Of a stretch of 30,388 nt of DNA, positions 1 through 30,388 are shown piece by piece. Position 1 is the first letter of the stretch. Each line of letters starts with the position of its first letter. Below the pieces are notes generated by a model. The model worked only from the letters and a program-made list of their open reading frames with translations, searched no databases and was not told where the DNA came from. The stretch is from IMG/VR virus record IMGVR_UViG_3300005470_000016, positions 1-30,388 of that record, one strand, 5' to 3'. The translations under genes were made by a program, and so were the position numbers. This stretch comes from a virus.

Positions 1-260
1 TGATAATAACGATTAGCGTCTTTTAATTCATTCCATTCTATATAAAGTGACTTACTCAAAGAAATTAATGATATTTCTTTTTCCAACAATTCCTCTATTA
101 ATGGTTCTAAATAATTTATACGGTTTAGCACCCTTCTTTTCCAATATCTAAAAAGCTCGTTTTTTGTTTGACTTGTTAACTCTTTGCTTCTTAATGCTGA
201 GTTCATTTGATAAAACTCTTTTTGACCCATCTCTTGCATAATTTTTGTTATCTCTATCAT
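1..260 (-). CDS. Partial hypothetical protein, C-terminus cut by window edge
   Basis: An open frame starts at the ATG at 260 and runs off the low-coordinate edge, giving 86 codons without a stop. The visible protein begins MIEITKIMQEMGQKEFYQMN, is rich in Lys and Glu and looks helical, with leucine and isoleucine spacing suggestive of a coiled coil around residues 48-65. The codon following ATG and the AAAG-rich leader (ACGAGTAAAGAAAGAA) fit the phage's usual start context. It is the most downstream gene visible in the minus-strand series. I do not recognise a family. Confidence 0.6.
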   Translation of the reverse strand, partial: MIEITKIMQEMGQKEFYQMNSALRSKELTSQTKNELFRYWKRRVLNRINYLEPLIEELLEKEISLISLSKSLYIEWNELKDANRYY

Positions 261-389
261 TTCTTTCTTTACTCGTTAATAACTATCTATACATAGTTTG
301 TTTAAAAAAAATGCCGTCTTTCCGTGCTGTCATAGTTTATGTCGTTTTTGAATGGAGTAGAATAAACTAAAAGAGAACTCCATAAGAAC

Positions 390-425
390 CCCAGCCTTTT
401 GCACTTCTTCGAGAGGTGTGCTGGG
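390..425. other. Hairpin in the 177-nt gene-free gap at 261-437
   Basis: CCCAGC at 390-395 can pair with GCTGGG at 420-425. The G-C-rich ends stand out against very AT-rich surroundings. On the plus strand the stem is followed by a T-rich tract (429-447), so it looks like an intrinsic terminator for plus-strand transcription, but no plus-strand gene lies nearby. On the minus strand it would be a structured spacer after the gene ending at 438. The rest of the gap shows no promoter or ORF that I can support. Confidence 0.3.
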
Positions 426-437
426 TATATGTTTTTT

Positions 438-620
438 TTATTTTTTTAAAATCTCTTGCATTGTTTTACCTGCGTACAATTCACCTTGTTCAGTTTCTGA
501 TGAAGGATTTTCAATCTTATAAATAACATCTTCTAAATCATTCCAAAGGTTTCCATTTACAAATCCATTTTTAGATTCTTGCTCTTGTGCTGTTCTTAAT
601 GTTTCGATTAAAGTTTTCAT
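438..620 (-). CDS. Small acidic hypothetical protein, 60 aa
   Basis: The ATG at 620 has an A-rich leader (ACAAAAACAAATAGAT) and lies about 35 nt downstream of a clear promoter at 655-685, so this is the first gene of its own transcript. The protein is short, acidic and probably mostly helical (MKTLIETLRTAQEQESKNGF at the N-terminus), with no Cys pairs or membrane segment. I do not recognise a family. Its promoter shares an unusual palindrome with the one before the gene at 12472-12624, so the two genes are probably co-regulated, perhaps as early genes. Confidence 0.7.
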   Translation of the reverse strand: MKTLIETLRTAQEQESKNGFVNGNLWNDLEDVIYKIENPSSETEQGELYAGKTMQEILKK

Positions 621-654
621 ATCTATTTGTTTTTGTTTCGCCTTATTGACACTT

Positions 655-685
655 CAAATATAAGTAACTTATTTCGACTGACCAA
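655..685 (-). promoter_or_regulatory. Bacteroidota-type promoter with internal palindrome, copy 1
   Basis: On the minus strand this reads TTTGG, then 20 nt, then TATATTTG, matching the known Bacteroidota -33/-7 pattern (TTG / TAnnTTTG). Between the two boxes lies the 11-bp palindrome TAAGTTACTTA (661-671). The same block with few changes recurs at 12655-12684. The palindrome lies against the -7 box, where a bound repressor would block RNA polymerase. Confidence 0.7.
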
Positions 686-796
686 ATAAATATATAGAAA
701 ACTTTATCTTTTTTTTTAGAACCGACTTTTATCAATTACATCTTGTGGTACTATAGACCCTAAAAAACGGGGTTTATCTTACGTAGAAATGTAATC

Positions 797-1024
797 CTAT
801 TTTCTTTTAGCATTTATAGCCATTAAACGGCACTTCTTACTTTCTAAACTGTCTAATAAATCAATCATTTGCTCCTTACACATTTGCGCTCCTTCTGTTT
901 TGAAGTTGACTAAGGCGTAGTGTTTAACAGTTGCGTGTATGTTTTGGAAGTACACGTTGTTAAGTGTTACAATAGCCCCGTTAGGATAGCTTAGTATTGA
1001 TTCTATTATATCTGAGTACTTCAC
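797..1024 (-). CDS. Hypothetical protein, 75 aa, GTG start coupled to upstream gene
   Basis: The frame opens at GTG (1024-1022). This GTG overlaps the TGA stop of the preceding gene as GTGA, a classic translational coupling arrangement, which is why GTG is accepted as the start. The protein (N-terminus MKYSDIIESILSYPNGAIVT) has a predicted beta-hairpin followed by a basic helical C-terminus ending NAKRK. No domain recognised. Together with the gene at 1021-1161 it forms a two-gene unit just after the cassette-like array. Confidence 0.65.
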   Translation of the reverse strand: MKYSDIIESILSYPNGAIVTLNNVYFQNIHATVKHYALVNFKTEGAQMCKEQMIDLLDSLESKKCRLMAINAKRK

Positions 1025-1161
1025 TTGTTTAACTTTTCAACTAACTCTATTGCTACTCTATCAAAGTCTGTTTCAAATATAGCAATATGCTTTCCGTGTC
1101 CTTGTATATCTACTTCAACACTTGCCTTTTTTAAAATTTCTTTTATTTCTGTAAGTTCCAT
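1021..1161 (-). CDS. Hypothetical protein, 46 aa
   Basis: The ATG at 1161 opens a 46-codon frame ending TGA at 1023-1021. The leader is GTAAAGAACT, acceptable but weaker than most here. The protein begins MELTEIKEILKKASVEVDIQ and looks like a small alpha/beta domain: helix, strand, a GHGKH turn, strand, helix. The stop overlaps the GTG start of the next gene by the four bases GTGA, which supports both as real. No family recognised. Confidence 0.6.
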   Translation of the reverse strand: MELTEIKEILKKASVEVDIQGHGKHIAIFETDFDRVAIELVEKLNK

Positions 1162-1164
1162 AGT

Positions 1165-1205
1165 TCTTTACGCTTATTGTTGTGTATAGTTGGTAGTTAT
1201 GTGGC
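1165..1205 (-). repeat. Truncated attC-like element (E6)
   Basis: Minus-strand GCCACATAAC (1205-1196) is the exact reverse complement of GTTATGTGGC, which on the minus strand begins the DNA upstream of the ORF at 1207-1437 (1456-1447). In integron cassettes the start of a cassette pairs with the R'' box of its own attC, and this 10-bp match is what that model predicts. The rest of the element is a short remnant (TACCA, then ACTATACACAAC) without the long stem seen in the fuller copies. It may be a deletion derivative. Confidence 0.4.
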
Positions 1206-1206
1206 A

Positions 1207-1437
1207 TTAGGCACACCATCTAGCAAAGTCTAAATCCTTTGTGCTTAATACTACTTTGCCAACTTCAATCATTTCTTTTCTGGTATATAAACCCGTTGCA
1301 CAAGATTCAATAAACCAAGCTCTTAAATCATCTTCTTCAGAGTGTGCAGCTTCATCGTCATCTTTCATTTTATCTATTTGTGCAACTAATTCTATTGCAT
1401 CTTCTAATGTTAGTTTTTTGTTTTTTAAGTCTTCCAT
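1207..1437 (-). CDS. Hypothetical protein, 76 aa, cassette-like ORF
   Basis: The ATG at 1437 is preferred over a start 21 bases upstream, because GGCGTTAAAATTATG matches the A-rich start context of neighbouring genes. The protein begins MEDLKNKKLTLEDAIELVAQ, is acidic and helical, and ends with DLDFARWCA. I do not recognise a family. The ORF is flanked by attC-like inverted repeats at 1446-1571 and 1165-1205, and its stop codon lies next to the second, the layout of a one-gene integron cassette. Confidence 0.65.
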   Translation of the reverse strand: MEDLKNKKLTLEDAIELVAQIDKMKDDDEAAHSEEDDLRAWFIESCATGLYTRKEMIEVGKVVLSTKDLDFARWCA

Positions 1438-1445
1438 AATTTTAA

Positions 1446-1571
1446 CGCCACATAACAAAGTATATAAAACATTGCTTTAGAGGTCTTTTTTTAAGGTTGT
1501 TAATAATTCAATTTTTTATGTTTATATGTTAAGTTTCGGTTCACAACGTTTCATATACAAACCGTTATTTG
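1446..1571 (-). repeat. attC-like inverted-repeat element (E5)
   Basis: On the minus strand: box CAAATAAC (1571-1564), spacer GGTTT, arm GTATATGAAACGTTG (1558-1544), a 69-nt interior, arm CAATGTTTTATATAC (1474-1460), spacer TTT, box GTTATGTG. The 15-nt arms pair completely with two G-T pairs. The outer TAAC and GTTA pair, and between them lie unequal unpaired spacers of 5 and 3 nt. This order (R'', spacer, L'', variable loop, L', spacer, R') and the total length match integron attC sites. The GTTATGT box differs from GTTRRRY at one position. Confidence 0.55.
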
Positions 1572-1581
1572 CAATGCTACG

Positions 1582-1848
1582 TTATTGCTTTCTAATAACA
1601 TTAAAGCGTCCTTTTGCCTCTACACATTTATCAGTGGTAAACATCTTAAGCAAGGCTTCTTTTGCCTCATCGCCTTTAAAGTGTATTTCTAAAGGCATAC
1701 TAAAAATATGAAAGCAACTTTCTTTTTCAGATAAATCAGTCTTATTGCTATGGTATTTATTCCATATTTTTTTATCTTCTTCTGTAAGTTTATAACCTGT
1801 TTCTTCAAAAACCTTGTTAAATGTTACGTTTCCTAAATATATATTCAT
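1582..1848 (-). CDS. Hypothetical protein, 88 aa, cassette-like ORF
   Basis: The ATG at 1848 is chosen because its leader (CCAAAACATT) fits the A-rich pattern; an in-frame ATG ten codons earlier has a poor context. The protein begins MNIYLGNVTFNKVFEETGYK and carries a polar helix and a segment CFHIFSMPLEIHF near the middle; soluble, no clear motif. It sits between attC-like elements E4 and E5, so it is a further one-gene cassette candidate. The box at the start of this unit (TTATATG) and the R'' box of E5 (CAAATAAC) are complementary with one mismatch. Confidence 0.6.
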   Translation of the reverse strand: MNIYLGNVTFNKVFEETGYKLTEEDKKIWNKYHSNKTDLSEKESCFHIFSMPLEIHFKGDEAKEALLKMFTTDKCVEAKGRFNVIRKQ

Positions 1849-1875
1849 AATGTTTTGGCTTAATAATCCGCACAT

Positions 1876-1984
1876 CATATAACACCGTATAAAATTAAGT
1901 GCTAGTAAGTGCTTTTTAAAAGGTTAATATTTGTTTTTAAGTGCTTATTTATACGCACCTAATCTTATACAATTCCGTTATAAG
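1876..1984 (-). repeat. attC-like inverted-repeat element (E4)
   Basis: Minus strand: CTTATAAC (1984-1977), spacer GGAATT, arm GTATAAGATTAGGTGC (1970-1955), a 52-nt interior, arm GCACTTAATTTTATAC (1902-1887), spacer GGT, GTTATATG (1883-1876). The 16-nt arms pair at every position with two G-T pairs. TAACGG followed by GTATA is shared with E1 and E5, although the stems differ elsewhere by compensating changes. The stop codon of the upstream ORF (TAA, 1980-1978) forms part of the TAAC box. Confidence 0.55.
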
Positions 1985-2205
1985 TCATTTAACTGTTCGG
2001 CTAATTCCATAACTCCAAAGCACCACTTCATTTGGTCTTTATTCATTTGCAAAACATTGTCATTTAGCGGTTGTCCTATATTGTAAAACTTGCCTACTAT
2101 TTGGCTTTTCAACTCTTTATTTTCCTTTAGCATTTCTTTGTACTCCTCAATTTGTAGTTGCTGCTTTGTAATCAATTCATCTTTTGTCATTTCTATAAGT
2201 TCCAT
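1978..2205 (-). CDS. Coiled-coil hypothetical protein, 75 aa, cassette-like ORF
   Basis: The ATG at 2205 has a textbook leader for this genome (AAAAATAAAGAATT). Residues about 5-36 (ELITKQQLQIEEYKEMLKEN onward) form a likely coiled coil, followed by a segment with Gly and Pro and a helical C-terminus. No enzymatic motif is visible and I do not recognise it. It is bounded by attC-like elements E3 upstream and E4 downstream, and its stop codon lies inside E4. Confidence 0.65.
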   Translation of the reverse strand: MELIEMTKDELITKQQLQIEEYKEMLKENKELKSQIVGKFYNIGQPLNDNVLQMNKDQMKWCFGVMELAEQLNDL

Positions 2206-2223
2206 AATTCTTTATTTTTAAAT

Positions 2224-2322
2224 TGTTAATAACGGTTTGGCACATGAGTAATAAGTGATGTTAAATCCTACAAAATCGTAAAAGTGTAAGGTGCTTATCA
2301 ATCACATACCAACCGTTACATT
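2224..2322 (-). repeat. attC-like inverted-repeat element (E3)
   Basis: Minus strand: TAACGGTT (2318-2311) pairs perfectly with AACCGTTA (2237-2230). Inside it, GTATGTGATTGATAAG (2309-2294) pairs with CTTATTACTCATGTGC (2255-2240) at 15 of 16 positions, counting G-T pairs. The 38-nt interior is AT-rich. Here the spacers next to the outer boxes are themselves complementary, unlike E4 and E5, so the unpaired central spacers typical of attC are small or absent. The TAACGG...GTAT start is shared with E1, E4 and E5. Confidence 0.5.
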
Positions 2323-2332
2323 TAATACCACC

Positions 2333-2362
2333 AAAACCCCGAAACGAATTAACGAGTCGGGG
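2333..2362 (-). terminator. Intrinsic terminator after the SSB gene
   Basis: Minus-strand CCCCGA (2362-2357) pairs with TCGGGG (2342-2337), a GC-rich 6-bp stem followed directly by TTTT (2336-2333). It lies 19 nt after the stop codon of the SSB-like gene and before element E3, so the SSB transcript probably ends here. The small ORFs beyond would then need readthrough or their own promoter. Confidence 0.65.
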
Positions 2363-2380
2363 CGTATGGCTTAGTTTAGG

Positions 2381-2722
2381 TTAAAAGGGCAAATCCGAGG
2401 ATTCATCTTCCTGTGCTAATGGTTCTCCTGTACTTACTTTGTCGCATCTCCAGTGGCTTAGATTGTTGTAGATTCTACCGTTGTACTCTTTACCACGAAT
2501 GTTAAACTCTACTTCCACTTTGTCGCCTACTTTGTTAAACTCAATAAACTTATCTACGAACTCAGAAAACTCTGCACTCTTGTAGATGTTAAAGTTAAAC
2601 GGAGTTACATATCCGTTCTCGCTTGTTTCGTTAACGGTGTAGTCTAATACTACTGCTCCGTTGTCTAACGTTTTCTTTTCTCCGATTGTGGCGATAACGC
2701 CTGTCATTTTAAATGTTCCCAT
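2381..2722 (-). CDS. Single-stranded DNA-binding protein, DUF3127-like OB fold
   Basis: This 113-aa protein has the layout of the Bacteroidota DUF3127 OB-fold family: strand-rich N-terminus (MGTFKMTGVIATIGEKKTLD), central segment EFNKVGDKVEVEFNIRGKEY and a following NLSHWR. It ends with an acidic tail and DLPF. Tails of the form DDDLPF are the protein-interaction tip of bacterial SSB and recruit replication and repair partners, so this small protein probably coats phage ssDNA and recruits host or phage replication proteins. It fits with ERF and the 5' exonuclease upstream in the same direction. Start at 2722 follows the HNH gene by only 4 nt, so both may share a transcript. Confidence 0.8.
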   Translation of the reverse strand: MGTFKMTGVIATIGEKKTLDNGAVVLDYTVNETSENGYVTPFNFNIYKSAEFSEFVDKFIEFNKVGDKVEVEFNIRGKEYNGRIYNNLSHWRCDKVSTGEPLAQEDESSDLPF

Positions 2723-2726
2723 AAAT

Positions 2727-3218
2727 TTACTTATTATTTGTTTTACTTAATTCTGCTTGATAAACCTCGTGCGCTACTAATTCAGAGTCAAAAATACCTA
2801 AATGTTTTTGCTTCCCATCTATAACAATTCTAGACCTCCATTTTCCCTTGTATAAACTAACACCGATATATTTAGAAGAACCACCATTACGGTCTTTGGT
2901 AGAGTTTTTTCTATGTGTAACTATCTGTAAATTAGACAGGTCATTGTTTAAAGGATTATTGTCGATATGGTCAACTACTAACTTATGTCCACATGGTGTG
3001 TGATTTAAAAAAGTCATTGCAAGTAGCAAATGAACACTTACCGTTCTAGGTTTGCCTCCTCTCTTAGTTAGTTTAACTACATAGTACCCTGTACTATCTA
3101 TACAGTTTTTCAAAATAACACCGCTAACCTTGTATCGTTTAAAACTCTTTACATTTCCTAAGTTACTAATTTGATAGTCTCCATCAAAACCTTTTAAATC
3201 CTTAAAAATCTCTTGCAT
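2727..3218 (-). CDS. NUMOD4-HNH-AP2 homing-type endonuclease 1
   Basis: Domain order in 163 aa: NUMOD4-type start (about 1-40, GFDGDYQISNLGNVKSFKRY), an HNH nuclease core (about 70-105: HKLVVDHIDNNPLNNDLSNL with the DH dyad and asparagine-rich loop, then NSTKDR) and a C-terminal AP2-type DNA-binding segment (about 112-155: SKYIGVSLYKGKWRSRIVID). Such free-standing enzymes cut a DNA site and spread by homing. It has a paralog of exactly the same length at 5965-6456. Both are preceded by a TAnnTTTG promoter and a pseudoknot-like leader. The start at 3218 has an A-rich leader (AAAATTGAAATAAT). Confidence 0.85.
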   Translation of the reverse strand: MQEIFKDLKGFDGDYQISNLGNVKSFKRYKVSGVILKNCIDSTGYYVVKLTKRGGKPRTVSVHLLLAMTFLNHTPCGHKLVVDHIDNNPLNNDLSNLQIVTHRKNSTKDRNGGSSKYIGVSLYKGKWRSRIVIDGKQKHLGIFDSELVAHEVYQAELSKTNNK

Positions 3219-3234
3219 ATTATTTCAATTTTAA

Positions 3235-3303
3235 TCTCAAGTGTTAAAGAATCGTAGCAGGACTTGAGAACCTTTTGCAGAAGTTAATTAGACTTCGCTA
3301 CGA
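3235..3303 (-). ncRNA. Pseudoknot-like leader RNA Pk1 before endonuclease 1
   Basis: On the minus strand two interleaved helices are possible. P1 pairs TCGTAGC (3303-3297) with GCTACGA (3258-3252). P2 pairs TCTCAAGT (3269-3262) with ACTTGAGA (3242-3235). The order P1-5', P2-5', P1-3', P2-3' is that of an H-type pseudoknot. A small hairpin GAAGT/ACTTC lies in the first loop. P2 ends 16 nt before the endonuclease start codon and is followed by TTAAAATT rather than a strong U-tract. Three other loci have the same plan with different bases. Confidence 0.5.
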
Positions 3304-3306
3304 ATA

Positions 3307-3328
3307 CAAAGATAGTAAAAATATTCAA
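3307..3328 (-). promoter_or_regulatory. Promoter of leader Pk1 (short-spacer type)
   Basis: Minus-strand TATCTTTG (3314-3307) matches the -7 box TAnnTTTG. No TTG lies at the usual 19 nt, but ATTG lies 11 nt upstream (TTG at 3328-3326). It would start a transcript just before the pseudoknot helix P1 and lead into the HNH gene. Confidence 0.5.
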
Positions 3329-3362
3329 TTATAAAAGAAATATAATCATTTTATTTAACTAT

Positions 3363-3415
3363 ATATAACAATCGCTAAGAAATATTAAAAACAGTTTCTT
3401 AGCTTGGTGTTAGAT
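3363..3415 (-). repeat. Short attC-like element (E2)
   Basis: Minus strand: ATCTAAC (3415-3409), a perfect RYYYAAC box whose reverse complement GTTAGAT is a perfect GTTRRRY, then ACCAA, arm GCTAAGAAA (3403-3395), a 12-nt loop, arm TTTCTTAGC (3382-3374), GATT, then the GTTA box (3369-3366). The 9-bp arms pair exactly. It starts 5 nt after the stop codon of the ORF at 3420-3626. It is shorter than E3-E5 but has the same plan. The flanking TAAC and GTTA separate it from an ordinary terminator, and no U-tract follows. Confidence 0.5.
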
Positions 3416-3419
3416 GCAA

Positions 3420-3626
3420 TTATAAAAGAACATCAATTCTACTTGCTTCATTTTTTGATACTTTACCATTTCCTTCACAATAAGGACATTTTACCAAATC
3501 ATATAAAGCACGTTCGTATTCATAACTTTTAACCATCCCGTTAAAACAAAGATTAGGGCAAATAACTGCATCTAACATTGTATATACGTCAGTTGCGGTT
3601 TGGTGATTATTCGATACTTTTTCCAT
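3420..3626 (-). CDS. Small zinc-finger-like hypothetical protein, 68 aa
   Basis: The ATG at 3626 (leader AATAAAACTTAATAGA) is chosen over an upstream TTG in the same frame, which would put the start inside element E1. The protein has a cysteine pattern CPNLC near residue 23 and CPYCEGNGK near residue 49, so it may bind one zinc ion in a DnaJ-like CxxCxGxG knuckle. It ends DVLL. Function unknown. It lies between attC-like elements E1 and E2. Confidence 0.6.
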   Translation of the reverse strand: MEKVSNNHQTATDVYTMLDAVICPNLCFNGMVKSYEYERALYDLVKCPYCEGNGKVSKNEASRIDVLL

Positions 3627-3649
3627 TCTATTAAGTTTTATTTTTAATT

Positions 3650-3702
3650 GATACGTCCGTGCTTCTAATCGCAACCGAACGCATATACTTTGCCGTTATA
3701 TC
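3650..3702 (-). repeat. Half attC-like element (E1)
   Basis: Minus strand: ATATAACGG (3701-3693), CAAA, GTATATGCGTTCG, then a hairpin back to CGGACGTAT (9 pairs including G-T). The TAACGG-spacer-GTATATG start is nearly the same as in E5 (1567-1551). There is no closing GTTA box; the 3' half runs into the leader of the ORF at 3420-3626. I read this as a truncated member of the family. Confidence 0.4.
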
Positions 3703-3736
3703 TAATTAAGAGTAGCGTAATACTCCATAGCTAGTT

Positions 3737-4582
3737 CTACTTTATTAAGTTTATTAAGTGATAATTAACTGTTAACTTCTCTTTCCAATCTCCACCTTCT
3801 TCAATATAGGCTTCAACAACCTTTCTAAACTTTCCGTACTCGCTACGGTCTTTTAACAGTTTCTTTGCTTTTACTTTTCCAATCCCTTTAACGCCTTTAA
3901 TGTTATCTACAGTGTCACCTTCTAACAGTAACCGCCCTAGTAGTTCTGTTCCTTCGCTTGGACTTGTAAACGTAAAGCCTTTATACTCTTTGATTGGATT
4001 ATTCCATTCATCAACCTCTCCTGTTTTCTTTTTGTAGTAATCAAAATGACACCCTGTTATTTGTTTAAGGTCTTTGTCTATTGATACTACTATTTCATTT
4101 CCTCTACCTCTGTTTTTTATGTAAAGTGGGATTAAGTCGTCTGCTTCTAGCTCTTCGCTATACTCACAAAAATCACTAAAACTAAACTCTATATTCTCGA
4201 TAACTTGACGCTTTAAACTATGTACTAAATCGCTTAGTTCGTTTCGCTCCCTGTTACCTTTATAGTCTTTGCTAAACTCTAATCTAAAGTTATTAGTACA
4301 AGTAGTAAAAAACGTCCTTATACCGTTTACTGGATAACCTTGCTCTTCAATATGTAAAGCAATCGCTCTAACCTGTGAATGAAAATCTTCAATCATATCT
4401 GAATAAATCAATTCCTTACCTAGCCAAAAGTGAGCAACATTGTAAACGATTGAATCTGCATCAATCAGTAAATCAAAACTATCATGACTTAAAAAGCTTT
4501 CGAGACAGTCACGTTTAACCGCCTCGTTTTTGCTTAATTTAATAAAGTTAGATAAAAATTCTAGTTCTTGTCTTGGTGTCAT
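3737..4582 (-). CDS. 5'-3' exonuclease, PIN/FLAP type (T4 RNase H-like)
   Basis: The 281-aa protein has the acidic residues and helical motifs of structure-specific 5' nucleases: LLIDADSIVYN near 38-48, YKGNR near 107, ELEADDLI near 143, VVSIDKDLKQI near 166 and a helix-hairpin-helix segment GVKGIGKVKAKKLL near 233. These motifs bind two metal ions and DNA. The enzyme would remove RNA primers or flaps, or resect ends to make the ssDNA used by the ERF annealing protein, whose stop codon overlaps this ATG (TAATG). Length fits the family. Confidence 0.88.
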   Translation of the reverse strand: MTPRQELEFLSNFIKLSKNEAVKRDCLESFLSHDSFDLLIDADSIVYNVAHFWLGKELIYSDMIEDFHSQVRAIALHIEEQGYPVNGIRTFFTTCTNNFRLEFSKDYKGNRERNELSDLVHSLKRQVIENIEFSFSDFCEYSEELEADDLIPLYIKNRGRGNEIVVSIDKDLKQITGCHFDYYKKKTGEVDEWNNPIKEYKGFTFTSPSEGTELLGRLLLEGDTVDNIKGVKGIGKVKAKKLLKDRSEYGKFRKVVEAYIEEGGDWKEKLTVNYHLINLIK

Positions 4583-5205
4583 TACCCTAGTTTTTTAAGT
4601 TGGTCACTTGTCAAGTCATAAGCTGCGATTAACTGTATCTTGTCCATCTTTGCAGTTCCATCTGCTAATTTCTGAATAAAAGTATCTAAATGCTCATCTG
4701 TTAACTTTGGTTTCGCTTTTGGTGGTGCTTGCACATTGTTTGAATGCGTAGCGTCCGTGTCGTCAATCGCCCCCGTAGGAACTAAGAAAGAGTAAAGCAA
4801 TGCGTTTTTAAGTGCATACGTTGTCGCTTTCCCTGCGCTCTTATCCATTGAATCCTGACCGTGACCGTACCCCATTATATTAATAGACTCTCCGCTTTCT
4901 GCGTGTGTAATCTGATAAGTAACTAGCACCTCAGTAAATATGCTTTGCTTTGGCTTTCCTTGTACTTCCCAACGGTCAACTGTCATAGTCGGCTGTATAT
5001 TTATAGGTACACAAGTTAAACCATTATCAGACATTGCCTGACCAATAGCTAACTTAACGTCTTTATCAGCAACGCCTTTATATCCAAAATTACCACTACC
5101 TACTTGCATACCTTTGTCGATATTCTTCACCTCTTTCATTACACTTACGATTGCTTCGTGCAGGTTCTGCTTTCTTTCTTCTAAAATTTTGTCAAATTCT
5201 TCCAT
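4582..5205 (-). CDS. erf: ERF-family single-strand annealing protein
   Basis: The 207-aa protein matches the ERF recombinase family: N-terminal helical part ending GSGNFGYKGVADKDV, and the signature near 115-145 (GYGHGQDSMDKSAGKATTYA followed by LLYSFLVPTG). ERF proteins form rings on ssDNA and anneal complementary strands. The C-terminus (PPKAKPKLTDEHLDTFIQKL onward) is a linker plus a helical tail. Start at 5205 has the strong leader AAAAAAATAAATT and lies just downstream of a good promoter at 5222-5251. It is followed directly by the 5'-3' exonuclease, making an exonuclease-annealase pair. Confidence 0.85.
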   Translation of the reverse strand: MEEFDKILEERKQNLHEAIVSVMKEVKNIDKGMQVGSGNFGYKGVADKDVKLAIGQAMSDNGLTCVPINIQPTMTVDRWEVQGKPKQSIFTEVLVTYQITHAESGESINIMGYGHGQDSMDKSAGKATTYALKNALLYSFLVPTGAIDDTDATHSNNVQAPPKAKPKLTDEHLDTFIQKLADGTAKMDKIQLIAAYDLTSDQLKKLG

Positions 5206-5221
5206 AATTTATTTTTTTGTT

Positions 5222-5251
5222 TAAAGTTAATACTATTTATCTAATCTGCAA
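5222..5251 (-). promoter_or_regulatory. Promoter of the recombination operon
   Basis: Minus-strand TTTG (TTG at 5251-5249), 19 nt, then TAACTTTA (5229-5222). Spacing and boxes match the Bacteroidota consensus except for the last base of the -7 box. The likely transcription start is about 10 nt before the erf start codon, so the leader is very short. Confidence 0.65.
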
Positions 5252-5272
5252 ATAACAATAAATATAAGTAAT

Positions 5273-5349
5273 ATGGCATTTCTGATTCGAACAGACTCTC
5301 AGTGGTTCTCTCAAGTTGGGTCGCTCCTTACTGTGGTTTCTCATGCCAT
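5273..5349 (-). tRNA. tRNA-like element with non-canonical centre
   Basis: The 77-nt minus-strand segment begins ATGGCAT and ends ATGCCAT, a perfect 7-bp acceptor-like stem. Before the 3' strand lies GTCTG-TTCGAAT-CAGAA: a TTCGAAT loop of canonical T-loop form closed by 4 bp, placed exactly where a T arm belongs. The D and anticodon arms cannot be drawn in standard form; I found no 5-bp stem with a 7-nt loop. It may be a degenerate tRNA, a tRNA mimic or a processing signal. No amino acid is assigned. It lies between the DUF3310 gene and the erf promoter. Confidence 0.3.
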
Positions 5350-5373
5350 CCATACTACTCATATTCTTTGCCG

Positions 5374-5760
5374 TCATTTACAACCCTCTAACCGTTTAAC
5401 TTCTCTATTTGCATAGTCTGCTATCTTCTTAAAGTCACTTATATCTTCGCCTTTGTCACGCAATAAGTACTTCAAAATGTTCCCTTCGCTAAAGTTTAGA
5501 TTCCAATGGTTAATCAAGTCTAAAACGTCCATTCCGTGAACCTCTCTTGATGCGTATCTTTCAGGGCGTTCTTCGATTAGTTCTAACTGGCTAATGTTAA
5601 TAAAATACCTTCCATCCCCAATCCAGTTCTCATTATGAAACCTTAGATAATTAGTACCATCATCAAAGCACATTACACACTCGTCACCAGTATTAATACC
5701 ATAACGTTCCAAATTCTTGCTATCAATAACCCTATACTTTTGACCCTCTCTATTTTTCAT
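5374..5760 (-). CDS. DUF3310-domain protein
   Basis: The C-terminal half (residues about 72-125) fits DUF3310, seen in many phage nucleotide-metabolism or replication regions: VLDLINHWNLNFSEGNILKY, then LLRDKGEDISDFKKIADYAN. The N-terminal half is strand-rich (YRVIDSKNLERYGINTGDEC), resembling a small beta-barrel add-on. The biochemical role of DUF3310 is not established. The ATG at 5760 overlaps the end of the preceding 53-aa gene by 11 nt, so both are probably translated from the same mRNA. Confidence 0.75.
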   Translation of the reverse strand: MKNREGQKYRVIDSKNLERYGINTGDECVMCFDDGTNYLRFHNENWIGDGRYFINISQLELIEERPERYASREVHGMDVLDLINHWNLNFSEGNILKYLLRDKGEDISDFKKIADYANREVKRLEGCK

Positions 5761-5911
5761 CTTTCTCTCTTTTAATTGTTTCTACTAATTTTTTCACTGC
5801 GATTTTAACCATTCCTTGGTTCGTGATTCCTACACCGCTAAATTTCCTGTAGTAATCTTTAATAAAGTCTAAATCGTCTTGTTCAATCTTGTAAATACGT
5901 TTTTTTATCAT
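5750..5911 (-). CDS. Small basic hypothetical protein, 53 aa
   Basis: ATG at 5911, stop TAG at 5752-5750. The protein runs MIKKRIYKIEQDDLDFIKDY to VKREKDEK-like charged residues and is mostly Lys and Glu with an apparent strand-helix-helix layout. That is compatible with a small DNA-binding protein such as a ribbon-helix-helix type, though no diagnostic residues are present. It sits directly downstream of a strong promoter at 5928-5957 and overlaps the DUF3310 gene. Function unknown. Confidence 0.65.
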   Translation of the reverse strand: MIKKRIYKIEQDDLDFIKDYYRKFSGVGITNQGMVKIAVKKLVETIKREKDEK

Positions 5912-5927
5912 AACTATTTATTTTATC

Positions 5928-5957
5928 TAAAGATAATAATATATATTTAATACACAA
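5928..5957 (-). promoter_or_regulatory. Promoter, near-identical twin of the one at 14399
   Basis: Minus strand TTTG (TTG at 5957-5955), 19 nt, TATCTTTA (5935-5928). The spacer ATTAAATATATATTATTATC is the same as in the promoter at 14399-14428 over more than 15 bases, so the two arose by duplication or are kept alike by selection. It drives the 53-aa gene and DUF3310. Confidence 0.7.
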
Positions 5958-5964
5958 ATTCTTA

Positions 5965-6456
5965 TTAACTATTTATTTTCTTTAATTCTTTCTGATACGC
6001 TTCAGATGCTTCCAATTCACAAGTAAAGCGACCTAAAAACTTATTTCTTCCTTTTATATTTATCTCTGCTCTCCACTTACAATCTTGTTTACTCCAACTT
6101 ACACCAACATACCTAGACGTTCCACCTTTACGGTCTTTAGATGTGTTATGCCTACTTGTAGTTATTTGTAGGTTGCTTACACTGTTATTTAACTTATTAT
6201 TATCTATATGGTCGATAATTGTTTCGTAGCCGTTTGGATGGTGACCTAAAAACATTATAGCTACCAACTTATGAATTCTTTTAATTTTTCCTTTTCCGTT
6301 ACTAGACAGGATTACATAATAATAACCATTAGGCGCAATATTATTTTTAAGTATCTTTTCAGTTAACACTCCTTTTCTTTTTAAACTCTTAACTCTACCC
6401 AAACTACTTACCTGATAACATTCCTCGTAACCTTTAATATCCCTCCAAACTTCCAT
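5965..6456 (-). CDS. NUMOD4-HNH-AP2 homing-type endonuclease 2
   Basis: This 163-aa protein has the same order as endonuclease 1: NUMOD4 start (MEVWRDIKGYEECYQVSSLG), HNH core (IDHIDNNKLNNSVSNLQITT then TSKDR) and AP2-type segment (SRYVGVSWSKQDCKWRAEIN). The ATG at 6456 is preferred because MEVWRDIKG is the canonical NUMOD4 beginning. An upstream in-frame ATG at 6498 would lie inside the leader pseudoknot and add a hydrophobic stretch not found in the paralog. It sits next to the NinG gene and is expressed from its own promoter at 6543. Confidence 0.85.
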   Translation of the reverse strand: MEVWRDIKGYEECYQVSSLGRVKSLKRKGVLTEKILKNNIAPNGYYYVILSSNGKGKIKRIHKLVAIMFLGHHPNGYETIIDHIDNNKLNNSVSNLQITTSRHNTSKDRKGGTSRYVGVSWSKQDCKWRAEINIKGRNKFLGRFTCELEASEAYQKELKKINS

Positions 6457-6460
6457 GTAT

Positions 6461-6534
6461 AAAAAAACCAACCAAATCCACGCTGGTCGTCGCTTCATTG
6501 ATTGGAATTGTAAAATTTCTTATTGTGCGACCAG
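6461..6534 (-). ncRNA. Pseudoknot-terminator leader RNA Pk2 before endonuclease 2
   Basis: P1 pairs CTGGTCG (6534-6528) with CGACCAG (6489-6483). P2 pairs CCAATCAA (6505-6498) with TTGGTTGG (6475-6468), one G-T pair. P2 is followed by TTTTTTT (6467-6461), so it is also an intrinsic terminator stem. The U-tract ends 4 nt before the endonuclease ATG. The helices interleave as in Pk1, Pk3 and Pk4. The endonuclease would be expressed only if transcription passes this terminator. Confidence 0.6.
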
Positions 6535-6542
6535 ACACAAGG

Positions 6543-6565
6543 CAAATATAAGCATTTTATTTCAA
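6543..6565 (-). promoter_or_regulatory. Promoter of leader Pk2 (short-spacer type)
   Basis: Minus-strand TATATTTG (6550-6543), with TTTG 12 nt upstream (TTG at 6565-6563) and the sequence GAAATAAAATGCT in between. The same GAAATAAAAT stretch precedes the promoter at 26612. The promoter overlaps the last codons of the NinG gene. Confidence 0.5.
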
Positions 6566-7261
6566 ACTTTTATACTTTTTCTGAATTTCTTTTAGTTCTT
6601 CCCTAGTATATTTTCTAGTCTTATGTGCTTCACTTTCTAATTTTTCAACTCTTTCTATACCTATTCTTTTAATAAGTCCGATTCTATAATTATTCAAGTC
6701 GCCTCCTTTATCTTTGTTGCAAGGTCTACTACATTGTGCGTGAACATTATCTTCGTTAAAGGTTAAATTTTTATGCCCCCCAGAACTCCAAAAGTGACCA
6801 GCGTCGATGTTTCCTTCTCTCATTTGTTTGCCACAACTTATGCACGGCTTACCCTTGTCACGCTCTCGAATCCATTTGTTAAAGATTATCTGCGTTAGCT
6901 TCATTAACTCCTGAACTGTTTGAAGATTCTCTTTCTTAACTTTCTTTTCTTTGTTCCATTTCTGAAACGCTTTCTTTTTTAAATCTTCGTAGTACAAGTC
7001 GTTACACTCGTTTTTGATACAGTATTTTCGATTAAAGCTTACTGGCGTGAATTGTTGTTTACAGTTTTTACATTTTGCATTGTTGTATTGTTTAAATAAT
7101 TTCTTCGCTTTTAATATATCCTCTGCTGACTCTCTGTTCCAAACTAGGGTTATTATTTGTTCTGCTTTATCGTGTGGCATAGATTCAATTGTCTCAATAT
7201 ACAACTCAACGTCAACACCTAACTCACTAGCTATACTGTTATCTAATAAATCAAATATCAT
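6557..7261 (-). CDS. ninG: NinG-like recombination nuclease
   Basis: The 234-aa protein matches phage lambda NinG in layout: an N-terminal helical region, a first cysteine cluster (CKNCKQQF near 64 and CIKNEC near 80), a basic coiled region, then the signature CISCGKQ (near 139), DAGHFWSSGG, LTFNEDNVHAQC and CNKDKGGDLNNYRIGL. These cysteine and histidine residues probably hold zinc and an HNH-like active site. In lambda, NinG helps process recombination intermediates. Its ATG overlaps the stop of the upstream gene as ATGA. A promoter for endonuclease 2 lies in its last codons. Confidence 0.82.
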   Translation of the reverse strand: MIFDLLDNSIASELGVDVELYIETIESMPHDKAEQIITLVWNRESAEDILKAKKLFKQYNNAKCKNCKQQFTPVSFNRKYCIKNECNDLYYEDLKKKAFQKWNKEKKVKKENLQTVQELMKLTQIIFNKWIRERDKGKPCISCGKQMREGNIDAGHFWSSGGHKNLTFNEDNVHAQCSRPCNKDKGGDLNNYRIGLIKRIGIERVEKLESEAHKTRKYTREELKEIQKKYKSLK

Positions 7262-7659
7262 TTCCCTAGTGTTTTAAATTCGAGTTCTTGACCTGTTAGT
7301 ACAAAATATAAGTTTTGCAACTGGTGGACGTGATTAACTACTCCTAAATCAGGACACACACCGAAGTCACGTTCATCTCCTGAAATATTTATAGAAAAGT
7401 CATCACAGTAAGATAGTATAAACATATCAGGGGTGTTATTTCTATATTTTAACACGTAGTCAACACTTTCTCCGAACTCTTCACAATCAGTAATGACTTT
7501 ATCAAACCCACAATCCAAAAGTATTTCTTCGGTTAGTGGAATTGGTTTATATTGCCTATCGTCGTTTTGTTCTAGGTAATGAAGCATTGAAGACGAAACC
7601 CTTTCGTTGCATATTCCATCATTAATTAAATTCCCTATTCTTAAATCTTCTACTCTCAT
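7258..7659 (-). CDS. Conserved Bacteroidota phage protein of unknown function
   Basis: The 133-aa protein begins MRVEDLRIGNLINDGICNER and contains PIPLTEEILLDCGFDK and, near the end, VNHVHQLQNLYFVLTGQELE. This LRIGN...PIPLTEE...VHQLQNLYFALTG pattern is common in phages and prophages of Bacteroidota, where it has no assigned role. Both ends overlap neighbours by ATGA (7659-7656 and 7261-7258), so it is coupled with NinG downstream. Soluble, acidic. Confidence 0.75.
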   Translation of the reverse strand: MRVEDLRIGNLINDGICNERVSSSMLHYLEQNDDRQYKPIPLTEEILLDCGFDKVITDCEEFGESVDYVLKYRNNTPDMFILSYCDDFSINISGDERDFGVCPDLGVVNHVHQLQNLYFVLTGQELEFKTLGK

Positions 7660-7919
7660 AATTCTTTGTTTAAAAATTTAATGCTATTATCTACTTCAAT
7701 CTTCTCTAATCGTTTTTGCACTCCGTCCTTCTGCTGGTAAATCATTTCTAATACCATTTTAAGCCGTTCTGACGTGTTTACGTTCTTTCGATAGAGGAAT
7801 GTATCGACGTCACCGATATATACCCTTAAAGACGCTCTATTAATTCCGATACTACCAATAGGTAAACCGTAGCGGAGTATCTTCCAGTGTACGTCTGTTT
7901 CTTTTTCAAATGTTATCAT
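7656..7919 (-). CDS. Hypothetical protein, 87 aa
   Basis: ATG at 7919; the stop overlaps the next start as ATGA. The protein starts MITFEKETDVHWKILRYGLP, seems to have four or five beta strands in its first half and a helix rich in Lys and Glu in its second half. No recognised family. It lies between the helicase-like ATPase gene and the conserved LRIGN protein, in the replication operon, so a replication-accessory role is possible but only by position. Confidence 0.65.
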   Translation of the reverse strand: MITFEKETDVHWKILRYGLPIGSIGINRASLRVYIGDVDTFLYRKNVNTSERLKMVLEMIYQQKDGVQKRLEKIEVDNSIKFLNKEL

Positions 7920-7940
7920 GATGTAAATATATAAATATTT

Positions 7941-8855
7941 TTAGAAATCCTCGCCAAAAACGCTTATTTTATTTGAAATTGGTTCAACTTGCCATTTAGA
8001 CTGTACCTCTGCAAGTGGATTTACACCGTCTATTGTAAAGCCTAATCCACTATTAAAATAAAACATTAGGTATGTATCTGTATTTGTTATTGCTCCCCCA
8101 GTGTCTACGTCTTTAACTTTATCAATGTCAGCCATAGTAAAGTATTTCATTGATTCAAGTTTGTTTAGTCTGTTTAAGTTTATCCAATCGTCACTCATAT
8201 TACTAAAGGTACTACCTCCTTCTGCATTGTGCTTCAGTGGCATCATTGGCTGACCTTCCCATTCGTGACCATCAGGATATTGTGAACTTTTACGCTGAGT
8301 TTCAGTGTTCGGGTGCATTGTCAAATAAAGAGTAGTATCTGTTGTTTTACACCAATGCTTTAAACTTCTTATAAAAGGTACATTCTCGCTATATCCTACA
8401 GGTCTGTTAAGTTGGTTAAACGGGTCTAAAAGTACTCCATCAGGGTTTTTACTTTCAAATAGTTCTAAAAGCTCATTAGGCTTGTAAAGTTGTTTATTGT
8501 CTATAAAAAAGAAATAGCACTCTATAACTTCTGCCGCTTTTAATATCTCGTCATCGTTAAGAGTTTTGAAATGTCTACCTGTGTACCACTGTATCAAGTC
8601 ACGCATTACACGACCTTTTTTATTTTCATCCATCCATAAACCCCATTTTAAACCGTGACGAACTGACAAGCATAAAAAATACCAAGCCATAAAATATGTT
8701 TTACCAACATTGTTACCACCTAACACACCGTTATACTGACCCCTCTTGAATCTTAAATGATTATCTAGCTTACACCCTATACCTAAACCTAAAGGAATTC
8801 TGTCGTGTCTGTAGTCTAATAAGTAATCGTTATCACTTCCTTTTTCTAAAATCAT
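7941..8855 (-). CDS. RecA/DnaB-type replicative ATPase (helicase-like)
   Basis: In 304 aa the Walker A loop is GGNNVGKT (residues 46-53), and a hydrophobic strand ending in Asp, GVLLDPFNQL (near 139-148), fits Walker B. TLYLTMHPNTE is in the position of the H4/DnaB sensor strand. The fold is that of hexameric RecA-type ATPases, but the protein is shorter than a full DnaB and lacks a primase-binding N-terminal domain. It probably acts as the phage replicative helicase, loaded by the product of the overlapping upstream gene (ATGA at 8855-8852). Confidence 0.75.
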   Translation of the reverse strand: MILEKGSDNDYLLDYRHDRIPLGLGIGCKLDNHLRFKRGQYNGVLGGNNVGKTYFMAWYFLCLSVRHGLKWGLWMDENKKGRVMRDLIQWYTGRHFKTLNDDEILKAAEVIECYFFFIDNKQLYKPNELLELFESKNPDGVLLDPFNQLNRPVGYSENVPFIRSLKHWCKTTDTTLYLTMHPNTETQRKSSQYPDGHEWEGQPMMPLKHNAEGGSTFSNMSDDWINLNRLNKLESMKYFTMADIDKVKDVDTGGAITNTDTYLMFYFNSGLGFTIDGVNPLAEVQSKWQVEPISNKISVFGEDF

Positions 8856-9547
8856 ATCAATCCATTTTCTTTCATTGCCTTTTGCGCTAGTGCCACTATA
8901 GGGTCAACTGTTAAACTTTTTTGTTTATGTTCTTGTGGTACTTTATCCCAAAACAAACCCTGCCATCCGTTTTCTATAGAGTTGTTTATGACAAAACTAA
9001 CAGCCCCTAAAGATTCATTGTTTATTTTATCTACTAACTTATCTAATGTTGACGTAGCTGTTATAGGTTTTTTAATCTGAACCCTGTAATTCAACCAAGC
9101 TTTAAACAAATCACGCTTAGAAGAATCAAATATCATTTCCTCTATATTATCTTTATCTTTATCTTTATCTTTATCTTTATAGCTAGAGTTTTGCTTAGGC
9201 TTTGCTTTAGCATTGCTAGACTTTTGCTTACCACCCTTTCTTCCCGCTTCCTGTCTACGTTTCCGCTTCTCTGAAAGCACGTCAAATTGTTCGTTTAGGT
9301 AGTTTATAACCGCTAAATCTGTTTTAGATTCATGCTTTAAAATTTCAAGTTCAAACAGTTGATTAAGCAAATCAATATCATTCCTAAAGCGTTTCTCTAG
9401 CATTGCTTTAGTTACGCTACAATCTTGAACCCAATAGTAAGAACATAAATCTATAAACAAACCCTTTAACTCGTATGTTTCAAGGCTTATAAGTCCGTTT
9501 TGCCACTCTTGGGCGGTAAATCTGAAATATGGTAGTTCTTTCGCCAT
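8852..9547 (-). CDS. Replisome-organizer-like protein (DUF1376/replication initiator type)
   Basis: The N-terminus (MAKELPYFRFTAQEWQNGLI, then YELKGLFIDLCSYYWVQDCS) resembles the winged-helix domain of phage replisome organizers. Next comes a basic hinge (KRKRRQEAGRKGGKQK), a low-complexity KDKDKDKDKD tract near residue 125-135 and a C-terminal helical domain (DLFKAWLNYRVQIKKPITAT). Similar proteins bind the origin and load the helicase, which fits the helicase-like gene that follows. Length 231 aa. The KD tract is encoded by a perfect hexanucleotide repeat and may vary in length. Confidence 0.72.
   Translation of the reverse strand: MAKELPYFRFTAQEWQNGLISLETYELKGLFIDLCSYYWVQDCSVTKAMLEKRFRNDIDLLNQLFELEILKHESKTDLAVINYLNEQFDVLSEKRKRRQEAGRKGGKQKSSNAKAKPKQNSSYKDKDKDKDKDNIEEMIFDSSKRDLFKAWLNYRVQIKKPITATSTLDKLVDKINNESLGAVSFVINNSIENGWQGLFWDKVPQEHKQKSLTVDPIVALAQKAMKENGLI
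9149..9180 (-). repeat. Tandem hexanucleotide repeat inside the replisome organizer
   Basis: Five tandem copies of AAAGAT (minus strand) encode the Lys-Asp tract. The unit keeps frame, so slippage would change the number of KD pairs without breaking the protein. Confidence 0.9.
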
Positions 9548-9750
9548 TAGTCTTGAATTTTATTAATTTCAGTTCGTAACGTCTTAGCGAACTTTATCGA
9601 TGTTGACTTGTCTAAATAAATGGAACTCTCATTACCATCTTGATGTAAATCAATAAGTATTAAGTCGTTATTTATTCCTTCATCGTATTTACATTTTATC
9701 CAGTCACCATTTTCGATTGCATCTAAAAATTTTAAATCTACTTTTGCCAT
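9547..9750 (-). CDS. Hypothetical protein, 67 aa
   Basis: The ATG at 9750 (leader CCTTTATTATT) is preferred to one 18 codons upstream, which would add a hydrophobic stretch and place the start on the terminator of leader Pk3. The product (MAKVDLKFLDAIENGDWIKC...) is a small acidic alpha/beta protein ending TLRTEINKIQD. Unknown family. Its stop overlaps the start of the replisome organizer as TAATG. Expression may depend on readthrough of Pk3. Confidence 0.65.
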   Translation of the reverse strand: MAKVDLKFLDAIENGDWIKCKYDEGINNDLILIDLHQDGNESSIYLDKSTSIKFAKTLRTEINKIQD

Positions 9751-9791
9751 AATAATAAAGGTTTTAAGATACCAATAAACTGTTAGTAAAT

Positions 9792-9868
9792 AAAAAAGAG
9801 CCACTCAGCAGGCGGTCGGATACCGTACTAAATGACTCTCTAAAAATAAAACTCTTGAAGCTCCGACC
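9792..9868 (-). ncRNA. Pseudoknot-terminator leader RNA Pk3
   Basis: P1 pairs GGTCGGA (9868-9862) with TCCGACC (9820-9814). P2 pairs GAGTCATTTAGT (9838-9827) with GCTGAGTGGCTC (9809-9798), 12 pairs with four G-T, followed by TTTTTT (9797-9792). The P1 3' strand lies inside the P2 loop, so the two helices form an H-type pseudoknot. With a TATATTTG box at 9880-9887, the unit could be an approximately 80-nt small RNA, or an attenuator for the replication operon that starts at 9750. GCTTCAA after P1 is shared with Pk4. Confidence 0.6.
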
Positions 9869-9879
9869 CTTCGTTATTG

Positions 9880-9887
9880 CAAATATA
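9880..9887 (-). promoter_or_regulatory. -7 box before leader Pk3
   Basis: TATATTTG on the minus strand, 11 nt before helix P1 of Pk3 and just after the stop of the DnaA-like gene. No TTG at 19 or 12 nt upstream was seen, so the call rests on the -7 box and position alone. Confidence 0.4.
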
Positions 9888-9899
9888 CGCAATTTATAC

Positions 9900-10235
9900 T
9901 TAAATAACTAATATTCTTTCGTTTTGTTTTGCTAAAATCTGATACATTAACAATGAATGGCTAGTACCGTAAACCTCTTCACCTATTGGGAACAAGCTTC
10001 TAACCTGTTGAGTGTACTCTAAAAATAAACTGTCATCTTTGTACTTCTCAAATTCCTTCAATCCGTGTATGACAGTATCGTGTCCACGACCGAACTCTTG
10101 ACCTATCCACTCCAAAGAATTACCATACATATGTCTAAGGTACTTGTATAGGTAAAATCGTTGGTACACTAATTGTCTTTTGCGTGACTTTGTGTCTAAT
10201 CTTTCTTCTTGTATGTATTTTCTTATTCTTTCCAT
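9900..10235 (-). CDS. DnaA domain IV-like DNA-binding protein
   Basis: The 111-aa protein resembles only the C-terminal helix-turn-helix domain of DnaA: basic helix (RKRQLVYQRFYLYKYLRHMY), then SLEWIGQEFGRGHDTVIHGL (residues about 40-59), matching the DnaA signature in which GRDHSTVIH contacts the DnaA box. It has no AAA+ domain. It could bind host or phage DnaA boxes and act in phage origin recognition or compete with host DnaA. The start at 10235 overlaps the preceding 47-aa gene by 13 nt. Confidence 0.78.
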   Translation of the reverse strand: MERIRKYIQEERLDTKSRKRQLVYQRFYLYKYLRHMYGNSLEWIGQEFGRGHDTVIHGLKEFEKYKDDSLFLEYTQQVRSLFPIGEEVYGTSHSLLMYQILAKQNERILVI

Positions 10236-10366
10236 TTTATCTTAATATTATCAATTATCTCTACTCTTACTCCTGTAATCTTCTCTCCTTGCTTTACTGC
10301 GTTACCTCGACTCTTTGCTTCAACTTTTAGTTTGCGTCCGTCTGGCGTTCTTATTTCGTATGTCAT
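10223..10366 (-). CDS. Small basic hypothetical protein, 47 aa
   Basis: ATG at 10366 shares its A with the last base of the methyltransferase stop (TAATG), and the frame ends TAA at 10225-10223. The product starts MTYEIRTPDGRKLKVEAKSR, then NAVKQGEKITGVRVEIID: a strand-turn-strand-helix-strand plan with many Lys residues. Probably a small DNA- or protein-binding factor. No family recognised. Coupled to both neighbours by overlap. Confidence 0.65.
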   Translation of the reverse strand: MTYEIRTPDGRKLKVEAKSRGNAVKQGEKITGVRVEIIDNIKIKWKE

Positions 10367-11004
10367 TAGAATAGTCTTTGTTGTGATACGTGGTTTTTAA
10401 TTCGTTTAATACTTGCGTCGAAATAGTCTTTATCCAGTTCGCACGCTGTTAATTTAAAACCGTAATCGTGACACGCTATCGCTATTGAGCCGCTGCCGAG
10501 GTGTGTGTCTAGTATTTTGTCTCCTTGTTTAGCGTATTTATCTAATAGCCATTTATAAAGCTCAACAGGTTTTTGTGTTGGATGTATAGTTTTATCTGTT
10601 TTATTTCTACCTTTAATTCCATTTGCTAATCCGTTCCAAGCCCAATAAAATCTTTTGGCAGGTATATCAAAACTGCTCCAAGCTAATTCTCCATCACTAT
10701 AAGTTTCTACACTTGGATCTTTATCCCAAAAAATAAAACTTTTGCAACCATTTTTCCATAAATAAGAAAAGTAATTGCCACCCCATATAATTTGATTTTT
10801 AGAAACTCTAATAACCTCTTCAAAATATTCATCATTAGGAATAGAACCATCCCAACTTTTACTTTTAGTATCTCTAATTTTATTATCAAATCCAATCCCA
10901 TATGGAGGGTCAACAATAGCAAGGTCAAAATAATTATCAGGATAACGTTTCATTAACTCCATGTTATCCTCGTTTGTTACTGTTATTTTATCTGTTACTT
11001 TCAT
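10366..11004 (-). CDS. DNA N6-adenine (or N4-cytosine) methyltransferase
   Basis: The 212-aa protein has the catalytic motif IV DPPYG (residues 32-36) near the N-terminus and the SAM-binding motif I (DTHLGSGSIA near 165) near the C-terminus, with HPTQKPVELYKWLL in front. That is the beta-class order of D12/N4-N6 methyltransferases. DPPY favours adenine-N6. There is no adjacent restriction enzyme, so it is a phage orphan methylase, probably protecting phage DNA from host restriction. The start (GTAACAGATAAAATA region) is ATG at 11004, one nucleotide after the stop of the previous gene. Confidence 0.85.
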   Translation of the reverse strand: MKVTDKITVTNEDNMELMKRYPDNYFDLAIVDPPYGIGFDNKIRDTKSKSWDGSIPNDEYFEEVIRVSKNQIIWGGNYFSYLWKNGCKSFIFWDKDPSVETYSDGELAWSSFDIPAKRFYWAWNGLANGIKGRNKTDKTIHPTQKPVELYKWLLDKYAKQGDKILDTHLGSGSIAIACHDYGFKLTACELDKDYFDASIKRIKNHVSQQRLF

Positions 11005-11005
11005 C

Positions 11006-11185
11006 TCATTTCAGTGTTAATTGTTTTAACCTTTCCTCTTTAAATTCCTGTAAGCCTTTAGCTCTACTGTTAAAATCTAATCCTTCGTTAGCGTCAACCG
11101 TTCTAACCTTTACATAAACATTCTCTTTTTCGGGCAACTCGCTTTTATGTGTAAAGGTTTCTTGTATTTTTTCTAGTATGTTCAT
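11006..11185 (-). CDS. Hypothetical protein, 59 aa
   Basis: ATG at 11185, stop TGA at 11008-11006, one base before the methyltransferase start. It begins MNILEKIQETFTHKSELPEK and has a strand YVKVRTVDA followed by a charged helix. The first ATG lies only 2 nt after the stop of the upstream membrane protein gene, so translation is likely coupled. Function unknown. Confidence 0.65.
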   Translation of the reverse strand: MNILEKIQETFTHKSELPEKENVYVKVRTVDANEGLDFNSRAKGLQEFKEERLKQLTLK

Positions 11186-11187
11186 AT

Positions 11188-11331
11188 CTAATAAGTTTGT
11201 GATTTGTAATTTACCAACGTGTACCCTTTTACTGGCTTCTCGTAGCTTTTAATGCAGAAGAAGATAACTGTTAACACTGCAATAGTTAAAATTACAAGAA
11301 TTATGTTGTCTGCGCTGTTTCTGTTTCTCAT
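11188..11331 (-). CDS. Small single-pass membrane protein, 47 aa
   Basis: ATG at 11331 overlaps the TGA stop of the upstream gene as ATGA. The protein has a polar N-terminus (MRNRNSADN), one strongly hydrophobic segment (IILVILTIAVLTVIFFCI, residues 10-27) and a basic, tyrosine-containing tail (KSYEKPVKGYTLVNYK). By the positive-inside rule the orientation is ambiguous. Small phage membrane proteins in early regions often act in host takeover or exclusion, but there is no direct evidence here. Confidence 0.65.
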   Translation of the reverse strand: MRNRNSADNIILVILTIAVLTVIFFCIKSYEKPVKGYTLVNYKSQTY

Positions 11332-11696
11332 AACGTCTCGTCGTTTAAATCGTCTATACAGCTTTGCACCATGCTTTCAATTTCTTCTCGTAATCGGTCA
11401 GAAATCGCTGCTGTTTCTATTGGAAAGCCTTTTACCATAATATTTTCGTAATCGTGAATCATGACCGTTTTTTCATCAAAGTAATCTGTAACGTCTCTAG
11501 TATCCAAAGAGTAATGTACTTCTGTTCGGTTGTTGTTCTCGTCTATTATATAAACGTTTAAACCGTCACGTTCTACTTCTAGGTTTTCGCTATCGTTTAC
11601 AGAATGGTGCTTAATCTTGTAATGCGTTCCTAGTGCGTGTAGTTCCGCTTGTTCTAAATCGGTGAAGAATATACCGTTAACTTCGTAAATTTTCAT
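11328..11696 (-). CDS. Hypothetical protein, 122 aa
   Basis: The ATG at 11696 has the strong leader AAACAAATAGAATT. The acidic protein (MKIYEVNGIFFTDLEQAELH at the N-terminus) looks alpha/beta with a central strand pair (GLNVYIIDENNNRTEVHYSL) and a helical C-terminus ending DDLNDETL. No motif recognised. Coupled by ATGA to the small membrane protein downstream. Confidence 0.68.
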   Translation of the reverse strand: MKIYEVNGIFFTDLEQAELHALGTHYKIKHHSVNDSENLEVERDGLNVYIIDENNNRTEVHYSLDTRDVTDYFDEKTVMIHDYENIMVKGFPIETAAISDRLREEIESMVQSCIDDLNDETL

Positions 11697-11708
11697 AATT
11701 CTATTTGT

Positions 11709-12032
11709 TTAAAGTTCTTTAAATACTTTTTCAGCAACGCTATCAGCGTACTCTTTTATTTTTAATTCTAATCTATCATTGATAGCGTTTTGAACTTTGA
11801 TTCTAAATTCAAAACTATTCGTGGCAGAGTTTATTGATTCTAATATGGCTTTTTTAGTACCCTCCTTTATAGCAAATACAAATCCATCCTCATCTGTTAG
11901 TTCTTCAATAGCTAGTTGAATGCCTTTAGATATATGAGATTCTAAATTTTTATTATCAATCATTACCTGACTGGCTATTTGCTGGGCGTTTATACCTAAA
12001 TCAATTCTAAGTGTTGTTAGTTCTCTATTCAT
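11709..12032 (-). CDS. Hypothetical helical protein, 107 aa
   Basis: The ATG at 12032 has leader AAATAGAAATT directly following the stop of the previous gene (13 nt apart). The protein begins MNRELTTLRIDLGINAQQIA and is mostly amphipathic helices with a C-terminal coiled stretch (LELKIKEYADSVAEKVFKEL). It might be a structural or adaptor protein; nothing indicates an enzyme. Unknown family. Confidence 0.65.
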   Translation of the reverse strand: MNRELTTLRIDLGINAQQIASQVMIDNKNLESHISKGIQLAIEELTDEDGFVFAIKEGTKKAILESINSATNSFEFRIKVQNAINDRLELKIKEYADSVAEKVFKEL

Positions 12033-12045
12033 AATTTCTATTTAT

Positions 12046-12225
12046 TTAAAGTTCACATTGTAAAATCTTGTCTAACTTAATTCCGCTTACGTCGAAATCC
12101 TTTTCAGCTTGTTGTACCGCTTTCCAGTAACTCTCGTTACGTGCTGGGCTGTAAAGTTCGTTTTTACAGTTTAACTGTTTGCGGATTTGTGTGACCGCTG
12201 CTTCTACTCTTTCTGTGTGTTTCAT
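12046..12225 (-). CDS. Hypothetical protein, 59 aa
   Basis: ATG at 12225 with leader AAATAAATAAATT, stop TAA at 12048-12046. The product starts MKHTERVEAAVTQIRKQLNC and continues with a helical, charged body ending LDKILQCEL; two cysteines but no finger spacing. The gene is closely packed (3 nt after the stop of the upstream gene and 13 nt before the next start), as expected for an early operon. Unknown function. Confidence 0.68.
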   Translation of the reverse strand: MKHTERVEAAVTQIRKQLNCKNELYSPARNESYWKAVQQAEKDFDVSGIKLDKILQCEL

Positions 12226-12228
12226 AAT

Positions 12229-12468
12229 TTATTTATTTTTTAGCTCTTGTAATAAATAGGTAATATCTGACTTTGAATTAGCTATAAAATCTAAATCATT
12301 TCTTTTTGTTGGATAATCCTCGTCGGACGCAACCTCTCTTAAATAATCTCCATAAGGTCTTTCTGTCATTTCTATGAATATTATATCATGTTCTACGTTC
12401 TCAATTAACACCCATTCCCCTTTTGACGTGCTATTTAATCTTTGTTCAATCTGTTCTATTCTGCTCAT
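12229..12468 (-). CDS. Ead/Ea22-like protein, 79 aa
   Basis: The pattern matches the Ead/Ea22-like phage family: N-terminal helix (MSRIEQIEQRLNSTSKGEWV) followed by a variable beta region, then the family end NDLDFIANSKSDITYLLQEL. Members occur next to early genes in many temperate phages and have no assigned activity. The ATG at 12468 lies 3 nt after the stop of the 50-aa gene. Confidence in the family comes from the DFIANSKSDI..LL signature. Confidence 0.72.
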   Translation of the reverse strand: MSRIEQIEQRLNSTSKGEWVLIENVEHDIIFIEMTERPYGDYLREVASDEDYPTKRNDLDFIANSKSDITYLLQELKNK

Positions 12469-12471
12469 AGC

Positions 12472-12624
12472 TTAATTAAGATTTAACCATTGAATTTCTG
12501 TACCAACTACAAAAGGCTTTTTTACTCTGTTCTTATGTCCTTTTAGCTTTTTAAAAATCTTATGTGTCGGGGCTTGTGAATCTCTAAATTTTACAGCCTC
12601 TTTTTTTGTTGCGAAATGTCTCAT
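12472..12624 (-). CDS. Small basic hypothetical protein, 50 aa
   Basis: ATG at 12624 with leader AAAACAAATAAATT, stop TAA at 12474-12472. The protein begins MRHFATKKEAVKFRDSQAPT and is strongly basic (HKIFKKLKGHKNRVKKPF), ending in IQWLNLN. Such small basic proteins often bind nucleic acids. It is the first gene after the palindromic promoter at 12655-12684 and so heads the early operon running to the methyltransferase and beyond. No family recognised. Confidence 0.7.
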   Translation of the reverse strand: MRHFATKKEAVKFRDSQAPTHKIFKKLKGHKNRVKKPFVVGTEIQWLNLN

Positions 12625-12654
12625 AATTTATTTGTTTTTACCGTTTCGTATATT

Positions 12655-12684
12655 CAAATGTAAGTAACTTATTTGAACTGACAA
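12655..12684 (-). promoter_or_regulatory. Bacteroidota-type promoter with internal palindrome, copy 2
   Basis: Minus strand TTG (12684-12682), 19 nt, TACATTTG (12662-12655). It shares the palindrome TAAGTTACTTA (12661-12671) and the flanking TCAGTY and TTTGAA with the promoter at 655-685. It drives the operon starting at 12624, and a terminator lies just upstream at 12749-12781. Confidence 0.75.
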
Positions 12685-12748
12685 TGAAAAAAGCGAGAAA
12701 ATATATAATTATTTTTATTTTTCTAGTGTTTACAAGGTTTTAAGAGCG

Positions 12749-12781
12749 AAAAAAAACCGCTACTAATTAAAGTAACGGCTT
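12749..12781 (-). terminator. Intrinsic terminator
   Basis: Minus-strand AGCCGTTACT pairs with AGTAGCGGTT (10 pairs, some G-T) across the loop TTAATT and is followed by eight T. It lies 20 nt after the stop of the gene at 12802-13122 and separates the exonuclease operon from the palindromic promoter. Confidence 0.8.
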
Positions 12782-12801
12782 CACCTTGTCGGGTATAATG
12801 G

Positions 12802-13122
12802 TTATTCGTAATCACTTGTGCCATTTGCGAAATTACCTGTTATTTCGTAATAAATGTAATTTGCCAAACATGGAACAAGAACTTTTTTTATCCATTTCTT
12901 TTTTGAAAACAACATTTTGAACCAATACTTTTGTGAGTCGTTAGGTGTAGCGTAATTCATTTGTCTTGTGTTTTTATTTACGGATGGATTATTAAATCGT
13001 TCTTCTACACTGTCAATCACAACTGGATAGCAAAGCCACGACCAATAAACATTAACTGTATAAATTTCTCCTTCGATTATTTCAACTGTTACTTTTTCTT
13101 TTGTTGGTTTAAATAATTTCAT
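12802..13122 (-). CDS. Hypothetical protein, 106 aa
   Basis: ATG at 13122 after a short leader (TAATAAAAAAAGAT). The protein has an N-terminal strand pair (KVTVEIIEGEIYTVNVYWSW) with a hydrophobic WSWLCYPVVID stretch and a later hydrophobic helix (WIKKVLVPCLANYIYYEI), which could touch membrane. No family recognised. It is the last gene before a terminator. Confidence 0.62.
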   Translation of the reverse strand: MKLFKPTKEKVTVEIIEGEIYTVNVYWSWLCYPVVIDSVEERFNNPSVNKNTRQMNYATPNDSQKYWFKMLFSKKKWIKKVLVPCLANYIYYEITGNFANGTSDYE

Positions 13123-13149
13123 ATCTTTTTTTATTAGTTACGTTTTCCG

Positions 13150-13941
13150 TTATTTCTTAATGTTATTCCTAACTTTAAATTGTAAGTAATCCATGTACGT
13201 CTTATTGTTAACCTTAAACAATGTTTTACACTCTTTACGGTCAGAACATTGTAAGTAATGCTGTATAGTTCCTGCTGCTGTCGTGTATTGTTGTTTGTAG
13301 TGTGGTAGTTTTCCACAGTTAGGACATTCGTACTTTTCACCTCCTCTCAATACTGCATAATGCATATTCGGTCTAATGTATGGTTGTAACTTCTCGTAAA
13401 CTTGTTCTAATGTTTCTACATCACCATCACAATAATAGTGCATATGGTTAAGTGCTTCTTGGTCTTTATCGAATACTATCTTAGTCCATGTAGTAATACC
13501 CCCTGCGTCACGTTTGTTTTGTACTTTAAAATACTTTGCTACTTCGCTAAGTTTGTTGCTAGGTAGGTTTAAGTACTTCTTACAAAGTTTTAACGTGTCA
13601 ATGGAGTTATAAGTATGCTTCATTTCTAAACCGTGAAATACTGCCCTAGTGCGAATCCATTTAATATCGAATCTGTCACCGTTATGCGCTATAATCTCAT
13701 CAGCTTTATCTAGTTGCTTAATAAACTTCTTTACTAGTTGTTTATCGCATTGCTTTTTTAAACCCCAATCTAAATGTTCTACTTTGTCAGAACCTTCCCA
13801 TTTCCAAGAAACAGAAATTATTTGAGCGTAGTCAATTATCTGATGCGGCAATATTGTCTGATTGTAACCAGGTCGCCAAAAGTAACCTTCGCAAAAACTC
13901 GTCTCGATATCGTAAAATAATCTCTTTCGTTTTAAACTCAT
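13150..13941 (-). CDS. DEDDy 3'-5' exonuclease with C-terminal zinc ribbon
   Basis: In 263 aa the three exonuclease motifs are visible: Exo I FYDIET (residues 9-14), Exo II IIAHNGDRFDIKW (near 85-97) and Exo III YYCDGDVETLEQVY (near 176-189), the last with the YxxxD arrangement of the DEDDy class. The C-terminus has a CPNC...C pattern (near 207 and 233) that could bind zinc. It is a DnaQ/PolB-exo-like nuclease for proofreading or DNA degradation. The start at 13941 follows the coiled-coil gene by 2 nt. Confidence 0.8.
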   Translation of the reverse strand: MSLKRKRLFYDIETSFCEGYFWRPGYNQTILPHQIIDYAQIISVSWKWEGSDKVEHLDWGLKKQCDKQLVKKFIKQLDKADEIIAHNGDRFDIKWIRTRAVFHGLEMKHTYNSIDTLKLCKKYLNLPSNKLSEVAKYFKVQNKRDAGGITTWTKIVFDKDQEALNHMHYYCDGDVETLEQVYEKLQPYIRPNMHYAVLRGGEKYECPNCGKLPHYKQQYTTAAGTIQHYLQCSDRKECKTLFKVNNKTYMDYLQFKVRNNIKK

Positions 13942-13943
13942 AA

Positions 13944-14375
13944 CTATTTCAGTTTATCCATTTGTTGCTTAATCTCTTCAGCTTTTTCCATCAACTCAGC
14001 GTGTGACTGTTTTAGTTTGTCGAGTTCTGTTAGTTCAATGATTAGACCGTTTTCTTTCTTGAATTTCTCCTGAAACGTTCCTTCGGTTATATATAAACCA
14101 CTATTAAGATAGTCTTTTGCAAACTTATCCAACAACTCGCAATCTTCTTTGATACGTTGAGCGTCTTTTTTGTATGAGATGATTTCGGCGAACAATTTCT
14201 TACCGCTATCATATAACATCTTATCCATTCCATGCTCATCTAATATATAAATACAGTCATCTTCACTCAAATGGATAGTGTTAATATCACATTGGTCATA
14301 GTTAAATCTAGTACCTACCGCACTTACAACCTCTTTAGCATTCTTAAAATACTCTTTTACTTCTTCTAATTCCAT
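13944..14375 (-). CDS. Coiled-coil hypothetical protein, 143 aa
   Basis: The ATG at 14375 has the leader AAATTAAAAATT and lies about 20 nt after a strong promoter. The protein (MELEEVKEYFKNAKEVVSAV) is acidic, with an alpha-helical C-terminus that is a clear coiled coil (ELDKLKQSHAELMEKAEEIK). It may be an accessory partner of the exonuclease that follows 2 nt later, but no known family is recognised. Confidence 0.68.
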   Translation of the reverse strand: MELEEVKEYFKNAKEVVSAVGTRFNYDQCDINTIHLSEDDCIYILDEHGMDKMLYDSGKKLFAEIISYKKDAQRIKEDCELLDKFAKDYLNSGLYITEGTFQEKFKKENGLIIELTELDKLKQSHAELMEKAEEIKQQMDKLK

Positions 14376-14398
14376 AATTTTTAATTTATTTGTTTTCC

Positions 14399-14428
14399 CA
14401 AAGATAATAATATATATTTAATAAACAA
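14399..14428 (-). promoter_or_regulatory. Promoter of the exonuclease operon
   Basis: Minus strand TTG (14428-14426), 19 nt, TATCTTTG (14406-14399). The spacer is nearly identical to that of the promoter at 5928-5957. It sits 3' of a terminator, so it begins a new transcript. Confidence 0.75.
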
Positions 14429-14437
14429 GCATAAACG

Positions 14438-14465
14438 AAAAAATCCCCTCACATAAGCAAGGGGA
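14438..14465 (-). terminator. Intrinsic terminator after the lysis genes
   Basis: Minus-strand TCCCCT (14465-14460) pairs with AGGGGA (14449-14444), followed by TTTTTT. It ends the leader or 3' region that follows the u-spanin gene. Confidence 0.75.
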
Positions 14466-14497
14466 CTAAAAATTAAACTATGACGAAAATAAATCTT

Positions 14498-14532
14498 GAT
14501 AAGAGCCGTTTAGTGCAATAGCAACTCTTATC
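14498..14532 (-). other. 8-bp inverted repeat between promoter-like box and terminator
   Basis: GATAAGAG and CTCTTATC (14532-14525 and 14505-14498 on the minus strand) can form a stem with a 19-nt loop. With the TATATTTG box at 14548-14555 and the terminator at 14438-14465 this could be a small RNA of about 100 nt. Unlike Pk1-Pk4 I see no convincing second interleaved helix. Confidence 0.4.
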
Positions 14533-14547
14533 TATTTTCTAGAGTAT

Positions 14548-14555
14548 CAAATATA
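14548..14555 (-). promoter_or_regulatory. -7 box after the u-spanin gene
   Basis: TATATTTG on the minus strand, 7 nt after the u-spanin stop codon. No TTG at either the 19-nt or 12-nt distance; weak support. Confidence 0.3.
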
Positions 14556-14561
14556 ACTAAA

Positions 14562-15023
14562 TTATTTAATTATTCCGTAAAATCTTAAAATAAATTTCAA
14601 AATAAAGTTTAAAGCGAATCCGATAAGTAGCCACAACCACCACAAAGAACGCTTATTCTCTTGACGTGATACCGTTCTATTAGTCTTTTCATCTTGCTTA
14701 TTTATCGATCGCTCAATCTTGGCTGTTCTAACAGACGTTTTCAAGCTGTCTGAATATAGTTGTCGATAATGTTTTAAACTGTCGTTGAATCGCTTTAAAT
14801 CGAACCTTACACGCCATTTCGTTTCAATTACTGGCTCAGGACAATCAACTTTAACTAGTCGCTCGATAATAGAGTCTTTACCGTTAATAATTAACGTATC
14901 AGTTAAACGTACTTCTTTTGTGACTGTTTCGACTTTGTATCCTTTTTTGACCGCTTTGGTTAAGTGGTGATTCATCGAACACGAAGAAAGCATTATTATT
15001 AATATAAGTATATAAGGTTTCAT
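14562..15023 (-). CDS. u-spanin: lipoprotein plus C-terminal membrane helix
   Basis: The 153-aa protein has a signal peptide ending in a lipobox (MKPYILILIIMLSSC, Cys15), a long helical periplasmic region with heptad-like spacing (residues about 70-120) and a C-terminal membrane helix (SLWWLWLLIGFALNFILKFI, near 127-146). One chain anchored in the outer membrane by lipid and in the inner membrane by a helix is the layout of unimolecular spanins such as T1 gp11, which fuse the two membranes at lysis. It follows holin and endolysin, completing the lysis cassette of a Gram-negative host. Confidence 0.82.
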   Translation of the reverse strand: MKPYILILIIMLSSCSMNHHLTKAVKKGYKVETVTKEVRLTDTLIINGKDSIIERLVKVDCPEPVIETKWRVRFDLKRFNDSLKHYRQLYSDSLKTSVRTAKIERSINKQDEKTNRTVSRQENKRSLWWLWLLIGFALNFILKFILRFYGIIK

Positions 15024-15134
15024 TATATGTGTTTGCGTATAAATTAGCTGAAAATCAATGTTTTATATGTGTTTACGTATAGTGTAACAAAGTAAGGGTT
15101 AAAAGTTTATATTCTTGTAACAAAGTCAGGGTTA
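15023..15134 (-). repeat. Two pairs of direct repeats between endolysin and u-spanin
   Basis: TTATATGTGTTTRCGTATA occurs at 15023-15041 and 15063-15081 (40-nt offset), and GTAACAAAGTMAGGGTTA occurs at 15084-15101 and 15117-15134 (33-nt offset); each pair differs at one base. The last repeat includes the endolysin stop codon, and the first begins at the u-spanin start codon. They look like repeated protein-binding sites or residues of a local duplication. Confidence 0.75.
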
Positions 15135-15611
15135 TTTCTTATAGATGTTTTTGTCTTGAAGCCCGATTGACTTACACCATTTAACAGTGTCGAATGAAGG
15201 ACAAGCCTTTGCAGCAAATTGATTATGTCCTGCAACTTTCCAATTAGGGTGTATTGTAGTGTGTGCCTTAACATACATTTCTAAAGCTTCCTTTTGTGCC
15301 TTAGTTCTAGTGTCTTTTGCTTTGCCGTTTTTATCCGTTCCCCCTACATATACGATATGTCTTGACTTTGAATTAATACCCCTAGCACCGTTCGAAATCT
15401 CCCAAGAATCTACAACATCATCATCGTTGTATTCTATTAATGTTTCAATAGTTCCGTCTAAATGGATTAGTTCAGAATACCCAACACGTGACCAGCCTCG
15501 ACCGCCTTTTGATTTAGGGTTGGTGTGCCAACGGTTAATCTCTTCGCTTGTTACTTCTCTACCTTCAGGTGTTGCTGTACAATGTATTACTAGATATTCT
15601 AATTTAGCCAT
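15132..15611 (-). CDS. Endolysin: N-acetylmuramoyl-L-alanine amidase (T7 lysozyme-like)
   Basis: The 159-aa protein is an Amidase_2 enzyme. Zinc ligands fit H10 (LVIHCTAT), H129 and C137 (VAGHNQFAAKACPSFD); Y45 (RVGYSELI) and K135 match the catalytic Tyr and Lys of T7 lysozyme. It cuts the bond between N-acetylmuramic acid and L-alanine in peptidoglycan. There is no signal peptide, so release depends on the holin encoded directly upstream (the gap is 1 nt). Full-length for the family. Confidence 0.9.
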   Translation of the reverse strand: MAKLEYLVIHCTATPEGREVTSEEINRWHTNPKSKGGRGWSRVGYSELIHLDGTIETLIEYNDDDVVDSWEISNGARGINSKSRHIVYVGGTDKNGKAKDTRTKAQKEALEMYVKAHTTIHPNWKVAGHNQFAAKACPSFDTVKWCKSIGLQDKNIYKK

Positions 15612-15612
15612 A

Positions 15613-16095
15613 TTAATCTTCTAAATGTTTTTTGATATTTTTTGCTCTAGTGATGATAGAAGTGAACCGCCCTAAGAAACTCCATCCTTTTACATCCATA
15701 AAGGACTCATCCATTGACTTAACCTCTATAGATAGTAAAACCAACGCTATAATTTTTGTACTTAAAAAGTCAACACTCACAACCATTTGAGTAAGCTCAT
15801 TAATTATAAAATAATCTGAAGCATAAACTAGCATAACCGCACCAACATAGCTTAATATTTTTGGTATTAATCCGTACCTTGCTTTTTTTGAAGTTACGAC
15901 CTCTTTTAAACTATACGCCCTCCATATACCAAACAAAGTGTCTACAATAGTACTTATTGCTACTATGATTATAATTCCACTTACTGGACTGAAGAATACT
16001 GTTAATACTTTTACCAACGTAGTTAAATATGATAATACTAATTCCTTCATTGATTTAACGTGTTTATTATTGGTAATTTGCTCATGTTTAGGCAT
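15613..16095 (-). CDS. Holin (phage holin_4-like), 160 aa
   Basis: From the ATG at 16095 (MPKHEQITNNKHVKSMKELV) or the later ATG at 16050 (MKELVLSYL), the protein has three hydrophobic segments: VSGIIIIVAISTIVDTLFGI, LIPKILSYVGAVMLVYASDY and STKIIALVLLSIEV. The DTLFGIWRAYSLKE...SKKARYGLIPK part matches toxin-secretion/phage-lysis holins. It would form the membrane hole that releases the amidase. A frame opening exists up to 16155, but it runs through the promoter at 16104, so it is not used. The choice between 16095 and 16050 is not settled. Confidence 0.8.
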   Translation of the reverse strand: MPKHEQITNNKHVKSMKELVLSYLTTLVKVLTVFFSPVSGIIIIVAISTIVDTLFGIWRAYSLKEVVTSKKARYGLIPKILSYVGAVMLVYASDYFIINELTQMVVSVDFLSTKIIALVLLSIEVKSMDESFMDVKGWSFLGRFTSIITRAKNIKKHLED

Positions 16096-16103
16096 TTTCT
16101 TTG

Positions 16104-16126
16104 CAAAGATACGAAAAAAAACACAA
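16104..16126 (-). promoter_or_regulatory. Promoter of the lysis cassette (short-spacer type)
   Basis: Minus-strand TATCTTTG (16111-16104) with TTTTG 12 nt upstream (TTG at 16126-16124). A second TTTGG lies at 21 nt, so either spacing can be read. It would start transcription within a few bases of the holin ATG at 16095. Confidence 0.5.
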
Positions 16127-16228
16127 AACTTCCAAATTATACAATAAATTTTCACAACCGATAACTAAATATAACACACTGTTAAGAATTTAACACGTTA
16201 TACTTAGCTACCAATTGCTCAATGAATA

Positions 16229-16324
16229 CTACTTTTTAGGTTTAACTACGTGTTCGTCATCGCCCCTATCAGTCTGTGGGTCAACTATTTCGTTCGCTTC
16301 CTGTTCGTTTTCTTCTTCCGGCAT
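16229..16324 (-). CDS. Very small acidic protein, 31 aa
   Basis: ATG at 16324 with an excellent leader (AAACAAATAAAACA), stop TAG at 16231-16229. The product MPEEENEQEANEIVDPQTDR then GDDEHVVKPKK is extremely acidic with a basic end. The good start context and placement 26 nt after the stop of the previous tail gene support a real gene, but the short length limits certainty. Role unknown. The 130 nt beyond it, before the holin promoter, hold only an AT-rich inverted repeat (TATAAC/GTTATA, about 16171-16202). Confidence 0.5.
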   Translation of the reverse strand: MPEEENEQEANEIVDPQTDRGDDEHVVKPKK

Positions 16325-16350
16325 TGTTTTATTTGTTTATGGTTATTAAT

Positions 16351-16638
16351 TTATCCTAAGTTTGTGTATAAAAATGTTTCGCAAGCTTCTTCACTTACGA
16401 ATGACGAGCCACTCGAATCGACTATATTCGCAAACTCAAACACCTTTCTTTCAACTCCTATTCTGTTTAAGTAAGCTGTATCCCCTGTTGAGTCGCTTCC
16501 TTTATAGTAAAATGAAAAATCATAATCTGCGTTCCTGTAATACTTTATACTGTCTGAGTTTTCAATTACATAAGCATCGTTAGTCACTGTATCTGTAACA
16601 CTAAAAAAGTTCCCTAATATCTCGAATTTATAAGCCAT
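16351..16638 (-). CDS. Small conserved tail-module protein, 95 aa
   Basis: The protein (MAYKFEILGNFFSVTDTVTN onward) is strand-rich with an aromatic repeat-like middle (YYRNADYDFSFYYKGSDSTG) and resembles short proteins found next to tail or baseplate genes in Bacteroidota phages and prophages. No defined function. The start overlaps the stop of the upstream gene (TAATG), so it is coupled to it. Confidence 0.65.
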   Translation of the reverse strand: MAYKFEILGNFFSVTDTVTNDAYVIENSDSIKYYRNADYDFSFYYKGSDSTGDTAYLNRIGVERKVFEFANIVDSSGSSFVSEEACETFLYTNLG

Positions 16639-17498
16639 TATTGTTTATTATAAAATGATTTTTGATTTTTAACTCTATCACCAAACACAACAGTTAACTT
16701 TGCGCCACGGTCTAATTCCAAATATTCAACTTCTGCGCTTTCTTCTAACACTACAGGCTTGTCGAATAGTAAATAATCGTGGTTGTATTTGTTATGGTCT
16801 GAAATATAGCACCCATCTTCATTCAGTAGGTGAAAGTCAATTATTCTACGTGTAACGCAAATAGTTACTGGATCTGTTCTTAACTCGTAAGTATTTAGAT
16901 TTTCCCTCGTTGCTTTTTCTACTTTTCTTCCTTTTGTTATGTAGTTTACTATGTCTGTTTTTGGCTTACGATTACCAAAGAATCCGTTAAATCTTACTGT
17001 GTCTTCAAAGTTTGAATCTGTAAAATCAATGTCTTTAGGTTGGTAGTAACTATTAAACTTTGAGTAAATACGTGAAGTGCCCGAAGCTGAAGCAATGCTA
17101 TATTGTTTTAGTTCGTACATTCCCCAAGTAAAAGAACCTGAAACACCGCTAACCGTATAGGATACATTAACTATGTATTTACCTGCTCCGTAAGTGTTTA
17201 GGTATTGTTGCCAATCGTAAATAAAACCAACCGCTAAACTGTCGTTAGGGAAAACACCCTCAGTTCCTAAATTGTCAAGCTCTTCGCCATCACAGTTTGT
17301 TATTGTTATTTCAATAGTGTCTGAAATTTCTGAGGCTTTAACATAAACACCCAGTAAGTCGTTTTTGTACCTGTCATTTTCTGTTGGGTGAGCAAGTACT
17401 AAACAAGCCTTACAGCATCCTGTTAACCCTCTATCTTCTTCTTCGAATCCTGAAGGTAGTGTTATTACTTTTACACACTCTTTGTATCTGTTATTCAT
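16638..17498 (-). CDS. Baseplate or distal tail-associated protein, 286 aa
   Basis: The 286-aa protein is beta-rich (for example GAGKYIVNVSYTVSGVSGSF) with a cysteine-containing N-terminal segment (GLTGCCKACLVLAHPTENDR), and no membrane region. Position between the large fibre-like gene and the lysis genes suggests a baseplate, fibre-adaptor or fibre-tip protein. No catalytic motif. TAATG overlaps join it to both neighbours. Confidence 0.6.
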   Translation of the reverse strand: MNNRYKECVKVITLPSGFEEEDRGLTGCCKACLVLAHPTENDRYKNDLLGVYVKASEISDTIEITITNCDGEELDNLGTEGVFPNDSLAVGFIYDWQQYLNTYGAGKYIVNVSYTVSGVSGSFTWGMYELKQYSIASASGTSRIYSKFNSYYQPKDIDFTDSNFEDTVRFNGFFGNRKPKTDIVNYITKGRKVEKATRENLNTYELRTDPVTICVTRRIIDFHLLNEDGCYISDHNKYNHDYLLFDKPVVLEESAEVEYLELDRGAKLTVVFGDRVKNQKSFYNKQ

Positions 17499-20400
17499 TA
17501 GTAAAGGCTATAGTAGTTATTTGTATTATTTTCGATAAAGGCTCTAGATGAAGATTTAGATTTTTGGTAGAATATAATCTCCTGCATATTACCATCATGG
17601 CAAGGCTCGCCCCCTGGGAATTGTAGCCTACTAATCGTGTTTAAAAACAGGGTGCTAGTGTGTAACTCCGTATCTTCACCTAAATAAGCCCCATTCCTGT
17701 ACATTGTTACTGTATTCGAGCCTGTATCTCTAAACGTGCTAGTGTTAAATGAGCCTGTAGAAGTATCTGAAGAGCTTATATTTGAAGCAGCGTTTGAAAC
17801 ATAAGATTCTAAATCGTTGCTAAAATCCCAAAATGTAAGATAAGGGAATTGCTCTGAAGAATTACTTAGTGATAAAGACTGTATTCCAGTAGTTGACCTA
17901 TCAAAAACAAAAGACTCGTAAATACCACCTGTAACGGCTTTATCTAATATCTCAAAGTAATCATCTACACCGTCAAACAATAACGCTGGTTTTCCGTTAG
18001 AAGATAAATTAACCACACCAGCAGAAACAATTAACGGTTGATTTGCGTGTGTTGTCTGAATCGCATTGTTAGCCGTTCCGCTTTGGTCATACCATATCGA
18101 AACATAAGCGTCATCATCACCTACAAATGAAAGCAAAGAAGTAGTGTCTAAGTCCATCCCGTCGAATCCAATATCCTGCTCTGCGTCATCAAAGGCTCTA
18201 CGTACTCGAATCGCTTTATTGTCTGAATAAACATCATCGTTAGAAACTCTCCTAAGTGAATACCCCATTGAAGCGTCTTTTAAAGAAGTGATTAAGAACT
18301 CATCCTCTTCAGCTTCTTCTGAATAGATACGTGTACTAATACAAACATCACTTGCGTTCACTATATTAGTGTCAATTAAGCATTTTAACGTTGCTACGTT
18401 TGACGCAATAGTCATTTGTAAACCTGTCTCACCCGATAGCGGTTTTAGTGGATTAGCTGAAACGTTCCCTTGTGGTAATTCCGTACTTATAACCCATCTA
18501 TTCCCAGCTTCTTTGTCTTCTATTGTTATCTCAGCCCAAGGATTTACATAGTTTTGATTCCATGTGCAAACGCTTGTTAAAGTATGCACTTCGTTATTTA
18601 GTAGGTTCGTAGCTGTTTGACCTGTTGAATTTATTAAATATGTGTTTACGGTTGTTACGTTTAAATCATTCTCGTAAGGTAAAACACCTAATTGAAAGTT
18701 ATTAAAATCTTCTACACCATCAACGGACGTATAGTATGCAACTCTAATAATCCAATCACCTAAATCATTATATGGTCGCCAGTTCTTGTTTTTACCGTCA
18801 AATGGTTCTGTAATATCAAAGAAGTCGTTATTAACGTTTGCTTGTTGTAACCAATATCTCCAATCATTTAAGAAGCCGTATCTTAATTCTAAACCATATT
18901 TCCCTGAAACGTCTAAACTCGGCTTTCTTATTAACTCTATTTTGTTACGGTCTGAAGTTGGTGGTAAACCAAAACCTCTCGGAGTTAAAAAGTTTGGTTG
19001 AAATTGTCCGTTAATATATGGTACATTCTCAAAGCTGAAAAAGTTATTTTCAAGTGTGAACTCTTCTTCTGTAGTTGTGTTGTATGCGTATATTCTAGTT
19101 CTTACACCTTCATACTCAACATTATCAATGAGTAAAAAATTACTTTTATAAAGTACATCATCCTCAGTTGTTGTTTGTTTTAATGGTGCTGTGATATTGT
19201 TTCCTGCATGGTCATATAAATACTCGTTTACTACGTTAGGAATCTTAACGCCTAAGGTTGGAGCGTCAATGTTATCTTGGTTTAATATAGTTAGATTTAC
19301 ACGGTCTGAAAATTGACCTGTATAGTTATGATTAGCCAAACTGACCCACATAGTAGTTAACCTCTCACCGTCTGCGAAGTTAGCAAAGTAAGCAAGCGCA
19401 GCAGCGTTAGGTTGTACCTTTCCTGAAACGGTTAATGTAGTACCACTAATCTCAAATTGTAAATCTGTTAAATCCCATGCAGCACCGTCTTCATTTACAT
19501 AGCCACTGTAAACCGTTGTGTCAGGTGATGTCGAGTGATTAAAATCTACATCAGGTGCGTTTAACAGTAGGTTTTGCCCTGCATTAGTTACCTTATTTTG
19601 ATACACAGAACCGTCAGCAGGTCTGAACAATAATCCAATTCTATACTCGCTTAAAGTTGTTGATTGATTATCAGCTTCAATAGTCGCTTCAAAAGTACAG
19701 TCTCCTGAGTAATCTAAGCTGTCAATATTATTACCTAGTGAATCCTTAAATTGAATATCTTGAAAAGTGTAATTATTCACACCCCCATTGTAATTCTCGT
19801 TAAATCCTCCCGTGTTTGATTGCGTATTTGAAGAACTGCTTTCTAGTATTCCGTTAGGGTTTCCAAACTGTGAAAACGCTTTTATGTTTACAATCGGAGC
19901 TAGACAGTCTGTATTGTCGTAGTAATTAGGTTCTGAATAACCGTCTTTAATTACCCCCCATTGCCACATCTTATAAGTTATAGTCCAGTCTTTCCAACCG
20001 TCATTTGCGTCAGCCTCATACGTTAATTCAACGTCTTTTATCAACCCACCTGACATATCCCCAAGTTGATTCATTGTGACACTGTTTGTAACTGTTAAAG
20101 ATGAAAGGTCTTGTACTTGAAATAAGTTATAACTACCATCTAAAATGGACGCTAAAGAGTTAGAACCGTTTGGAGTAAGGTTAATAGTCGCTTCAATCGA
20201 AGCTGGTTTTTTATTTGCTAGTATAGCCATACCACCCCATGAACCACTTGTAGGAAAAACTACAGTAGAGGCAATACCAACAAAAGGCGTTATCTCACTA
20301 TCAATAAACATCGTTGTGCCGTTTACGAATAGTATAGTTTTTGTCTCTGAGAATGTCGCACCAGTAGAAACAATCAAAAAAGATATTGTTATAGTGTCAC

Positions 20401-20608
20401 CTGCTAAGAATCCGTAATCTCCGAAGCTGCCTGTATCAGCAGTTAAATAGAACTGTGTACCAGTTGAAGTATAAGTAAATTTATTACTTTGTCCTGAACC
20501 TCTATAATATCTAGTACTAAATCCAACTTCGCAGTCAATCCAGTCGCCAGCATTAGCGTATAAAGAGCCTAAACCGTTGTAACTTTCGTAATTATGTAGT
20601 ATTGGCAT
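17498..20608 (-). CDS. Tail fibre or receptor-binding-like protein, 1036 aa
   Basis: A long beta-rich protein. The C-terminal part (about 775-1036) contains SIWYDQSGTANNAIQTTHAN, then NGKPALLFDGVDDYFEI, the hallmark of an arabinofuranosidase-B-like or LamG/concanavalin-type jelly roll often found at the end of phage and secreted Bacteroidota proteins, which binds or cuts glycans. Just before it is AIRVRRAFDDAEQDIGFDGM, typical of the same domain. The remaining 770 residues look like repeated Ig/fibronectin-like strands. It probably binds the host surface. Position after the baseplate-like gene fits a fibre or tail-tip role. Confidence 0.75.
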   Translation of the reverse strand: MPILHNYESYNGLGSLYANAGDWIDCEVGFSTRYYRGSGQSNKFTYTSTGTQFYLTADTGSFGDYGFLAGDTITISFLIVSTGATFSETKTILFVNGTTMFIDSEITPFVGIASTVVFPTSGSWGGMAILANKKPASIEATINLTPNGSNSLASILDGSYNLFQVQDLSSLTVTNSVTMNQLGDMSGGLIKDVELTYEADANDGWKDWTITYKMWQWGVIKDGYSEPNYYDNTDCLAPIVNIKAFSQFGNPNGILESSSSNTQSNTGGFNENYNGGVNNYTFQDIQFKDSLGNNIDSLDYSGDCTFEATIEADNQSTTLSEYRIGLLFRPADGSVYQNKVTNAGQNLLLNAPDVDFNHSTSPDTTVYSGYVNEDGAAWDLTDLQFEISGTTLTVSGKVQPNAAALAYFANFADGERLTTMWVSLANHNYTGQFSDRVNLTILNQDNIDAPTLGVKIPNVVNEYLYDHAGNNITAPLKQTTTEDDVLYKSNFLLIDNVEYEGVRTRIYAYNTTTEEEFTLENNFFSFENVPYINGQFQPNFLTPRGFGLPPTSDRNKIELIRKPSLDVSGKYGLELRYGFLNDWRYWLQQANVNNDFFDITEPFDGKNKNWRPYNDLGDWIIRVAYYTSVDGVEDFNNFQLGVLPYENDLNVTTVNTYLINSTGQTATNLLNNEVHTLTSVCTWNQNYVNPWAEITIEDKEAGNRWVISTELPQGNVSANPLKPLSGETGLQMTIASNVATLKCLIDTNIVNASDVCISTRIYSEEAEEDEFLITSLKDASMGYSLRRVSNDDVYSDNKAIRVRRAFDDAEQDIGFDGMDLDTTSLLSFVGDDDAYVSIWYDQSGTANNAIQTTHANQPLIVSAGVVNLSSNGKPALLFDGVDDYFEILDKAVTGGIYESFVFDRSTTGIQSLSLSNSSEQFPYLTFWDFSNDLESYVSNAASNISSSDTSTGSFNTSTFRDTGSNTVTMYRNGAYLGEDTELHTSTLFLNTISRLQFPGGEPCHDGNMQEIIFYQKSKSSSRAFIENNTNNYYSLY

Positions 20609-20799
20609 TAGTATTTTTTGTTTAAGTCTATTAGTTTTTGTGCAGAAGCCCTAATCTTTTCAGGGTCGCTTTCTGTGATTGCTTCCTTTACTTGCTTTAC
20701 TTGCTCATCAGTCATTAATGAAAGTATCTCATCAGTTAAAAGCATCTTTAATATCCCGTTTGCGTTCGTTAAAACTTCTAAATCTTCTTTTTTAAGCAT
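20608..20799 (-). CDS. Small helical protein, 63 aa
   Basis: ATG at 20799 overlaps the end of the previous gene by 8 nt, and its stop overlaps the next start as TAATG. The protein (MLKKEDLEVLTNANGILKML) is three amphipathic helices ending ASAQKLIDLNKKY. It has no relation I can name. Tight coupling between two large tail genes suggests a chaperone or small tail component. Confidence 0.65.
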   Translation of the reverse strand: MLKKEDLEVLTNANGILKMLLTDEILSLMTDEQVKQVKEAITESDPEKIRASAQKLIDLNKKY

Positions 20800-22522
20800 C
20801 TATTAAAACTGTTTTTGTATTATCTCCTTCAGTGCTTGCTTCTGAATATTCAACTTCTGCAACCTTGGACTCATTGATAAATGCAAAGGTACTAATTTTT
20901 AGTGAATTTCCTTGCATATCTTGAATATAATTGTTATTTAGCAGCATTTCAAAGTTTGCTGTACTGAATGGAATCTCAGCACTATAAATCTTTTTAAAGT
21001 TTTCTTTTACTTGGTTTTTAGTGTGAAACCTATTGTAAATCGCATTTGCCCCAATCTTAGTTAAAAAATTACCTGGTTGTTTACCTCCAACCGTATAAAG
21101 TAACTTAGTTACAGAATAGTACTGTTGACTAATCATCATCACACCAACTCGCCCCTGTATTTTAGACTCTAACTCTGAACTACCACCGAAAAACTGGATT
21201 ACTTCATCTGCTAACTTAGCAAAGGGCAGGCAAGCTTCTTCAACTACTGTTAATGACTCCTTACGTATTCCAAAAGCGAAAGGATAACCTATATCAACAA
21301 CGCCTTTTATAGTCACTAAGTCTTCATTGTTATAAGTGACTGGCTCGGTACTGTACTCACAATCTGAACCGTCTATTTTATCCATTGTGTGAACGTCACT
21401 AGGGTCAGTTTGATAATGTGTATAGTATCGCTTCCAAGCTTCACCAGTATTGTAAGTCCATTGGTTTTCTCTGCTATCTTGTAAGTTTAAAGTATTCGTA
21501 ATAGTAACACCTGAATTTAAAACCCAATAATCATCTTCTTCTAAATACACCGTATCGCCTACAATCCTAATCTTCGCCTGTGCCCAATCTTCTAAAAAGT
21601 CAATTAAAGAGCCTACAGTACTACATGAATCTGAAGCAGTTGGATAGCCTTTTGTGTAGCTTCCATTATCTAAAGTGAATAGATTTGTAAATATTGAATT
21701 TTGACTTTTCTTTAATGGCTTCGGACAGATTGTAAGTTGTGAATATTCGTTTAGGATAGTTGACTGAAAATTGTACCCTAATTTAGCACACCCCTTAACC
21801 ATTAACTCCTGAACCTTAGAAGCTTTTAGTTTTCTTATCGGTGGAAATATCAACTCAATTATTTGCTTAGTAATATCAATTAAAGCTACAACTAAAGCAG
21901 CTACATAAATAGTTTGAGCAGTAACCTTTAAAGCAGCTGAAATAATCGCCCCTGTATTAATTGAGGGTGGAACACCTGCATTTGGAGTGCTTGCAGCAGT
22001 TAAGTCAGCGACCGCTTCAGCTAAAGACTTAATTCCCTCTATTAACGCCTTAGTTAACGTATAAGCAGAAATAGCCAGCATTATAAGCATTTCTAATTGA
22101 TTATCACGTACTATCAGATATGGTACATCTATTAGGCTTATAGGGTTGGTTTTGTTTACGCTTTCAAAACTTGTTCCGTTAGCTTGCTTTCTAAAGTAAT
22201 CAACGGCTTTACGTCTTCGTACTGACACCTCAATTGTACTATCTCCTTGACCGCTTATTTTTGGAGAGTTTAACAGGTCAATATAATATTCTAAGTTTAC
22301 ACCTCCTACTTGAATATCAATAGGAATGCCCTCAAATACTCCTAGCGTTTCGATATGGTCAATAACTATCTGTTTAGCTTCGTTAGCTAAGATTAAATTA
22401 TCAACGGTTAGTTCGGCTTCTTCAGCGTCGCCAGTCCAATCCATTTTAAAACCAATATCATCAGCGTTAACTGGTCTTATCGGTGTTCCGTTTATACTGT
22501 ATAAAGTTTCTATTATACTCAT
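20792..22522 (-). CDS. Distal tail/baseplate hub-like protein, 576 aa
   Basis: The gene lies directly after the tape measure, the usual place of distal tail protein and tail hub genes. The N-terminus (MSIIETLYSINGTPIRPVNA) opens a beta-rich domain, followed by KISGQGDSTIEVSVRRRKAV. A hydrophobic alpha-helical block is seen around residues 145-225 (for example LEMLIMLAISAYTLTKALIE). Then a domain with DDYWVLNSGVTITNTLNLQD. I infer a role at the tail tip. The hydrophobic block could help in membrane contact during DNA entry. No enzymatic motif seen. Confidence 0.62.
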   Translation of the reverse strand: MSIIETLYSINGTPIRPVNADDIGFKMDWTGDAEEAELTVDNLILANEAKQIVIDHIETLGVFEGIPIDIQVGGVNLEYYIDLLNSPKISGQGDSTIEVSVRRRKAVDYFRKQANGTSFESVNKTNPISLIDVPYLIVRDNQLEMLIMLAISAYTLTKALIEGIKSLAEAVADLTAASTPNAGVPPSINTGAIISAALKVTAQTIYVAALVVALIDITKQIIELIFPPIRKLKASKVQELMVKGCAKLGYNFQSTILNEYSQLTICPKPLKKSQNSIFTNLFTLDNGSYTKGYPTASDSCSTVGSLIDFLEDWAQAKIRIVGDTVYLEEDDYWVLNSGVTITNTLNLQDSRENQWTYNTGEAWKRYYTHYQTDPSDVHTMDKIDGSDCEYSTEPVTYNNEDLVTIKGVVDIGYPFAFGIRKESLTVVEEACLPFAKLADEVIQFFGGSSELESKIQGRVGVMMISQQYYSVTKLLYTVGGKQPGNFLTKIGANAIYNRFHTKNQVKENFKKIYSAEIPFSTANFEMLLNNNYIQDMQGNSLKISTFAFINESKVAEVEYSEASTEGDNTKTVLIDA

Positions 22523-25500
22523 TATTTAACTTTAAATCTTGACGTTGTTACTCCCTTGCTTGACTCAATTCTTTTGTTTATGTTCATGTAGCTTTGTGTA
22601 ATTTCTCCAAGTTCAATATTTGGCACTGGTTTGTCGTTTATAGCTTTTGTTACCTGGTCAAGTTTTGCTTCAACGCTCATTAATTGTTTTACCAATAATT
22701 CAGAACCGAATCCAACCATTACCTGCGCACCGTCCTGTAACTCTCCTAGTCTATGTTTTTGCATTATAGTTGCAACTTCTTGATTTGAATAGTTACCAAT
22801 CATTCTATTCTGACCCGCTGTAATAACCCTCTCTTCCTTATGAGTATATCCAGTAATGACTCCATGTTCGTCACTGAATTTACCAGTAGTACCTGTATTT
22901 TCTGTTCCAAAATAATACCCTTGAGTACTTGTTAGGAAATTATCTATTATCTCTTTAGATGAGAATGCTTTAGATATAGCTGTAACAGTATTATCTCCGC
23001 TCTCCAAGTTTGTATTTATTATTTTAAGAAGTGTTGACCTTAACTCTATACGTTGCTTTCGTTTCTCTTCTTCTGCTTTTTGTGCATTTGATTCTGCTAT
23101 TAATCTGTTTTGTTCAGCTAGACTTTCTTTTGCTGAAATGTTACCTTCTGCTGCAAGTTGTTTAAAGTAATCTGCTTGACTAGTTGCAGCGTCAGTTTCT
23201 TCTTGAATCTTCTCTATACGCTCATCAGCACGTTTAATAAAGTAATCAGTCGCCAAATCAATGTATTCTTGTTGTATAAAGAACTTTTCCTCTTCTATTG
23301 CTTCAAACTCTTCAGGGTCAATATCTACAATACCAGCGTTTGGATTGTCTAAGTCTTTAAATTTCTTAGGTTTTGAATCCTCGTAAGCCCTCGCAGCTTC
23401 AGCAAATGAATATAGACTTTCTGTCGCCTTGTCAGTATCTTCTGAAAAGTCACTCATTTCATCTGAAGACTTACTGACTTTTACAGATAAATCACTAACT
23501 GAGTCAGTAGTGTTGTTTATTGGTTCAGGTACTATATCAAACTCACGTTTCAACGTGTTTATTGCGTTTGAATATGCTAATGCTTTTGCCCTAGATTCTG
23601 CATAAGCATCTGATAAAGCTAACAATTCTTTTTGTCTAGATGTTAAAGTACCTCCAAAACCTGATTCTCTAGTCGTTTGCGCTGCGTCAATAAAAAATTG
23701 ATTATCTTCTACTTGCTTTTTTAGTATTGCTTGACGTGCTAACTCATTTTTGATAGCGTCCTTTGCAATTATTTGCTGTTGTTTATTTTCTTCTTTCAGG
23801 CTTAAAATCAACTTTTCACGCTCTTCATTTGTTCCTTTAAAGTTTTCTAATAAACTTCTACGTCTTGAAATCTGTCTATCAATCGCTTTTTCAGCCCTGT
23901 CATTTTCATCGTTAAACTTTTCCGTTGCTATACGTGCTTCAGTTGCTCCTGTAGCTACATCTTTAAAAGATAATGCTAAGTTTGTAACAAACGATATTAA
24001 AGCCGTCCATCCTATAGCAGTGATAGCACGCCCAAACTTTTTGACATTTGAAGTAGCATCTTTTATACTCTTGTCTCCTGACTTTACAGCCTTGCCAAAG
24101 TTTACAAACTCTTTTACACGGTCTGCCATCTTCATAGAGAACAGAACAGTTTTAAAAACTAGGAAAGCCTTACCAACTGAAACAACAGTGCTTAATATTG
24201 AGTCTAGATTATCAGCTAAAAACACTACCGCTTTCCTTAATTTATCACTAGCACCACCAGCTTCATTCATTTTAAGGATAAAACCTTCCCATGCAGAAGT
24301 TAATAATTTAATAGCACCGCCCAAAGTATTTCTTTGAGTGTCTGCCATTTGTTTAGCAGCACCGTCAGCATTGTTAAGTTTATTTGTTAAATTCTCAACA
24401 CTTTCTCCAGTCTCCGATAAAATTACACCAACAGTTGCACCACGCTTACCAAACAACTCCATTGAGGTTTTATTCTTATCTGTGGATTCGTTTATTTGTT
24501 GCATTGCCTCATCGAATGTGAGACCATTTTTTGAAAGTTCTAAAAATACGTTTCTAAGTGAAGTTCCTGCTGTACTTGCATCAATACCACGGTCAGTCAA
24601 AGTGCCTAATAAAGCAGTAGTCTGTTCTATGTTTAACCCAGCAGTCTTAGCAACTGGAGCAACCGCAGCCATAGCAGTGGCGAATTTCTCCATGTCAAGA
24701 GATGACGAGCTAAAAGACTTAGCCATTACATCAACTACTCTTTGCGTTTCTGTAGCGTCTAAACCAAACCCTCTAATTGTCGAACCTGTAACTTCTGCGG
24801 CTCTCGCTAAATCAGTTCCAGTGGCTTCTGCAAGCATCAATGTAGCCTCAGTAGTGTTTAAAATCTCCTGCTCAGTAAAACCTAGCTTTGCAAATTCCTT
24901 TTGAAGTTCTGCAACCTGTGACGCTGTAAATGTAGTAGTTGAACCTAGAACTTTTGCCTGTTCCGTTAACTCTTTCATTTGGTCAATGTTCACGCCTAAA
25001 ACAGAAGCTAAATCTGCCTGTGACTGTTCAAAGTCTCTAATTATAGTGAATGAACTTTTAGCAATCTGAAACACTCCAAACGCAACACCTAATTGTGCAA
25101 GCGCACCACGCAAACCTTGAACGGCTTTTTGATAACGTCCAATACCTAAAACACGCTTCTTGTTAGAATCACTTGCAGCATATTCTTTTTTAGTATTTAT
25201 ATCTAACTGTGCATTAATCTCTTTTAATCTCTTTGCACCTTTTGACGTTTCAAGGTTTAGTTTTTTACGCTCTTCTCTTAATTCTCTATTTTGTTTTTGT
25301 AACTTTTCAAGTGTTCCAAGCTGTCTACCTTCGAGCGCAATTTCTTCTTTTAATTGCTTATTACGCTCACGATTTAAACCTTGTAGACGAACCTTCTCTT
25401 TTTGAAGCTCTCGGTCAATGTCAAGTTTATTCTTTGCAAGCTTATTTGAACGCTCAGTTAACGCATTTAATTCTTGTACGCTTTTAACGTCCTTTGGGTC

Positions 25501-25665
25501 GGTTACGCTTACTTTGGTTTTAGTTTGTTTAGCAAGTTCAACAACAGCCTTTAACGTAGTTTCAAGCATCTTAACGCTTGCTTCAGCTTCTTTTGCTCCT
25601 TGCGTTAAGTTATCTAACGGCTTTTTAGCTATTAAATCATCCTTTTCTATTCTCTTAATTGCCAT
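22522..25665 (-). CDS. Tail tape measure protein, 1047 aa
   Basis: The long gene has the phage-tail tape measure domain (TP901-type): residues about 200-440 include DMEKFATAMAAVAPVAKTAG and GIDASTAGTSLRNVFLELSK. The N-terminal 160 residues form a coiled coil (LNALTERSNKLAKNKLDIDR). Hydrophobic segments occur near 185-205, 475-500 and 545-565. The C-terminal part has further coiled coils. The protein sets the length of the tail tube and helps DNA enter the host. If the usual 0.15 nm per residue applies, the tail would be near 157 nm. Long plus-strand ORFs inside it are shadows. Confidence 0.92.
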   Translation of the reverse strand: MAIKRIEKDDLIAKKPLDNLTQGAKEAEASVKMLETTLKAVVELAKQTKTKVSVTDPKDVKSVQELNALTERSNKLAKNKLDIDRELQKEKVRLQGLNRERNKQLKEEIALEGRQLGTLEKLQKQNRELREERKKLNLETSKGAKRLKEINAQLDINTKKEYAASDSNKKRVLGIGRYQKAVQGLRGALAQLGVAFGVFQIAKSSFTIIRDFEQSQADLASVLGVNIDQMKELTEQAKVLGSTTTFTASQVAELQKEFAKLGFTEQEILNTTEATLMLAEATGTDLARAAEVTGSTIRGFGLDATETQRVVDVMAKSFSSSSLDMEKFATAMAAVAPVAKTAGLNIEQTTALLGTLTDRGIDASTAGTSLRNVFLELSKNGLTFDEAMQQINESTDKNKTSMELFGKRGATVGVILSETGESVENLTNKLNNADGAAKQMADTQRNTLGGAIKLLTSAWEGFILKMNEAGGASDKLRKAVVFLADNLDSILSTVVSVGKAFLVFKTVLFSMKMADRVKEFVNFGKAVKSGDKSIKDATSNVKKFGRAITAIGWTALISFVTNLALSFKDVATGATEARIATEKFNDENDRAEKAIDRQISRRRSLLENFKGTNEEREKLILSLKEENKQQQIIAKDAIKNELARQAILKKQVEDNQFFIDAAQTTRESGFGGTLTSRQKELLALSDAYAESRAKALAYSNAINTLKREFDIVPEPINNTTDSVSDLSVKVSKSSDEMSDFSEDTDKATESLYSFAEAARAYEDSKPKKFKDLDNPNAGIVDIDPEEFEAIEEEKFFIQQEYIDLATDYFIKRADERIEKIQEETDAATSQADYFKQLAAEGNISAKESLAEQNRLIAESNAQKAEEEKRKQRIELRSTLLKIINTNLESGDNTVTAISKAFSSKEIIDNFLTSTQGYYFGTENTGTTGKFSDEHGVITGYTHKEERVITAGQNRMIGNYSNQEVATIMQKHRLGELQDGAQVMVGFGSELLVKQLMSVEAKLDQVTKAINDKPVPNIELGEITQSYMNINKRIESSKGVTTSRFKVK

Positions 25666-26120
25666 TATTTATCTTTCTTTTGTTTGTCAGCTTCTTTTTT
25701 CATTACGTTAAGCATAGAGTAAAGCTCCAAGACTGTTGTTTCCTTCTCTCTAACAGGACTTCCTAACCATTTAGTTATGTGTATCAACGTTTCTTGTATA
25801 TCGCTCTTATACGGTCTGTTAAGTATCTCTTCCAGTTCTCGCTTGTACCGTTTTATTTTGTTGTTTAAGAAATTATCATTTGTTATTACTAAATCACATT
25901 GAAGTAAAGCAATGTCTTTTTGAATCTCTAGTACTCTTAAATAGTCTTTACCTAAACCGAATTTCTCATAGTAAGAATCCTGTATCAGCTCCCATGCTAA
26001 AACGTCATTTTCATGCGTTCCAATAGATAAATCCTTGCGACAATAAGCAATTTCACCCTCCTGACATTTACGCCAGTTGTACACCATACATTCGTCTATG
26101 CTAGTTAGATAGTCTTTCAT
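25665..26120 (-). CDS. Tail assembly protein-like, 151 aa
   Basis: It begins at 26120, inside the end of the previous gene (20-nt overlap), and its stop overlaps the tape measure start as TAATG. Helical, charged protein starting MKDYLTSIDECMVYNWRKCQ with a long helical stretch in the C-terminal third. Position just before the tape measure is that of tail assembly chaperones, but I see no slippery site joining it to the upstream frame, so it is probably a separate product. Confidence 0.6.
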   Translation of the reverse strand: MKDYLTSIDECMVYNWRKCQEGEIAYCRKDLSIGTHENDVLAWELIQDSYYEKFGLGKDYLRVLEIQKDIALLQCDLVITNDNFLNNKIKRYKRELEEILNRPYKSDIQETLIHITKWLGSPVREKETTVLELYSMLNVMKKEADKQKKDK

Positions 26121-26535
26121 GTAGTTCTTTTAAATATTTATCCTTTATCATGTTAATTAACACCTGAGTATTTTCGTCTGTCAATCCTAAAATATCAATA
26201 CCGTAAACATCTGTTAATGGTTCGTCATATCCTGAAAAGTCATCAGCAGCTATAAAGATTCCAAATCTATCCACCTTCACCCTAAACGAATGATAAAACG
26301 CTCCTGTATCTTTTAGTCTTATATGCCCTTCAGGCTTTCCAAACTCGTTAACTGAACGTTCGCTATAGTCAGGTAAAAAAGTGCCGTCTGAACGCATCCC
26401 TTCGTCATACAATTGGTCTTCAGTGTTCAATCGAATTATCTCGAATTGAGTTTCACGGTCAATCACGTTAAACCACATAGTACTTTCGTCTATGCTTGCA
26501 AGGTTTTCAAGATATGTTAATAAGCTCTCAAACAT
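26101..26535 (-). CDS. Tail-module hypothetical protein, 144 aa
   Basis: ATG at 26535 is directly preceded by the eight-T tract of a terminator hairpin (26536-26570), an unusual start. The protein (MFESLLTYLENLASIDESTM) contains FGKPEGHIRLKDTGAFYHSF and a helical end. In sequence style it resembles small HK97-gp10/tail-completion or assembly proteins but I cannot name a family. It is the first gene of the transcript that includes the tape measure. See the finding about its leader. Confidence 0.62.
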   Translation of the reverse strand: MFESLLTYLENLASIDESTMWFNVIDRETQFEIIRLNTEDQLYDEGMRSDGTFLPDYSERSVNEFGKPEGHIRLKDTGAFYHSFRVKVDRFGIFIAADDFSGYDEPLTDVYGIDILGLTDENTQVLINMIKDKYLKELHERLSN

Positions 26536-26570
26536 AAAAAAAAGACTCCCTAACTAATAGCTAAGGAGTC
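26536..26570 (-). terminator. Strong terminator hairpin abutting the next start codon
   Basis: GACTCCTTAGCT (26570-26559) pairs with AGTTAGGGAGTC (26555-26544): 12 pairs with two G-T, loop ATT, then eight T ending immediately before ATG 26535. It lies between a short-spacer promoter (26612) and the tail-module genes, so in the leader it would act as an attenuator and may also hide the start region. Confidence 0.8.
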
Positions 26571-26611
26571 CAAAAAATAGAATTATGAAATCAGTATGAA
26601 TGCTGATGTAA

Positions 26612-26634
26612 CAAAGATAATAATTTTATTTCAA
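26612..26634 (-). promoter_or_regulatory. Promoter before the pre-tape-measure leader (short-spacer type)
   Basis: Minus-strand TATCTTTG (26619-26612) with ATTG 12 nt upstream (TTG at 26634-26632) and GAAATAAAAT between them. Its transcript would first fold a small hairpin (ATCAG/CTGAT, 26607-26590) and then the terminator at 26536-26570. Confidence 0.5.
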
Positions 26635-26662
26635 TTATTGTTATATTTTTAACAATTTATTA

Positions 26663-26698
26663 CAAAAGAAAACCCTCAGAACTTAATCCAAGGGTTTA
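26663..26698 (-). terminator. Intrinsic terminator after the RNA ligase gene
   Basis: AAACCCT (26697-26691) pairs with AGGGTTT-like bases at 26677-26670, followed by TTTTCTTTT. It begins 18 nt after the RNA ligase stop. Confidence 0.7.
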
Positions 26699-26715
26699 AA
26701 GGTGATGTTTGTTTG

Positions 26716-27744
26716 CTATACTGATAGCTCTAGAAACATTTCTTTTACTTTTAAAGATATGTATTTGTTAACGTCTTTTGGTATTAGTCCGTTATTAGTC
26801 ATTGTATCCATTTCCTCAGATGCAATGTCTTTAATAAACCATCTAATAAAATCGCCCATCTTTTTAATGTCTAAATCTTCTTCTCCAAACACGTTTTCAA
26901 TAGCTTGGCTGAATCTATTTTCAGTCACAGCGTAAGAAATAAAGTCCTGTATTGTTTTTAACTTCTCAACGTCAACACTTGCAAGCTTTTTAACCTTAGT
27001 TACAGAGTGCTTATCCCCCTTTACTTTAAATCTATAAACCATATCTTTATATTCAACACTCCAAACAACTCCTTCGCCCAATCCTTTATTAATACCAAAC
27101 GATTTAGATATAGGGCATTCGTTTTCTACCTTTTCAGTAATATCTATAAGCTTATTTTGTGCAAGTTGTGGCATATTAAAATCTATATCAATAGAATAGG
27201 TTTCGTAATCCTCTATATTAAATATTCTACATTCTGTATTCCTAACATTACTAGAGTCAATCCAATAAGTATTAAATTCTTCATCTTGTGGTTTAGATAC
27301 CTTAACACCAAAAATAAAAAAGGCTTTGTCTAATTGAGATATTCCAACACCTTTTTGTATTCCTTTACCTGCCCATTCACCGTAAATAGTAATTGTACAT
27401 TCTGAATCAATATCATCACCTTTATCTGCTAAAATTTCAAATAAAGCTAGAAACTCACTCTTTCTATTTTCTGCAAAAAAAGCAAATCCTGCATTGTCGT
27501 TTTCTGATGTTATAATGTTATTTCTAGACTGATACCACATGCCATCCTTAGAATTAAAACAAACACTTGCATTTGTTCCGTGCAGCTTTACCGTTCCTTT
27601 AAATGTTAATGTTGGTTTTTTAATTGACGAGTCATAAATAGGGTTTCCATCTTCATCTAGTCTTACAAATGTACACGCTCTGTTAATACTTGACACTACA
27701 TTTCTAAACTGTTCAATCTTTGGGAAACTAATATGCTTCTTCAT
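26716..27744 (-). CDS. RNA ligase, Rnl2 (T4 gp24.1) type
   Basis: The 342-aa protein has the nucleotidyltransferase motifs of Rnl2-type RNA ligases: motif I KLHGTNAS with lysine K53 as the AMP-bearing residue (the KxHGTN form of Rnl2), SRNN after it, a YGEWAGKG segment in the position of motif III, GEGVVWSVEY as motif IV, and KVKGDKHS as motif V. C-terminal residues 250-342 are helical, as in Rnl2. It joins nicked RNA in duplexes, and phages use it to repair tRNA cut by host anticodon nucleases or in other RNA repair. The leader is AAAACAGATAAATT. A kinase/phosphatase partner is not in the window. Confidence 0.87.
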   Translation of the reverse strand: MKKHISFPKIEQFRNVVSSINRACTFVRLDEDGNPIYDSSIKKPTLTFKGTVKLHGTNASVCFNSKDGMWYQSRNNIITSENDNAGFAFFAENRKSEFLALFEILADKGDDIDSECTITIYGEWAGKGIQKGVGISQLDKAFFIFGVKVSKPQDEEFNTYWIDSSNVRNTECRIFNIEDYETYSIDIDFNMPQLAQNKLIDITEKVENECPISKSFGINKGLGEGVVWSVEYKDMVYRFKVKGDKHSVTKVKKLASVDVEKLKTIQDFISYAVTENRFSQAIENVFGEEDLDIKKMGDFIRWFIKDIASEEMDTMTNNGLIPKDVNKYISLKVKEMFLELSV

Positions 27745-27764
27745 AATTTATCTGTTTTTGTTTA

Positions 27765-28118
27765 TTAATACTTAATCCATGTTTGCCCCTGCATCATTAT
27801 TGTGCTATCGTTTAACCAATTTACAGTCATTGGAGTAGCATTGATAGTCAGAACACTATCGCCTTGTGAACTCCATGTAATCGGGTCAGTCGTTGTGCTA
27901 CCTGAAACAGAAGCAGTGTAATAACCGTCACCGCCATCGTTTAGCTCGTAAGTGTAGTTACCGTTTGCTGAAATGTTATCATAAACGTATAGCATCCCCC
28001 AAGTGCCTTGGAACTCGTTTTCAATTACCGTTACGGCTTGTTGTTGTACTGGTTGTACGTTCTCTTTTTGACAGCTTACTAATAAAGCTAATCCTAATGT
28101 TAAAAAAATTATCTTCAT
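27765..28118 (-). CDS. Phage-encoded lipoprotein with lipocalin-like body
   Basis: Signal peptide with lipobox MKIIFLTLGLALLVSC (Cys16), then a linker rich in Gln, then a beta-rich segment (GTWGMLYVYDNISANGNYTY, later WSSQGDSVLTINATPMTVNW) that looks like a small lipocalin-like barrel. It would be exported and lipid-anchored to the membrane. It has its own strong promoter (28137-28166) and sits inside the structural block, a typical moron position. A role such as superinfection exclusion or masking of the host receptor is plausible, as known for the phage T5 lipoprotein Llp, but not shown. Confidence 0.75.
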   Translation of the reverse strand: MKIIFLTLGLALLVSCQKENVQPVQQQAVTVIENEFQGTWGMLYVYDNISANGNYTYELNDGGDGYYTASVSGSTTTDPITWSSQGDSVLTINATPMTVNWLNDSTIMMQGQTWIKY

Positions 28119-28136
28119 AATTGTTTGTTTTTTATG

Positions 28137-28166
28137 TAAAGATAATCAAATATATCAAACTGACAA
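28137..28166 (-). promoter_or_regulatory. Promoter of the lipoprotein gene
   Basis: Minus strand TTG (28166-28164), 19 nt, TATCTTTA (28144-28137). TTGTCAGT is shared with the promoter at 12655. The transcript would start only a few bases before the short leader AAAACAAACAATT of the lipoprotein gene. Confidence 0.75.
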
Positions 28167-28175
28167 GTTTTTTAT

Positions 28176-28337
28176 TTAAGAACCGCAACCGATGCAATCT
28201 ATATGACTATCCTCTGGCTTTACTCCTTTAATCTCCATCTCTAAATTATGAATCTTGTCTTTTATCTCCATGTCTTTCATCATGTCGCCTGTTAATTGTT
28301 GTTTAAGGTCTTCAATTTGTTCTTGTTTACTTTTCAT
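28176..28337 (-). CDS. Coiled-coil protein with CxxC end, 53 aa
   Basis: ATG at 28337 overlaps the upstream stop as ATGA; stop TAA at 28178-28176. The protein is a continuous helical coiled coil (MKSKQEQIEDLKQQLTGDMM, then helices) with a short tail ending DCIGCGS, giving a CxxC pair that could hold metal or a disulfide. The lipoprotein promoter lies just inside its 3' end. No family recognised. Confidence 0.68.
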   Translation of the reverse strand: MKSKQEQIEDLKQQLTGDMMKDMEIKDKIHNLEMEIKGVKPEDSHIDCIGCGS

Positions 28338-28582
28338 TTTATTTGTTTTAGGTTTCCTGTTTTTATAAATGCGTTCACGCCATTTTCATTCCTTACCACA
28401 AATCCACCTCCTAAGTTATCATATTTTATTATGTAACACTTTAGTTCTCTTCCAAGCTTATTTGTATACAGATACTTCATTTCTGTGTCTTCAGGATTAA
28501 AATCATCAAGATAAGTATAAGCTTTTATTCTTGATGATTCAATTTCATTTATTGTCATATCTTTCCATTCTAACCACTTCAT
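28334..28582 (-). CDS. Hypothetical protein, 82 aa
   Basis: ATG at 28582 after a leader AATAAGTAAAAT. The protein begins MKWLEWKDMTINEIESSRIK, then a strand-rich second half (GRELKCYIIKYDNLGGGFVV) that could be a small beta-barrel. It overlaps the next gene by ATGA. A long untranslated stretch of about 290 nt precedes it. Unknown function. Confidence 0.65.
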   Translation of the reverse strand: MKWLEWKDMTINEIESSRIKAYTYLDDFNPEDTEMKYLYTNKLGRELKCYIIKYDNLGGGFVVRNENGVNAFIKTGNLKQIK

Positions 28583-28864
28583 ATTTTACTTATTTAATAT
28601 ACCAACTCCTTAATACTGCAATACTACACATCGCAATAGAAGTCTAACTTAATAGACCTTTACCCAACCTTACACACTTCACTCTGCAACCTTTTCTTAT
28701 TAATTCAACCTTTCGGTTTAGGCTATTTGTCTCAGTTGTTAATTATCTCTTTCGAGTTTGCAGCACCTTGTTTCGGAGTAGAAGAGCAAGGATTTATAAA
28801 CAACCGTTGTAATTGAGTCTTTCGCTTTTGTTTAATGACTGAGGAACGGGAAACAATAAACAGT
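28583..28864 (-). other. Gene-free stretch with several small hairpins (possible structured leader)
   Basis: No credible ORF is seen. On the minus strand there are short stems: CTCAGT (28843-28838) pairs with ACTGAG (28736-28731) with TTAA also matching, AACC-GAAA-GGTT (28719-28708), CTC-GAAA-GAG (28756-28747), CCTTG...CAAGG (28792-28767) and AGGTCTA/TAGACTT (28659-28640). Two stems close GAAA (GNRA-type) loops. It may be a leader or ncRNA; each stem is short, so the claim is tentative. Confidence 0.35.
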
Positions 28865-28870
28865 CTATGT

Positions 28871-28878
28871 CAAACATA
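28871..28878 (-). promoter_or_regulatory. -7 box before the structured stretch
   Basis: TATGTTTG on the minus strand, 8 nt after the terminator U-tract of Pk4; no TTG at the expected distances. It may start the transcript that covers 28864-28176. Confidence 0.3.
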
Positions 28879-28885
28879 AACACAC

Positions 28886-28968
28886 AAAAAAAGAGCTAAC
28901 TCTCTGACCTGTCAACTCTATTAATGTGGTGTTTAAACCTAACTAAAATGTCTTTGAAGCGTCAGAGA
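28886..28968 (-). ncRNA. Pseudoknot-terminator leader RNA Pk4
   Basis: P1 pairs TCTCTGAC (28968-28961) with GTCAGAGA (28908-28901). P2 pairs GAGTTGAC (28918-28911) with GTTAGCTC (28900-28893), with two G-T pairs, followed by TTTTTTT (28892-28886). The P1 3' strand lies in the P2 loop. Promoter TATCTTTG at 28994-29001 is 25 nt upstream, giving a possible short RNA of about 105 nt. The segment GCTTCAA after P1 is shared with Pk3. Confidence 0.6.
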
Positions 28969-28993
28969 TTCTTTTTAAGAAGTGCTTACAGTA

Positions 28994-29001
28994 CAAAGAT
29001 A
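28994..29001 (-). promoter_or_regulatory. Promoter of Pk4
   Basis: TATCTTTG on the minus strand, preceded by ATCG at 12 nt and the stretch GAAAATAAATGCT, which is close to GAAATAAAATGCT upstream of the Pk2 promoter at 6543. Confidence 0.45.
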
Positions 29002-29025
29002 AGCATTTATTTTCGATTTTTAAGC

Positions 29026-29056
29026 AAAAGCCCCAACAAATTAATGTCAGGGCTTT
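29026..29056 (-). terminator. Intrinsic terminator after the 65-aa gene
   Basis: AAAGCCC (29056-29050) pairs with GGGCTTT (29033-29027), with TTTT running out of the stem. The stem begins 5 nt after the stop of the gene at 29061-29258. It separates the tail-tube transcript from Pk4. Confidence 0.7.
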
Positions 29057-29060
29057 CTTT

Positions 29061-29258
29061 TTAATCCTCTTTCTCTTTCCGCTTGCGTTTCGGCTTTTCT
29101 TCCTTGACTGTATAGTTAGGTTTACTAAATCCGTTAGCTTGCTTCCAAACGTTTCTAATCGTGTTATGGTCGTATCCCTGTAACGTTCTTACTGCTACTT
29201 CTTCTGTTACTGACTTTAACCATGACTTGTTAAACGTTTCTCCTGCGTGCTTAATCAT
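29061..29258 (-). CDS. Small tail-module protein, 65 aa
   Basis: ATG at 29258 shares its A with the tail-tube stop (TAATG). The protein (MIKHAGETFNKSWLKSVTEE) is helical with an N-terminal aromatic part and a strongly basic tail (KEEKPKRKRKEKED). It could be a tail-associated or nucleic-acid-binding protein. No family recognised. Confidence 0.65.
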   Translation of the reverse strand: MIKHAGETFNKSWLKSVTEEVAVRTLQGYDHNTIRNVWKQANGFSKPNYTVKEEKPKRKRKEKED

Positions 29259-30190
29259 TAAAGAGCTGCAATGTTAACAGTAGCAACATCATAACCTGAA
29301 GCAGTGCAAGTTACTAATAAGTCATCACTAGTTGTTTGAGCCGCAATAGTCAACACATAAGTACCAGCATTCGCTCCTGGTGCAGCAGTAGCTACAACCG
29401 CTGAAGAAGTTGTGTTGTTATAAACCTCAAAGTTAGCTGTTAATAACCCTTCTACATAGTCAGGTGAAACCGCTGAACCGAATCCAGTAGTTACAACAGA
29501 CTGAATTGTAGTAGTAGTTAAAGCCGTTCCTGTTTGGATAGCTGAGATGTTTGGTTCAATTGCAGTTGCTTTATATCCTAAATCTTCAGGTGTAATTGCG
29601 AAAGAGTTTGACATTGCTACATCAGAATCCAAATCCCATGAAATATCTAGTTTTCCTGTAGTCGTATCAGTTGCGAACTCCATAAAAGCGTCAAACGTTT
29701 CAGCAGAAGCCATATAACCGTAAAGATTATCTCCGTCTAATTCACCCCATAAGTTACCAGCTACATCAACATAGTAAAAATCGAAATCAGAGCATCCAAA
29801 TTTTTCAGCTTCTTTAAGAATTGCTGCAACCGCATCTTTTGCGTATGTTTTAAATGCTAAAGTGTAAATACCACCTTGTCCATAGATTTTATACTTTCTA
29901 CCACTTGGAGATGTCTCATAAGTCGTATCTGTACGCTCAAATGTAGGCTCTTCTACTCTTGGGAAAGGGTAAATTCTTGACTCAGCATCCAAAGACGCAG
30001 ATAATAGAGCTAAAATATCAGCTCCAACCGTTCCAGTCGTTACGTCGATACTGTTTCTTGTTACGCCATCCGCTTGATATCTTGGTATGATAATCGGGAA
30101 AGCCATTGTTCTCATCTCAATTACGCAGTTCGGTCTTCCTAAGTTTCCGAAAGTTGGTTCTGCGCATGAGCATATTCCTGTGTTTGCCAT
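29258..30190 (-). CDS. Major tail (tube-like) protein, 310 aa, with Ig-like C-terminus
   Basis: The 310-aa protein has the size and make-up of a major tail protein: N-terminal loop with Cys (MANTGICSCAEPTFGNLGRP), a beta-rich middle with TYETSPSGRKYKIYGQGGIY, and a C-terminal Thr/Ala/Ser-rich domain of about 80 residues (from SAIQTGTALTTT to the end) resembling an Ig-like or BIg2 decoration domain. The ATG at 30190 has leader AACACAAAAAACA. The position upstream of the tape measure genes fits. I did not verify homology. Confidence 0.68.
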   Translation of the reverse strand: MANTGICSCAEPTFGNLGRPNCVIEMRTMAFPIIIPRYQADGVTRNSIDVTTGTVGADILALLSASLDAESRIYPFPRVEEPTFERTDTTYETSPSGRKYKIYGQGGIYTLAFKTYAKDAVAAILKEAEKFGCSDFDFYYVDVAGNLWGELDGDNLYGYMASAETFDAFMEFATDTTTGKLDISWDLDSDVAMSNSFAITPEDLGYKATAIEPNISAIQTGTALTTTTIQSVVTTGFGSAVSPDYVEGLLTANFEVYNNTTSSAVVATAAPGANAGTYVLTIAAQTTSDDLLVTCTASGYDVATVNIAAL

Positions 30191-30230
30191 TGTTTTTTGT
30201 GTTTAAATTGTTATTTGTTATTTGTCTATA

Positions 30231-30388
30231 TTAAAGTTTTAATTCTTTTTTACGGTTCTTGTTAATGTTGTGACCTATTGGGGCTGCCATGTGTATCGAG
30301 CCTAATAGAGTGAATCCAAAATCAGCAATATTAAACTGACCGCCTTTTGCTTGGTCGTATATCTCCTTTCCTAATCCTGCAACCGTTC
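30231..30388 (-). CDS. Partial structural protein, C-terminus
   Basis: The open frame enters at the high-coordinate edge and ends TAA at 30233-30231; 51 codons are visible. The end reads TVAGLGKEIYDQAKGGQFNI, then a hydrophobic turn DFGFTLLGSIHMAAPIGHNI and a basic KNRKKELKL tail. It is most likely the last part of a head or tail-connector protein, since it lies upstream of the tail-tube gene. Too short to assign. Confidence 0.6.
   Translation of the reverse strand, partial: TVAGLGKEIYDQAKGGQFNIADFGFTLLGSIHMAAPIGHNINKNRKKELKL

Follow-up and report, generated by a model that had tools for sequence, protein, structure and literature searches.

The stretch of viral DNA analysed here (the window, 30,388 nucleotides) carries, between several small genes, a series of inverted repeats that resemble the attC sites of integrons; the host of the virus is probably marine Flavobacteria. 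Do these repeats form a gene-cassette array, which gene then travels with which repeat, and which enzyme might move them?

The elements of the window and their pairing

A preliminary description of the DNA had listed six elements, all in one orientation, which we number E1 to E6 in minus-strand order, as fits that description. The inverted-repeat array is real, and five of the six listed elements are confirmed (Table 1). By M strand we mean the one along which an element has the sequence TAACG...GTATATG...TATATAC..GTT. For every element of the window this is the minus strand, and the genes lie on the minus strand too. A stem search constrained by TAAC...GTTA boxes, run over the whole window, gave scores between 23 for E2 and 38 for E4, with E1 and E3 both at 34 and E5 at 32. 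The best non-listed site on the same strand scored 22, and the top scores in 12 dinucleotide shuffles of the window were 16–24, none reaching 25.

The attC covariance scan that had been proposed as a check was run with a model of our own, R1. It has 125 positions and was trained on other phages' attCs, 58 in number, with neither the window nor its nearest match among them. By R1 the window holds four attCs: E1 (93.9 bits, E = 9.5e-16), E4, E5 and a seventh element at 5376–5253 (37.4 bits, E = 4e-5) that the earlier list had missed. Since both the stem scan and R1 were made for this attC family, the matches do not amount to an independent certification as attC in the IntegronFinder sense. E2 and E3, both shorter than the 125 positions of R1, gave no R1 match, and an Rfam scan matched none of the known families, its sole hit being an abiF RNA below threshold. 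The architecture is that of an attC site, with YAAC and GTT boxes around an imperfect palindrome predicted to fold as a single strand. E1, which had been called truncated, is complete, because its 3′ arm lies within the annotated N-terminus of the ORF at 3420–3674. E6 is indeed truncated, being a remnant with its TAAC box at 1199.

Table 1. Positions of elements and genes in and around the array (E, E-value)
Feature	Positions	Strand	Evidence
attC-like element, box 1 mutated to TGAC, upstream of erf/exonuclease genes	5253..5376	−	R1
attC element E1, complete; contains start codon (3626) and leader MEKVSNNHQTATDVYTML of next gene	3573..3698	−	R1
Cassette gene, 68 aa, start codon within attC element	3420..3626	−	attC-embedded ATG
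Short-loop element E2, exact 9-bp arms, box ATCTAAC	3366..3412	−	Stem score 23
Homing endonuclease gene (NUMOD4/HNH), an insertion between element and ssb	2727..3218	−	PF07463 9e-16, PF13392 2e-8
Single-strand DNA binding protein (DUF3127-like), phage core gene	2381..2722	−	phrog_4932 4e-12
attC element E3, 89 nt	2230..2318	−	Stem score 34
Cassette gene, 75 aa, no function assigned	1978..2205	−	
attC element E4	1880..1980	−	R1 E 1.6e-9; stem score 38
Cassette gene, 88 aa	1582..1848	−	
attC element E5	1453..1567	−	R1 E 6.9e-11; stem score 32
Cassette gene, 76 aa, phrog_10733	1207..1437	−	
E6, element remnant, TAAC box without 3′ arm	1165..1206	−	

The boxes at the two ends of a unit were then compared. 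The exact complementarity that had been noted between 1447–1456 and 1196–1205 is borne out: in the unit 1456–1197 the start GTTATGTGGC (1456–1447) pairs with the end GCCACATAAC (1205–1196) at 10 of 10 positions. The same is true of the unit 3576–3409, with start GTTAGATGCA and end TGCATCTAAC (10/10). In the remaining four units only 3–5 of seven variable positions match. As two units pair perfectly and four do not, the array of the window is partly decayed; replication genes (erf, exonuclease, ssb) lie among its units. The weak pairing of four of the six units counts against the explanation that we prefer below. Across 199 phage cassettes, pairing was measured by taking the seven variable bases that follow GTT and the seven that precede the next AAC, reverse-complementing the latter and counting the matches. 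The mean was 5.72 of 7, as against 2.74 at random, and no permutation exceeded 3.06.

Covariation points the same way as the pairing. For 58 dissimilar elements 18 stem pairs were predicted, and 16 of these have compensatory changes. One G·T pair on the M strand is retained in 57 of the 58, which marks M as the strand that would fold. Covariation, box pairing and a single folded strand are hallmarks of integron attC sites. Together with the box-edged exchange of units and the same architecture beside integrase-like genes in Bacteroidia, both described below, they support the initial proposal that the window carries a gene-cassette array, its elements being sites of attC type.

The mobile unit and its polarity

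The element is not confined to the window. A first pattern scan found it in 20 stretches, a few of them chance matches, and a second gave at least 119 phage-contig stretches, in both cases often as arrays. An all-against-all comparison of 140 phage loci placed 396 upstream edges of common blocks within 15 nt of a TAAC box, 159 of them exactly at its T, and 10 near a GTT box. Because many blocks (225) consist of the attC alone, the discriminating count is that of blocks which also hold a gene: 19 comprise an attC and the gene downstream, beginning at TAAC, and none among the 140 loci comprises an upstream gene and an attC ending at GTT. A complete unit of 409 bp, 92% identical, is common to the phage loci L140 and L221, with both edges exactly at TAAC boxes and unrelated flanks. 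The TAAC edges, the 19 blocks against none and this complete unit all indicate that, as far as sequence comparison can define it, the mobile unit in phages is the attC plus its downstream gene. The preliminary description had assigned each gene to the element after it, and on this point it has to be reversed.

The L140/L221 unit is a box-precise exchange of a single cassette; for the window's own cassettes the picture is partial. The gene at 1207–1437 recurs with 88% identity in L006 (5940–6245), a phage that is otherwise unrelated, and the homology stops 3 nt beyond the next TAAC box. In L006 the gene follows an attC nearer to E4 than to E5, so that a gene is not always moved with the same attC; this uncoupling also tells against our preferred explanation. 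We initially favoured reading L006 as a clean gain of the gene 1582–1848 plus one element at the GTT box, and dropped this reading because the block edges of the 140 phage loci place the junction at TAAC. The gene at 1582–1848 has 86% DNA identity to a phage gene in L003 that has no attC around it, a further observation at odds with the preferred explanation. Among 295 Bacteroidia genomes, in a search that had no positive control, no homologue of the gene 1207–1437 was found. E1 itself has a counterpart in L022 (6439–6565), 95% identical over 127 bp, with unrelated flanks on both sides.

A search for phage relatives by the exonuclease recovered the same virus and one distant relative, and none in cultured phages. 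In the relative L005 the genes found between exonuclease and ssb, a methyltransferase-like one and a number of different small ones, are separated by similar elements, and an E2-like element (6277–6338, 78%) is kept at the same place before ssb. The gene at 3420–3626 has no PHROGs or Pfam match, and most of 120 cassette proteins likewise have no Pfam match; the commonest known function is that of DNA methyltransferases.

In the usual integron layout an attC lies 3′ of the gene with which it travels, a typical rather than a strictly defining feature. The phage attC lies 5′ of its gene. With the first pattern the downstream gene was on the M strand at 18 of 18 phage sites, and the neighbouring genes were on the other strand at all eight true bacterial sites; with the second, the downstream gene was on M at 104 of 114 phage sites versus 0 of 8 bacterial ones. 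Where bacterial arrays lie beside the recombinase described below, 37 of the 40 downstream genes called run against M, both neighbours do so in 33 cases, and the stop codons are typically 7–33 nt from the site. Counted by site the figure is 37 of 39, or 45 of 47 together with the eight bacterial sites of the second pattern. In a class 1 integron used as control (dfrA1, aadA1) the genes lie on the strand opposite to the M signature, which is the bacterial polarity. M therefore corresponds to the classical bottom strand, and it is the phage cassettes that are inverted. Some phage-labelled contigs (L155, L175 and L195) are exceptions, with bacterial polarity. The two pools also differ in content: 270 phage cassette proteins fell into 223 clusters, with only 10 weak matches in the bacterial loci compared. 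The suggestion that the cassettes came from host integrons fits poorly with the opposite polarity and with a sample in which almost no genes are common to both pools. We infer that polarity keeps the phage and bacterial pools apart.

The position of the attC bears on the start of its gene. In 128 of 292 phage attCs of at least 70 nt, the longest ATG reading of the gene begins within the attC. These starts cluster 49–63 nt before its GTT end, E1 providing the example in the window. An ATG at this place is modestly commoner in phages (128/276) than at same-strand bacterial sites (9/31). The leaders so encoded are mostly about 15–20 residues long and often hydrophilic; they end in LYTLL or PVVS-like residues, in two frames, and are followed by unrelated proteins. 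Some run on into apparent lipoprotein signal peptides (L125, L159, L221). The positions suggest that translation would begin inside the attC.

A candidate recombinase in Bacteroidia and phages

No recombinase is visible in the window; the contig stops ∼1.2 kb beyond the last element, short of full coverage of the place at which some related phage records carry theirs. Canonical IntI, considered as the enzyme, was set aside as rare, being present in only one of 295 Bacteroidia. Flavobacteriia with such sites carry a tyrosine recombinase that scores on both the XerA (NF040815) and the IntI (TIGR02249) models. The recombinase of the Bacteroidia arrays falls below the IntI cut-off and is missing ∼40 residues of the IntI-specific domain; its C-terminus, ..SPLD, is as in IntI. 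This new family was found in 84 of 149 Bacteroidia. Around 19 of its genes there were 38 attCs downstream (118 kb), all of one polarity, versus two upstream (152 kb), and in the bacterial arrays beside the recombinase the start/end complementarity was 5.45 of 7 versus 2.57. Among 50 array-bearing phage records, six have a relative of the recombinase, on the gene strand and mostly just 3′ of the array, and the aligned members of that family are without the IntI-specific domain. The phage branches of the recombinase tree were too long for placement.

IntegronFinder relies on the IntI-specific domain to recognise integrases, and the domain is reported in work cited in PMC9668308 to be necessary for integrase activity. 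In Bacteroidetes proper, integron software has reported a complete integron only for Salinibacter. As integron software identifies integrases by a domain that is missing here, a class of Bacteroidia integrons with a domain-less recombinase has probably been overlooked.

Proposed mechanism and relation to known systems

Taken jointly, the observations are, in our judgement, probably explained by a phage array of attC cassettes with reversed units, exchanged by an integron-type tyrosine recombinase. The TAAC...GTTA elements would be attC sites that work in folded, single-stranded form, the folding strand being the coding one. Each unit, an attC and the gene that it precedes, would join at the TAAC box and be exchanged between phages; the exchange is read from comparative sequence, and the recombinase, for which the folded M strand would be the substrate, is deduced. 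As the genes are inverted relative to the attC, compared with bacterial integrons, the attC would form a 5′ leader. Many attCs, to judge by the observed positions, may supply the start codon and the first 17–20 residues, giving each such unit its own presumed translation start. The most likely enzyme is the XerA/IntI-like one, which accompanies such sites in Bacteroidia and, in some phages, lies next to the array.

It is very unlikely that the units are ordinary cassettes, gene then attC, taken from the host and moved by a host integrase. The same attC family does occur in Bacteroidia arrays, and the literature has phage attC clusters with the standard layout. This reading is contradicted by the block edges, which never enclose an upstream gene with its attC, by the opposite polarity and by the small overlap of the two gene pools, as well as by the absence of the gene 1207–1437 from the Bacteroidia search, one that had no control. 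Hairpins with a regulatory or terminator role, or structures in the leader of the phage operon, would account for elements that stand in front of genes with a start codon inside, and E2, kept before ssb in L005, does resemble a terminator hairpin. For such hairpins the unit-specific complementarity of start and end and the box-edged transfer would be meaningless, and the identical architecture recurs beside recombinase genes; we regard this reading as very improbable.

A further explanation, which we think unlikely, is that formerly site-specific cassettes now spread only by the homologous recombination of the phages (Erf, ssb) on common attC sequences. The window phage has both proteins, some boxes of the window are decayed, 44 of the 50 related phage records have no recombinase of the family searched for, and the 225 blocks of attC alone are what exchange through the attC would give. 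Set against this are the exact box edges, the start/end complementarity intact in most other arrays and the stem covariation, which looks as if folding were under selection.

Returning to exchange by an integron-type recombinase, we lean somewhat towards a wider interpretation. Bacteroidia phages may keep an integron system of their own, with reversed cassettes that form a pool private to them and whose attC is at once recombination site, 5′ leader and coding start. That pool, whose cassettes a compact recombinase lacking the IntI-specific domain would move, would exist in parallel to, and be separated by polarity from, widespread unrecognised integrons of Bacteroidia. If this is true, the turnover of small-gene regions in many Bacteroidia phages would be due to cassette exchange and not to random mosaicism, the attC would have a double duty as recombination site and presumed translation start, and a viral cassette pool would be set apart from the bacterial one by its polarity. 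A further implication is that tools which need the IntI-specific domain may be missing a large class of integrons in Bacteroidia.

Phage attC clusters are already known: those without an integrase (CALINs), as in Polaribacter phage P12002L, were published by Qi et al. 2023 (PMC9892861), who found one P12002L attC functional with IntI1. As here, attC-like sites lie between small phage genes, with methyltransferase cargo and no integrase nearby. Three P12002L sites (L060, 18037–18090, 18881–18936 and 19124–19245) are members of this attC family and stand on the same strand as the genes, as in the window; the polarity of this CALIN is that of the phages. The available text of PMC9892861 does not report a gene travelling with the preceding site, the reversed polarity, a start codon in the attC or unit exchange between phages. 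In the open-licence literature we found none of the reversed unit, the attC start codon, box-precise exchange between phages or a Bacteroidia integrase without the IntI domain. With sedentary chromosomal and class 1 integrons the system has in common the architecture of boxes, bubble, stem and loop, the complementarity of the boxes, the folding strand and, in the frame of the site, the side of the array on which the recombinase lies. It differs from them in that the phage genes are inverted relative to the attC, whereas the class 1 control has the usual polarity. The Bacteroidia recombinase itself is like both IntI and XerA-type enzymes in its model scores and like IntI in its C-terminus, and differs from IntI in its sub-threshold score and shortened domain.

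Box complementarity and HNH genes in the window

The start box of the attC-like element at 5376-5253 (-), GTTATTTGCA, and the box preceding E5 of the cassette array, TGCAAATAAC, are exact reverse complements lying 3.7 kb apart, yet they bound different units; this complementarity is perhaps the remnant of a former, smaller cassette. The window also carries two mutually related NUMOD4/HNH genes (∼66% DNA identity), one of which is an insertion between an element and the phage core gene ssb. The same virus is represented by another contig, L004 (99.98% identical), in which a one-base difference breaks the cassette gene between E4 and E5. Close to the contig end, a sub-threshold abiF RNA candidate (35.6 bits, against a gathering value of 37) lies upstream of a partial ORF which overruns that end.

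Positions of the features and loci
Feature	Sequence	Positions
GTTATTTGCA	window	5256-5247
TGCAAATAAC	window	1573-1564
NUMOD4/HNH genes	window	2727-3218; 5965-6498
Cassette gene	window	1582-1878
Same gene, broken	L004	3963-4151
abiF RNA candidate	window	389-425 (-)
Partial ORF	window	3-260
Compact phage tyrosine recombinases	L022	3162-4004
	L179	6327-7133
	L234-L239	
Bacteroidia integrons (genomes G001, G003, G006, G009-G153)	L054, L055, L056, L092-L107	

Recombinases beside cassette arrays

Compact phage tyrosine recombinases (∼265–280 aa) lie where cassette arrays have their 3' end, or close by. Widespread in Bacteroidia is a class of integron in which a recombinase without the IntI-specific domain is followed by attC arrays. 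The contig often ends within 250 nt of this recombinase gene, as if the assemblies were interrupted by the attC arrays.
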